A DNA stretch of 64,000 nt from positions 15,711,682 to 15,775,681 of the forward strand of contig OU452207.1 in NCBI GenBank assembly GCA_911728435.2, read 5' to 3'. The notes under the pieces were generated by a model that made no database searches, was not told the DNA's origin, and worked only from the letters and a program-made list of their open reading frames with translations. Source of the DNA: Apoderus coryli (Eukaryota > Arthropoda > Insecta > Coleoptera > Attelabidae). Shown piece by piece: positions 1 through 64,000 of the stretch (the first letter of the stretch is position 1; each line of letters opens with the position of its first letter). Both the position numbers and the translations under genes were made by a program.

Positions 1-1920
1 AAAAATATTGAAAATAAATAGAAACATTTTTGAGTTACCCCGTACATCACCCTATGCAATAATTTCATCAACTAATCTAAAAAACTCTGAAATTTATTGC
101 TTTGCCCTTTTTATAACAGATAACGTAGGCAACACTGTCCTAATGTACGTAGTTGGTTGCTGCCCTTCAACACCTGATGTATTATAGGAGTCTAGTAGCG
201 ACGTACGTATGAATATCTACTTTCTTGACGAATGGAGAACCTGTTATAAAAACTACTAATGTATATATGATCAAGATTATAAGAAATATATAATTACCAG
301 AAAAATAAGTACCTATTATTAATATAAAATACTAAATTTAGTTAATGAAACAGATAAAGTTAGGTTTAAAACGAAAATTGTAAATCTATAATAAAATTAG
401 TCAGCTAAGTACGTACGTCATTAGTTATTTGGAAACAACCCTGACCGAGATCAATAAGATGAAATTGACCTAGTAACCTTTAGTTTAGTTTCAAACAAAT
501 CTAAATAATAATAATAATGTACCTACCTTCCTTTTTATAAACTTCATTAATAAGTACAATATAAACGACATAATAAGGTATCTCAAACAAATTCTTCCTG
601 ATAAATGGCGAACCTTAATTGTAATTGTTGGTATTTTCAGATAGAGAATAAGTAAGTAGGTACTTACTTACTTGCATTGTTTTTGTATATTTCTGTATTT
701 ATCACTTTGGAATAACAATAATATGTTGTTTGTATTTGTTACTTACGGTTGTGATGTGGTAGGTATAATGTTTTAATTTTAAGAATGTTAGCCTGTTTGT
801 TTTGATCATAATATAGTAGGTAGCTAACAACAACGAATGTACTACATTTTAGGTATAGACGGCATGATATACCTATTTGTCTGAAATATGGAATATTATG
901 TATTTGTATTAAATTACTTACTGTGCAAGTGTTTTTTGCTATATTTACTACTGTTGTTTACTCATTTCGATAATTTGTGTTTATTGTTGTTGTTCTTTGC
1001 GGAAGTTTATGATGAGTGGCCATTTGCAAAATTGGAGTGACTGGTCACGGAATTAGTCGAGTCGAAAACGATGTGCGCCATTGTTGCCATATTGGGCCAC
1101 ATTCTACAAAATCACTCTCTGGGATAATTAGATTTGGAATTAAAGCAGTTGTTAAAAAATTAGATAAGCCTTCACTGTTCATGGCAGTATTTTATAGGTT
1201 ATGTATGTATGTATTATTTTCAATTACAATGGATGAAAGAATTTGAATGCGTTTGTTTGTGAAAAGGATAGGCATCATAGCCAAATGAAACATAATGTTC
1301 ATTTCCTGTGTGGTGGTCGTTAGTGTCGCCTCTATATTGAAGGCAAAAATGGGTGTCATCGGTATGATTTTATGTGGTTTTTCGCACATTTTGTAAGTAA
1401 TATTGCAAATGCTGCGTATATCAGTGTCTTTTAAATTTTGTTCTTTATATTTAACATGTGTTTTTAAAGAGTGTCATTGTATATTTATTTGGAAAAATGT
1501 AAAAGAACGTTATGTGTGACAGCTGAACTAAATTAGATTTGTCAATTTTAAGGAATATACCAGTCGCATTTAAGGTTTGATAGATTAATAAAAATGAACG
1601 AAAAACGCAATAATTGAAAATATAGGATATGGAAAAGGCACAGTGGCGTACCAAATATGCTTGTACGTAACTTTAAAATTGTTTTTGTACCTAAACACAG
1701 CACCAAAACAGGTATTTATTTCAAAGTAATAGCAGTACTTTATAGGGCTTTTTTCTTGAATTTCCTCGTAGAAAATCGTATTCACCTCCTTGTCACGCTA
1801 AAATATCGTTTCTGCACAGGTAAATAAATGAATAAAATACATAATTTTAATGCATTGAATCAGCTTTGATATATAGCCTATCGGGTGATGCAAAAAATAA
1901 AGTTGCCATATAGGAAACAC
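1..1920. other. AT-rich spacer, no gene recognised
   Basis: Only short ORFs of 60-76 codons without recognisable motifs occur on either strand here. The stretch holds many short A/T runs and GTAGGTAC-type words that are common in insect intergenic DNA. I see no transposon protein, RNA gene or tandem array in it. The right end, at about 1881, has a GGGTGATGCAAAAAA motif like the one at about 5993, probably the end of a repeat. Confidence 0.6.
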
Positions 1921-1924
1921 TGTT

Positions 1925-1943
1925 GGAACGCCTCCGGCGTTCC
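1925..1943. repeat. Perfect GC-rich hairpin
   Basis: GGAACGCC-TCC-GGCGTTCC is a perfect 8-bp stem with a 3-nt loop in an otherwise AT-rich region. A second small hairpin, GCACA...TGTGC, follows at 1957-1972. Both lie just upstream of the 40-bp inverted repeat copy at 1989-2028. A comparable hairpin (AAATCCC-GAA-GGGATTT, 6789-6805) lies next to the other copy. Confidence 0.6.
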
Positions 1944-1988
1944 TTTGCGTTTATTCGCACACAACTTTGTGCTTTTTTTCCTCATTTT

Positions 1989-2028
1989 CGACAAAGACGG
2001 ACTGTACGCTCGTTATTATATGTAATAA
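1989..2028 (+). repeat. Left copy of a 40-bp inverted repeat
   Basis: The sequence starting CGACAAAGACGGACTGTACG recurs in reverse complement at 6807-6846 with two mismatches. The pair brackets the pogo-like transposase, the AACGTT block and part of the repeat array. The two copies could be ends of one composite element of about 4.9 kb, or two oppositely oriented copies of an unrelated short repeat. The outer flanks of the two copies are not alike, which argues for the second reading. Confidence 0.5.
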
Positions 2029-2500
2029 ACGTTTTGAATTTTCCCATATTAAGCAATAATAATTTTTATGGGTTATTTTACACGTTACCTTAACTGTAAT
2101 TTTAGAATTATTATAAAATACTTAAAAAACGTCACTTTAACGTTTTCATTGTCGCCTCTAAAAATCATGCGCTTCTAATGAACATTTTCTAACGTTATTT
2201 TAGCTATAAATATCGGTTTATTATAAATTACATAATGAACGTTTTATAAACATTTTTAAGTTTTGACAATGTTTGACACGCGTTTAAAAAACACCTAAAA
2301 CAAACGTTTTTATTTTATGGTTTATTTATAATACATATACAACGTTACTTAAACATAATAAATGTACGTAGTTGTGTTTAGATAATAACAACACGTGTCT
2401 ATAACGTTTAAATTGAACGGTGTAAAATTAAACTTAAAATAAACCCTCACTTTTCTAACGTAAGACCAATTATCAACGATTGACACGTTAAATCAACGTT
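2028..2500. repeat. AACGTT-rich block
   Basis: The palindromic hexamer AACGTT occurs eight times in about 470 bp (near 2028, 2139, 2191, 2238, 2302, 2341, 2403 and 2495). Several further ACGT-centred words (CACGTTA, CACGTG, TACGTA) lie between them. With roughly 70% AT, under one occurrence would be expected. Two more copies lie right of the transposase (near 5682 and 5763). This could be a subterminal transposase-binding array of the neighbouring pogo-like element, but that is inference. Confidence 0.5.
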
Positions 2501-2679
2501 TAATTTACGTATATGTGTTTACTGGGATACTTCTGCATTCAGGCGACGATTTGTAGTTTTCTTTTTTCTAAAAAAATTAGCTATTACAAAGTCTCCGTTA
2601 TGGATTTTATGAAAATCGGTTTCGTCTGTTGTAGAAACATTCTCTTCACAGATGATATGGTTTAGTCAACTTAACTCGG

Positions 2680-4328
2680 TTATTCTGTCCTCACTTTGAT
2701 CACTTTTCCAAGATTCAAGATGGCTTTCTTCTGAGTCACTTGTATCGGCGGCCCTGTCATTCTTTTTTTTGAAAGCTTGTGTATGGGCCCAGTTTTGATA
2801 TCCATTTTCTCAAATTCTAAAACATCTTTGTTTGTTATAACTTCTGCCCCCAAACAAACACGTTTTCGGGGTTGCTTTGAAGGAAATTGGTTGCGTTTTA
2901 ACGATTTTAACAAGAGTTCACCAAATCTGACTACATTTTAAGGAAAATTGTCACTACTGTCATAGACTTTTGTACGATTTCACTTTCATCTGGAATATTT
3001 TCATCTTGTCCTTTCATGGAAGGAGCCAAAGAAGCGGAATCATCGGCTTGAATTTGTTGAGACATTGGAGATATAGGGTTATAGGGTCGCCCTACAATGT
3101 GAGGATGTTGATGGTTGGTCACTGACACTTTGCATTCGTAAAGTTTTCCATTTTTTTAATGCAGTCGGATCATAAATTTCTAGAGGGATTACATTCCTGT
3201 TTACTGGACAAATACCGGCTTTATTAAAACCATTTACTAATATTTCAGGTTTAGTTTCATTCCATATCTCGCCGATGAGGTTGGAAAAAATACTCTTGAA
3301 AATTTTAATTCATACATTTTTGCATTGCCACTCTACTAACTTAGCGTCCCATCGACTTTTTAATGATTTAAATACACTTAAATCTAGAAGCTGCAACAGA
3401 TGACTCGTATGTGGAGGCAGTTTTAATATAGTTATGTCGTTTGCAATGCCAATTTTCACTTAAATGTGTGGCGTGCCCGTCATATATAACTAATACTGGA
3501 CGTTCAGGAGGCAATTGACTTATGAAGGTTTTTCAAAATAATTTTTGAAAACGGTAGTCTACATCCAGCCATTTGCAGTGGCTGCGTATGTAGTATTTGG
3601 GAATTCGGTTCCAGCTGATGCTACCCAATGGTCCCACACATGTTTTTCCTTAAAAATTATTAGAGGTGAAGCCTTCTTTCCACTTGCACTGCAGCACATT
3701 AAAATTGTAGTATTTTGTGTACCGGGACCACTTGTCGTACGGGTAGATGGAAGTCTTCTATGCCCAACAATTTTGGTCTCGGACGGGTCGGAGCAAAAAC
3801 TGCTCTCGTCCATGTTCCAAATCTGACAAGGTCTGTTTTCCAAACCAAGCTCATTTACTGTTTTTTCTAATAAGTCGAAGTATTCATTATTCAAAAATGG
3901 ATCCATGTTCTTCGTTCTAGCAAATTCAAAACTTTGCGGTGTTTTAATAGAGAGATTGTGTCGACGTTTAAAGTTTAAAAAGCAGCGTCCATTTTTAAAT
4001 TGGGTTTTAATCTAATTTATTTTAACGTATTCGCCTACCAACTCTAATATATTTTTCCTGGATAACCCTAATCCCCATTTTTCCAAGTCAGCCAATGACT
4101 TTTCTTGTTCATAACTAAGGTCTGTTCGCCGGCCGTATGTACTGCTCTTTTGGCCCCTTCGACATTTAACGTGATCTCTAATTGTATTTATAGGAATTTT
4201 TTATATACGGCGCTAGCTCCATATGCTGTCATAATACAATTTACAATCACGTATTTAACAGCCAACTTTAAGGTTTCAGCAGAATATCCAGCCCCTCGTT
4301 TACTTTTACGGATATATTTTCGCACCAT
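2680..4328 (-). pseudogene. pogo/Tigger-like DDE transposase, decayed
   Basis: This minus-strand relic once encoded a DNA transposase of the pogo/Tigger branch of Tc1/mariner. The start at 4328 opens a basic segment followed by a psq/CENP-B-type helix-turn-helix region (ending near 4020). The DDE_1 domain follows at 3906-3320, with the first catalytic aspartate in WNMDESSF and the second in YDGHATH, and then the family-typical PPHTSHLLQ/LDLSVFKSLKSRWD segment. The C-terminal tail runs to the stop at 2680. At least five stops or frameshifts break it (for example near 4200, 4015, 3555, 3480 and 3130), so it is inactive. It is flanked by the AACGTT block on its 3' side. No terminal inverted repeats with TA duplications could be assigned with confidence. 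Confidence 0.8.
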
Positions 4329-4334
4329 GTTATG

Positions 4335-5985
4335 ATTAAAAAACAAATACCAACTCGAGTATCAATTTCAAATGCGCATTAAAATTCAGGAACGTGTTAC
4401 TCACACAACGGAAAACAGAAATGGCTGGTAGTTGTTGGGTTAAGTTGGCCATATTCGTTAGAGACAGTCTTCATAGATGGCCGTACCAATCGCTACGAAA
4501 TTTGAATAAAAGTTGAACATACTGCACTTGCCCAAAAATGCTCTTACCCCACCTGACCTTATTTAATAAAATTAATTGTGATTTACCACAATTGGAGCAA
4601 CTGCCTTCAAGAAAAGTTACTTTGTGTGTGGAGGAAGCCACCGTTATTCCCTCACATCACATCTGTTATATGTCTATTTATAGTAATGAACACTTGAAAG
4701 GGGTAAACCGTATAATACGGTAATTGGACGTTCTATTTTATTAAAGCTATTTATTATATTACTGTTAGATCTTCTGAAAGAAAACGTTTAAACCCTAAGT
4801 AGTGTGTTCGTATTTTACTTAATTATAGTAATAATTTATCCTTTATTTATTCTGTCCACCTTTTTGTTAGTGGTGTATATGTATGTGAGATTAGAGTCGA
4901 ACAATGTGTGCCCCAAAATATTTTACATCTGATCTGAGTTGTAACCTATGTATAAGATGACGTCTTTTGGTACCGATTCAGTTCTTTCATTACTGTTTTT
5001 GTTACAAAAATTCCAAGTAGTAGGTATATTAAAAACTTTCAATGAAACTAAATATAGATATGTGATTTTGTACCGTTATTAAACAAGTAGCCATATACCT
5101 ATAATAGGTATCCATTATAAATAGAAGTAAGGAATAAAAAACTACCTATAGTAAAATTAAACTGCTACTGATTTATCTTATACCTAGAAAATCACGTACC
5201 TATAACTACGCTTACTTGCTCAATGTTTTTATTTCAAAATACACAATAATTAAAATTCCTTAAACTACAAATACAACACAGTTTTGTGTTAGGTGCATAG
5301 GTAATTTAACTATATTAATAAACTAAATTTGGGCTACGGGCGACTTTATCACACACATTTTAAAAACATTGGTATATTAATAGGTATAACCTACACACAC
5401 TGAAAATATTATAATAAACTAATATTTTGAATAATTGTTTGATTTCTTTAGATTTCGAATCAAGATTTTTTCAATTTCATAATTTCTAAACACCAAATCA
5501 TGATTTTGTTTATGTCGCCTCAGCAGAGCTTCGTTGTTGGTCACACAAAATTTTAAACACAAAATTTTAAACAACGGCTGTATATCCACATTTTGAACCC
5601 CTATTTTGTTGATGGTGTCAGTTTGGTGGTCGGAATTATGACGTGAACTAGAAGTGTCAACCAAACAAAAATAAGTGACACCAACGTTAGAAAAAAATTC
5701 TGCCAAATTATGACAAACCAACGAACATGATAGACAGATAGTCCTAAACGTCCGCCGCTATTAACGTTAATTTAACACCAACAAATAGATGTGGTAGGTT
5801 TATAAAATGATGATAATCATATTATAGGCAGCCATTTTTAGGTTAGCAGATTTAAAATACCTAACTAATGTATTTATAGTAGGTATTTTAGTATAAAATT
5901 TTATAAGGTTATTGAATTTGACAAGTGGATTTATTATTTAAATTAGGTATGTATCAGATTATAACAAAATTAATTAATAAGCGCA
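4335..5985. other. Non-coding stretch right of the pogo relic
   Basis: No convincing gene is present. Two AACGTT words occur near 5682 and 5763, matching the cluster on the other side of the transposase. The segment 5415-5465 already resembles the repeat unit that becomes tandem at 6.9 kb. The rest is AT-rich with no recognisable domain. Confidence 0.4.
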
Positions 5986-6540
5986 TATACAGGGTGATGC
6001 AAAAAAAAAACATTAATTAGCCAACATTTTACAAATTTTCCAGATTGTAATCAAATAAATTTTAAATGTTTAGAAATTTTTAGCATACACTTAAATTTAT
6101 ATACGGGGTGAGTCAAAAATGTATTTCATCACTTTGTTAAGGACAAAAAAGTAATATTTTGAATAATTTTTTGATTTCTTTAGATTTCAAATCAAGATTT
6201 TTTTGAAAGCTAAACTATAACCTCCTAGAGGTTATCTACGGGGTAACTCAAAAGTGTTTATGAATGTTATTTATTATTTAAGACTTTTAGAAAACTTTAT
6301 CAGCGATAGGTGACTTTTTACTTTCTTTAAAAGAGAAACTTTTAGCATAGGCTTTAAATTTATATACGGGGTGAGTCAAAAATGTATTTCATTATTTTGG
6401 ACAAAAAAGTAATATTTTGAATAATTTTTTGATTTCTTTGGGTTTCAATTCAAGATTTCTTTGAAAGTTAAACTATAATCTCCTACGGGTTATCTACGGG
6501 GTAACTCAAAAATGTTTCTATTTATTTTCAATAATAGAAA
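5986..6540. repeat. Diverged repeat units (GGGTGAGTCAAAAATGTATTT type)
   Basis: Imperfect copies of the later 131-bp unit occur here, each holding a TA(T)ACGGGGTGAGTCAAAAATG-like block and a GATTTCTTTAGATTTCAAAT-like block. The units are interrupted and diverged compared with the array at 6893-7277. The GGGTGA...CAAAAA words resemble ends of small insect DNA elements, but no clear terminal repeats can be drawn. Confidence 0.5.
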
Positions 6541-6564
6541 CATTTTCAAATTTTCAGCTCTGGC

Positions 6565-6745
6565 AATACTTTTTTTTTAATTTTTTTTTTGAATTTTTTT
6601 TTTGGTTTTTTTTTTTGAAAATTTCTTTTTTTTGAAATTTTTTTTTTTATTTTTTTTTTATGAATTTTTTTTTTAATAATAGAAACATTTTTTTTCCTTG
6701 AAATTTTTTTTCTTGATTTTTTTTTTTCATTTTTTTTATAACCCT
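6565..6745. repeat. T-rich low-complexity tract
   Basis: Runs of 7-10 T separated by GAA, AAA or TG form a low-complexity block. Read on the minus strand it gives a lysine-rich ORF that is an artefact of the composition, not a gene. Confidence 0.8.
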
Positions 6746-6806
6746 CAATGACTTTTTTCATAGATAAAACTACCACACAACGACTGGGAAATCCCGAAGG
6801 GATTTC

Positions 6807-6846
6807 TTGTTACATATAATAACGAGCGTACAGTCTGTCTTTGTCG
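6807..6846 (-). repeat. Right copy of the 40-bp inverted repeat
   Basis: Reverse complement of 1989-2028 with two mismatches. A perfect 7-bp-stem hairpin (6789-6805) adjoins it on the left, whereas the hairpin near the other copy lies on the opposite side of the shared sequence. Confidence 0.5.
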
Positions 6847-6892
6847 AAAAACGTGATAAAAAGGGGCCAGTTAAAGCCACTAAGGCCCCAGT

Positions 6893-7277
6893 TAATAATT
6901 GTTTGATTTCTTTAGATTTCAAATCAAGATTTTTTTGAAAGTTAAACTATAAGCTCAAATTTATATACAGGGTGAATCAAAAATGTATTTCTTTATTTTG
7001 TTAAGGTCAAATAGTAATATTTTGAATAATTGTTTGATTTCTTTAGATTTCAAATCAAGATTTTTTTGAAAGTTAAACTATAAGCTCAAATTTATATACA
7101 GGGTGAATCAAAAATGTATTTCTTTATTTTGTTAAGGTCAAATAGTAATATTTTGAATAATTGTTTGATTTCTTTAGATTTCAAATCAAGATTTTTTTGA
7201 AAGTTAAACTATAAGCTCAAATTTATATACAGGGTGAATCAAAAATGTATTTCTTTATTTTGTTAAGGTCAAATAGT
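6893..7277. repeat. 131-bp tandem repeat, about three units
   Basis: The block containing GTTTGATTTCTTTAGATTTC recurs at about 6901, 7032 and 7163, a period of 131 bp. The units are nearly identical, so the array is young compared with the diverged copies at 5990-6500. It abuts the broken 3' end of Copia-1 in the middle of its RNase H/RT region, so array growth or a rearrangement removed the end of that element. Confidence 0.85.
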
Positions 7278-8697
7278 CAAATAGCAGGTCGTGTGGTAGT
7301 TGTAAGATACATTAAACTTCCAATTAATTCTCTAAGTGGCACATTAATTATTTCTTCTACAATATTAAACCCTGTTTCCATTGGTGTTGATACTGTTTTA
7401 CATGTATTCACATTAAATTTCTCTAAAATTTTATATGTCATAATTGTTTGTGATAGCTTTAATGATGTTTTGGTTCTTGTAGTATTGATGCCTAGAAAAT
7501 TATTAATCTCTCCTAATTCTTTTGCTTCAAATTCATCTGTTAAGCACTTAATTACTTCTGCAAAATTTTCTTTGAACCAAGTTACCAAAATATCATCTAC
7601 ATAAATAATCATAAAAACATTCGAATTATAATAAAAACAACAGTCATAATTAGATCTTTTAAAATTATTTTTTAAAACAAAATTATTAAAATGTTCGTTC
7701 CAAACTTTAGGTGATTCTTTTAAATTGTAAAGCGCGCGATTTAATTTTAAAACAGGACTTTTAACTTTTAACCCTTCAGGTGGATAAATATAATCATCAT
7801 TTTCAAGAAATTATTTAAGAATGCTGTTGGAATATCTAACTGTTTAATAGACCAATTCATTTGAAATGCATGATTTCAAAATAATTGACATCCGTGCTAC
7901 CGGAGCATAAACTGGGTCAAACGAATTCTCCTCCTTAAGTTGAAAACCTTTTGCAACTAATCTGGCCTTCTTGGTTCCATCTTCTTCTGTTCTAAATACC
8001 CACTTTGTTTGAATCGCCTTCTTTTCATGCGGAAGATTAGATTCAGACCGGGTTTTTAACTTACTATGTGACTGTAATTTTTTATTAATTACATTTTTCC
8101 AATAGTCAGATTTCGAAGCTTCTTTGAATGATGTAGGATTTATATATTCTGTTAATAAACAATAAGGTGAATAAACTTCGTAATCATTTAAATATTGTGG
8201 TTGCTGTACTGTTCTTCCTGCTCGTGTTCTAATATCATTAATTTCTTCATTATCATCCTGTATATCTGTGTTATCATTTTCATCAACCGTAACTTGTATT
8301 TCATTTGGTCTGCTATTCCATGTTATTTTATTTCTTCTAAACAATATTTTATTTTTGCTTCATCAAATGTTGCATCTCTCGAATAAACAATTTCATTTTC
8401 AACAAAATTCCATAATCTATAGCCAGTTGGTGTATAACCAACCATTATGGAATGTTCAGCACATGGTTGCAATTTATTTTGTTTAGGAATAACTACTCGC
8501 CAAGCTTGAATGCCAAAAATTCTCAATTTATGTAAATCATTCATCCCGTACCACCTTTTTGCTGGAGATATGCCTCTGTTTGCTTTTGTAGGAGTTCGAT
8601 TTAATTCATATGCCGAACACTGATTTGCTTCACCCAGAGTTCTTTCGGTAAATTGGTTTCAGCAAATTTTCTCTAACTTCGTCCATTAAAGTTCTGT
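7278..8697 (-). pseudogene. Copia-1 reverse transcriptase and integrase C-terminus, truncated
   Basis: Minus-strand continuation of a Ty1/copia polyprotein. The integrase C-terminal part (segment with RIFGIQAWRVVIP and YSRDATFDEAKIKY, 8697-8320) leads into the RT domain. RT motifs include KAIQTKWVFR, ARLVAKGFQ and the catalytic MIIYVDDILV near 7600, followed by FLGI and the QTIMTYKILEKFNV segment. The frame breaks near 7844-7613 and near 8344. The protein stops abruptly at 7278, where the 131-bp array begins, so RNase H and the 3' LTR are missing. The upstream half continues at 8698-9481, and the gag-protease half lies beyond a 6-kb nested insertion at 15490-16306. Confidence 0.85.
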
Positions 8698-9481
8698 TCA
8701 TTCTTTCTGAGACACCATTTTGTTGTGGCGAGTATGACTTGTATATTTAATTTCTATACCCTTATTCCTGCAATAATTTTTAAAATAATATGAAGTAAAT
8801 TCACCACCATTGTCACAACGTATCCTTTTTGTTTTCTTTCCGTGCTTAGTTTTAATAAATTTATTAAAATCTATAATATTTTCAGCTGCTTCATTTTTAT
8901 TTTTTAATAATTTAACAATAACAAAATGTGAAAAATCATCAATTAAAACTTGAAAATATTTATGCCCTTCAAAAGTTTCAGGAGTAATCGGACCTGAAAT
9001 GTCTGTGTGAATTAACTCTCCAATTTCTTTCGATTCTTTCCTTGTTGAATAAAATGGAGTTCTTACAGCTTTTCCTTCAATACATTTATGACATTTTTCA
9101 TTATTAGAAGGCCTACCTAATATTTTTAATCCTTGCCTATTTAAATGTCCTAATCTCCGATGCCATATATCATTATTTTCGCTAATATTATAATTAAAAT
9201 TATCATTTACAGGATTAATATTTAAAATAACAAAATTATTAAATCTTTCACAATTAAGTTTAAAATCGTTACCGATTAATGAGACTTCATCTTTTTGAAA
9301 AATTACTTTAATATTTTTATTTATTAATTGAGCAACTGAAATTAAATTATGTTTCATTCCTTCTACAATTAAGGCTGATATTGACAAATTTCTTCCCTGA
9401 CATTTACCGTTGAAAATTCCTTTTTTCTTAGCCTTAGCCATTAGCTACCTTAATTAATATTTCTCTATCTAACGTTTCTAT
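8698..9481 (-). pseudogene. Copia-1 protease tail, GAG-pre-integrase and integrase
   Basis: The ORF carries the end of the Copia protease (HNLISVAQL), then the GAG-pre-integrase domain (IWHRRLGHLNRQGL, KCHKCIEGK) with its HHCC zinc-binding residues. The integrase core follows, with HTDISGPI, LIDDFSHF and RCDNGGEF. The order protease, integrase, RT is diagnostic of Copia. An in-frame stop lies just upstream of the MAKAKKKG segment, near 9440. At 9471-9481 the frame is cut by the PLE-B insertion; the 11-bp word TTTCTATATCT at the junction is repeated at the far junction (about 15489), as expected of a target duplication. Confidence 0.85.
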
Positions 9482-9592
9482 ATCTTTTTTTTTTTGTAAA
9501 ATAATCCATTTCTTACGAGGAGTGTAGATGATATGAATAAAACTCGTCTACTCCACAAAATTACGCATATAATTCAAATACTAACAGCAATC

Positions 9593-9633
9593 ACCATACA
9601 TGTTTCGAGGTCATCAACCTCATCATCAGTGGT
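9593..9633 (-). ncRNA. Hammerhead ribozyme motif in PLE-B
   Basis: Read on the minus strand: ACCA, CUGAUGA, stem II GAGG/CCUC, GAA, stem III A-C...G-U with a 2-nt loop, cleavage triplet GUA, then UGGU closing stem I with ACCA. All invariant core positions are present and stem I is 4 bp. It is a type I layout with a minimal stem III, the form known from Penelope-like elements. Activity is not shown. Confidence 0.75.
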
Positions 9634-10496
9634 TTTATTACAGTTTACAAACTATACAAATCGGACATTAATTGGCTGAGCAATTATAAATTAATACGTC
9701 TGAAAGGAATACGAAAATATTTTGGATGAATATAACTTCGAGCATAAAAAGAAGAGTTACTTACCACATTGTGGAAAAAATAATTTTAATTTTATGGATA
9801 CAAATCAAATATAAATCTCATGTTAGAAACACAAGATCATGTTTACATGTGTTTTTTTTCTTTTTCTTTTTCGCATAATATGCGATATTTTCAACTGATT
9901 ACTTAAGAATTACGACAATTATTTTATTTTGCTTGAGATCATTATCATGTGGTGGTTGAAATAATGATTTGCAATTTCTAATAATATTACAAGAAGTACG
10001 TCGTTTGAAGGTTGACATTGACATAGTGAAAATGAACTATAAAACCAGTCAAAAGGAACACAATATGGGCCACATCAATAGAATATAAATGAATTAACAA
10101 ACTTGATAAGTAAGTAATTTAGTAACATTAAAATACAGGTTCTATGTTGTGAGCATAAATGATTAAGTTAAATTATTATTACAATTAAAATTCAAACAAC
10201 CAAAATAAACTTTAGTAAAATCAAGCTGTATCGTCACTCACATCAAAACTGATCAATGAAATGAGAGAGAAAGAGGTCAAAGAAATGAGAAGAATATTTC
10301 TATACAGATTATAAATAATTCGTTGTCAAGTGTATCAAATGGGCGTGGTCAAGTAGGTAGTCTGATAAAACAACATGTAAATAATCTAAGTTATTAGTAA
10401 AGACTTATCTCCATACACTCGAACAACTATGAAATTGGGCAGTGAGAATAGTATTAACCAATATACAAATCAATTTTATTTTAATCTACAAAAAGA

Positions 10497-10508
10497 GGGG
10501 GGGGGGGG
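10497..10508 (+). repeat. Run of 12 G
   Basis: Homopolymer of 12 G on the plus strand, therefore a C run in the sense RNA of PLE-B. A second run of 17 G lies at 10637-10653. Confidence 0.8.
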
Positions 10509-10636
10509 AAGGTCTCGTTTTCAAATTTGGAGGAGTTTATTATGGAAATGATTATAGATTGAGAGAGAGGTTAAATTATATGAGGTGAATGAGATATTTA
10601 ATGGCAAATGAATAATGAAAAATTAGGTAATGAAAA

Positions 10637-10653
10637 GGGGGGGGGGGGGGGGG
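10637..10653 (+). repeat. Run of 17 G
   Basis: Homopolymer of 17 G in the PLE-B 3' region. Its length is likely unstable, and it could also be a sequencing or assembly weak point. Confidence 0.8.
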
Positions 10654-10779
10654 TGGAGAATTTTAAAAAGGTTTAGGATGTATTATGAAAAATTATATTT
10701 ATAGTTAAGTGTTGGGACTAAATGTTAATGACTAAACTGACAGTCGTTTTACCACTTCACCAAAACACTTCTTTTTAAA

Positions 10780-10824
10780 TCTCGACGCGCGTTTCGCTAA
10801 CAATGTTAGCATCCTCAGGAGAGA
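10780..10824 (-). ncRNA. Hammerhead ribozyme motif, PLE-A left arm
   Basis: Same sequence as the motif at 14547-14589, on the opposite strand: stem I UCUC/GAGA, core CUGAGGA, stem II GCUAAC/GUUAGC with loop AUU, GAA, short stem III ACG/CGU, cleavage after GUC. Position 7 of the core is variable in hammerheads, so CUGAGGA is acceptable. It lies about 120 bp beyond the stop codon, in the 3' flank of the ORF. Confidence 0.75.
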
Positions 10825-10947
10825 ATTAAAACTAAACTACTACTAAATATATTACAGCTTATATACTATTCAAATACCACAGATACGCGCTCTGATTGGT
10901 CGCCGCGCAACCAATGAGAGGGCGGTACATACGTCAACATATATTAA

Positions 10948-12681
10948 TTACTTACATACTAAAGAATACAAAATACTATTAGGGATTGGACCCTTATCTT
11001 TGTTTAGTGCTTTTGAATTATTCTTAATAATTTCCATACTTTCATAAGCGTCCAAATATTTCCAATTGCTAACAGATTTCAACAATCTTAAGTTACTAGA
11101 ATCTACTCTATGATTATTTTCAAACATATGTTCTGCTACACTAGACTTATCTAACCTACCATATCTTAAATGAGCAATATGCTCCTTAAATCTAACATTA
11201 AGTTTTCTTTTGGTTTGTCCTATATAAACTTTGTCACAATCCTTACAACTGATTTCATAAATGCCAGATTTTTCCGTCATCTCTACTTTATCTTTTGGAT
11301 TGCCCAACAGATTGCCTAGACGTGTACTAGATTGAAAAACAGTTTTAAAGCCAATGTCACTAAAAATCTTATTTAAACCGCGTGTAAATTTTGGAAGATA
11401 AGGGATCGAAATAAATTTGGAACTATCTTGACTTTCTCGGAAAGTTGTGGCATTATGAAGTGCATTTTTAAACTTATATTTTCTAATTAATTTATCAACT
11501 AAATTGTCATCATAACCATTAACTCTAGCCACCATTTTAATTGTGTTTTTCTCTGTATCGAAACGGTTTTTATTAAGGGGAAATTTCATTAATCTATGTA
11601 CAAGAAAATTTAGGCTGGCCATTTTGTGTTGGAAACAATGATTAGAGTCATTGGTTATATACCTGAATGTATTCGTACTTTTTCTATATATGTCACATTC
11701 CAATTTGTTTTCACTGTTTTTGATTACAAGTGTGTCCAGGAATGGAAGTCTACGATCTTTTTCTAATTCATAAGTGAATTTGATAGATGAGAAGCAATTA
11801 TTAAGTTGGGCAACAAAGTTATCAATTGTATCAACACTTGTATCAAAAACAGCAAACACATCGTCCACATATCTGATCCAAACTCTGGGAAAATATGAAA
11901 AATTGGTTTTCGCGGAGGCTTCAAAATAATTAATAAATAATTCAGCTAAAAAGGGGGATAAACAGCTACCCATAGCAGTGCCTTCATGTTGTTCATAGAA
12001 TTCATTATTATATTGGAAAATATTTTGGGACATACAAAGATTTGTAAGTGAAAGATATTCTTCTATTAATTCGGATGCGACATTATTCTTTGTAAGATAA
12101 TCTTGAAGATATTCGAGAGTTTTTGGAATAGGGACACTCGGAAACAGAGAAGATACGTCAAAAGACACAAGAACTTCATTGGGATTTAGAATAATGTTTT
12201 TAACTCTCTCAATAAATTCATATGAATTTTGGACGGAGTAAGATTCTAACGGATTGGATAATTTTTTGAATTGTTCGACTAACCATTTTGATATGTTATA
12301 AGTAGGAGAAGAAATAGCAGATACAATTGGTCTAACCGATTTCCCGGGTTTATGGATTTTGGGTAGACAATATAATTTAGAGATAGTTGGATTAGATATC
12401 TGTAACCTACGCTTCAGATTAGGAGTAACAAGGTTTTTGCATTTACTAAGAATTGATTTAACTTGTGTCGTCATCTTTGGCAAGGGATTCTTATTAAGTT
12501 TTCTATATGGACCACTTTCAATGAGCTGATCAACTCTTTCAAAGTAGTCCACTTTGTCCAAAACACAAGGTTTTGATTTAACTTGTGTCGTCATCTTTGG
12601 CAAGGGATTCTTATTAAGTTTTCTATATGGACCACTTTCAATGAGCTGATCAACTCTTTCAAAGTAGTCCACTTTGTCCAA
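10948..12681 (-). CDS. Penelope-like reverse transcriptase with GIY-YIG endonuclease (PLE-A, intact frame)
   Basis: 577-codon open frame for a Penelope-like retroelement protein. RT motifs run in order: PKIHKPGKSVRPI (about residue 110), FDVSSLFPSVP (about 175), GTAMGSCLSPFLAEL (about 235) and the catalytic RYVDDVFAVFD (about 270). The C-terminus carries a GIY-YIG nuclease: GIYEISC (about 473), a CxxC pair and VYIGQTKRKL, then RFKEH. The first 40 residues, MDKVDYFERVDQLIESGPYR onward, are repeated once in frame by the 120-bp duplication. Penelope proteins are usually longer at the N-terminus, so the protein is 5'-truncated, and the ATG used here is only the first methionine after the centre of the palindrome. 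No lesion interrupts this arm, in contrast to the right arm. Confidence 0.85.
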   Translation of the reverse strand: MDKVDYFERVDQLIESGPYRKLNKNPLPKMTTQVKSKPCVLDKVDYFERVDQLIESGPYRKLNKNPLPKMTTQVKSILSKCKNLVTPNLKRRLQISNPTISKLYCLPKIHKPGKSVRPIVSAISSPTYNISKWLVEQFKKLSNPLESYSVQNSYEFIERVKNIILNPNEVLVSFDVSSLFPSVPIPKTLEYLQDYLTKNNVASELIEEYLSLTNLCMSQNIFQYNNEFYEQHEGTAMGSCLSPFLAELFINYFEASAKTNFSYFPRVWIRYVDDVFAVFDTSVDTIDNFVAQLNNCFSSIKFTYELEKDRRLPFLDTLVIKNSENKLECDIYRKSTNTFRYITNDSNHCFQHKMASLNFLVHRLMKFPLNKNRFDTEKNTIKMVARVNGYDDNLVDKLIRKYKFKNALHNATTFRESQDSSKFISIPYLPKFTRGLNKIFSDIGFKTVFQSSTRLGNLLGNPKDKVEMTEKSGIYEISCKDCDKVYIGQTKRKLNVRFKEHIAHLRYGRLDKSSVAEHMFENNHRVDSSNLRLLKSVSNWKYLDAYESMEIIKNNSKALNKDKGPIPNSILYSLVCK

Positions 12682-12692
12682 AACACAAGGTT
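12453..12692. repeat. 120-bp tandem duplication (left arm)
   Basis: Two identical consecutive 120-bp units; for example the lines starting at 12481 and 12601 are the same over their length. The duplication keeps the frame (40 codons). The same duplication is present in mirror image on the right arm (about 12697-12930), so it predates or accompanied formation of the palindrome. Confidence 0.9.
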
Positions 12693-14421
12693 GTGATTTT
12701 GGACAAAGTGGACTACTTTGAAAGAGTTGATCAGCTCATTGAAAGTGGTCCATATAGAAAACTTAATAAGAATCCCTTGCCAAAGATGACGACACAAGTT
12801 AAATCAAAACCTTGTGTTTTGGACAAAGTGGACTACTTTGAAAGAGTTGATCAGCTCATTGAAAGTGGTCCATATAGAAAACTTAATAAGAATCCCTTGC
12901 CAAAGATGACGACACAAGTTAAATCAATTCTTAGTAAATGCAAAAACCTTGTTACTCCTAATCTGAAGCGTAGGTTACAGATATCTAATCCAACTATCTC
13001 TAAATTATATTGTCTACCCAAAATACATAAACCCGGGAAATCGGTTAGACCAATTGTATCTGCTATTTCTTCTCCTACTTATAACATATCAAAATGGTTA
13101 GTCGAACAATTCAAAAAATTATCCAATCCGTTAGAATCTTACTCCGTCCAAAATTCATATGAATTTATTGAGAGAGTTAAAAACATTATTCTAAATCCCA
13201 ATGAAGTTCTTGTGTCTTTTGACGTATCTTCTCTGTTTCCGAGTGTCCCTATTCCAAAAACTCTCGAATATCTTCAAGATTATCTTACAAAGAATAATGT
13301 CGCATCCGAATTAATAGAAGAATATCTTTCACTTACAAATCTTTGTATGTCCCAAAATATTTTCCAATATAATAATGAATTCTATGAACAACATGAAGGC
13401 ACTGCTATGGGTAGCTGTTTATCCCCCTTTTTAGCTGAATTATTTTGAAGCCTCCGCGAAAACCAATTTTTCATATTTTCCCAGAGTTTGGATCAGATAT
13501 GTGGACGATGTGTTTGCTGTTTTTGATACAAGTGTTGATACAATTGATAACTTTGTTGCCCAACTTAATAATTGCTTCTCATCTATCAAATTCACTTATG
13601 AATTAGAAAAAGATCGTAGACTTCCATTCCTGGACACACTTGTAATCAAAAACAGTGAAAACAAATTGGAATGTGACATATATAGAAAAAGTACGAATAC
13701 ATTCAGGTATATAACCAATGACTCTAATCATTGTTTCCAACACAAAATGGCCAGCCTAAATTTTCTTGTACATAGATTAATGAAATTTCCCCTTAATAAA
13801 AACCGTTTCGATACAGAGAAAAACACAATTAAAATGGTGGCTAGAGTTAATGGTTATGATGACAATTTAGTTGATAAATTAATTAGAAAATATAAGTTTA
13901 AAAATGCACTTCATAATGCCACAACTTTCCGAGAAAGTCAAGATAGTTCCAAATTTATTTCGATCCCTTATCTTCCAAAATTTACACGCGGTTTAAATAA
14001 GATTTTTAGTGACATTGGCTTTAAAACTGTTTTTCAATCTAGTACACGTCTAGGCAATCTGTTGGGCAATCCAAAAGATAAAGTAGAGATGACGGAAAAA
14101 TCTGGCATTTATGAAATCAGTTGTAAGGATTGTGACAAAGTTTATATAGGACAAACCAAAAGAAAACTTAATGTTAGATTTAAGGAGCATATTGCTCATT
14201 TAAGATATGGTAGGTTAGATAAGTCTAGTGTAGCAGAACATATGTTTGAAAATAATCATAGAGTAGATTCTAGTAACTTAAGATTGTTGAAATCTGTTAG
14301 CAATTGGAAATATTTGGACGCTTATGAAAGTATGGAAATTATTAAGAATAATTCAAAAGCACTAAACAAAGATAAGGGTCCAATCCCTAATAGTATTTTG
14401 TATTCTTTAGTATGTAAGTAA
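12693..14421 (+). pseudogene. Penelope-like RT with GIY-YIG (PLE-A right arm), frameshifted
   Basis: Mirror copy of the left-arm gene on the plus strand. It reads without change through the duplicated N-terminal block and RT motifs up to FLAELF at 13447. There, 11 bp present in the left arm are missing between short ATTATTT direct repeats, which puts a stop at 13446-13448. The original frame resumes at 13453 (IRYVDDVFAVFD) and runs through the GIY-YIG domain to the stop at 14421. Apart from this deletion I saw no differences between the arms, so the duplication is recent or the arms are kept alike. Confidence 0.9.
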
Positions 14422-14637
14422 TTAATATATGTTGACGTATGTACCGCCCTCTCATTGGTTGCGCGGCGACCAATCAGAGCGCGTATCTGTGGTATTTGAA
14501 TAGTATATAAGCTGTAATATATTTAGTAGTAGTTTAGTTTTAATTCTCTCCTGAGGATGCTAACATTGTTAGCGAAACGCGCGTCGAGATTTAAAAAGAA
14601 GTGTTTTGGTGAAGTGGTAAAACGACTGTCAGTTTAG
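12697..14637 (+). mobile_element. PLE-A right arm of the palindrome
   Basis: Reverse complement of 10731-12683, with a 13-bp centre at 12684-12696 that is itself nearly palindromic (CACAAGGTTGTG). The right arm ends CTGTCAGTTTAG, then 33 bp not found on the left arm (14638-14670), then the second copy of AAATGTTAATGA at 14671. The extra bases may be filler added at integration or sequence lost from the left end. Confidence 0.85.
14547..14589 (+). ncRNA. Hammerhead ribozyme motif, PLE-A right arm
   Basis: UCUC, CUGAGGA, stem II GCUAAC/GUUAGC (6 bp, loop AUU), GAA, ACG/CGU mini stem III, cleavage after GUC, then GAGA closing stem I with UCUC. All core positions fit the hammerhead consensus CUGANGA...GAA(A)...UH. 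It lies downstream of the RT/GIY-YIG ORF, about 125 bp past its stop. Confidence 0.75.
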
Positions 14638-14670
14638 TGTTCTACGCCAAAGGTTCTACTCATCGATTAT

Positions 14671-15489
14671 AAATGTTAATGAATCAAAAAATGTGAGGCA
14701 ATCAAATTCCAATTGATCATTAACGCAGTTAATATTTGGATCATTCTTGATGTTGTTAATCTCCAATGCCTCGAGGATATTAAGTAAAGTGCTCTTAGGA
14801 CAGGAATGTAACATTTTAAAGTTTTGTTCAATGTCAAATACATGATTGGAATTAACGATGTGATTTGCAAAAGCCGAGTTACTATTAATGTCATTCTGGT
14901 CGACATCTCTACCTCTTTGTATGATTCTAAGGTGCTCATTAAGGCGGATTTCAAAAGATCTACCTGTTTGACCTATATATGTTGTTGAGCAACTGGGATT
15001 ACCACAGTTAATTTGATATACTCCAGTCTTTTTCATAAGAGGGATTGTACTTTTACTGTTATTCAAAAATGAGTTAATGGTATGTTTAGTGCGAAAACAG
15101 ATGTTGATATTATTATTCATGAACACTTTCTTAATGTGTAATAGGAAAGGAGCAGTGTATGTAATAGGGTAAAATTTAGTGGGGGTATTAGTTTTTGGAG
15201 GGATGAGGGCATGGAAAATATGTTTAAAAATGTATGTAAAATAAATTTTGTTAATTAAAGTTTTTGGGTAAGAAGAAATATGGTAAATCCATGACAATTC
15301 TCTATTAAAATCATCTGTGGACAATGGTACATTGAATAAGCGATAGAAAAGAGAGTGGAATGTTGCCATTTTGTGAGATGGAGGATGATTAGAGTTAAAT
15401 GGAATGATCGAATCAGTAGCGGTCGGTTTGTGATAAATGGAGAATGAAACACCTGAATCAGATCTATGTAATAGAAGACCTAAATTTTT
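14671..15489 (-). pseudogene. PLE-B protein C-terminus with GIY-YIG, 5'-truncated
   Basis: Minus-strand fragment of a second, different Penelope-like protein. It starts at the Copia junction near 15489 and reads through SIYHKPTATDS, the HKMATFHSL segment typical of the region after the RT core, and a GIY-YIG nuclease (TGVYQINC, CSTTYIGQTGRSFEIRLNEH). It has no RT core because it is 5'-truncated. The frame is open to LTF at about 14671, where PLE-A is inserted; apparent residues beyond that come from PLE-A filler. An ORF that seems to start at 15600 fuses the Copia protease active site to this fragment; that fusion is an insertion artefact. Confidence 0.8.
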
Positions 15490-16306
15490 TTCTATATCTG
15501 ACATATATTCTAATTTCTCAGTAAGTAAATTTTGTGTAGCTCCAGACTCCAGAATAAAAATATGTTCATCATTAATATCTACCATATTGTTTAAAGCCAA
15601 AAATGAAATTTTCTCACCTGCATTTTCATATGCTCTTACTTATGTATTAGAATTATTACCTCTACCACGACCTAATCCGCTTCTACTTCCCTTACTAAAG
15701 TCGCCTCTTGAATTACCACGATTATAATTCAAATATCGCTGCTTACACGCTGACGCTTTGTGACCTGCTTTACCGCATTTTTAACAAACAATTTGAGCCT
15801 TGAACATTGTTTCTCCTTCTTGCTTCGTTTGCCTTTTACCCATAACTTTCATTTCTTCATCGAAAAGTCGAGATTTTAACGTCTCAATTGCTGTTATTAC
15901 TGTGTCGTATTGTTCATTTATAGATAACACGAGATGGCCAATTTTATCACTTTCATCCATCTTCGCACCAACATTTTCTAAATCTCTTACCAACTTATCG
16001 AAATTATGGAAATGATCTTCTAATTTTTCATTCCTTTTTAATTTTAATGTTAACAATTTCTTCTTCATCGTGAGCTTTGTAAATACACTTTTTCTTTCAA
16101 ACACATTTTCTAAACTTACTATCATTTGTTTTTGCATCTTTAAGTAAATATTCTTTCTTGTTTTCATCTACAATGCTATCAAAATCTTCATCCAAAACAC
16201 TGTTTACGCCTTTTTCTTCTAACAAGACAAATACTCTGAATTTCCAATTACTAAAATTGGTACTTGTCAATTGAGGCAAATTTACTGTCAGTGAAGACAT
16301 CTTCAA
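15490..16306 (-). pseudogene. Copia-1 gag and protease N-terminus
   Basis: Begins at 16306 with a Copia gag: LPQLTSTNFSNWKFRV followed by the helical gag body (LKRNEKLEDHFHNFDKLVRDLE, here in pieces). The frame breaks near 16110. A CCHC zinc knuckle with the KCGKAGH core follows an in-frame stop near 15780, then an arginine/glycine/serine-rich linker. The protease active site reads HIFILESGATQN (E where D is usual, so the catalytic Asp appears mutated) at about 15555. The frame is cut at about 15489 by PLE-B and resumes at 9481. Confidence 0.8.
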
Positions 16307-16363
16307 TTTTATATATTAAAAAATTTTACACAAATGCTAGTTTTTCTTCAACAGAACGCTGTG

Positions 16364-16380
16364 TCTGGGCCCATAACCAT
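16364..16380 (-). promoter_or_regulatory. Copia-1 primer binding site
   Basis: Minus strand ATGGTTATGGGCCCAGA directly after the LTR. It matches the initiator-methionine half-tRNA type of primer site used by Copia elements, and the same word follows the 5' LTR of Copia-2 at 52399. Confidence 0.8.
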
Positions 16381-16548
16381 GTAAAATAATAACTAACTAG
16401 TATTTGATTAATAAATATTTAATTAACAGCTATAAACTTCATCAGAACGATTCTATAAATTGTATTACAAAAATTCTTCTACTAACTAATAATTAATTTC
16501 TATCTCTATGGATACTTAAAATATATACAGAGTATAATATTTCCAACA
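16380..16548 (-). repeat. Copia-1 5' LTR
   Basis: Minus-strand segment of about 169 bp that starts TGTTGGAAATATTATAC and ends TTTTACA at the primer site. No second copy remains because the 3' end of the element is lost at 7278, so the left boundary rests on the TGTT start alone. Confidence 0.6.
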
Positions 16549-16790
16549 TGCATTTGACGCACAATGTCATTGAAACTTCATACAACCGTATCTTCCTCTT
16601 CCTCCTTTACAACCTAATCATAACTGAAAATCCTACCTCGCTTTTCATACCATACACATTATCAAATATAATGAATTTGACGCTTAATAAACATTACATC
16701 ATTAACACACATATAATAGCAATATACCACACACACAATCATTATGTTATAGATATAGATGATGTTTAAATTCCATGCCCAGTTTGACTC
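16549..16790. other. Unassigned flank between Copia-1 and a PLE tail
   Basis: AT-rich with short ORFs only. I see no motif. TGCAT directly outside the LTR could be half of a target duplication, but the other half is lost. Confidence 0.4.
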
Positions 16791-16799
16791 TATCTTTAT

Positions 16800-16935
16800 A
16801 AATATTGCGTAACTATGTATGTTAAGCCACTGATGATGGAATGATATTCCGGAACATGTCTGGCTGATGTATCCTTTTCAAGATTTGAACATATATCAAT
16901 AATATTTTTGTGGAGTAGACGTTGTTTGATTGAAA
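16800..16935 (+). mobile_element. PLE tail fragment with hammerhead
   Basis: Holds a hammerhead motif and, 54 bp after it, the TTTGTGGAGTAGACG word shared with PLE-B (9.5 kb) and the tails at 26.3 and 48.8 kb. It is a short terminal piece of the same Penelope-like family, without coding sequence. Confidence 0.6.
16826..16864 (+). ncRNA. Degraded hammerhead ribozyme motif
   Basis: Stem I GCCA/UGGC, CUGAUGA, stem II GGAAU/AUUCC, then GGA instead of GAA before ACAUGU and the C cleavage position. The substitution in the invariant GAA predicts loss of activity. Confidence 0.5.
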
Positions 16936-17207
16936 ATATCAAAACATTTGCTGCGACTCTATATATTTTAACCAGAAATAATTGAATTATCGCTTGCCTC
17001 AATATTTAAATTGCAAAATTAAAACAAACGCGCATAAAACCGTTAACGTTCTGCTTTCTGTTTTATTGTTACTGGCGATCTTAGCGGTACTAAGATGGAT
17101 GGATGTGTCTGGCAACTTTTTACCAGTATCATCTCAGTTGTTGCAGAGTGCAGTGTTAGTTTAGTGTTGATTTTTTTATATTCTAAAAGATTCAGTTACA
17201 TTTAGAT

Positions 17208-18781
17208 ATGAGTGGAAGATATTTGACTGATCGCGAACTGGAAGAAGCTCTATATGAGGATGACGATGATTTGTGTAGGGATTACATAGACGCAGATTTG
17301 GAGAGCTCAGACGAAGAATCCGAAGTCGACCAATGTGAACAAGAACATCAGGATCGATTTTTTGAAGAAACAGAAAATGAGTCATCTTGTAAGTAACTAA
17401 ATAGATGGTTTCAAAAAACTATAAAAGTATGCTATATTGGTATGGCAAATACTTGACAGGGGTTATATCCTAAATGTTTTTGTATTCTTTTAGCTCCAAA
17501 TTCTCAGTTGGAGCAGCACGAATCTGAAGAAACCATGAATGAGGATTCAGCCGAAGAAAGTAGTGATATGGAGGGAAATAATGATGGTTGGTACATTTAT
17601 TCTCAAAATGTTTTAGTAGTACTTTTGATTGTTTTTTAGACACTACAACAAGACGTCGTCCACGACCTAAATGTATAGTAAATCAAACCAATTCTGACAT
17701 GATTTCTGTATCAGACCTGACATGAAAACCTAAACCCATTACTCGACGAAGGCAAATAGCTGCCAATGTAATGAGAGAAGAACCAGGTCTAAAACACGGA
17801 ATAAATCCTAAGAGGCCGATTGAAGCGTTCCGACTCTTTTTCGATGATGATATCATTGATTTTATTTTGCAATATACGAATGAGAAACTAGCCCTTGTAA
17901 AAGAAAGCACTCCGCGATCTTCTTTCATACAAAAAACAAAGAGGTTTTGAAAAAGATGAAATATTAGGATACATGGGATTTTTGATAACAGCAGGTGCTT
18001 ATAAGCAAAATAAAGATCCACTTATCGACTTATTCAAGAGAATTTGCCAATTTACAGGGCTACGTTTTCACATTGTCGTGTCCAACTACTCCAAAAATGT
18101 ATGAGGTTTGATGACCAAGCTACTCGAGGTATTCGTAAAGAATATGACAACTTTGCTGCAGCAAGAGATATATGGAAGCAAGTCACAAGCAAATTTCCAG
18201 ACTTTTTGGCTGCTTCAGAGTCAGTTGCAATAGACGAGGAGCTTATAATCTTTCATGCAAGATGCAAGTTTCGTTTATATATTCCTACAAAACCTGGTAA
18301 ATACGGAATTGAAGCTAATGTGCTCTGTGATTCAGAAAATTACTATTGTTTTGCTGCAGAACCATACGCTGGAAAAGTAATAAATCAGTCCAAAGATTAC
18401 AATAGTGGTCCGGAAGTTGTAAAACGTCTTGTAGCATTAGCAAAATTGCATAACAGTAACAACATCACAATGGACAGAAAATTTACATCTCTCCCAACAG
18501 CAAATGCTTTGTTGGATCAAAATCTAGTGGGAACGATGATGAGTAACAGAAAACACGTCCCACCAGAACTTAGACCACAATCTTTGAAGGATGCAACCCC
18601 TGGCACAATTCGCTTTGCTTTTTGCGACCGGGAGACACTTGTAAGTTATGTGCCCAAAAAGAAGAAGGTCGTCACTGTGCTTTCTACACAACATCACAAC
18701 ATGCAAGTGCAAAATGACAAGCCAGAAATGATTTTGTACTATAACTCCACCAAAGCTACTATACGCTTGATAAATGTGTAA
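17208..18781 (+). pseudogene. piggyBac-like transposase with two introns, decayed
   Basis: Exon 1 starts at 17208 with an acidic N-terminal domain (LTDRELEEALYEDDDD). A GTAAGT...TTTTAG intron (17389-17493) and a second GTTGGT...TTTTAG intron (17587-17639) can be removed to join the frame. Exon 3 carries an in-frame TGA near 17725 and further breaks near 17945-18045. The DDE domain then shows PIYRATFSHCR and MRFDDQATR, the first catalytic Asp in VAIDEELI and the second in NITMDRKFTSL. The third block is degraded (YYNSTKATIRL, lacking the GGVD motif with its Asp), and the protein ends there at 18781 without the cysteine-rich tail. I could not identify TTAA-flanked ends. Confidence 0.8.
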
Positions 18782-19100
18782 AAGGATATATTGTATTTTG
18801 CGAATCGGGCTTTTCCAATCCACTGAATTTTCTTTAATTTGTTGTAGATTTTTGTGTATGATGTTGTTTACTTTATTATAAATATAATTATTGATGTATC
18901 AATAATTATTATTAATGGTTTTAAATAAATTTTATTTTTGAAAAACTTATTCTAATATTACATCAAAATGATTACATGATAATATTTTTTTTAAAGTCTC
19001 GTTTCTATAGTAACAGAAAATAAAACTGTAAAAAGAGTAAACTGATGAATTATCAGTATAACACGTAGGTACCTTATACAGGGACGTAACTATTCTAAAC
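18782..19100. other. Spacer and BEL-1 3' LTR start
   Basis: AT-rich. On the minus strand a purine-rich stretch around GGCGGGC (about 19107-19115) precedes TGTTTAGAATAG at 19101, which fits a polypurine tract followed by the start of the BEL-1 3' LTR. The other end of that LTR is not clear. Confidence 0.45.
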
Positions 19101-19170
19101 ATATCGCCCGCCTTGAAAGGCTTGACTTTCAAACAAAATTCAAGTATTTTTATAAACATAAAAACGAATG

Positions 19171-20034
19171 TCAATCTTTATTCACTGGTAACACACACAC
19201 TTTTGTTAGTGGACGTTTGAAAACACCATTTATAGTTTTTATGTCGACTACTCGGATTACACCATCTTTACCAGGATAAACGTTGCTGATGCGACCAATT
19301 TTCCAATCCAATGGAGCAGTATTTTCTTCTTTTACAATCACCATCGTACCAACTTTTATATTTGGTGAAGATTTCAACCATTTGGAGCGTTCTTGCAGAC
19401 TACATAAATACTGAGTGGACCACGCCTTCCAAAAGTGTTGTAAATGCTGTTGCAATTGATTATATAGCGATAATCTATTTACCACTATGTTTTTTACGTC
19501 TGTTTGAGGCAGTGCAGTAAGTGATTCGCCAATAAGAAAATGAGCAGGAGTTAAAATTTGGAAATCATTAGGATCATTAGAAAAAGGCAGAAGAGGCCTT
19601 GAATTTAATACAGCCTCTATTTGAGTAAAAATAGTATTTAGACCCTCATAAGTTAAATGTACGTTTTTCAAGATTCTTTTTAGATGATATTTTATAGATT
19701 TGACTGATGCTTCCCAAAGACCCCCAAAATTTGGATCATAAGGAGGAGAAAAATGCCAATTAATATTATTTATTGATATATATTCATTGAATTTTGAATC
19801 ATTTTTAACATTTTTGAATACTGGTTTTAGCTCTCTTTCAGCTCTAATAAAATTTGACCCATTGTCTGTGAAAATATCACTACAGATGCCTCGACGTGAA
19901 ATAAATCTTTTAAGACTGTTTAAAAAGGAATCTGTGGAGAGATCTCCAACTAATTCTAAATGTACAGGCTTTGTAACAAAGCAAACATAGACACATAAAT
20001 AATATTTTACCAAAGTTTCTTTTCGTAATTTACT
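19171..20034 (-). pseudogene. BEL-1 integrase core and C-terminus
   Basis: Minus-strand BEL/Pao integrase. It reads KLRKETLVKYYLCVYVC, PVHLELVGDLSTDSF, RRGICSDIFTDNGSNF (catalytic Asp) and PPYDPNFGGLWEASVK (catalytic Glu). The BEL-typical ILNSRPL, TPAHFLIGESL and the WSTQYLCSLQERSKW C-terminal segment follow, with the end PLTKVCVLPV at 19171. The last acidic residue of the DDE triad is in place, so this part is intact. It is separated from the rest of the element by the solo LTR at 20035-21860. Confidence 0.88.
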
Positions 20035-21860
20035 TGTAACAAAATAGAACCCGCCACTGGCAAGCTTACAGATTACGCAATTCTAGAATGCATGGGTGGC
20101 AGATTGTTTTCTTTCCGAGAATTTTCAATGTCAAACATGCCCTTTTTTTTCTATCATATATATTCATAATAAGACGAAATATTCCCACAGATTGTGGACA
20201 GGATATCTTTTTTTTGTAAACATAAATACGAACGTACCCTAAACTATGGGGGGTCTAACACTTATCGATGTTTTAAATTATTTTGTTTTTAAGATAAGAA
20301 TGTTTATTACGTACTCTACAGATATTTATTCGGTAACAGTGTTGCCGATTTGCTCAAGAATTGCTTTCACTAAACATTGTCGATACGTTTATAAATTGTT
20401 TAAATTAAGGAATATGTTATGATCAATGGAATGTTGATATTAATTACTTGGTTTTTTTTTGCTTCCCAATGTCTGACTCTACCCAAGGGGATAACAATAA
20501 TAATAACAATAATAATAATAATATCAATAGTTATAGGTGAGTCTTGGGCAGTCTTTTTTTCGAACTGAGTTAAAGACTCTTGCTTTATTTATGAGTTATA
20601 TCTTGTCACTAATATAGTTGCTATATTACGGCAAAATGTCCTCACATTTAAATCAAGAGAAATATCTACATCACGTCGAATCATAGTTAGTATCTTGAAG
20701 CAATTATACCAATTGAATTGAATCGTGAAAATATTGTTGATAATTTCACAGAATTAAACCTCGTATCGCCATCTCTGGAGATACGCTTGAACCACATCGA
20801 ATAACAGAAAATAAAAGTACGACTAAAGAGTAGAAAATCAATAATTAGTGCTTTATTCTAACGCTGCGCAAGGGTTGCGCTCTGAAACTGGCGTCTTCGA
20901 ATTCCTATTGGCTATCATCCCTCTTTTGAGGCATAATAGGGGAGGTAATCAGAGTAACGTTCTGAAACAAAGTACCTCGCTAGTTCTTTTCAATTAAAAA
21001 GTCAGTTCTTGTTCGAGATCCAAGTAAGTCACTTCTAAATATATTTTCTTATAAGCTGTTTTAAGATTTATAATTTTTCTATGTTCATTTTTCTGATTAC
21101 AAAAATTCTTTTATTTTATTTTACTTATTTTTTGAGATTTTATTCAGAAGTCTATCAAAGCTGAATTATTGGTATAATTGCTTTAATTTTTATTTTAGTT
21201 TCGTATTATCTTTTTCTTTTGCTAATACAAAGTAACTGAAGACATTTAAGTGGAAATCAATGTAAATTATTCGTAATTACATCGATTTCCATTATGCTAA
21301 GTCTTTATTAAGAATAAATATTAGTTAAATAAGAGTTTTGTTCAATTAATCAATTGTTGATTATTCTATGTTTTAGTTTGTTTCTTTTTCTTGATTTTGT
21401 CTAGTTTTAATTAGATTTAGATTTTCTTTTAATAATTATTTCTTCTCTTTTATTCTTAATTTTAAATAAACATAAAGTTACCCCCTACAAAGAAATTGAG
21501 TTTTATTACGTGGGGACACAAAATGAATAAGTCTTGAAACAGTAGTGTTAAACAAGGTTGAAGTGTTGTGAACGACGCCAAAGTTGCTGTGACATCTAAA
21601 AAAGGTTTGATTAGCTATTAGTTGTTTGTTTCTTTCATTTATTAATTTGATTCTGTTATTATTCTTTTGATTATCATAATTTCGTTCTGAGTCTTTGAGA
21701 ATTACGCAATCATCTAGATTAACGCTCGTTAAATATTATGTATTAAATTCGAACCTAGTATATAGTAATATTAATTATCTTATTAGGGTTTAGACGGGAT
21801 AATACTCTCTGCATTCATTATCCTATCTATATATAACTCCGGTTAATTAGTACTACTACA
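20035..21860. mobile_element. Solo LTR inserted in the BEL-1 integrase
   Basis: 1826 bp bounded by TGTAAC and CTACTACA, with TACT directly before (20031-20034) and directly after (21861-21864). Removing it with one TACT restores the BEL-1 integrase frame (FIKDS followed by KLRKET). No coding sequence is present inside, which fits a long LTR left by recombination between two LTRs. The LTR family is not identified; a 4-bp target duplication fits Gypsy-type elements. Confidence 0.7.
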
Positions 21861-24395
21861 TACTGTCCTTTATGAAAAATGGACCAGCAAAGTCAATTCC
21901 AACTGATTGAAAAGGACGTTGCTGAGTGACTCTTTTTGCTGGTAATCTCCCATTTCATAATATGAAGTAACAGGCTTAACCTTAAAATAAGTTATGCATG
22001 AACGTAAAATTTTTTGAACAGTATTTCGACCATTGATAGGCCAAAATTGCATGCGGATAGCTGATAGAGTCATTTGCGCACCAGCATGTAAGTTGCGCAA
22101 GTGCTCATAAATTATTGCTAGTCTAGTGAAATGACCTGAGCTAGGTAAAAGTATAGGATGTTTTTGATCAAAAGGTAAATTTGAATTATTGAATCACCAC
22201 CAACTCTTATTAAATCGTGTTTATCAAAAAATGGACGTAATTTTAAAATTTTGCTTTTTATGGGAATTTTCTTTGAATGTCGTAAAATATTGTATTCTTC
22301 TGAAAAATAATTAATTTGTACAATTTTGCATAATTTAATAATTGCATTAGATAGTTCAGATTTTGTAAGATTACCAATATAGCGTGTATTTTTTGTTTTC
22401 ATTTTTGTATTGTGAATAAATCGTAAACAATATGCAGTTACCCTGTGTAACTTTGTAAATGATGAAAATTTGTTTATAATAAACAGATCTGTTGACACAG
22501 AATTGAAAACCTTTATAACCTTTTTGGTTTCGGGTATTTCAATATTTTTAAAATCGTACTGAGGTTTGTTAAAATGCAATTCTTTTAAAAATTGAGGGCC
22601 GTGCCACCATAGGTCACTAATCATCAATTTTTGTGGACTCATACCTCTGGAAATTATATCTGCAGGATTGTTTTCACTAGAAATATGTGACCATTGTAAA
22701 ACATTGATATATTGTTGAATTTCGGTTACTCGATTAGCAACAAATGTATTAAGTTCATTTGGCTGCTTTAAAATCCAAGCTAAAACAATAGTTGAATCGG
22801 AATAACAGTGTATGTTATTTTTATTAAAATTAAGGGTCAATATTAACCTATTGACTACACGAACGAGTAAAACAGCTGCACATAATTCCAAACGTGGAAG
22901 ACTGATACTTTTGAGAGGTGCTACACGAGATTTAGCACATATTAAATGAATACGTATATTGTTTGAAGAATCAATTGTACGTAAATAACAGCAGCATCCA
23001 TAAGCCTTTTGCGAAGCATCACAAAAGCAATGCAATTCTGATAAAATTGGGTTTAGGCAAGATATGTATCTTGGAATTTTTATATAATTGATATCTGAAA
23101 TATCAGTAAGAAATTCTTGCCAGGTTTGATGCAAATCCATTGGTATACTTTCATCCCAATTCAGTTGAACTTGCCACAAATTCTGCAAAATTAACTTTGC
23201 CTGGAGAACACAAGGACCAATGAGACCAAGTGGGTCAAAAATTTGTGCAGTGATTGAAAGTATAGTTCTTTTAGTTACACGAGGACATTGTGATTTGTGA
23301 ACAGAATATTGAAAATTATCGTGAAGTGAATCCCAGGTTAAACCTAATGTTTTTATGGTTTTATCATCAGAAATTGCTTTCCCAGTCACATTAGATTGGT
23401 TGACTAAAATATCGCTGAATATGGAATCGCAATTTGAAACAAATTTACGCAAATTAAACCCATACGATTGTAAAATATGAGTTAGATCGGAAATTAAAAG
23501 TTTTGCACTTTGAATTGAATCTGAACCTGATAGAAGATCGTCTACATAAAAACTAGATAGGATGATCTGCGAAGCTTGAGGAAATTCAGCTAAATTTTGA
23601 TAAGCAACTTCACGTAATGCTCTGATTGCTAAAAATGATGCCGAAGATGTCCCGTATGTGACTGTATTTAACTGATAATGAGATATTTCTTCTGATGAAT
23701 TAAACCTGAATAAAATACGTTGTAGGTTTCGGTCACGTTCGTTTACCATGACGCACCTATACATTTTCTCTACATCTGCTGTGAAAGCTACTTTGTGTAA
23801 TCTAAATCGAATGATGATATCCATTAAATCATCTTGAAGTTTGGGACCTACCATTAAAGTGTTGTTTAATGATAAACCACTTGATATTTTAGCAGAGCCA
23901 TCATATACTACACGTAATTTTGTTGTAGTACTAGACTCTTTTAGAACACCATGATGGGGTAAATAATAGATAATGTCGTTGGAATTAATCTGATTTGTAT
24001 TAAGTTTAGTCATGTGGCCTAATTCTAAATATTCTTGCATGAATTCATTATATTGTTTATGTAGTTTATTGTTTTTTGATAATTTCTTCTCCAAAGCGTA
24101 AAAACGATTAAGAGCGTTATTATAGGAATCGCCAAGTTCATGAATATTGTTTTTTGTTGGCAAATTGACAACTATTCTGCCATGAACATCGCGTGTATTT
24201 TGTTTGAACCTTTGCTCGCATTCTACTTCTTCTATGGAAAGTTGTGGATTGTTAGATATTTCCTCAATTTCCCAAAAACGTTCTAGTTGTTTCTGAAAGT
24301 TTTCAGAACTTTCTGATGAAAGTTGACAAATAGAATTATTATTGTTAGGGTTAACAGATATGGGACCTGATACTATCCAACCTAATTTGGTTTTT
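21861..24395 (-). pseudogene. BEL-1 RT, RNase H and integrase N-terminus
   Basis: Reads from a TGA stop (about 24397) in the GTI-stop-QKTKLGWIVSG stretch into the RT. Motifs: KLRVVYDGSAK, TADVEKMYRCV and the catalytic SFYVDDLLSGSD. RNase H follows with CFCDASQKAYGC, the LPRLELCAA block and YSDSTIVLAWI, then the ISSENNPADIISRG segment. The zinc-binding integrase N-terminus (HLRNLHAGAQMTL, FWPINGR) is split by frameshifts near 22185 and 21945. An open frame seen from 24163 is only part of this longer frame; its TTG start is not a real start. Upstream it is continuous with gag-protease. Confidence 0.88.
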
Positions 24396-26182
24396 TGTCA
24401 AATAGTACCAGTGTTATTTAAATGAATTTGGCCAATACATAAAAGATTCCAGAATATTGTAGCTCCAAGAGTCATATCTATTGGTCCGGGTTGGTTAAAT
24501 GTTTTATCCGCTAAATTGGTGTTTTGTGGGATTTTAATAACTGACTTATCAAATGAAAATGCAGGAAGGTTGTGCGAAATTACATCTGATATTAAGAATG
24601 GAACGTCATTCAATTGAAATGAGTTTGTTTGTGACTTTAGTGTTATTTTAGTTCTCTCAAAAATAGTAGTAACGCTTGAACCAAAGCCTTGAACTGAATG
24701 ATTAATAGCTTCTGAAGGTAGCTGAAGCTTAGAAAATATTTTCTTTGTAATGAAATTGGATTGGGAGCAGCTATCTAATAGTACTCTACAATTATGAGCT
24801 TTATTGTATTTATCAAAAACCGTTATAATTGCAGTAGAAAGCAAGACATATGATTGATTCAAATTATAATTTGCTAATAATGATTGAGAATTACTCGGTT
24901 TATTGTCAATTGTTGCTTGAGTGTGTGACAATTGTCTATTATCATGATTGTTATTGGAACTGTTTTGGTTGGGTGACTGATTTGGATAGTCTTGTGTGTT
25001 ATTGATATGCAATAATGTATTATGTTTTTGAGAACATGTTTTGCAAGTATGTTTACTTTGGCAATTCTTAGTTTGAAGACCTAAACGTAAGCAATTTTTG
25101 CAAGCTTGGTTTAGCTTTAGTTTATTTAGGCGCTCAGATGGTGATAAGCTTAGAAACTCATCGCAGTTATAAATCAAATGATTTTTATTACAAATGTAAC
25201 AATTTTTGTTATAATAATTAACATTAGTGGTGCTTGAATTACGATTTGAAAATTGTTGCTGGATCCTATTATTAGAAATGGTTTTCGATGAATGCAGATT
25301 TTCCAAAAATTGACACCGATTATTCAAGAATTTTGTGAATTCGGTTATAGTAGGTGTATCAGTCTCAATTTTTAATGAAAAATCTTCCCATTCACGCTTT
25401 GTCGAAAAATCCAATTTTGATTGCATGAGAAAAATAATAATAGTGTCCCAATATTCAATAGGAAGGCCTAATGACTCTAAACAATTAAGATGTTGTGTGA
25501 GAGTATCAATTAAACTTCTTAAAGCAACATGCGATTCTTTGTTGATATTTGGTATATTGAAAATCATTTGTAAATGTGATTGAATAATTATTTTTTTATT
25601 TTCAAAACGGTCGCATAAAATGTTCCATGCCTTTTCATAATTTTCAGCCGAAATCTCTAGTGAACTAATGACCTTAACAGCATCTCCTTTTATACAAGAT
25701 TTAAGATGCCCAAATTTTTGTATATTATTAAGAGAAGCATTATTATGAATAAGGGATTTATATGTATTAGAAAACTGCATCCATTTGTCATATGATCCAA
25801 AGAACTCTGGTAAATTGATTTTTGGTAATAAATTATCAGTAATAGGTAAATCTTTATCTTTATTAGAAATGTTTTTGTTAAAAGAATTTTTATTTTGCAT
25901 ATATTCACTTATAATAGCTTTAGCCTTACCTATATGCAGGAAAAATTTATTTTCAAATACTTCTCGTTCTTCTGTATGATCATTATCTGCATCAATTATA
26001 TCAATTTCTGTTTGAATAGATTCAAAATCATTAAATAATAAATTAGCCTTCTCTAACCTACCTTCTAATTCAAAAATATTTTCAAAATTTGCAAAATTAT
26101 TTACATAATTGGAGAAACGAGTGAGATTTGCTTTAAGTAGACCGCGCTTTTGAATTAATAATTTGATATTTTCATTACACAT
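24396..26182 (-). pseudogene. BEL-1 gag and protease
   Basis: Starts at 26182 with a BEL/Pao gag: a long helical N-terminus, then LPKINLPEFFGSYDKWMQF, the conserved BEL gag block, near residue 120. Two zinc-finger groups follow at about residues 330-390 (CYICNKNHLIYNC, CKNCLRLGLQTKNC, CKTCSQKHNTLLH). The retroviral-type protease has RVLLDSCSQSNFI near residue 475, where Cys replaces the usual Gly of DSG. The stop at 24396-24398 is a TGA in frame with the downstream RT, so the original gag-pol was one ORF. Confidence 0.88.
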
Positions 26183-26244
26183 GATTAGTAGGATAAAGAA
26201 ACACTGATTTAATACAAAAATAAAGAGAAATGTGAAAGAAAATT

Positions 26245-26640
26245 AAAATTTTCTGAAGTAATCCATCTTCGAGAGGAGTTGAATGTGTAAGACACAAATA
26301 AAAACAACGTCTACTCCACTAAACTATTCATATATTAGTATGCAATAAGCTTGCAACGCCAGACATGTTTCAGAAAACTAAGTTTCATCATCAGTGGCTC
26401 ATAATAAACAGTCACGCAGTCATTTTAGTTACAGTCAAAAACAGAATGGCATGGATTATATAAACATATAGAAACTGAAAGTGTTATAGCTCTTAGACAT
26501 GAGAATATTTTAAACTATTATGTAAAAACTTACAAATTAGTGGAAATTATTGGAATAAAATCTTATAAAATTAAAATATAAAACATTTTCTTATTGAAAA
26601 AAAAAGGAAACTCAAAATTATTGTGTTGTCATAGTATATA
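26245..26640 (-). mobile_element. PLE tail fragment with hammerhead, upstream of BEL-1 gag
   Basis: Shares the terminal block of PLE-B: on the minus strand a hammerhead, then GTGGAGTAGACG, then a CTCCTCGAAGATGGATTAC-like terminus. It sits about 60 bp upstream of the BEL-1 gag start and has replaced or displaced the BEL-1 leader, whose 5' LTR is not visible. The right boundary is approximate. Confidence 0.55.
26358..26398 (-). ncRNA. Hammerhead ribozyme motif
   Basis: Minus strand: stem I GCCA/UGGC, CUGAUGA, an AU-rich stem II (GAAAC/GUUUU with loop UUA), GAA, ACAUGU stem III, cleavage after C. The core is intact; stem II is weak. Confidence 0.65.
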
Positions 26641-26885
26641 AAATTTAGTCATTTTTATAGTTTCTTTTTGTATATCATAGTTTAGTTTAAAATCTTTATG
26701 AAAAATAGAACTTTCGAGAAATGGCAAACAGATTTAGTAGTTATTAAAAAGTTGTATAAATCAAACTGGACAGTAGGTACGTGACAGGATAGCAAAGATT
26801 GGACCAGGCTTGCTCGTATTTGTAAAAGATATTATGCAGGTCTGTTGCTGAATGTGTTTTGGTAGTGAGTGAACTGAGTATCGGG

Positions 26886-27362
26886 TCATTTGCCATATGC
26901 CAATGGCAACATCTAGCGTGAACAGGCAATATGCCGGGTGAAACACAGTTCACAAACCATGGCCGGACAAGAAGTAACAACTCCATTATATCCTATTGCC
27001 AACACTAAATGCGCCCGAATCCCCTAGCAGGGAGGCTTTATTTAAGAATTGCTTGTTACATAAAGCAACAAGACTTTAAGTTATGTTGGAAATTTGTTTC
27101 ACACAGAACCCACTGATGAGTCGTGGATCGACGAAACGGCCGTCTGGTGAAAGCATGGTAGTGTGAAACAAATTTCCAACATAACTTAAAGTCTTGTTGC
27201 TTTATGTAACAAGCAATTCTTAAATAAAGCCTCCCTGCTAGGGGATTCGGGCGCATTTAGTGTTGGCAATAGGATATAATGGAGTTGTTACTTCTTGTCC
27301 GGCCATGGTTTGTGAACTGTGTTTCACCCGGCATATTGCCTGTTCACGCTAGATGTCGCCAA
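26886..27362. repeat. Inverted repeat (about 200-bp arms) centred on a hammerhead
   Basis: The left arm (about 26905-27105) is the reverse complement of the right arm (about 27158-27360), with only the hammerhead and a few bases between them. The right-arm sequence recurs as a direct copy after the second hammerhead (27489-27712), and a 48-bp inverted scrap appears at 28084-28131. No protein is encoded. The arms include AATTTCCAACATAACTT, GGGGATTCGGGCGCA and TGTTTCACCCGGCAT blocks. Confidence 0.85.
27109..27148 (+). ncRNA. Canonical hammerhead ribozyme, copy 1
   Basis: CUGAUGA (27113-27119), stem II GUCG/CGAC with loop UGGAU, GAA, ACGGCCGU stem III, cleavage after GUC (27144), then UGGUG. 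Stem I proper has 3 bp here (CCA/UGG) but is extended, past an internal loop, by the long inverted repeat. Confidence 0.78.
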
Positions 27363-27446
27363 AAACATCTCTCTCTCTCAATCAATTCTCGTGCTAGTAT
27401 AAGCTCTTTGTAAATGTTGGAAATTTGGGTCACACTGCCTGCCGAT

Positions 27447-27488
27447 CACCACTGATGAGTCGTGGATCGACGAAACGGCCGTCTGGTG
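27447..27488 (+). ncRNA. Canonical hammerhead ribozyme, copy 2
   Basis: CACCA, CUGAUGA (27452-27458), stem II GUCG/CGAC, GAA, ACGGCCGU, cleavage after GUC (27483), UGGUG. Stem I is 5 bp and perfect. Further out, AUGUUGGAAAUUUG and the downstream CAAAUUUCCAACAU can pair, so the ribozyme lies at the tip of a longer imperfect stem. Confidence 0.82.
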
Positions 27489-27712
27489 AAAGCATGGTAG
27501 TGTGAAACAAATTTCCAACATAACTTAAAGTCTTGTTGCTTTATGTAACAAGCAATTCTTAAATAAAGCCTCCCTGCTAGGGGATTCTGAAGCATTTAGT
27601 GTTGGCAATAGGATATAATGGAGTTGTTACTTCTTGTCCGGCCATGGTTTGTGAACTGTGTTTCACCCGGCATTTTGCCTGTTCACGCTAGATGTCGCCA
27701 AAAACATCTGTC
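27489..27712 (+). repeat. Second direct copy of the hammerhead-repeat arm
   Basis: Near-identical to 27149-27362, differing at a few sites (for example GATTCTGAAGC against GATTCGGGCGC). With the first copy it makes a head-to-tail dimer of about 339 bp, hammerhead to hammerhead, which is the arrangement from which a ribozyme would release unit-length RNA. Confidence 0.8.
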
Positions 27713-27715
27713 TCT

Positions 27716-28072
27716 TAATAGGTATTAATTCTGCAAAAATAATTTCTACATTCGAAATTCCAGAGGCAGAACAGAACAAATATAAATATACAATGGATAT
27801 GCTCGATAAATATGTAAACCCTAGAATTAATGAATGTTTCGAACGGTATAATTTTTTGCAACGAACACAGAAGAAAGGTGAGAGTTTCTAACACTTTCTA
27901 ACCGACTGTAAATATTTAATAAGAAGTTGCAATTATAATATGAATGATCCTAATGAGAGTGCTGAAGATAATGCTCTTCGAGATAAAATTGTCATGCTAA
28001 TCAAGGACCACGCGACACGAGAAGCCTTATTAAGGGTCGATTAACTTACGCCAGCGAAAGCTATACAATTTT
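27716..28072 (+). pseudogene. Gypsy-like gag fragment
   Basis: Plus-strand fragment reading INSAKIISTFEIPEA, then YVNPRINECFERYNF, RTQKKGESF, LTDCKYLIRSCNY, DKIVMLIKDHATREALLR. This pattern is typical of gag proteins of Gypsy/Ty3 elements found in arthropods. In-frame TAA codons follow GESF (about 27890) and RVD (about 28041). It begins and ends abruptly next to hammerhead-repeat sequence on both sides. Only about 120 codons of gag remain. Confidence 0.6.
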
Positions 28073-28083
28073 GAGAGAGAGAT

Positions 28084-28131
28084 GTTTCTGGCGACATCTT
28101 GCGTGAACAGGCAATATGCCGGGTGAAACAC
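28084..28131 (-). repeat. Inverted scrap of the hammerhead repeat
   Basis: The reverse complement of the outer end of the repeat arm (the TTTCACCCGGCATATTGCC region) lies between the Gypsy gag fragment and the BEL protease fragment. The gag fragment is thus bracketed by opposite-facing pieces of the same repeat. Confidence 0.7.
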
Positions 28132-28137
28132 AGGTAG

Positions 28138-28812
28138 AAGATGTTTTAGCCAGCTAAGGTGTCACATCTGTAGCCGTCAACATCATACATTATTACACGA
28201 AGAAAGATCAGTTAATCAGCAAAGAAATCCTTTAGCTAATAACAGACCAGCAACACGTTATCCATCAACTCATACTAGACCAAGAGAGTCGCAACCACAG
28301 CAATACCGAAATAGTACCACTTCCAACCACTCATCAGGAGAAGAAAATACCGTTCTCCTCGCCACGGCACTTGTTACAGTCTCCACGCCATTCAACGACA
28401 AGCAACTGTTACGAGTCCTCATCGACCAAGGGTCACAATCATCCTTAATTACAGAAGACGCAGCTCAACGACTAGGACTTCAAAGAAAACGAGTCAAAGC
28501 AGAGGTTTCCGGAGTAGGTGATGGAAGCCCGAAAATTTGCAACTCCACAATAGACGTAACAATCAAACCAAGATTTCCAAGCCTGTTCTCATGCCCGGTG
28601 AACATGCTAGTATTATCAACATTGACACAGTCGTTGCCAAACCAACCAATATACATCGATAACAACGAGTTTCCAGACAATGAGCTACTAGCGGATCCCA
28701 CATTTATGAAACCAGGTCCCACAGATTCAATCATCTGTAATAAAACGAACGGGCAATGGACTTTACTGTTGTCCGGCCCTGTGGTTATGTCTGAGGTTTA
28801 TGGTTTATATTA
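28138..28812 (+). pseudogene. BEL/Pao zinc finger and protease fragment
   Basis: An open plus-strand frame starts inside a gag zinc-finger block (CFSQLRCHICSRQHHTLLHE), passes a Q/N/S-rich linker, and enters a retroviral-type protease (TVLLATALVTV, LLRVLIDQGSQSSLIT; the active site reads DQG instead of DSG). It continues through AAQRLGLQ and VSGVGDG to a stop at 28812. No RT follows in the next 600 bp, so either an internal deletion removed it or this is a separate BEL fragment from the integrase at 29403. Confidence 0.7.
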
Positions 28813-29402
28813 GTTTGGGAATATTATTTGGGTAGATTGTGTACAAATATTCTAAACTCGGTCATAAAATGTAAGGGAATGTTTTCTATTGATCTTATCG
28901 TCTATTGATATGGGTTTTACAACATCTGCAGGTAATGCAAGTATTATCTTTGCCTGAAGGAATGGTGACGTATCTGGGAGAACAACCTTTTTATTTCCTA
29001 ATCGAGAATATACAGTTGATGATTATGGGTGAGCCCAAAGATAAAAGCATGTATTGAGAAGAGAACCAGATGTTGTGGTTACAGTGTGATCTAAACACTC
29101 AAAACCATCGATAGATCTTCATGCAAATTAAATGTCGAACATTTTTGATTATATACTCCAGCTAATTGAAAAGCGTCACGGTTTCCCATATCAAAATAAT
29201 ATATATAACGGGCGAATAAAAAATTATGGGTTTTTGCCCAGTCGCAATCAAGCATCTTTATTAACGTCGACATACAAATAAAAATGTATCTTGTTTTGTA
29301 ATGTTCTCACCCTGTAAATGTATAAGGGTAACTATATCGTAAATGGCCCTTTTTTCTGGTCGGCTATTTTCCATCTAGGTACCTACTTCTCATGTATGTT
29401 AA
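28813..29402. other. Unassigned stretch between BEL fragments
   Basis: Only short ORFs without motifs. If the flanking BEL pieces belong to one element, about 1.5 kb of RT and RNase H have been lost here. Confidence 0.4.
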
Positions 29403-30132
29403 GTGTTTAGGAAAGACAATCGGTCTTTAGAAAAATTCTCTTCATTAAATAAAATGAAAAGAATACTTGCTTATGTATTGCGTTATATCCATAACATTAA
29501 AAATCCGAAACGTAAACGTTCGAGTCTTTTATGTGATTTTGAAATTCATTCTGCGTTGTTAGTTCTGATAAAGCATGTACAATATGTATATTTTGCAAAA
29601 GAAATGATATCAATTCGTAATAACCAAGTTTTACCGAAATACTTACGAAAATTAAATGTTTTTCTTGACAAAGAAGGCTTCCTTGGTGTAGGCGGCAGAC
29701 TTTGTAATTCGGAATTAGATTATGACAAAAAATTTCCATTCATTTTGCCAAGTCGTTGTACTCTTACAACGCTACTGATTAGAGATATACATAAATATAT
29801 CTTCTTTACATGCGGGTATACAAGCTACGCAATTTTTGTTGTTGCAAAATTATTATTATTTCTAAGAAAGTCATTCGACGAGTTATTTCTCAATGTCAAA
29901 GGTGTTGGAAAATTGATCCAACCACCTTTCAACCCCCAATGGGTAAATTACCAAAATTTAGAGTATCACAAGCTAAAGCCTTTTCGCACGTTGGGATTGA
30001 TCTTGCCGGTCCGTTTTCTATATCTACGAAACGCATGCGCGGTGCTAAAGTTACAAAAGTTTACGTGTGTCTCTTTATTTGTTGTTGTACCAAGGCAGTA
30101 CATTTAGAATTGTTATCTGAACTTACTATTTG
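29403..30132 (+). pseudogene. BEL-2 integrase N-terminal half
   Basis: Plus-strand BEL/Pao fragment: LNKMKRILAYVLRYIHN, then VLPKYLRKLNVFLDKEGFLGVGGRL and the integrase zinc region. A frameshift near 29810-29840 moves the reading to the next frame, which then gives CQRCWKIDP, MGKLPKFRVS, FSHVGIDLAGPF, VYVCLFICCCTKAVHLELLSELT. The catalytic acidic residues are not reached. The sequence is broken at about 30132 by non-LTR element A and resumes at about 37395 with the integrase C-terminus. Confidence 0.8.
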
Positions 30133-30481
30133 CCATCTGAAAGCGGCACGTGAGCAGAACCCTGAAGCAAAAATCAAAGGTTACAAACTTGTTGTTGGGG
30201 AAGATATTTACACGGTGAGAGAATTGAAACTCCTAGAAGCAAATTCAAACCTTGAAAGCGATGAAGAAAATGAGAATGAAGTATTTGAGTCAGCTGTAGA
30301 TAAGGAAAATGAAAAAAATGCGCAGACTAACAAGCAGCCTAGTGGTGGTCATCAGAAACGGAAAGCTAGTAACGGTGCTAAAAATATCGAAAAAAGGACA
30401 AAAATTAGCTACAGCCCAAAATCTCGGAACGCTGGTGGAAGTAGGCATCTCCGAAGTGCGCAAAGTAGTGGTTCAAAGTAA
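30133..30481 (+). pseudogene. Element A ORF1 C-terminus
   Basis: Directly fused in frame to the BEL-2 integrase by the insertion. It reads HLKAAREQNPEAKIKGYKL, VVGEDIYTVREL, then a charged, lysine- and glutamate-rich tail. There is no strong domain. Position upstream of an endonuclease/RT ORF suggests the end of a non-LTR ORF1, 5'-truncated. The fusion with BEL is an insertion artefact. Confidence 0.45.
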
Positions 30482-30697
30482 ATATATTGATTTTTTTTTT
30501 CCTAAGTACTAAATAGATAGGTACGATTTATTTATTTCGTTTGATTTTATTCTATTTCAGTCTTTTTTTTTTGGTTAATAAAAGTTCTTTTTTGTTATTG
30601 ATAGTGTAATAGATTTTTGAATAATAATCAATAATTACGTTAAGACTAATATATGTTCATTATATATTATAAGTTAGAATAAGTTTAATATTTGGTT

Positions 30698-31175
30698 ATG
30701 GATACCTACATAAGAGATTTCAATGAACGAATAATTAATACATCGGTAGCACATAACCTTTCCCACGCAAATGAATTGTTATCTTTTGATAAAAATAAGC
30801 ACTTCCGTATTTTTCACACTAATATATGAAGTATTGGGAAAAATTTTGCAAACCTAGAAGTAGCGTGGGAAACAATTAGCGTGAATTCTGATATAATAGT
30901 ACTTACAGAAACATGGAAGGTACTGAATGTAGATATTTTTGATATCAAAGGCTACAATAAGTTCTATAATAGTGGCGATATTAATAAAAATGACGGCGTA
31001 ATTGTATATATAAAAAATAATGTGCAGCATGATGTCGTATTTCTTGAAATAGCGAATGTAAAAGTTATTAGAGCCCTACTTAACAACGGTCAGGAAGGTA
31101 TTGGCATTACTGCAGTTTATAAGCCTCCCCCTATAAGTCCCAAAACATTTACCCAAGAACTAGACAATTATTTAC
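30698..31175 (+). pseudogene. Element A ORF2, endonuclease N-terminus
   Basis: ATG at 30698 opens ORF2 of a non-LTR retrotransposon. The apurinic-type endonuclease begins at HFRIFHTNI, with an in-frame TGA at 30827. The DIIVLTETW block carries the catalytic Glu, and NDGVIVYIKNN and ITAVYKPP follow. It is cut at about 31175 by element B and resumes at 34622. Confidence 0.75.
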
Positions 31176-31238
31176 GATATATATATATATATATATATAT
31201 ATCATAGGCGTACCTACATCGAGGGAAAAAATGATAAT

Positions 31239-31592
31239 ATGTCAATCAGTAAAATAAGAACAGTTGCAAAACGAGCATGGATTTTCGTCACCCGCTTGCA
31301 TAAGGACACAAAAGATTCAGATATTGAAGAATTCCTAAGTCCAATATGTACAGCTCAGTGTGAAAAATTAAACACAAGGAACAAGGAAGTAGCATCTTTC
31401 AAAATATCAGTCCCTTTCGACAGCAAGGACAAAATACTCAGGGAAGAGGTGTGGCCAACAGGTGTTTTGGTTAACCGATACTACTTCTTTAAAAACAGAA
31501 CCGATAGAATGCCTACATTGACGAATATGGACAGAAGCAACAATAGTGAGGATTTTTTAAACGCAACCATGATAGACGCGGCCTTAACGTAA
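31239..31592 (+). pseudogene. Element B ORF1 C-terminus
   Basis: 117 codons: AWIFVTRLHKDTKDSDIEEF, a C-x3-C pair, SFKISVPFDSKDKIL, REEVWPTGVLVNRYYFFKNR. This is the C-terminal RNA-binding-like part of ORF1 in Jockey/CR1-group elements, where the VWP-G-V pattern is common. The upstream part of ORF1 is missing. The stop TAA (31590-31592) overlaps the ATG of ORF2 as TAATG. Confidence 0.7.
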
Positions 31593-34426
31593 TGCATCTA
31601 AATATCCAGGGACTAAAAGGAAAATCGCTGGAAGTTGAAATGATGCTTCACGAACATAACATTGATGTCTTTTGCATCAGTGAACACTGGTTGGAACAAA
31701 ATGAGGAAAATTTCTGAATTGGTGACTATCGTTGTGCTAGTGTATACCATAGAACAACGTTTAGACGCGGTGGTGTAGCTATTATGGTAAGAAATAATAT
31801 GATTGTTAGGGAAGTTTCTTTTGACATATGTATAGATAAGATATTAGAAATAAGTTGTATTGAATGTAATTTTTCATCGTCGGGCGAAGTAGTCACGATC
31901 TGCTGTGTTTATCGATCACAATCTGGGGATCTGGATGAGTTCATGGACTTGCTCGGGCGTGTGTTGGATGGGGTGTGTCGGCCGGATCGTAGACTTGTGA
32001 TATGTGGGGACTTCAACCTCAATATGCTAAGCGAAGCTAGCGACAAATGTGCGAAAAATTTAATTAATTTACTAAGAGAATATGATCTTAAACAAACCAT
32101 TTTTGCACCAACAAGGACGACAAATACCTCGGCAACTTGTATTGATAATATTTTTGTTAACTTTGATGGCTTCTCTTCCGAGGTAATCGAAAACGCAATA
32201 TCGGATCACTCATGTGTGATGATTGGTCTGGAAACAAAAAGCCCAAAATTCGAAACAACAAATACATATTTACGTAGATGTTATAGTCTACCAAACCAAC
32301 AGGTGTTCAGAGACAGTCTTGCGTTGGTGAGCTGGCGCGACGTGTTTCGGGGGTGCCCCGACGCAAATAATATGTTTGATGCGTTTTTCGACGAATTTAC
32401 GGATAAATTCGAGATAGCTTTTCCGGAACGCAAATTTAGTACTCGGCAAAAAAATAAAAGTAGGACGAATAAATGGATGACATCAGAACTTAAAGAGTTG
32501 TCAACATTTGTTAGAGAAATGCATAAAACTAGTAAACAACTAAATAATGAATTATATAGTGTGCGGTGTAAGGAATTAAAAAAAATTTATAAAAACAAAT
32601 TGAGACTGGCAAAAAAGACATATAACGATAGGAGAATTGCCAGTGCTACTAATATAAATAGAACGTGCTGGGATATCGTCCGCGAACAAAAAAATATCTC
32701 AAGAAAAAACTTTATCAGGGAGATAAGGGAATTAGACGGGTCGTTAGTTAATTGCTCCAACAAAATATCGAACTTGTTTAATGAATTTTTCGCTGGTCTG
32801 GCCAACAATTGTGAATCACCCAATAGGGATACACAACCTAAAGGGATATCTAGCCCAAAATCATTTTTCCTGGGCCCTACAGCGAGTCACGAGGTTATCA
32901 AAACCATCGAGAAATGTTGTAAAAAAAGGTCCTGCGGGGTTGATGGCATACCCGGTAATGTTATCGGATCCGTACGTGACTTAATTAGTGAACCCATAGC
33001 TCATCTAATAAATGTGAGTTTTGCAGAGGGTGTTTACCCAGAGAAACTTAAAACATCGAAAATTGTACCCATTTTTAAAAATAAAGGCGATCCACTTCAT
33101 ATGTCTAATTACCGACCATTAGCTTTACAAAGCAACTTCGCTAAGATTTACGAATCTATATTTAACAAAAGACTAAGCAGTTATCTTGAAAAAAATAAAA
33201 TACTCGAAGATAATCAGAACGGTTTCAGACCATCTAAATCAACAGAAACAGCATTGGGACAGGCTCTTGATCACATTCTAACTTGCCTTAATAATAAACG
33301 GGAGGTGTTGGGGGTATTTTTTGACATGAGTCGTGCGTTTGACTCAGTCGATCACCAACTCCTTTTCAACAAACTTGAACACATAGGTATAAGAGGCCAA
33401 GCACTAAGTTGGATTATCAGCTACTTACAAGGAAGAACCCAGCAGGTTGAATTGGCCGGCTGTCGCTCTCACAAATTAAGGGTAACTAAAGGTACACCCC
33501 AAGGATCTTGTATCAGCCCTACTTTATTCAATATATTTATTAATGATCTCCCAACAACACTGGACAGACCAGGGACGACACTATCAGTGATCTACGCTGA
33601 TGACACAAACGTGTTAATAGCAGCGAATAATACCGAGCAATTGGTCAAGTTGGGTAATCGAGCGACTCGCGACATGTCGGGATGGTGCGACGCAAATGGC
33701 TTATATCTGAACACCTCAAAAAGTGTAGCACTACCTTTCGCCACCAAAAATAAGACTATTAATAGTAGTATTCTCTTAAAAACTGATAAAAAATCCATAG
33801 CTAATGTGACAAATACCAGGTTTTTGGGCCTTTATATTGATCAAAAATTGACTTGGAGTGTTCACGTTGATCACGTTGTTTCTAAATTAAGTAGTGTTCG
33901 ATTCCTGCTATATAACCTAAAAAATACCGTAACTTTAGATGTTATTAAACTAGTATACTATGGCCTCGCACAGTCAGTTATGTCCTATGGTTTGGCGTTT
34001 TGGGGTGGCGCCTCAGAATGGAGACAGATTTTTATAAAACAAAAAAAGATAATAAGAGCAATGATGAGTGTTGCTCCTTCGACATCGTGCAAAAGTTTCT
34101 TTAAAAAATTGAATATAATGACATTTCCATGTCTTTATATATTTTCACTAATTATTTATACCAATAACCGAGTAGACTGTCGGCGCAGGACTGATATTCA
34201 TCGGTATAACACGCGCTCGGGTGGGGACTTGGACGTTCAGTTTTCTAGATTAAAGATAGGGCAGAACAATCCCAAGATCCTCGGAGCGAAATGTATTAAC
34301 CAGTTAGTCAAACTCAATCCTGATTTTGACGTAAACATGTCTAGAACTAATTTTAAACAAAAGTTAAAAAAATTTCTGTGTGGCAGGTGCTATTATTCGC
34401 TCGACGAATTCTTTAGTGACAAATAA
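31592..34426 (+). CDS. Element B ORF2: endonuclease and reverse transcriptase, one nonsense codon
   Basis: About 945 codons from the ATG at 31592. The endonuclease has MHLNIQGLKGK, FCISEHWL (catalytic Glu), RRGGVAIMV, CCVYRSQSGD, ICGDFNLN (Asp) and ISDHSCVMIGL (catalytic His). The RT has GVDGIPGNVIG, KIVPIFKNKGD, NYRPLALQSNFAKIYE, NGFRPSKST, FFDMSRAFDSVDH, GTPQGSCISPTLFNIF and the catalytic VIYADDTNV near 33590. The C-terminal region ends YYSLDEFFSDK. A single TGA at 31715-31717 interrupts the endonuclease; a long frame is open from 31784. It overlaps ORF1 by TAATG, consistent with coupled re-initiation. It is a recent copy, near-functional apart from the stop and the 5' truncation. Confidence 0.88.
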
Positions 34427-34621
34427 TTCTGATGTGATTTAGTATAATGAGATAATATAGACAAGTGATTGATGTAAATGTGTGTTGTTTGTTGAAGAGA
34501 AACTTGTATTTGTTTTTATTGTAGCAATCTGAATTGACGATCCCATAATGTAAAGCATTGTAATTATTGTTTTATGTTCTGTGGAATTAATAAAGTTATT
34601 TATTTATTTATTTATTTATTG

Positions 34622-37062
34622 AAAAAAAACCACTTGAATTATTTAGAGGTGATACAAATATAGATATTTTGGAAGATACTGAGGTCAGTCACGAATACCT
34701 CAATACCTTATACGAACATGGTTTTCTTTCCGCCATAAATACATATACTAGAATTCAACAAAATATGCATCCTGCATAGATCATATCTTTATTAAATCTG
34801 ATTATGTTAAAAAAGAATCACTTTTACCTATTGTGTTGCACTCCGCTATCACAGACCACTTTCCTGTATTAGTCTCAATTCCAATGACAAACTCTAACTG
34901 CATTTCCAATAGAAAAATTGTACAGTACAATAAACTAAATTTTGTAAGACTGAAACAAATCTTAATGAACGAAAATTTTGATGAAGTTATGACCAGTGCT
35001 GATGTCGAACAGGCAACAAGAGATTTTGTAAAAATCCTAAATACATCTATTAAAGATGCCTCAAATCAAATAAAGTATCTGCCTAAAAAGAAAAGAAAGG
35101 AGTGGGTGACAAATGGTCTTCTGAAATCAATAGAAGTTAGAGACAGATTATTTAGGGAATACACCAAGAACAAAAATCCAGAAGTATTAAATAAATTTAA
35201 ACAGTATAGAAATCGAATTGTCAAACTTACGCAGCATCTAAAAAATAACTACTATAAAGCTAAAATACAAAATAGCAATAATAATACCAAAAGGTTATGG
35301 GAGACAGTTAATGAGTATATTTCTAATAACAAAACTGTAGATAAAGGTATAAATAAAATTAAAAAAAGCTCCGGGGAATGTACCACAGTGAACTCAGAAA
35401 TAGCTGAACAATTCAATACACATTATGCCACTATTGGAGAAAGAATGGCACTGTCCATACTTAATAATACAAAAAATAATAACTTTTACCCGAAAAATAA
35501 AAGATCTATTATGCAATCAATGTATCTTAGGCATACCGACAGTCTTGAAGTTCTACAAACTATAAATTCGTTAAAACCAAATGCATCTCCTGGGCTAGAT
35601 GGAATTACCGTTGTAACACTAAAAGAAGTGGCGAATGAAATCAAAACTCCGTTGGCTTTTATTATTAATTTAATTATTGATAAGGGGCAGTGCCCCCAAC
35701 TGTTCAAAGAGGCAGTTATAGTACCAATCTATAAATCGGGAAATAAAGAATTAGTAGAAAACTATAGAACTATTAGTTTAATATCAAACGTAGCCAAAAT
35801 TTTTGCGAAAATTATGAAAAAGAGGCTGACTAGCTTTCTGGACAAAAATAATATTATATCTGAGCGACAATTCGGATTCACGGAAAATAAAAGTACTAGT
35901 GATGCGATTGCAATGATAACAAGAAAAATATACCAGTCCTTGGATCGGAGCCGTCCCTGTGCAGGAGTCTTCATAGATCTTGCTAAGGCGTTTGACACAG
36001 TGAGTCATAAAATATTAGTCGAAAAATTAGAGTTGATTGGTGTCAGGGGATCTGTTCAAAAGTTATCTCCAAAATAGGATGCAGAGAGTTAGGGTCAATG
36101 ATACATTACGTCACTCAGAAAAAGTATCTTATGGTATACCCCAAGGGACAGTTCTAGGTCCAGTATTATTTAACATATATCTAAATGAGCTACTTACTTT
36201 GGAATTCCATGGAATGGTTATCTCGTTTGCAGATGATACTGTTATATATGAAGAAGGAAATACCTGGGATGAAGTTGAATATAACATCAAGGAGGATCTG
36301 CAGCTAATAACTAGTTGGTTTGATAGGCACTTACTTACCATTAACCTCGATAAAACAATTTACATGTCATTCATCAAATAATATTACTAGACAGCCAAAT
36401 AATAACAGGATAAGGGTTAACCTACCACAAAGAAACCATGATTGGATCATTGAACAAAAAAATCAAATAAAATACCTTGGAATCACTCTAGATAGGCACA
36501 TGAGTTGGGACGACCATGTCAGTAAATTAGTTAAAAAAATTAGATCATTAATATATATATATTTAATCAAACAAAAAAAATTTTAACAACTCAGCAAAAC
36601 CGCTTATTGTATTTTTCATTGGTTCAGTCTCTCTTAACATACGGAATTGTCGGCTGGGGAGGGGCTTACAACAGTAATATTAAGCCATTGATTATGATTC
36701 AAAAAAGAATATTAAAGATTATCTACAATTTAGATAGACGGTTTCCAACTGCAACGCTTTTCCAATATTGTGATGTATTAACTATTAGACAACTTTACTA
36801 TAAATGCTCTTTTCTCCAATTAAATAAGCAAAATTTGTTCTTAAATATTAATAATCACGTACATAACACTAGATCAAGAGCACAAAGTGACATACAGCAA
36901 CCAAGAGCGAAACAAAGTATTGGTCAAAGAGCATTTTATTATGTCGGTCATAAATTGTATAACTGTGTGCCAGTTGAACTCAGATCTAAATTGAAACAGA
37001 GAAGTTTTAAATATATAATTAGTAACTGGCTAGTGCGGAATAACCCACAGTTATTAAGATAA
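34622..37062 (+). pseudogene. Element A ORF2, endonuclease end and reverse transcriptase
   Basis: Resumes after element B with KKPLELFRGDTNIDILED and CIDHIFIKSDYV, then ITDHFPVLVSI (catalytic His of the endonuclease). The RT shows NASPGLDGITV, AVIVPIYKSGN, NYRTISLISNVAKIFAKI, RQFGFTENKST, GVFIDLAKAFDTVSH, GIPQGTVLGPVLFNIY and SFADDTVIYEE. Frameshifts near 36050, 36375 and 36590 split the rest, which ends with TYGIVGWGGAYNSNI and a C-terminal block at 37062. It is older than element B, judging by the number of lesions. Confidence 0.85.
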
Positions 37063-37394
37063 GAGAACCTCTTGTTTGTAGGTATGCATAACTTATTGGT
37101 TCTGATGTAAAGGGGAGTATTTTGTTTTGTTTGTATAAAAAGAAGGAAAGTTTGTTTTGATTTTTGTCTGGGGTTTATACAATTTATTTTGGTTTTTTGA
37201 TCCGCGACAATGCATTATTTCTTTAAATAAGTGTTATTCCAATTTACAAAGTACCTACCACCCTACACAAGAAAATTTTTTAGGAATCATAGGAGGAGGG
37301 GCTAAAGTTATATTTTTAAGTAAGTATATCCTAAGTCGGCTTCATTCCATATTCTGTGCTTTCATCCACTTGGTGCTGTGTATGACAATTTACC
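37063..37394. other. Element A 3' end and junction with BEL-2
   Basis: Contains the non-coding 3' end of element A and, from roughly 37280, poorly readable sequence before BEL-2 becomes clear again. Most of the BEL-2 integrase catalytic core (about 130 codons) is missing or unreadable here. Confidence 0.4.
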
Positions 37395-37868
37395 ATAGAT
37401 CAATATCCTCAAATCGAAGCAATACTAAATTCTAGGCCACTATGCCCTCTTTCGTCTGACCCGGCTGATTTAAGTTGTCTTACACCTTCACATTTTTTAA
37501 TAGGAGAACCTTTAACTTCTGTTCCCGAGAAGGACGTGTCAGACACACCTGAAAACAGATTGAATTTTTATCAACTGTGTTCAAAAATTAAACAAAACTT
37601 TTGGAAAAGGTGGTCAGTAGAGTACTTAACTCGACTACAAAATAGGCCAAAGTGGCTACATCCTAGTAAAAATTTGAAAAAAGGTACAGTAGTTCTTTTA
37701 AAGGATGAAAACCTTCCACCTTTAAAATGGTCTTTGGGTCTAATATTAGAAGTTTTTGTAGGTTCTGATAGTAAAGTTAGAATGGCTAAAATTAAAACAA
37801 AGGAAGGAGTATATACTCGTCCAATTACTAAAATATGCCCATTACCATTTGAAGGTAATAATGCTTAG
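37395..37868 (+). pseudogene. BEL-2 integrase C-terminus
   Basis: Plus-strand BEL integrase end: QIEAILNSRPLCPLSSDP, LTPSHFLIGEPLTSVP, ENRLNFYQLC, FWKRWSVEYLTRLQNRPKW, GTVVLLKDENLPPLKW, RPITKICPLP, stop at 37868. It corresponds to the part missing after 30132, so element A is inserted in BEL-2. A G-rich polypurine tract (AAGGGGGGGAGAA, about 37885-37897) and the start of the 3' LTR follow. Confidence 0.82.
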
Positions 37869-37898
37869 TTGAAGCAAATGCTTCAAGGGGGGGAGAAT

Positions 37899-37955
37899 GT
37901 TCCAATATGTAAATACAAATTATTATTATTTTTAATTTTTCTAAATTTATATTAC
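37899..37955 (+). repeat. Start of the BEL-2 3' LTR, truncated
   Basis: TGTTCCAATATG follows the polypurine tract directly. The LTR is cut off within about 60 bp, where the opposite-strand BEL-3 integrase begins. Confidence 0.55.
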
Positions 37956-38192
37956 GGTCCTGTTGCTTTTAAAAAACCTGTAAACATCCTTCAATAAATT
38001 ATTTGTGCCAGTGAAATTTGTTGCGTTATCGCTGTAAATAATAGACGGGCAACCTCGCCTAGCAATAAATCTCTTTAATTTGTGGAGAAATGCCTCTGCA
38101 GTCAAACTACTCACTAATTCTATGTGGATGGCCTTAGATACCATGCACACAAATAATGCAATATAAGCTTTACTAGTTACAGAACCTCTTAT
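37956..38192 (-). pseudogene. BEL-3 integrase core fragment
   Basis: Minus-strand integrase: RGSVTSKAYIALFVCMVSKA, IHIELVSSLTAEAFL, RRGCPSIIYSDNATNF (catalytic Asp), NNLLKDVYRFFKS. It is truncated at about 37956 against the BEL-2 LTR, so the catalytic Glu and the C-terminal domain are lost. It is separated from BEL-3 gag-pol by element C. An in-frame run of isoleucines upstream of RGSVTS is the element C tail translated, not protein. Confidence 0.8.
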
Positions 38193-39851
38193 TATAATAA
38201 TAATAATAATAATAATATTTATTCTGTCAAAAAATAGTACATTTCTGTACATAGACACGTCAAGATTACAACACCTATTACATAGACGCATAAATTAAAT
38301 GTCAATATAAGTTAGACCATAATACAAACATATATAAGTACTTATAACAGTCTTTGTCACATATTAAAAACAATAAATTTGTATACACTTCAAATTACAA
38401 AAATCAGTCACTAATCCAACATACATACAATAAAATAACACACATCACACCCACAATAACAAAGAAATCCAAAATAAGTAGGAATCAGAAACAATAACAA
38501 TCACTGTACAGCAGCCGTGAATTCCTGCAAGGTATAGAATGCGCCATCGGTCAACAAGAATTTTAATTTTCTTTTGAATTCAGTCTCAGAGTGGCAGTTC
38601 TTCAGATCTTCAGGGAGTAGATTATAGTAATAGCGACCAGAATACTTTGGCGATTTTTTAAAAAATTCGTGTCTTGGGCGAGGTAGATGCAATTCATTTC
38701 GTCCCCTAGTAAAGTAATCGTGATTATTTCCGCGTGTAGGTATAGAATTCTTATGTCTAAATGTATATAAGAGCAATTTGTACAGGTAAATTGAGGGAAC
38801 TGTAAGCAAACCGTTGCTCTTGAAAGTGTCCCTGCACGTAGTCCTATAGGGCAGTTTAAAAATACACCTGATTGCTCTCTTTTGGAGTACAAAAACCCTG
38901 CCAATTTCTGCACTCCTACCCCAGACGACTATACCGTATGAAATTGCAGAGTAAACCAAGGCATAGTAAACCGAAATCAATGCATCCAAACTCATAACAT
39001 CCTTCAGAGAATACAACACATACAAGTGTCTGTTCAAATTTTTACAAAGGTGGTCTACTTGCGATATCCAGCTCAACTCTGGATCAACATACACTCCCAA
39101 AAGTTTGACAGACTCTGACAAGGTTAGTTGAATGTTATCAAAACTAATTTGAAGGTCTAGAGTCCTATATCTACTAAATTGCAAAGCGACTGTTTTGTCG
39201 AAGTTGATAATGAGGCGATTATTTCGACACCATTTTTTAAACTCTTGAAGTGTGACATCGATTTTTTGCTTGAGGATATCCGGTTCTCTGTCGGACAATA
39301 ATATTGTAGTGTCATCAGCATACATGTAAAGAGAGCCGTGCGTGATATTCATAGGAAGATCGTTAACGTAAAGAAGGAAAAGCAGTGGACCAAGTATGCT
39401 CCCTTGAGGAGTCCCTAAATCAAGGTCCTGAAAAACTGATATCACAGACTCAATTTTTACAGCGATCTTCCTGTTGGATAAATAAGAACGTATCCATTCG
39501 TTTATGGGTCCGCGTATGCCAATATTTTCCAGTTTTTGGCATAAGAAATTTTAATCCACCACATCAAATGCGCTGGACAGGTCAAATAAAAGTGCGACCA
39601 CGTACGAACCACTATCCGATAGATCGTGCATTTTCTGGATAAATTCGCTGGTACACGTTTCGGTTGAAAACCCTTGTCTAAAACCGTGTTGACATCCGCT
39701 CAACACGTTACAAGCGTTCAAAAACTCAAATATTCTCTCTGCCACAATCTTCTCGATAATCTTTGATACAGAACTCAGCAGTGCTATGGGACGATAATTT
39801 TCAACAGCACTGCTGTCTCCCTTTTTATAGATTGGTACTATTATTCTAGAT
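38193..39851 (-). mobile_element. Non-LTR element C nested in the BEL-3 integrase
   Basis: 5'-truncated minus-strand element that starts inside RT and ends with an (ATT)n-type tail at 38193-38217. The BEL-3 integrase reads GGPITMKESR at the right junction and RGSVTSKAY at the left one, so the host frame is interrupted exactly here. An ATAA word at both junctions may be part of the target duplication. Confidence 0.8.
38501..39851 (-). pseudogene. Element C reverse transcriptase, 5'-truncated
   Basis: RT of a Jockey/CR1-like non-LTR element: IIVPIYKKGDSSAVENYRPI, SKIIEKIVAERIFEF, CQHGFRQGFSTET, LLFDLSSAFDVVD, a TAA stop at about 39551, then in the same frame GIRGPINEWIRSYL, LGTPQGSILGPLLFLLYVND and the catalytic LYMYADDTTILLS. 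It continues through ISYGIVVWG to the C-terminal end YTLQEFTAAVQ at 38501. The in-frame TAA and the missing 5' part make it inactive. An apparent ORF from 39985 fuses BEL-3 integrase to this RT and is an insertion artefact. Confidence 0.85.
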
Positions 39852-39985
39852 TCCTTCATAGTAATTGGACCCCCAAAATCTATACCTATTTTTAAGAATG
39901 GGTGGGAAACAGAAACTCTGTCTACTGGAAGCGCACCCATAATTTGTGTTAAAGTTTTCGCTCTAAATCTGAAACAGATAAACAA
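39852..39985 (-). pseudogene. BEL-3 integrase segment before element C
   Basis: Continues the BEL-3 frame after a frameshift at about 39955: FRAKTLTQIMGALPVDRVS, HPFLKIGIDFGGPITMKESR. This is the conserved BEL integrase stretch between the zinc finger and the catalytic core. It overlaps the end of the large gag-pol ORF because of the frameshift. Confidence 0.8.
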
Positions 39986-42900
39986 TTCTTAATAGCGGAC
40001 TTTACTTCTCGCATGCCATGAATTGGCCAAAATTTTAATCGTAGATTCGCTAATACTCCCTGTGGACCTGCGTGACCAAGTTTAATATGTTCCAATTTAA
40101 TTAGCAGCCTGACTACATGATTTTTAGCAGGAAGTAATATTGGAAATTTTTTATTATAATCTATGTCAAGTTTACTTAACCTACCATTTACTCTAACTAT
40201 TCCCTTATTATCTAAAAATAGATTCAAATGATTTACCAAACTATTACTTGAAACTGCCTGAGTATCATGTTCTACTTGGGATTTTAAAATCTTAATTTCA
40301 CTTGAAAAACATTCCTGTTGAATAAGCCACACAATTTTTTCTGTCGAATCTTTCATTTCTGATAATCTTAGCGGACCAGAAATTTTATTTTTATGTGAAA
40401 ATCTTAAACAATAAGCAACAGTACATTGCAGTTTGCTAAACTTTGAAAATCTTTTCCAATCTATTACTGAATCTATGACAACTTGAGTGAGCACAACATT
40501 TCGCTGTTCTGGTAATTTTTGATCATGCGAAATAGTAAACTTAGAATAATTTATATTATAGTCCAATAAAAATGTAGGCCCATGCCACCAAATTACCTTT
40601 GATAAAATATCTGAAACTGTTGATCCTCTAGAAATAATATCCGCAGGATTATCCTGAGACCGAACATGATTCCATTCATAATTTAATGTTAACTCCTGAA
40701 CCTCTGACACCCGGTTAGCTTCAAATGTAGTCCAACGGTTTGGCGCTGAATTTAACCAACATAAAACGATTTTAGAGTCTGTCCAGAGGTAAACTTTTGA
40801 ATTCCGTAAGTCTAATGCAGATACTACCTTATGAACTAGTCTGGATAGTAACACCACCCCACATAGCTCTAGCCGTGGTAAACTTACCGTTTTTAACGGT
40901 GCTATACGAGACTTTGAACAAAGAAGATTACAAGTAACAGATTTATCAGAATAAGTAGCCCTAATATAAATGCATGCTCCATAGGCTAACAGAGAAGCAT
41001 CTGAGAAGCCGTGAATTTGAATTTCAATAACTTCCTTGTTATCAAACAAACATCTACGTATTTGTAAATCACATAATTTTTGTAAATCACCAAAAAATTC
41101 TTTCCATTTTTGTAAAATTGTAGAGGGCAATTCTTCATCCCAACCCACCTTACTAACCCATATTTCCTGCATGATAATCTTAGCTTTTACAACAATTGGA
41201 CCGATATAACCCATGGGATCAAATATTTGTGCTACCTTAGATAACACCATACGTTTAGTAATATTTGTAACACCATGCTGATCACATTGATCAACTGCTG
41301 GCAAAGTCACTTTAAAAACATCATGATGTGGAAGCCACACTATGCCTAAAACTTTACTAGACGAACCCTCATCACAAATATCCACCTTGGTATCTTTGTG
41401 ATTACTTGTTTCAACGGATTCGATCAAATGTGGGTTATTAGAACACCACTTATGTAGAACAAATCGTCCTGAACCCAATAACTTAATTAATTGATCCCTA
41501 AGTTCAATTGCTTCAGACATCGTATTTGCTCCACAAAGAATATCATCCACGTAACACTGTTCCAACACTGCCCTACTGGCAAGTGGATAATTTAAGGATT
41601 CTTCTTTAGCTAGTTGATTCAAGCATCTAGTAGCCAAAAAAGGTGCTGAATTTGTCCCATACGTTACTGTCTGAACTTCTATAATTTGAAGCAAATTTTC
41701 AGGATTATCCCTCCACAAGATATTTTGGAGAAAACGTTGATTTGGATTGATTTGTATCATTCTGTACATTTTCTTTATATCAGTAACCAGAACATAAATA
41801 AAAGTACGAAACCTGCATAAAATTTCAAAGAGCTCGGGCTGAACTGGAAACCCTTTTAACATAATGTCATTTAATGACAACCCAGATGAAGTTTTACACG
41901 AACCATCAAAGACGACACGTAATTTTGTCGACACTGCTTCTTCTCTTATGACACAATGGTGAGGCAAAAATACCCTATGTTTATTGCACCTATCATCAAC
42001 CTTTGATTCTATTACTTTTCCATGTCCTAATCTGACATACTCATCAATAAAATCTTTATATTGCGAAAACAATCTTGGATTCCTAGCAAACCTATTTTCC
42101 AATGATCTAAACCTTTGTACCGCTGCAGTTATAGAATCGCCTAATCTTAAATGATCATTACTATTTCTCATGGGTAAATCCACCTGAAATCTTCCATCAT
42201 TATATCTGATACATGATTTCATGAACTGCTGTTCACACAATTTATCTTCAAAGGATAAAACTCTTTTATTATTAATCTCCTCCATTTGCCAAAACTTAGG
42301 AATTATTTCATTTAAATCACCTACATCTGATTGACAAAATAAACTAGTATTTACACAAGAATATTTAGTAACTTCAAATACACTTGAATCCATATTTTTA
42401 TTAGCACTTGTTGGTGCCTGACCACCAACAATCCATCCCAGTAGTGTATTTTGAAGCACTGGCAACCCTGGACCTAACCTAATTATATCCGGAAGAATAA
42501 TAGAAAAATAGCAATCTATTGACAATAGCATGTCAATTTCGGAAGGCACATAGTATTTAGGATCTGCCAATTTTAACCCATTTGGTATAGATATCTTATT
42601 TGCATCTACCAAAATTTGTGGCATTTTAGCCGTAATTGTATCCAATATAGCACACCTAGTTTCCATTTTAAACAGATTATTTTGTGATTCCAATATTAAA
42701 TTAACAGTTTTATCAACCCTACTTATGGTGTTCCCAATACCACCAATTGATATATTGGTATCATAAATCTTTGTGCCCCTTAACTTTTGAAATAGACTGG
42801 AACTAATAAAATTATTTTGTGAACCTGAATCTAACAATGCTCGTGCCTGTACCTTAATTCCTTCATATGTAATTAAATTAACCTGTGCCGTAGCCAATAA

Positions 42901-44313
42901 AATTTGAGAATTATATGTTCCCGAAAATGCTACAACAGCATCTTGTTTGGTCATTTGTTCTGAACTTGCATAAACCCTGTTTGATTTATTATATACACCT
43001 ACAAGTGCATTGCTTTGAGAAAACCCTTGATTTGTAGTTTGTCGTGAATTATCTTCCCGGTCATTATTTCTAGCCTGAGTGTTCCCGTTTTGACCCGGGG
43101 ATAATCTTTCGCTAGTTACCCATTCCTCATGTAATAAAACATGATATCTTCTGTTGCAAGCATTGCATCGTTTAGCCTTACACTGGTTGACAGTGTGTGT
43201 TTTCCCGAAGCACATATAACATAAACGATTATTTTGCACAAACTGACGTTTCTCTGTTATATTTAAACCCATAAATTTGAAACATTTAACAATATCATGT
43301 CCTTCACGATGACAAAAAATGCATTTTAGTTTATGTTCATTAGATCCTTGCCCTTGAGCTACCAGAGAAGTTTTATTATGTTTTTCCTTTACCCCTGATT
43401 GATAACCAGCCTTACTGGTATCACTCTCTATATTTTCCAAAGCTACACAACGTTTTTCCAAAAACCCAAGAAAGTCGTCAACTGTTGGCAACATTGCCGA
43501 AGCCGCGGAAACATCCTTTTCTAACTGGTAAGCCTTGTGTGTTTGATAATCCAATTTTTGAGTAAAAAGATACACTAAAAGCACATCCCACTCCTTAACC
43601 GGCAATTTAAGAGCTTTTAAGGAATTTAAATGTCTAATATGTGTTAAAAATAGCCTCAATTGTTTACCTGTACCTTTTGTCATAGGAGGAGTGTCAAGCA
43701 CACCCTTTAAATGAGCATTTATTACAATTAATTTATTATCAAATCTTTTTTTTAATAAATCGAGGGCATTTACATAATTATCATTTGTTAATGGCAAATC
43801 ATTAATTATATTAGAAGCCTCTCCAGACAAAGCTCCCTTGAGATAAAGAAATTTTTGAACATTATCTAATGCTGAATTATTATCAATAGCTGTAAAGAGA
43901 TCAAAGAATGTTCGCCAATCCTCTATTTTACCTGAAAAAGAAGGTGTATTCAAATTTGGTAATTTATTAGTGTTGTTATGAACATGAGGTGCAATACTAT
44001 TTTGAGAAGACTGTTGCAAATTTGAATTTATTTCATTATTAAGTTGCAAATCGCTAAATTTTTTAATAACACCTTTTATTTTTGACCATACTGATAAATA
44101 CTTTTCTTCAATTCCATCCCTATCGCCACTCTCATCTACATCTATAGCTTCAATTTGCATTTGTAAATTACAATATTCCTCGTATTTACGTTGTAAAAAA
44201 CATTCTCTAGTAATAAACTCATTTACATCTAAATTCACATTATTTATAACAAATGTTTCTAACTTAGTAATTGAGGTTTTCACAACAGCTCTTTGTTTTT
44301 TAAGAACTTCCAT
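39949..44313 (-). CDS. BEL-3 gag-pol polyprotein (1454 codons, frameshifted in integrase)
   Basis: Long uninterrupted BEL/Pao polyprotein from the ATG at 44313. Approximate order: gag with LNTPSFSGKIEDWRTFFDLF (about residue 120), zinc-finger group CIFCHREGHDIVKC / CYMCFGKTHTVNQC / CNACNRRYHVLLH (about 330-400), protease ALLDSGSQNNFIS (about 500), RT with KLRVVFDGSCK, TDIKKMYRMI and the catalytic YVDDILCGA (about 950), RNase H with GFSDASLLAYGACIY and LWTDSKIVLCWL (about 1120-1200), DNPADIISRG, then the integrase zinc region HIKLGHAGPQGVL and FWPIHG. It ends at 39949 by a frameshift; the true frame continues at 39985. It is the best-preserved LTR-element ORF in the window, so this copy is young, but its integrase is broken by the frameshift, element C and a truncation. 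Confidence 0.92.
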   Translation of the reverse strand: MEVLKKQRAVVKTSITKLETFVINNVNLDVNEFITRECFLQRKYEEYCNLQMQIEAIDVDESGDRDGIEEKYLSVWSKIKGVIKKFSDLQLNNEINSNLQQSSQNSIAPHVHNNTNKLPNLNTPSFSGKIEDWRTFFDLFTAIDNNSALDNVQKFLYLKGALSGEASNIINDLPLTNDNYVNALDLLKKRFDNKLIVINAHLKGVLDTPPMTKGTGKQLRLFLTHIRHLNSLKALKLPVKEWDVLLVYLFTQKLDYQTHKAYQLEKDVSAASAMLPTVDDFLGFLEKRCVALENIESDTSKAGYQSGVKEKHNKTSLVAQGQGSNEHKLKCIFCHREGHDIVKCFKFMGLNITEKRQFVQNNRLCYMCFGKTHTVNQCKAKRCNACNRRYHVLLHEEWVTSERLSPGQNGNTQARNNDREDNSRQTTNQGFSQSNALVGVYNKSNRVYASSEQMTKQDAVVAFSGTYNSQILLATAQVNLITYEGIKVQARALLDSGSQNNFISSSLFQKLRGTKIYDTNISIGGIGNTISRVDKTVNLILESQNNLFKMETRCAILDTITAKMPQILVDANKISIPNGLKLADPKYYVPSEIDMLLSIDCYFSIILPDIIRLGPGLPVLQNTLLGWIVGGQAPTSANKNMDSSVFEVTKYSCVNTSLFCQSDVGDLNEIIPKFWQMEEINNKRVLSFEDKLCEQQFMKSCIRYNDGRFQVDLPMRNSNDHLRLGDSITAAVQRFRSLENRFARNPRLFSQYKDFIDEYVRLGHGKVIESKVDDRCNKHRVFLPHHCVIREEAVSTKLRVVFDGSCKTSSGLSLNDIMLKGFPVQPELFEILCRFRTFIYVLVTDIKKMYRMIQINPNQRFLQNILWRDNPENLLQIIEVQTVTYGTNSAPFLATRCLNQLAKEESLNYPLASRAVLEQCYVDDILCGANTMSEAIELRDQLIKLLGSGRFVLHKWCSNNPHLIESVETSNHKDTKVDICDEGSSSKVLGIVWLPHHDVFKVTLPAVDQCDQHGVTNITKRMVLSKVAQIFDPMGYIGPIVVKAKIIMQEIWVSKVGWDEELPSTILQKWKEFFGDLQKLCDLQIRRCLFDNKEVIEIQIHGFSDASLLAYGACIYIRATYSDKSVTCNLLCSKSRIAPLKTVSLPRLELCGVVLLSRLVHKVVSALDLRNSKVYLWTDSKIVLCWLNSAPNRWTTFEANRVSEVQELTLNYEWNHVRSQDNPADIISRGSTVSDILSKVIWWHGPTFLLDYNINYSKFTISHDQKLPEQRNVVLTQVVIDSVIDWKRFSKFSKLQCTVAYCLRFSHKNKISGPLRLSEMKDSTEKIVWLIQQECFSSEIKILKSQVEHDTQAVSSNSLVNHLNLFLDNKGIVRVNGRLSKLDIDYNKKFPILLPAKNHVVRLLIKLEHIKLGHAGPQGVLANLRLKFWPIHGMREVKSAIKNCLSVSDLERKL

Positions 44314-44786
44314 AGTTTATAACTGCTCCAACTACGTATGAATATGAATTAATTTTACTAAAGACTAAACCAAAAACTTAATTAACTTAATAAATCAACA
44401 CTTTTTAAAAAACCTTAACTATAATCCTGCCCTGTATTACGTAATACCTAACGAAATAAAATATTATGTAGGTACCTATCCTGGTGGACCCAAACAATGA
44501 AAATTTAATAATTTTACAAAATAAATATTTATCTTTACCCCAATCTATCAAATAAACATATTTTCAAATGAAAACACTAATAGTTTTTACCACTCAATTC
44601 CAGTTGTTTCTTCTTGTTAGAAGTATTACTCTTCAAAATAATTAAATATCTGACCTGCTTTTATCCTGTTACTCGACTTCTTTTTCTTACAGTAACCACT
44701 TTACGTGTGACGTGAAAATTCAAATTTTCAAACACATTTTTTTTTTCAGTCAATTTTCCAAATATCCGGCTCGTTTGGACCAAAAT
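44314..44786 (-). other. BEL-3 leader with primer binding site
   Basis: Untranslated region between LTR and gag. On the minus strand, TGGTCCAAACGAGCCGGAT follows 2 bases after the LTR end (about 44764-44784) and resembles the primer binding site usual in BEL elements. Confidence 0.6.
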
Positions 44787-45060
44787 GTTACCAACCAAAT
44801 AATACTCGAAGGACCGTAATTAATCTGAGAAAGGCGTTTTTTTAATAACTTCAAAAAGCACAAAAATTTCAACTAAATTTAAAAAACCGCGTACAGAATA
44901 ACATGTTGTACTGAGACAGAAATAAATTGGCAAATAATAATAAATAATTGTAGTAACGACTAAAGAATGTTTTTGCTAAGCCTACTAATCTGCATTCAGT
45001 CAGTGCCAAACTATAGCGATTCTTCTTGGAGAAGTTTAAATAACAGCTAAAAATACTGAA
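44787..45060 (-). repeat. BEL-3 5' LTR (outer end uncertain)
   Basis: The LTR ends on the minus strand with TTGGTAACA next to the primer site. Its start could not be located because the 3' LTR is lost, so the right limit given is a guess. Confidence 0.4.
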
Positions 45061-45369
45061 ATCTTGTTTACACCATTACGTGTAATATACCACCTATTTT
45101 TGAATTGAAAATGGCTTTAAATTTAACAATAAACAATCCAGGAATGGAATTAAAAAAACTAAGTTGATGATGGTTTTTCAAAAACGAAACGTCGTAGTGA
45201 AAATTCATAAAAGCTTATCTTATTATCCTCAAAAAGTAAAGATGAGAAAGTGCTTTTATTTTTTTTATATCTGTAAAAATAACGTCACAAATAAATAAAA
45301 ACGAAAATTGCAAAAAATAGTTTTTGCAAAAATTCTCGAAAACGGCTAAAGTTACTTTTGAAAACACCA
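45061..45369. other. Unassigned stretch
   Basis: AT-rich, with a TTCTCGAAAACGGCTAAA-type phrase common in insect repeats. No gene is seen. Confidence 0.35.
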
Positions 45370-45998
45370 TTTAAAAGGTGTTTAAATTGTACAACATTTC
45401 TCTAATTTAACAGACATTGTAACTCCTACCGTTTCTAAGATTTGTTTTATATGACGCATTATTTTGATTCCAAATATCTTACATGGAAACAAAATAGTGC
45501 CGCACATGAAACGAAATGTATATTGGAATCAAAATAGTGTGCCGTATCAAACGACGTGTATACTCTCTCAATATACATTTTGTTTTATATGACGTATTAT
45601 TTTGATTCCAAATATCTTACATGGAAACAAAATAGTGCCGCACATGAAACGAAATGTATATTGGAATCAAAATAGTGTGCCGTATCAAACGACATGTATA
45701 CTCTCTCAATATACATTTCGTTTTATATGACGCATTATTTTGATTCCAAATAACTTACATGGAACCAAAATAATGCCGCACATGAAACGAAATGTATATT
45801 GGAATCAAAATAGTGTGCCGTATCAAACGACATGTATACTCTCTCAATATACATTTTGTTTTATATGACGTATTATTTTGATTCCAAATATCTTACATGG
45901 AAATAAAATAGTGCCGCACATGAAACGATTTAAAAGGTGTTTAAATTATACAACATTTCTCTAATTTAACAGATATTGTAACTCCTACCGTTTCCAAG
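45370..45998. repeat. 138-bp satellite array flanked by 70-bp direct repeats
   Basis: About 3.5 units of roughly 138 bp start near 45445. Each unit contains ATTTTGATTCCAAATA and its inverse TATTGGAATCAAAAT, so each can fold. The array is bounded on both sides by the same AAAGGTGTTTAAATT...CCTACCGTTTC sequence (45373-45440 and 45929-45998), as if it grew inside a single repeat copy. An isolated, diverged unit lies at 46620-46735. Confidence 0.85.
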
Positions 45999-46815
45999 AC
46001 TCCAATGCTATCCCATTCTTATCTTGGACACCCTGTATAGTATTTTTTGTTTATTGCACTATTAAAAAATCATTTACCCATGAAAAATCTACATTTTCTA
46101 AGTTGTGGAAAGTGGAACTGTCAGCTTCATTTTCTGTAGAAAATGTATTGAGCATACTTGTACTGTCAGGTACAATCCTAATATTTTGCTTCACAGTTAT
46201 CTAAAACAAATATTATGCGATAAGTGTGTAAAATGTACCTCAATTTCTTACAAGTTCCGGTTTTCTGTCATCTCTTTCGTAATCACTTTTTAATCCGGAA
46301 GGTAGCGTTACGTTGCAAAGCAAGTTACGTTTATCCTTAGATCTCCAAAAACATCCGTATTTCTACAAACAAGAATGTAAATTTTAAGAATTTAAGTCAT
46401 AATTTTAAATACAAACTAAATATAATGTAACAAATCATTGATAATACTTACGTCGTCATTATTACGCTGGTCTTTTTCAGTCATATTTTTTTTCCACTGA
46501 TATCACAAAAGTATTACGAAAGCAAATATTTTTGGTGCATACTCTAAGAAAGTAACAGAACGTTTGAGGATTTGATGCTTGCAATGCAACCTGTAAATCC
46601 CCTAAATTTTTAGTACGGCCATAAATGGAATCAAAATAGTGCAGCACATGAAACAAAATATATATTAGAATCAAAATAGTGTGCCGTCTCAAACGACATG
46701 TATATTATTTCAATATACATTGACATACGTCAAATTGTTGTTGTAAATCAAAAGTAGGGGGAGATCGAACTTCGGCTAATCCCTTCTACTTGTGTGACAA
46801 ACAAAAACAATAAAC
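45999..46815. other. Repeat-flank region with one stray satellite unit
   Basis: Includes GGACACCCTGTATAG (about 46017-46031), a motif seen at the ends of many insect DNA elements, and a lone copy of the 138-bp unit at 46620-46735. No gene is recognised. Confidence 0.4.
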
Positions 46816-46817
46816 AC

Positions 46818-47935
46818 TTAATTGCTCGACAACACGTGGTTCTTAAACTCCTCAAACGTATAAAAAACCCCCGAGAAAAGCAACATTTAAACTACTAAAT
46901 TGATTTAATGTGGCTAGGCAAAATATTATACAGCGAGCCACCCACATAAATCGGAGATCTCTTATATAGTTTCAGAGTATGCCTTCTGTGCAAGATGTTA
47001 TTTCCTCCTCTGGTATTATCGTTGTGCTGATCACTATTTCCCGGCAATCCTGCTTTAACCCTAAATAGGGACGATAAACTTCTATAAATAAATAGTGAAG
47101 GAACTGTTAAGAGTTTTTTGGTTTTAAAAACCTCCCTACAAGAATGGCGATATGGAATGTCAAAAATCAATCGGACAATTCTCTTTTGGGCAACGAAAAC
47201 CCTATTGATATCCTGAGACTGTCCCCAAATAACCAGGTTGTAGGACAGAACTCATTGAACAGAACTGTAGTAAATACTCAAAATCTCGCGAAGGCTAAGG
47301 GAAGCTTTTAATGAAAGAATAAGGAAAAAAGATTTGTTGAGCTTAGCGCATACCGTCTCAACATGGGCCTTAAAATTAAGGTGCTTATCCATCCTAACAC
47401 CAAGAAAACTGACGCAATCATTAAGGGGGACATTGTGACCATCAAGGTGAAATAAAAAGTCAGAGGTGTCTCTGTACCGGCTATGAAATTCAATTACTTG
47501 AGTCTTCATCGAGTTAATCATCAATTTGTTCGCAGCACACCATGTAGACATCTGTCTGAAGCACTCCAGCACCCTCCTCCGCACTATTTGTGGATCAACA
47601 TCAGCAATATCCGCTGTGGTGTCATCGGCATATAAAAAGATTTTAGCACTACTGACATGTTCCGGAAGATCGTTATTGTATAGGGAAAAAATTAAGGGCC
47701 TCAATATACTCCCCTGCGGAGTACCCAAGGTAAGTCCAAACTCATCCGAAACGCTGCCTCTGCTCATCACTGCAAATGTTCTCAAAAACGATCGGAAAAA
47801 CTTGGTAATACTACCTCTAATACCAATGGAATTAAGTTTATCCGACACAAAAGAAGGGTCAACCGTATCAAAAGCACGAGCAAGGTCAAAAAAAACCAAA
47901 AACAATAGAATCATTAAAGCTACAGACGCCACCAC
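46818..47935 (-). pseudogene. Non-LTR element D reverse transcriptase, 5'-truncated
   Basis: Minus-strand RT fragment beginning just before FFDLARAFDTVD, then GIRGSITKFFRSFL, LGTPQGSILRPLIFSLYNND, the catalytic IFLYADDTTADIA, and STWCAANKLMINSMKT. Frameshifts near 47250 and 46895 break the end. The C-terminal block ...YRHSCREVF, VGGSLYNILP is followed in another frame by VFYTFEEFKNHVLSSN with a stop at 46818. It belongs to the Jockey/CR1-like group. The N-terminal half of RT and the endonuclease are missing. Confidence 0.82.
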
Positions 47936-47939
47936 TTTT

Positions 47940-48655
47940 AATCAAACATTAAGGTTATCATACAACAATTCGTTTTTATAGATAATAAATAATAAAGACA
48001 CTAAAATCATGGACACTACAAATAACATATAACTTCACTCAATACCATAACAGAATCCATTCCTCACCACACATCAATTCGTCTCGATTACTCTACTCAA
48101 AACAAAAAATATATTATAACCGTTCATCGATACAATAATAAAAATGAATAACTCTTAGAACTTATGAAATTCATTCACTAAATAAATTACACATAAAACA
48201 ACCGATCATCCACTCACCTCACTTAACTTACTCACCTCACCTCAAACACCGAATGTGTAGCTTTGACTGAGACCTTTATACTTAAGTAACTGTCTTCATA
48301 CTCGCCACTCGACATTTTGTCCCATTTCAGTTGTAAATCTTCAAACAGCCATACCGTTGTTGTGGGCTTTTACCAGATCGTTATACTTTTATTTAATTGA
48401 ATTTAAAATGAGAAAAAGAAGAAAACACAAAACAAAAATAATTGACAAATTTTCCACTATTTAACTATAATTTATTAATTTACCCAACGTAATTTAATTC
48501 CAATAAAATGGTAAGATTCCTACACGTATAATAATATAATACACTGTATCCTAAATAAGTAATTGCTTTACAGATGTGTATAGACGTTTAAATCAATGTA
48601 AAACTCTCTCTTAACATTTGTATGAAATACGACCCTCACATCTGACAATACTGTA
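47940..48655. other. Unassigned AT-rich stretch
   Basis: No domain is seen on either strand. It lies between the 5' truncation point of element D and the PLE tail. Confidence 0.4.
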
Positions 48656-48659
48656 TAAG

Positions 48660-48785
48660 GTTCCTTAAGCCACTGATGATGCACGTGTAGTCCGAAACAT
48701 GTCTAGCAGATAAAACAAGGTTTTAACGTATATATATATATATAGATGATTTTGTGGAGTAGACGTCGTTTTATTCAAATTATAA
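48660..48785 (+). mobile_element. PLE tail fragment with hammerhead
   Basis: Contains the hammerhead at 48669-48707, a short (TA)n stretch and TTTTGTGGAGTAGACGTCGT (about 48750-48771), shared with the PLE-B terminus. It ends inside a protease-linked relic read on the other strand. Confidence 0.6.
48669..48707 (+). ncRNA. Hammerhead ribozyme motif
   Basis: GCCA, CUGAUGA, a weak stem II, GAA, ACAUGU, cleavage after GUC, UAGC. Stem I is 4 positions with one mismatch. The core is intact, but stem II shows little pairing (CAC/GUG internal), so folding is doubtful. Confidence 0.5.
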
Positions 48786-48792
48786 TAAAATT

Positions 48793-48968
48793 TATTTGAG
48801 CCTTCCTCAATATTTGGAATACTGTTATATGAATGAAATCCTAATAAAGCTACACCCTAATTGTTTTCACAATCCAGAAAAATTGGATTAACAAAATCAA
48901 TTGATAGCACTGACGTGCGATCTTTCAACGTGAAGATCGTTGACATAACTGACGTGTCTGATGAATAT
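48793..48968 (-). pseudogene. Second gene remnant downstream of the adenain-like protease
   Basis: Right after the protease stop, the minus strand reads MSTIFTLKDRTSVLSIDF, then GVALLGFHSYNSIPNIEEG, broken by one stop. I recognise this opening as that of a protein commonly found next to the protease in arthropod Polinton/adintovirus-type loci, but its function is unknown to me. It is cut off by the PLE tail at about 48790. Confidence 0.45.
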
Positions 48969-49304
48969 TTAGCAGCTTTTATAGAGAAATTCTAAGCATA
49001 GACTTCCACAATTATTTTCAGCATATGATTGATCACTATCGTTGTTATAGTGAATTTTAACACTTCCAAAATACTTTACTAGTTCCTTCGGAGGCTTGAA
49101 GGAACCGAAACTGTCATAATATTCAACTATATTTTTATTTTTTACATATGCTACCCAATGAGTACCAGGATTTTTAATGCTATCTAAATTAACAATTGTA
49201 GTTTGTTTTTTGGATGTATTGGTAATGTATCCCTCATAAATACACCACGAAAATGTTCAAGTTTGAATTGTTTAGCATATTTTCATAAATCTGTATCATA
49301 TAAT
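48969..49304 (-). pseudogene. Adenain-like cysteine protease relic (Polinton/adintovirus type)
   Basis: About 110 codons on the minus strand, with a stop near the start and a frameshift near 49205. Motifs: LEHFRGVFMRDTLP, then NPGTHWVAYVKN (catalytic His), VEYYDSFGSFKPPKEL (catalytic Asp) and ENNCGSLCLEFLY (catalytic Cys). These order and spacing features match the adenovirus-type maturation protease encoded by Polinton/Maverick elements and related adintoviruses. It is a dead copy of a gene from an integrated virus-like element; no capsid, polymerase or integrase genes are seen nearby. The stop is at 48969-48971. Confidence 0.65.
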
Positions 49305-49329
49305 GCTTTATTGGAAGTTTTTTGGCTGT

Positions 49330-49560
49330 TGTTTCTTCAAATACAATCCAAATCCAAAGGGAGGACTCGGCATTCTAATACGATCTTTCTATAATTACAA
49401 CCTTTTGGACATAGACTGCACCCTGTTGCCCCAAAACCTGCAAGTCATGGGCATAAAAATACCGAGTATTAACCTAAATGTATGCAATGTTTTTGTATCT
49501 CCGGATATTGAAATTAGTAACGAAATGTGGAACGGGATTGTTTTAAAAATAACAATATTT
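49330..49560 (+). pseudogene. Non-LTR endonuclease fragment
   Basis: Plus-strand fragment reading GGLGILIRSFYNYNLLDID, LQVMGIKI, LNVCNVFVSPDIEISNEMW. This resembles the middle of the apurinic-type endonuclease of a non-LTR element (GG-GILI...V-V--VY-PP pattern). No catalytic residue is included and it is only about 75 codons. Confidence 0.45.
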
Positions 49561-49639
49561 GCGACGTACATAATTTTGCGTGTTTATACTACAAAGTCTT
49601 GCTCGTGTCTGCCTCTTCTTCGCGGCAGCTGCAGGTTAT

Positions 49640-49806
49640 AAAGAGCTGGGGATAAAAAATATATACAAAAAATATAAAGTAAACTCGGTGGCGTAACATA
49701 CCGCCGGCCTTGAAATCAAGGATTTCAAAAAAATGTTCAAAATACAAAAAAAAAAATAAATAAGTACATTCTCAAAAGTTAACAAAATATAACATATAAC
49801 AACACA
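49640..49806 (-). other. BEL-4 3' LTR start and tail
   Basis: On the minus strand a purine-rich GGCCGGCGGTA precedes TGTTACGCCACCGAG at 49698, which fits a polypurine tract and LTR start for BEL-4. Confidence 0.5.
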
Positions 49807-50300
49807 TTACAAATTAGTTAAACAAAATAAGTCTAATAAAGAAACAGTCATATATCTGATGGGAAGAACACACAACTTATTCACGGGACGTTTCATACAG
49901 GTACCGTCACTAAAACGCAATGTAACCACTCGGACAGTAAGGTCTTTACCAGGGTGAATTTCACACATTCTCGCAGTCTTCCGTTTTAATGGTGGCAACC
50001 TGTCTTCTTTTACCACAACTAAATCGTCAATCGTGATTAGTGATGATACATTTTCACGCCATTTTACTCTCTGTTGCAACTCGGTGACATATTCACGATT
50101 CCATCGTTTCCAATACGACTGGACTAACTGTTGGAGTTTCTTGTAGTGGGTTAGGCGATTTTCGGGCACTTCTAATAGGCACTGTTGAGGGATTGAGGTT
50201 AAAGGTTTACCTATCAGGAAATGCGCGGGGGCAAGAGGATCAAAATCGGTTGGGTTACTTGATAAAGGGGATATCGGTCGCGAATTTAATATTGCTTCGA
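49807..50300 (-). pseudogene. BEL-4 integrase C-terminus
   Basis: Minus strand: after a TAA stop (about 50302) in frame, IEAILNSRPISPLSSNPTDF, PAHFLIGKPLTSIP, ENRLTHYKKLQQLV, YWKRWNREYVTELQQRVKW, LVVVKEDRLPPLK, RPVNKLCVLPI, stop at 49807. The frame matches the upstream integrase, so the TAA is a nonsense change. Confidence 0.82.
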
Positions 50301-50935
50301 TTTAACTAAGGATAGTTTGGAAATCTTCAAAATTTAATACAACATTACCCAGTGTTCGTTTCAAGTGATACTTTGTCAAACGGACACCAGATTCCCATAA
50401 ACCTCCGAAATGGGGGGACAGTGGTGGTATGAAATGCCACTGGACTTCTTCCTTTAAAAGGCTAGAGGAAAATTTGGGACTTTCACTATCTAAAAATTTC
50501 TTTATTTCGGAATTTGCGCCAATAAACGTGGTCGCATTGCCTCTTTGCGACACAAATCTTTTGAAATATGCATGAAATGCCTCACTCGTTAAATCGGATA
50601 CGATTTCTAAATTTATAGCCTTAGCAAACATATAAGCAAATCCAAGATTTTAATATCTTGGCATTACGTGTTTTACGGTTTTTTAGTTGAAATGGTACGG
50701 TATCATCACAGCCAGTATAAGTGAACGGTAAGGACATGGTAACCCGCTCCTTTTGGAGATTCCCCATTAAATATTGACAAGGTCTAGGCTTGTTTCTAAA
50801 ACAAACAACGCATTCGTGAACTATTTGTTTAGCTAAACTGCGACCACAAGTAGGCCAAAATTTTGTTCTCACAGAATAAAGAAGTTGTTGAAGCCCGCAA
50901 TGTAATAAACGTTTGTGCTCGGCAGTCATGATCAA
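50301..50935 (-). pseudogene. BEL-4 integrase zinc finger and core
   Basis: HKRLLHCGLQQLLYSVRTKF, FWPTCGR and CVVCFRNKPRPCQYLMG (zinc region), then after a frameshift near 50690 KILKSWICLYVC and AKAINLEIVSDLTSEAF. Around RFVSQRGNATTFIGANSE about ten residues, including the catalytic Asp of the usual SDN motif, are missing. The Glu is kept in PLSPHFGGLWESGV. A frame change occurs near 50625. The missing Asp means this integrase could not work even if the frame were open. Confidence 0.8.
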
Positions 50936-51204
50936 TTTTGTTAAAGTATGTTTGTGCTTAAGAACAATTGGGTGCTGTGAATCTGGGACGTTAGCTAACT
51001 GTACTAACCTACTTTAATGAGATTGCCTTACAAAAAAGGATTAAGAGATTTTAAACAATTGGATTTCGCTATTTTAGTTTTATTCTTTAAATTGTGAAAT
51101 TCTAAAGGATAAGAGTTCATCTGAGCAAGTGATATAAGCTTTAAAAATATTCATTAATCTCTACTATAGTCAAACGTCCAGTTCTTTTAAGCTTGTTACG
51201 CGTA

Positions 51205-51522
51205 TTAAAAATAAATCGTTGCATGTATGCCCAAAACAATTTTTAATTTCGTTAAACTAGAGTACCGAGAAAATATATCAAAATCGGTTAGAATATTCAT
51301 ATGAGAAAGTGAAACTCTTTGTTCTATTAAACTATCAGGTGTGGACTGTAAACTTAGAGGTATGAGGGTAGGCCAATCAGCTGAGTCTGATAATAGCCAA
51401 CTGGGACCTTCCCACCATAATTTGTTATTTCGCAAAACGAAAGCAGAACAACCACGGCTTACTATATCCGCAGGATTGCCCTTAGAACCTATGTGATACC
51501 ATTGATCCACGCTAGAGATACT
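51205..51522 (-). pseudogene. BEL-4 RNase H C-terminal segment
   Basis: Reads WYHIGSKGNPADIVSRGCSA, LWWEGPSWLL, then a spacer and SRYSSLTKLKIVLG before frame loss near 51205. This is the BEL-typical link between RNase H and integrase. Upstream RT and RNase H sequence is absent: at about 51523 it meets the end of a Gypsy fragment. Confidence 0.75.
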
Positions 51523-51524
51523 AC

Positions 51525-51905
51525 ATTTCCGTTAAGCTGAAACTAAACGGTGAATCGAACTGGGCATCGTCGTTCTCTTGGTGGGTTTCTTCTTTATATA
51601 GTTGAAGGTTCGTCAGTCGTCGATTGTTGACTCGTACTAGGTTGTGGTGATGCAGTCACATTTTATCACTATCTGGAACGATCATGTGTGACGGTACCTC
51701 TATATGTTCTGATGTACTTGTTCCTATGTTATCATTTTCCGCTCTAGGTCGAGGCTGATCACCGTGTTTTCTTTTTGGGGTACCATTAACGTCTACTACA
51801 TAAGAGTATGGACTTTTTCAAAATAGTTCCGGGCATGGAACCTTTTCCTAGAGGATTGTTTACCCATACTGGCTGGTTTAATTCGTAAGATATGGTTTTC
51901 GTATT
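51525..51905 (-). pseudogene. Gypsy-like integrase C-terminus and LTR start
   Basis: Minus strand: SYELNQPVWVNNPLGKGSMP, GTILKK, then in the next frame SYVVDVNGTPKRKHGDQPRP and an acidic tail. The V-V-NG-KRKHGDQ pattern is usual at the end of Gypsy-type pol. A TGTAGTATCTCTAG word after the tail (about 51525-51538) may be the first bases of its LTR. Two frame breaks are present. Confidence 0.55.
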
Positions 51906-52139
51906 CTTGTAATATAATAAAATAATAATCAAATAAAATTTTATTTACAATGCACGTCAGTTCATCAAATCAGCGTTTAAATTTAAACTAAAAACCGGTA
52001 ACTTTTAGGCTATAAAACGGAATTGTTGGTGTTTATAACTCACTAAGTCACATAAAAAAAAACAAAATTCATTGTCACTTAGTGCGTTGACGCATTAAAT
52101 AAAAGGGCTTAAAATAACTTAATGAGTAATTCATTTACC
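51906..52139. other. Unassigned AT-rich stretch
   Basis: Short A/T runs only; no gene or clear repeat unit is seen. Confidence 0.4.
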
Positions 52140-52313
52140 ACTTTTCTGTTACTTAATGCAGAAGTTCATACCTGGTGCAGCAACCAAACACACTGGAAAA
52201 CTGCTATCGTTAAGCAGGAGTTAGATGCGAGTAACTATGGGACTCCTTACTGGGCATTGCACCTTGAGAGAACACCTAAATAAGATGGGGCTGTATAATG
52301 GGGACCTACAATG
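52140..52313 (+). pseudogene. Non-LTR RNase H-region fragment left of Copia-2
   Basis: The plus strand reads LLTGHCTLREHLNKMGLYNG up to 52309, the conserved TGH...L...LYNGD segment after RNase H in Jockey/R1-like elements. A second copy of the same family on the opposite strand at 62613-62843 continues with CRLCNGAVETVYHVICEY. Sequence right of Copia-2 (56623-56700) matches the 3' region of that copy (62460-62580), so Copia-2 lies within one such element. Confidence 0.7.
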
Positions 52314-52398
52314 AAGTATTGTCATTATAAATAGTTATTTCTTCTAATTTAATAAAATAGTTATTCATTATTTAAATAATATATCTCATTATTTAACA
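52314..52398 (+). repeat. Copia-2 5' LTR, truncated to 85 bp
   Basis: Identical in reading to the last 85 bp of the 3' LTR (56538-56622) and ends ATTTAACA. The first 108 bp or so of the LTR, together with some host sequence, are missing. Confidence 0.85.
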
Positions 52399-52416
52399 AT
52401 GGTTATGGGCCCAGCA
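52399..52416 (+). promoter_or_regulatory. Copia-2 primer binding site
   Basis: ATGGTTATGGGCCCAGCA directly after the LTR; an initiator-methionine half-tRNA-type primer site, the same as in Copia-1. Confidence 0.82.
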
Positions 52417-52488
52417 GACATCTAAAAAATCCAAGAATACACTGCATAAACTAGAGTATCTAATTGTGTTCAATTTAGAAGACAGAAA

Positions 52489-53316
52489 ATGTTGTCTCAG
52501 AGTGTTTATAGAGTTGAACGCTTAGAAGGGTCTAAAAATTATGCTACATGGAAGTACGCAATGAAAATGTTACTTATTAAAGACAATCTTTGGCAAGCTA
52601 TTGAGAAAGATGTAATACAGAAAGAAATTGATCAGCAAGCTTTAGCAGCGATAGTTCTAATTATTAATCCAAATTTATATGTTCGCACAAAATCTGCAAA
52701 CACAGCAAAAGAAGCATGGAATCGTTTAGAAAAAGCTTTTGAATGTACTGGTCTCCGAAGACAAATTATTTTGGATCGTCAATTGTATTCCACTAAATTT
52801 ACTGATTTCAAAAAAATGGAAGATTACATAAACAAAATGTTGGAAATTCAAAACGAATTAAAGGGTGTTGGACGAGATGTAAGTGATGAAAATATGGCAT
52901 TTAAACTTTTGGCAAATTTATCAGAAGATTATGACTCGTTAGTAATTGCTATGGAAAATAATGGTAAGAAATTAGAACTAGATATGGTTATTGAAAATCT
53001 TTTACAAGAAGAATCGAGACGTTTAGAACAAAATTATAAAAAGAATACAAATACAGCTTATGTTTCAAAACCATTATATGTTAAGAAGCCTTAAAGACAT
53101 AACTATGCATTAAAAAAATGTTTTATATGTGGTAAAGCAGGACATTTCGCTAATGTTTGTAGAAATAGAAGTTCGCAAGTTAAAAATCAAAGTTTTTCGA
53201 AATATAAACCTAGAGAAAATTCAAATCAATTAAAACAAGCGTTTGGAGCATTTAAAGGTCATAAACAATCTTCAATAGATCATGGATGGCATCTGGATTC
53301 AGGGTCTACTCGGCAC
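52489..53316 (+). pseudogene. Copia-2 gag with CCHC knuckle
   Basis: ATG at 52489. Copia gag: RVERLEGSKNYATWKYAMKM, AKEAWNRLEKAFE, the LDRQLYSTKF block and LANLSEDYDSLVIAME. A TAA at 53092-53094 interrupts the frame; beyond it, in the same frame, lies the zinc knuckle CFICGKAGHFANVC (about 53119-53160) and a basic linker leading to the protease. Gag and pol are thus one frame, as in classic Copia. Confidence 0.9.
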
Positions 53317-54609
53317 ATGAGTTCCCATGAAAAATATTTTGATGAAGTTACTGAAACAGGAGTTCCAATTAATATAGAAACTGTTAATGGAAATGCGATA
53401 TCATCAAATGGGCAAGGTAATGTGTCATTATCTATCAATGTTTATGGGAAATCTGAAGATATTTCTATAAAAGATGTCTTATTAGTTCCCGAATTGAAAA
53501 TGAATCTTTTGTCTGTTGGAAAAATAACTGAAAAAGGTAACGAAGTGTTATTCACAAGTAGAAAATGTACAATACGAAAAGCAGAAACCAAAGAAATCAT
53601 TGGAACTGGAACAAAAAATGTTGATGGGTTGTACACATTAGATCTGGTTAAAACAACTGGTTTGCTAACAAAAACATTAAATGAATATGATATTTGGCAT
53701 CATCGTTTTGGGCATATAAGCGAAGGAGGGTTAAAACGATTGCAAGAAGGTTTAGTTAAAGGTCTACCTTCAAATTTGCAAGCATCGACATCATGTGTAA
53801 ACTGTATTATGGGAAAACACTCCCGAACACCATTTCCAAAGGATAAAAGTAAGCGTTCGAGAGAAAAATTAGAATTAGTCCATACAGATTTATGCGGTCC
53901 TATGCAAGATGAATCAATAGGCGGAGCAAAATATTTTTTGACTTTTATTGATGATAACACCAGAAAAACTTTTATCTATTTTTTAAAACAAAAAGGTGAA
54001 GTATTTTATTATTTTAAGAAGTTCAAATATCTGGTTGAAAATGAAACGGGAAAGAAAATAAAAAAGATAAGAAGTGACAATGGTACAGAATACGTCAATA
54101 AGAACATGAAAGAATTTTTAGAAGAAAATGGAATTCAACATCAGTTGACAGCACCATATACGCCACAGCAGAATGGTATAGCTGAGCGAGCAAACCGCAC
54201 TATAGTGGAAAGAGTAAGGTCTATGCTAAATGGAGCTGGTTTGGACAATTCATTTTGGGCTGAAGCGGCAAAAACTTCTGTTTATTTAAAGAATAGATCT
54301 CCAACAATTGCTTTAACAAACACAACTCCTGAAGAAGCCTGGAGTGGTAAGAAACCAAATGTATCGTTTTTAAAAGTTTTTGGTTGTAAAGCTTTCGCTC
54401 ATGTTCCTAATACAAAACGTAGAAAATTGGACTCAAAATCAATTCAATGCATTTTTGTCGGATACGACGAGCATTCGAAAGCATACAGACTTTTTAATAA
54501 AGAAAATAATGAGATAGTAATATCAAGAGATGTTATATTTATTGAAGATGAGCTCAACGTCAACGAAATTAATATAGACGAAGAAACAGGAAAGAAAATG
54601 AAATTATAG
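53317..54609 (+). pseudogene. Copia-2 protease and integrase
   Basis: The protease active site WHLDSGSTRHM lies just upstream of the first methionine (about 53288-53320). It is followed by NLLSVGKITEKG, the GAG-pre-integrase zinc region (IWHHRFGHISEGGL, CVNCIMGKHSRTPF), and the integrase core with HTDLCGPM (Asp), FIDDNTRKTF, IRSDNGTEYVN (Asp) and YTPQQNGIAERANRTI (Glu). The Copia-typical VFGCKAFAHVP and CIFVGYDEHSKAYRLF follow. A frameshift at about 54595 ends the frame at 54609 and moves the reading to the frame of the RT ORF. Confidence 0.92.
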
Positions 54610-55508
54610 TTAGACAAATACCTGTCAACAAAAATAAAGTAGTTGAAATTGGACAAATATCAAATGAGAATATTATAGAAGAAATGCAGCTAAATACAGA
54701 TAGAGAAAATAGAAATGAAGAAATACAGCCAAGTACAAGCAGAGACAATGAAAGAATAGAAGTTAATGAAAATTCACAAAAACGAATTTCCAAGAAACCT
54801 AGATATTTAGACGAATTTGTTTGTTTAACAAATGCGATCGATTCTACTAGTTGTTTGGAACCAACAACTTTAAAAGAAGCTCTTGAAGGAGTTGATTCAG
54901 ATAAATGGGAAGAAGCAATAGAAGATGAACTAGAATCTCATAAAATAAATAATACGTGGACATTAATTAAAAAAAATCCTTCAGATAGAAGAGCAGTGAA
55001 GAGTAAGTGGGTTTTCAAAATAAAAAAGGGCGCTGATGGTAATATTGAGAAATATAAAGCAAGATTGGTAGCTAAAGGGTATTCACAAATAGAAGGCATC
55101 GATTACGATGAAACATTCTCACCAGTAGTACGACAAACAACCTTAAAAACTCTAATTGCAATTGCGACACAATTTGATTTAAAAATGCACCTTATGGATG
55201 TCATAACAGCATATTTGAATTCACGATTAGATGAAGAAATTTATATGGAATTACCAAAACAAAAAAACTCAATTTCAAAAGAATTTTGTAAATTGAATAA
55301 GGCGATTTACGGATTGAAACAATCAGGGCGAGCATGGAATAAGAAACTACATACAGAATTGATCAAAAATGGATAGATTCAATCAAAAGTTGATCCCTGT
55401 GTATATTTCCAAATAGCCGCAGATAACATTTTAATTGCAGCAGTTTATGTCGATGATATTTTAATATTTGCGAAGAATGAAACTCAGTTAAATAAATTTA
55501 AAGAAAAT
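54610..55508 (+). pseudogene. Copia-2 reverse transcriptase, first part
   Basis: After the frameshift the frame reads a charged linker, KKPRYLDEFVC, LEPTTLKEALEG, then RT: VKSKWVFKIKKG, KARLVAKGYSQIEGIDYDET, FSPVVRQTTLKTL, HLMDVITAYLNSRLDEEIYM, LNKAIYGLKQSGRAW. A TAG at 55374-55376 interrupts it; the same frame continues with KVDPCVYFQI and the catalytic VYVDDILIFAKNE (about 55450). The single TAG looks like a recent nonsense change. Confidence 0.9.
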
Positions 55509-56423
55509 TTGAGATCTATTTTCAAAATGAAAGATATGGGTTCCGCGCATCAGTGTTTAGGAATAAGAATTTCAAGAAATTGGGATGATGGTATCATTGC
55601 TTTAGATCAAAGAAGTTACATTGAATCGATTTTAAAAGAATTTAATATGTATGAATGTCATCCTGTATCTACACCAATCTTAAAAGATCAACAATTGACA
55701 AAAGATATGGAACCTAAAACAAAAAAGGATATTGAGCAAATGAAAAACGTGCCATATCGAAATGCAGTTGGTAAATTAATCTATTTGTGTCAGTGGACAA
55801 GACCTGATATCAGCCATGCAGTTAGCGTAGTAAAAAGAATCATGCGATATTTAAAAGGAACCGTCGATAAAAAATTGGTATACAGGAAATCACAAAACAC
55901 TAATATTGGATTAATTGGTTATTGCGATGCTGATTGGGGAAGTGATAAAGATGATAGAAAATCATATTCAGGATATGCGTTTAAACTTGGGGAGTCCTTG
56001 ATTTCATGGAACTGTAAAAAACAGGCTACAGTTGCATTATCTACAACCGAAGCGGAGTATATGTCTATGAGTCATGCCACAAAGGAAGCTTTATGGATAC
56101 AACAATTATTGGAAGAATTAAATATTTTTAAAATTGAATGTAAAACTTTTGCAATTTATAATGATAACAAAGGCGCTACAGAGCTTTCGAAAAATAATGT
56201 GTATCATTCAAGAAGCAAACACATAGACATACGTCATCATTTTCTACGCGATGTTATTGACAAAAATAAAATTTTAATTAAATATATTGGAACTGACAAA
56301 ATGATTGCCGACATATTGACCAAGCCTATACAGCAAAGGAAGTTTGAATGGAGTCTACAAGAATTTGGAGTTCTCGACATTCAATTTTTAGACAGTCCAG
56401 AATATGCAAAGTCGCCAAGATAG
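55509..56423 (+). CDS. Copia-2 RT end and RNase H (open part)
   Basis: Open stretch in frame with the RT: FKMKDMGSAHQCLGIRISRN, YIESILKEFNMYECHPVSTP, YRNAVGKLIYLCQWTRPDI, then RNase H with GYCDADWGSDKDDRKSYSGY (Asp), WNCKKQATVALSTTEAEYM (Glu), YNDNKGATELS (Asp), SKHIDIRHHFLRD. The stop TAG is at 56421-56423. A short polypurine tract (AGGTGGGG) links it directly to the 3' LTR. The methionine at 55509 is not a real start; the part belongs to the polyprotein. Confidence 0.92.
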   Translation: MRSIFKMKDMGSAHQCLGIRISRNWDDGIIALDQRSYIESILKEFNMYECHPVSTPILKDQQLTKDMEPKTKKDIEQMKNVPYRNAVGKLIYLCQWTRPDISHAVSVVKRIMRYLKGTVDKKLVYRKSQNTNIGLIGYCDADWGSDKDDRKSYSGYAFKLGESLISWNCKKQATVALSTTEAEYMSMSHATKEALWIQQLLEELNIFKIECKTFAIYNDNKGATELSKNNVYHSRSKHIDIRHHFLRDVIDKNKILIKYIGTDKMIADILTKPIQQRKFEWSLQEFGVLDIQFLDSPEYAKSPR

Positions 56424-56429
56424 GTGGGG

Positions 56430-56622
56430 TGTTAAAATAATTAAATTATAATTATTTTATTTTAATCTTGGCGCCTAACCACATTGTATATTATGGTGTC
56501 ATTATTATATTTATGAAGTTGTCAATTAATTTAATTTAAGTATTGTCATTATAAATAGTTATTTCTTCTAATTTAATAAAATAGTTATTCATTATTTAAA
56601 TAATATATCTCATTATTTAACA
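56430..56622 (+). repeat. Copia-2 3' LTR, complete
   Basis: 193 bp from TGTTAAAATAATT to ATTTAACA, just after the polypurine tract. Its last 85 bp match the remaining 5' LTR. Confidence 0.88.
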
Positions 56623-57390
56623 GGAGGCTACAAGGTTTGTCGGATTGGGTGGCATAAAATACCGGGACTTTTCACAATAAAAAAAACCTAAAAACTTGTT
56701 AATATTGACTTAGTGAGTTTTTGCTGCAAGCCGACGACAAAGTCTCCAAGTCCCCTCTAGAAACACATAAAATAATATAGAAAGTAGACGGGGAAACAAT
56801 ATCATTCACAGACTGAACAATGGATTAGTTCAGTACTACTGGATTAGGACGGTTTACAGTAGAAAGCTGGGTGAAAACTAGTACTTATGGGATGAATGAC
56901 GCAAAATACGAATTAAATGAAGCACGAAGGGTTAGAAATCACAGAGTTAACTGTTTTGAAAAAAGTTAGGACTTTTTGAACACATTTTTTGAAGAATTGT
57001 GGAAAGCAACCTTCACATTATAAATAAATTGTATTTAGAACAGTAGTTCACGAGTATAAAGCAGTTGTAAAATCTATATAAAGATTTGTGTGAAGATAGT
57101 AATTAGCCACTTCGTGGAATAAAGAAGTTTTGAGAGTTATTAAAGCAAAAGAATATACTGTTCTCCCCCAAAAAAGACCGGTGTGACTGTGTATTGATTA
57201 TGAAAAGAAAAACGTCGATGAAAGTATATGGAAAAAACACATGGAAGATAAAAATGATGCTAAAAACGAGCAAGCTGCCGACAAATCTAGAGCGATAAAC
57301 AATTAATGTGTCATGCTCTGTATGGATCTTCAAGCTCTCAAATTGGCACCAACATTGAATGCAACAAAAATTTATTTCAAAATAAAATTA
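56623..57390. other. 3' region of the interrupted non-LTR element and spacer
   Basis: The first ~80 bp (GGAGGCTACAAGG..., GGCATAAAATACC, CTTTTCACAATAA) match, on the other strand, the 3' region at 62460-62580. The rest shows no gene; a minus-strand ORF at 57103-57333 has no motif. Confidence 0.5.
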
Positions 57391-57512
57391 GGATTTTATT
57401 TATTTATTTATTGTCATTACATGTTATTACCAAAAAAGGTTTACACAAGTCATATTAAATATTAAAATATTACATAACACAACATAAAAACATAGAAATG
57501 TATATAACTAAA

Positions 57513-60291
57513 TCAAAACAGAAAGTCAGTGCTGAGGAATTCATCAATGGAGTAAAAAGCCTGGTCAATTAAGTAGTTTTTCAATCTATTTTTGAACACT
57601 GCAAAGCTCAGTGTTTTCAAACTATCTGGCAAATGATTATAGCATGTGGGGCCATAATAATTCACAGAATTTCTGCTTCTACCCAACCTCATATATTCAG
57701 GAAGAATGTCATTTTTGTTTCTGGTATTGTGGTGTGAACTTCATCATGCCTTATGTACAGATTGTAATTATTTTTCACATACATAATTGAATTGTAGATA
57801 TAGAGACATGGTAGTGTAATTATTTTACATTCTTTAAATTTAGGTCTGACATCCTCTCTAAACTTTAAATCTGTCATTATTCGCACCACTCGTCTTTGGA
57901 TTGCGAATACCCGACTAGCATGACAAGAGTGTCCCCAAATTGACAAAGCATATGAAGCCACACTGTGAAAAAGGCCATAATATGCTGATTTCAAAACATT
58001 AAAAGATACTTCACCCTTCAAGCTTCGCAACATGAACACAACCTTAGACAACTTGGCAGTGGTAACCTCGACATGACCCGCCCAGGTTAGCTTTTGGTCC
58101 AAAGTGACACCCAAAAACTTTACCAGACCATCAGAAACAGCAACATCCGTCTCACGTAATGTAAATATTTTAGTAGCTGTTTTATTGGCATTCATACAGA
58201 GTTTGTTAGCTGCAAACCAGTCCGCAGCCCTCGACTGTGAATTAATCATACTTGAGGCCAGAACATCACTCGACAGTTCAACATCGACAATAGTTGAATC
58301 GTCTGCAAACAATGTCAGGTCAGAGCATGGCAGATGTAGCGGTAAATCATTAATGAAAATCAAAAACAATAGAGGTCCCAGCACCGAGCCCTGTGGGACT
58401 CCACAAGAGCTCAACAAGGGCTGAGAAGACTTTGACTCAAACATCGTTACGACATTCCTACCAGTGAGATAGGAACTCAGCAAACGAATCGAATTCTCAC
58501 TCATACCGTATCGCTCCAGTTTACCCAACAAGATATCGTGTGAAACGCAATCAAACGCCTTTGTTAAATCAAGAAAAGAAGTCCCCACAAGCCTTCTACT
58601 CTCAAAAGCGGTTATAACGCTATTTATAAAATTTTCTATAGCTGAAACGGTGTTAAGTTTCGGTCTAAATCCAAATTGTTTCGGAGAAAATAAATTATTT
58701 CTTTCGAAAGTTGCCCAATTGTTTACAGAGTATCTTTTCAAAAATTTTGCCTACAACAGGCACTATAGAAATAGGGCGATAGTTGTTCAATTCATCTGGA
58801 GATCCTTTTTTGAATAACGGTATAATTTTGCTAAATTTCAGACAACTCGGAAACATACCGGATGAGATCGCCAAATTAATCAATATTGTCAATGGTATAA
58901 TTATTATATCCTTAATATATTTAATGATTACGATATTCAAAGTTATTATTATATTATATTAGATATTCAGAGTTTATTATATCTCTCATCTCAATAAAAG
59001 ATATTTCATTAAACTCAAAATTGCCAGGAATGTCAATAGACAACAAATCCAGTGGACTGATATTTGAGGATAAGTCATGGGTTAAAGTTTCCGCAATACT
59101 GGTAAAATATGTATTGAAATCATCAGCAGTAAGATTTGTTAATGATTGTTGGGTAGCAGAACTATTCCTTTTATGGTTGATAATATCCCATGTAGCCCTA
59201 GCAATATTAGAACCATCTGCAATATACGTATCGTTCGCATTTTTTTTTGCCATTTTAATACGACATCTATACGAGTTACGATAAGAGCGAACCATGTCTT
59301 TTATACCTTCGATTTCTGGAAACTGTGTAGACAGTCCTCGCAATAGCGCAAGTGTTTCGCTCATTTGCCTAATTTCAGGTGTAAACCATTTAATAGCGTG
59401 TCCAGTCTTGAAATCGGGTTTTCTACGTAAAGGAAACACTCTAATACATTCTCCGGATATTATGTTTATAAAATTATTAATTTTTTTTTCAATTGATGTG
59501 TTTATATCTGATACAAAATTCCAATCAATATCAGCTATATTACTAAAAAAGGAACAAATGCCACGCTGAGTTATAGGCCTAAACCATACAACTTCCCGCG
59601 TCAATAAACATTCAGAAACACTCATATTAAAAATTAAACCCTTATGGTCCGACATGCCCGTCTCAACTACATCTACAAACATTTGTTTAGGTTATCCAAG
59701 CAGTTTTTCCCCCTCGTTGGTTCCTCAACGAAAGACATATATCCAAAAGTATTAATAAAATTCACAAACTGAGTTGATTCGTTAGAACTTGCATTAAAAT
59801 TCACATTAAAATCGCCAACTAAAATTACCCTGTTTTCTAGTGACTTTATATAATACAAAATGTTATTCATTTTTTCGAAGAACATCTTAAGGTCAGAACC
59901 TGGGGACCTATAAATTGTTAGTAATGTGGTTTTTAATTGTGTGATATGAATTGCTGCAACCTCACAAATTTTATCCTCACAAAATTCGCTTAGCTGCTCA
60001 ACCTGAACACCATTCCTAGCCAAAACAAGCGTACCACCATAACGATTACGGTCCCTGCAGTCCAAAGCATTCAATCTCTCCAACTGAGAGCCAGTGTTCA
60101 GAAAAACACAAAATGTCATAAATAACACTACTCTAAGATATTAACACCTGAATTTCGTTAGTTTTATTTCTAATGGATTGAATATTTGTATAAAACACCG
60201 ACAGAGAGTAGTCTTCCCGTTGTTCATTTATATGCAAAACATTACTGCTTTCTTGAGAAGAATGTGGTTCAGAAAACAACAATTCATTCAT
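57513..60291 (-). pseudogene. Element E ORF2: endonuclease and reverse transcriptase
   Basis: ATG at 60291, one base after the ORF1 stop. Endonuclease: VFYTNIQSIRNK, then after a stop and frame change ILCFSEHWL (Glu), NRYGGTLVLARN, LTIYRSPGSD, VILVGDFNVNFN and MSDHKGLIFNM (His). The RT spans several frames: KIIPLFKKGSPDELNNYRPI, KQFGFRPKLNTVSA, SFLDLTKAFDCVSH, GVPQGSVLGPLLFLIFINDL, the catalytic LTLFADDSTIVD. The C-terminus continues after a frameshift at about 57730 as NSVNYYGPTCYNHLP to FYSIDEFLSTD, stop at 57513. Frame breaks lie near 60150, 59690, 58950, 58720 and 57730. Confidence 0.85.
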
Positions 60292-60292
60292 G

Positions 60293-61383
60293 TTATAGAA
60301 AAAACATTTTTTTTTGCAATAATATACTTCTTAAATGTAATGCAATTTTAATTTTACCGGATCTCTTCAAACCCAGATTTCTATTAGTTAAGAAAAACAT
60401 AGATCCAATTACAGAATTCACATTAAAATACACTACGCCCTTCACTTGGATCTCGTCATTAAAAACTTCAGAGTTCTTAAGATTGAAATGATCAATTAAT
60501 CTGTTTAGGTAGAAGTTGTTAGAATATATAGGCACAGACGTAAAAATTACATTTGTTCTAGACCTCACATCTTTTATCAATTTTACAGCGTCATTTTCCA
60601 ACATTTTGCCCAAGGTAACATCTCTTGTTCCACCACTAATAACCACGAAATCGCTTTTATTAAAACCTTTAGTTAGTTGTTTAATGTCTTCGACAACACA
60701 TGACAGAGTGGCGTTATTTTTTATAATAGATGAGACTAGGAATCTGTCACCAACAAGACCACTCAAAACATCCGCAATATCTTTCATCAGTTCATCTCCC
60801 ACAATCAATAATTTAGCTTTTGAAATACTTCTACTTATTTCTGTTAGTGCTTGGCTATCTATAGTAACATCTGTCACTGTTGTAGGGGTCATATCTGTGA
60901 GTTCATCCTGCAGGGTCGTAGTCTCATCAGTCTGGGTAACGCAAGATATAACAGACTTCTTAACTGTTTGAGTGAATGCCGCAGTTTTGCCTTTTGTGTC
61001 TGTTTGAGTATGTTTATCAAAACTTACTGAGAAAGTTTGAGATCCCACGCTAGTGACCATTGGTTTTTTTGTACTACTTTTCAAAGCTGTTAATCTTTCT
61101 GCTAAGTCATTTATTGTCCGATTTAGGGTTTCAATTTGTGCAGAATAAGATTGTTCAACCTCTATAGCATCGCTTGCAAATATTTGAGATTGCCTTTTTA
61201 TTCTGGCAATAGAATCATCTCTTCTTTCTATCTCGTTTTGAAGATCGTATATTTGCTGTTTTTGAGCTTCTACAAGTTGTTCATAACTTTTTAGTTTAGG
61301 ATGCCACTTGTTACTGATTTACAGAAATTGATTGTGGACACACCACTTTTGTTTCGTGTTTGATTAATTATCTTGAAAGACAT
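60293..61383 (-). pseudogene. Element E ORF1 with coiled coil and SGNH-like domain
   Basis: ATG at about 61383 (MSFKIINQTRNKSG). A stop/frameshift near 61318 is followed by a heptad-rich coiled coil (YEQLVEAQKQQIYDLQNEIE, about 61290-61100). A Ser/Thr-rich linker leads into a domain resembling the SGNH/GDSL esterase of CR1-type ORF1: AKLLIVGDELMKDI (block I), FVVISGGTRDV (block III-like). The nucleophile position of GDS reads GDE here. The C-terminus ends LRSILLQKKMFFL with TAA one base before the ORF2 ATG. In CR1-like elements this domain may act in membrane or RNP association; that role is family knowledge. Confidence 0.65.
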
Positions 61384-61520
61384 TGTTTGGACAAAAAACT
61401 TCCAATAAGAATCTATTCGTATGATGCACGTGCCAAAATAGAAATAACATTATGGCCAATGCCCTGTTAAATTTTTCAATTTTACACATAATTGCAATTA
61501 CACAAAAATATCTTACGAAG
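61384..61520. other. Element E leader / boundary
   Basis: No coding signal. It should contain the 5' end of element E, which I cannot place exactly. Confidence 0.35.
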
Positions 61521-61990
61521 GAATATACACAGATGGAATGTAATTCAGTGCATAGAAAGAAAGCTGAAAAATAGAGGTAATAAAATTATCCAGTGACTAT
61601 GTTAAAGCGGCGAAGGAAGCTAGATCAAAGCCCTACGAAGTCTTTCTTTTTGGAGTTACGATTTAGACCTGCCAGAAATGCTGTTGTTACGGAAATAAAA
61701 AAAAAAAACCTTTATATTACTATCCGAATGGAAAAATAAAAGTTAAACTTGCTACTACTAAAGAATTTTAGGATCTTCCATCGAGACCAAGAAATGTCAC
61801 TCCGATTTTGAATTTCCTCGATAGGTACAAAAATCGCCTTCCGATTACCCAGAAAAAATTGAAGCATTTGCAAGAACTAAAGAGTGTTTGTTGTACTCCA
61901 AGAGTGTGTGTGACTTATTTTATGACCATACACCATAGAACCATCAGCTAAAAATATTCACAAGAGAATCGCCGTTAGTGTGCAATATTT
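61520..61990 (+). pseudogene. Degenerate C-terminus of an unnamed multi-copy TE protein
   Basis: With several frame changes the plus strand reads YVKAAKEARSKPYEVFLFG, YYPNGKIKVKLATTKEF, LPSRPRN, DRYKNRLPITQKKLKHLQEL. I recognise this arrangement (KAAKEAR-KP-PYEV ... Y-P-G-I-YKL ... LPQRP ... LPI---K--HLQ-LK) as the tail of a multi-copy arthropod protein that looks like a DDE-type transposase, but I cannot name the family. It has no catalytic part here. Confidence 0.35.
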
Positions 61991-62450
61991 GAAGCCTACT
62001 TCAAAAAAAAAATCGAAAACTAAAGTTAAAACATAAAAATAAGTTTTTTAGTTAAATTGTCTATGTTTAATAAATAATACTCTTTTTTTTTACCTCGCTC
62101 TACTATATTAACTGAGTATTTTAAACTCACAAAAACCGACTAATAAATTCAAAATATCCATGTATAAAATTGTGATTTAACGGAAAATTTTTAAATAAAA
62201 TCAAATTACAACTCTGTTGTGTCCTTCTAAGCATTTTTGTCTCTCCCGTAAAAATAACCTATATTTTGCACTTAGCAGGTCAGATCGCCGACGAAATAAT
62301 AGAATATTCTGACAGTCGCCAAATATAACCAAAATGTCATCTTGACAGTTATTTTAACACCCATTATACTGTACGTAAGTACGGCCTTATTGTTATTTCA
62401 CCAGGTGTTCATTTGACAAAAATAATTATAGGTGTAACGGGTGATGATTT
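61991..62450. other. Unassigned AT-rich stretch
   Basis: No domain or clear repeat unit is seen on either strand. Confidence 0.4.
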
Positions 62451-62459
62451 TTTTATTTA

Positions 62460-62843
62460 TTATTATTTTTTTGAAAGGGTCTGTTCGACATAAGTCCCCG
62501 GTTTCACTGCAGCCTCATGGCCTTATTGTGAAAAGGCCTCGTATTTTATGCCAGCTAATCCAACAACCCTGTACCCTCCACTAACATGTGGAGTTTAGTT
62601 ATGTGTTGGGTGTCAAACTCTGCTGGCGCAATCAGCGCATGCCCAAGAATAGCCTGTCGATACATACTCGCATATTACATGGTAAACTGTTTCAACTGCC
62701 CCATTACACAATCTGCATTGTAGGTCTCCGTTATACAGCCCCATCTTATTTGTCTTATATTTACTTAAATATACCTGAGATGAAAAAACATTCCAAATAA
62801 AGATTGTAGAGAGCAAATCACGATATTTAGCGAAGACTAACAT
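62460..62843 (-). pseudogene. Non-LTR element C-terminal fragment (same family as the Copia-2 host)
   Basis: The minus strand reads YLSKYKTNKMGLYNGDLQ, CRLCNGAVETVYHVICEYV, the zinc-binding end of the RNase H region in Jockey/R1-like elements, with a stop at 62613, and then the 3' untranslated region. The latter matches 56623-56700 in reverse. Everything upstream of about 62843 in the element is missing. Confidence 0.65.
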
Positions 62844-63007
62844 AATGTATTTATCTACTTTAGAACTGGTTGTTAATTATTATTCGGTTCAATAAACATT
62901 CTGTATATTCTGTAGGTATGTTTTTATATATTTTTATCACATTACGCATGAATAATAAACAAGTTCATTAACACCTCACTTGCGTAATTATTTTCAAGAC
63001 ACTTTCG
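62844..63007. other. Short spacer
   Basis: AT-rich; nothing recognised. Confidence 0.4.
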
Positions 63008-63010
63008 TTA

Positions 63011-63676
63011 ATGAAAAACAAACGTTTTAATAGTCAGGCATTACATGTGAATTATTATAACTTTAAACACACAATTCCGCAATATTTACATTCAATCCCT
63101 CAACACAATTCTAATAATTCTTCTAACCAGTCTGATAATAGTGAGTTCGATAATGAGGTCTTCTTACGAGAATTCCCTGAGAATATTCCCCCCAATCCAA
63201 TTAACTTTCACACCCGTACAATTAACTTGACAACCATCCAATTCACAAAGGATAATATTTAATATCTTAGGCCTTAAAAACAATAACCATTCAGCCATAG
63301 ATGATAAAACTCGTAACTTTACGGCGGCTGAGTGTGAATCGGTCATGGAATCATCAATCATTTTAAATACTAATAAAAACATCTCCAATGCTGAGAGATG
63401 CGATGAAAATTTAATACATGACTTAGAAAAAGAGAATTTAAATTCGAAAGATTTTCAACGCACTTCTCAAAGACAAACAGATTCTAATTTGAATTGTGAA
63501 TTGCAGCAGCTTACAACAGCATCAAATACAGCGCAAGACAGAAGAGCAACAAAAGAGAACTGCAAGAATACGGTCAAAAGAACAGAAAAATGAAGATCGT
63601 CAAGAGTAAGAAGAAAGCCACAATGGCACAACGATTACATAGAGCAGGGTCAAGAATCAGATGAGGAGGAAGATTA
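63011..63676 (+). pseudogene. Probable Gypsy-like pol C-terminal tail
   Basis: Two plus-strand open pieces rich in N, S, Q and acidic residues (63011-63262 and 63345-63593). The second, after a TGA at 63591, goes on in frame with RSSRVRRKPQWHNDYIE and an acidic end to a TAA at 63674-63676. The R-S-R-RRKP-W pattern before the LTR is typical of the end of LTR-retrotransposon integrases. No catalytic domain is visible, so the assignment rests on this tail and the LTR-like start beyond it. Confidence 0.4.
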
Positions 63677-63693
63677 AGGAAGAGAGAAGCAAA

Positions 63694-64000
63694 TGTTACA
63701 GTTATAACACAGTAAATTTTAAATTTAGAAATAAAAAGTATACAGTGATAGTATAAAAAATACCCACGAAATATTCTTATCTGAAATTATCCCTTTTTTT
63801 TATAGCTTCCAGAAAAATCTAGCAAGTGGCAATTTTTATAGGCAATTTAGTACCACTAGCTATCTAACAAAACATTCCTGAAACAAACAAAACAACAACA
63901 AAGAAATTCACAAAGCCCCAAAATACTAAATTCAGGATCAACATATTGCCCGATAGAGGGCGGAAACAAAGTCAGAATGAAACTTCTTACGAAAAATAAC
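63694..64000 (+). repeat. Probable LTR start, running off the window
   Basis: A purine-rich tract (GGAAGAGAGAAGCAAA) precedes TGTTACAGTTATAAC at 63694, which fits a polypurine tract and LTR start. The LTR end lies outside the window. Confidence 0.4.

Follow-up and report, generated by a model that had tools for sequence, protein, structure and literature searches.

The closest described relatives of the locus presented here are the non-LTR retrozymes of metazoans, which, like it, consist of small tandem repeats (about 300 nt) that code for no protein, carry type I hammerhead ribozymes (HHRs), and are low in GC. According to the available parts of their descriptions (PMC7229834, PMC7761336), they range from dimers to multimers, include insect examples, and are suggested to be moved by Penelope-like elements (PLEs). 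Target duplications, head-to-head insertions, and 3' ends fixed as a pair, all reported below, are not described for animal retrozymes in these accounts, as far as their available text goes. The words "inverted" and "target site" occur nowhere in the available text of PMC7229834, and no report of the three features for animal retrozymes was found in the available text of the literature searched, from which subscription papers were mostly absent. The pDo500 satellite of Dolichopoda is likewise an insect tandem repeat with a hammerhead, described in the available text as satellite DNA (PMC2837043), and the word "inverted" does not occur there. Plant LTR retrozymes are likewise non-coding retroelements with tandem HHRs, but the available part of their description (PMC7761336) assigns them HHRs of type III, 4-bp duplications, LTRs about 350 bp long, and mobilisation by Ty3-Gypsy elements, whereas the HHRs here are of type I and the duplications measure 8 to 14 bp.

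PLEs resemble the retrozyme insertions of this genome in their head-to-head direct and inverted copies, one-sided tail, A+T-rich targets, and target duplications (PMC3846280, PMC11167929, available parts). A Penelope insertion is described as two direct pLTRs with an adjacent inverted pLTR and a target duplication, optionally with a tail of about 31 bp on one inverted pLTR, and the layout of rotifer PLEs is put down to self-priming (PMC3846280, in the text available). The pLTRs carry HHRs, in direct and inverted order (PMC3846280, PMC7761336, in part). An earlier, sequence-only reading of the locus knew of no described element combining a tandem ribozyme repeat with an inverted copy; Penelope, with its direct and inverted pLTRs, provides a precedent for the layout (PMC3846280, in part). 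A purified PLE cuts and extends both strands in vitro, with internal starts (PMC11167929, available part). PLEs encode a reverse transcriptase (RT) and a GIY-YIG endonuclease and the retrozyme encodes nothing, so it is not itself a PLE.

The window, the whole stretch of 64,000 nucleotides that was analysed, is eukaryotic and rich in retroelements, and belongs to contig C16 of the 428-Mb assembly. Its relevant features are as follows.

26904..27104, minus strand: inverted arm, unit positions 17-217, 3' side leftward, outer end 16 nt short of site B
27105..27109, no strand: filler at the head-to-head junction, 5 nt, read from the sequence
27110..27715, plus strand: direct array of about 1.8 units, stopping at site B (unit position 232)
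27113..27144, plus strand: hammerhead core copy 1, stem I damaged
27145..27483, plus strand: unit of 339 nt between successive cleavage sites, predicted to be the RNA monomer
27219..27230, plus strand: site A (unit positions 75-86), at which, as at site B, insertions in other parts of the genome end
27372..27388, plus strand: site B (unit positions 228-244), the second end point of insertions in other parts of the genome; the array here also has its right end (27715) at B
27452..27483, plus strand: hammerhead core copy 2, its core identical to that of copy 1
28073..28133, minus strand: separate inverted piece of the unit (positions 173-233), B-type end at its left, absent from the earlier reading
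10719..14682, no strand: head-to-head Penelope element used as comparator, flanked by a duplication of 13 bp (10719-10731 / 14670-14682), its 31-nt tail (14639-14669) present only at the right

From 26904 to 27715 an inverted arm is followed by two rounds of HHR and direct arm, the second HHR lying 339 nt after the first. The inverted arms (26904-27104 and 27161-27361) are complementary at 200 of 201 nt with 56 nt between them, and the direct repeat (27110-27376 and 27449-27715) is identical at 262 of 267 positions with a spacing of 339. The sequence-only reading had described this layout correctly, including the small spacer around copy 1; its arm of 224 bp shortens to 201 bp, and its start at 26886 takes in 18 nt of flank.

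A loose HHR pattern scanned over the 64-kb window matches 6 sites against 0.32 expected, two of them being copies 1 and 2. In a 3-kb scan with the Rfam Hammerhead_1 model, copy 2 reaches 33.8 bits (E 5.7e-6) and copy 1 28.7 bits (E 2.9e-4); the scan of the whole window at the gathering threshold yields no hammerhead, because both copies score under the 34-bit gathering score. The extended stem I noted earlier holds for copy 2, where an outer block (27414-27451 / 27484-27521) is 79% complementary over 38 nt and an internal loop is present where a loop contact could form. It does not hold for copy 1, whose stem I has a non-native 5' strand composed of the inverted arm and the 5-nt filler (27105-27109), leaving about three inner pairs; with the native strand lost, this ribozyme is probably impaired. 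Energy minimisation of the HHR region yields a structure other than the HHR, at -37.1 kcal/mol against -28.4 for the HHR, a difference of 8.7 kcal/mol.

Read as a circle, the unit has at most 49 codons between stops, in agreement with the earlier view that no protein is encoded, and its self-pairing is well above that of 200 shuffles (z -6.6; opposite strand, z -2.9). The exact HHR core occurs 1983 times (990 + 993) in the 428-Mb genome, and 0 times in the reversed control. With type I HHRs, tandem units of 339 nt inside the 150-450 bp range of metazoan retrozymes, no coding capacity, and 43.7% GC, below their 45%, the locus is supported by its sequence as an animal (non-LTR) retrozyme with around two thousand genomic cores, the layout that the earlier reading had recognised. 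All ten tested invariant HHR bases are kept in 112 of 122 family units. We considered purifying selection on the HHR and rejected it: the 32-nt core is not unusually conserved, 35% of 32-nt windows being as low or lower, and minor bases among copies amount to 1.8% in the HHR region and 1.7% in the rest. Three scans of viral contigs for HHR patterns gave 0 matches.

A genome search with a 554-nt query gave 1506 candidates, the best 40 of which were scored, yielding 148 matches. The matches fall into 40 places, all of which were mapped (the window copy plus 20, 16, and 3 loci); they represent the best matches to the dimer query out of 1506 candidates. Unit position 1 is the first base after the HHR cut, and ends were counted in windows of 75-86 for A and 228-244 for B. 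The unit is about 336-341 nt long in most other loci, and arrays reach about ten units (L035). The 71 outward 3' ends fall almost entirely on two places, 33 on A (positions 77-85) and 32 on B (230-243), with 6 elsewhere, whereas only 4 of 62 inner ends lie inside the A or B windows. Both outer ends are defined in 26 of the 40 loci, and 25 of these pair one A with one B, the exception being L038 (B/B). In the remaining 14, an end lies at another place or points outward with its 5' side (the window copy, L031, L032, L036, L041, L043, L047, L049, L052, L053, L056, L059, L060, and L065); by eye, L036 and L047 show a short B-type stub next to a duplication. In computed circular folds of the window unit, sites A and B are mostly unpaired (0.80 and 0.96, against a unit mean of 0.39); in a second family, described below, they are less so (0.62 and 0.51-0.59, unit mean 0.34-0.36).

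Of the 40 loci, 26 have a duplication of 8 bp or more that abuts the ends, namely 24 of the A/B loci, L041, and L059; across 200 runs with swapped flanks the mean is 0.79 and the highest count 4. L033 has A/B ends without a duplication. In the 24 A/B loci they are 8-14 bp long (median 12) and have 11% GC, against 36% for the fetched loci. As in Penelope insertions, a head-to-head composite thus stands between duplications in 24 of 40 loci; the window copy has no duplication. With one A and one B end and the duplications placed around the composite, the inverted and the direct array are therefore one insertion. To judge from these loci, the inverted arm is a common insertion layout of the family and no oddity.

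Near-perfect palindromes can be amplification or sequencing chimeras, and the earlier reading had named an assembly error as a possible source of the inverted copy. The palindromes here stop at element ends, between duplications, at many places in the genome, and the two arms of the comparator Penelope element differ by an 11-nt indel; this recurrence means that the window spot is no assembly error, and an artefact of assembly or amplification, or a chance repeat, is extremely improbable as an explanation. The same layout bears on the suggestion that the inversion is a separate, selected device, caging the ribozyme or giving a long dsRNA hairpin. In favour of such a device, read-through RNA of the locus would, by computation, fold into a long hairpin. 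The inner junctions, however, lie at scattered unit positions between loci and the enclosed HHR has a damaged stem I, and there is no sign of a hairpin function. We rejected the functional hairpin or cage because the inverted arm turned out to be a common insertion layout, and we give a selected device hardly any credence.

Copies, ends, and target duplications, for which the earlier reading had proposed a search, were found in the family, and no duplication at the window copy itself. Its right end is at B, its left end is at 217 where 230-243 or 77-85 is expected, and the longest word common to both flanks is 4-6 nt. Position 26735 was tried as a partner of the right flank and discarded, its match with 2 mismatches being too weak. 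From its sequence, the window copy appears to be a worn, partly eroded example of a non-autonomous animal retrozyme, atypical in its eroded left end and missing duplication. Separately, the roughly 357 nt between the array and the inverted piece at 28073-28133 (27716-28072) are a gag-like coding remnant, two pieces of which gave no Pfam match; both B-type ends point toward it.

The window Penelope element has RT and GIY-YIG domains (Pfam), and its ORF matches insect proteins, the best named matches being from Molorchus, Aromia, and Tribolium, which are beetles; the genome is therefore probably that of a beetle. It forms a head-to-head palindrome of about 1.95 kb with almost no loop, its arms differing, besides the 11-nt indel, by one 1-nt gap and one mismatch. 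For its duplication, a length of 13 was reached in 2 of 5000 shuffles. Hammerhead-like motifs lie at both ends (10784-10818, minus strand; 14551-14585, plus strand; Rfam 18.3 bits, E 1.2). An ORF adjoining the palindrome (14656-15639, minus strand) looks by eye like the C-terminal part of another Penelope protein and has no Pfam match. A genome search with the PLE 3' region, for which the best 40 of 1406 candidates were scored, gave 43 matches with 8 head-to-head pairs among them. All 8 pairs carry the tail on one side only, just as the two sides of 25 of the 26 two-ended retrozyme loci have different 3' ends, and all 8 share flank words of 12-14 bp with 18% GC; swapped flanks reach at least 8 bp in 4 of 42 cases, with a maximum of 10. 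The retrozyme ends are about 155 nt apart in the unit and those of the PLE about 31. The rotifer examples have duplications of 8-10 bp (PMC3846280, available part), compared with 12-14 bp for the PLEs of this genome.

HHRs and direct and inverted order are known in PLE pLTRs (PMC3846280, PMC7761336, in part), and the unit might accordingly be a pLTR remnant with no element of its own. We regard this as very unlikely: arrays of up to about ten units (L035) are free of ORFs, a diverged second family has the same layout, and, for the PLE of the window, the HHR core differs from that of the retrozyme and a sensitive search with the retrozyme unit found no similarity at the PLE ends. Nor was an owner found for the arm among protein-coding elements, the alternative that the earlier reading had raised against itself.

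A different source of the enzymes, with priming on two strands, would be the LINEs. LINE-1 twin priming gives inversions, and LINE RT ORFs are present in the window (31718-34426 and 34752-36077), so that LINE enzymes could have acted in place of PLE enzymes. LINEs have a single 3' end, which would not predict two fixed sites, and the resident PLE matches the retrozyme in duplication length, base composition, head-to-head order, and one-sided tail; a LINE origin of the enzymes is possible but unlikely.

Within a locus, units of opposite arrays differ by a median of 0.3% (mean 1.1%; 110 comparisons in 24 loci), while units from different loci differ by a median of 2.9% (mean 3.0%). In 22 of the 24 testable loci the opposite arrays are closer to each other than to other loci, the exceptions being L054 and L056. 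Both arrays were thus probably copied from one RNA in most loci. A circular template, as known in other animals, fits by analogy, and elsewhere a linear multimer may have served. The inner ends are spread over the unit but over-represented just behind the HHR cut (14 of 62 at unit positions 1-35, 6 of 62 at 1-8), suggesting that some templates may be linear, HHR-cleaved RNA.

The inverted arm might instead have arisen from a single cDNA that folded back and copied its own strand, the self-priming proposed for PLE palindromes (PMC3846280, available text). The window locus offers some agreement with it, as the inverted arm sides with copy 1 and against copy 2 at all 4 arm positions that distinguish the copies, and the window PLE palindrome is almost loopless; the agreement at the 4 positions suits a heterogeneous template as well as copying from copy 1. 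A copy made by fold-back should end at or before the 3' end of its template, whereas in 25 of 26 loci the end site differs between the two sides, and the loop lengths given by the inner ends scatter from 0 to 329 nt (31 loci). Self-priming is therefore disfavoured as a general mechanism and quite unlikely as the source of the inverted arm. Priming from two strands at two sites fits both the retrozyme and the PLE better, because a fold-back copy should not end away from its template's end site.

We consider it likely, from these sequence patterns, that a single retrozyme RNA is reverse transcribed from two internal sites, each primed by one of the two cut strands of the target, and probably by PLE enzymes. 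Transcripts are predicted to self-cleave at the HHR, and the cleaved RNA would be circularised, by analogy with other animals. A retroelement enzyme would cut the two target strands about 12 bp apart in A+T-rich DNA, and each target 3' end would prime reverse transcription of the same retrozyme RNA, one at A and one at B. Each cDNA may go round the RNA more than once, and the far cDNA ends would meet head to head, leaving an inverted and a direct array between duplications of 8-14 bp. We infer the priming from both strands, the single and probably circular template, and the Penelope-type RT/GIY-YIG enzyme, this last because PLE insertions of the same genome bear the same signature, which is what would link the retrozyme to PLEs. 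Against the rule stand the window copy, the B/B locus L038, L033 without a duplication, the 14 of 40 loci without two defined ends, and the arrays of L054 and L056.

On balance we lean towards a broader view, in which animal retrozymes are passengers of Penelope enzymes: one RNA, probably circular, would be primed at two fixed internal sites by both cut strands of one target, the transcripts meeting head to head. An autonomous partner that cannot be deduced from the retrozyme sequence would then be identified by the duplication and the two start sites, and the same priming would explain why Penelope elements have inverted pLTRs and a tail on one side, for which it offers an alternative to self-priming. 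The insertion signature makes the proposal of PLEs as movers directly testable.

A sample with less bias, made up of the 20 core clusters that come first by position on one contig (C1), contains 9 loci of the family described so far (family 1) and 11 of the second family (L084, L087, L088, L091, L092, L094, L095, L096, L100, L101, and L102). The family 2 unit is 333 nt long and agrees exactly with family 1 over its final 42 nt, at the HHR; the body is diverged, with only one other stretch (58 nt at 76%) aligning. The duplication test on the 20 loci with family 1 coordinates alone gave 1 of 20 (null maximum 2), which is not significant by itself; family 2 required coordinates from its own unit. 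With these, all 7 two-ended family 2 loci are mixed, one end lying at 72-78 and the other at 230-238, and 6 of the 7 share flank words of 12-16 bp (raw count), L087 having 7 bp. L094, L095, L100, and L102 do not match the two-ended form, L095 being of a single direction with a 10-bp shared word near its ends. In family 1, both A and B occur at L089 together with 13 bp, and at L098 an A end is paired with a B stub (by eye) and 13 bp. L085 and L086 combine B with an end of another kind. In 5 of the 9 (L090, L093, L097, L099, and L103) one end is A, the opposite side is truncated, and there is no duplication. The 100 cores listed form 68 clusters when those under 1 kb apart are grouped; 13 of these clusters have cores on both strands, and all 13 are head to head. 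Complete two-ended insertions are common, though not universal. A 9-row alignment of the two families shows double changes in 9 of 96 pairs; it carries little weight, because its covariation term is unfavourable (+2.85) and the L084 row is 12 nt off.

Further hammerhead-like motifs with a short helix III are found in the window at 26362-26394 (minus strand) and 48673-48703 (plus strand); E-value scans of stretches at these places gave no hammerhead match from Rfam. We take them to resemble minimal PLE hammerheads; their surroundings are 71% identical over 107 columns, the downstream part included. Tandem arrays occupy 45441-45928 (138-bp units) and 6894-7286 (131-bp units). Identical 85-nt direct repeats (52314-52398 and 56538-56622), 4224 nt apart, surround copia-type ORFs with integrase and zinc-knuckle domains and are possibly the LTRs of a copia-type element.
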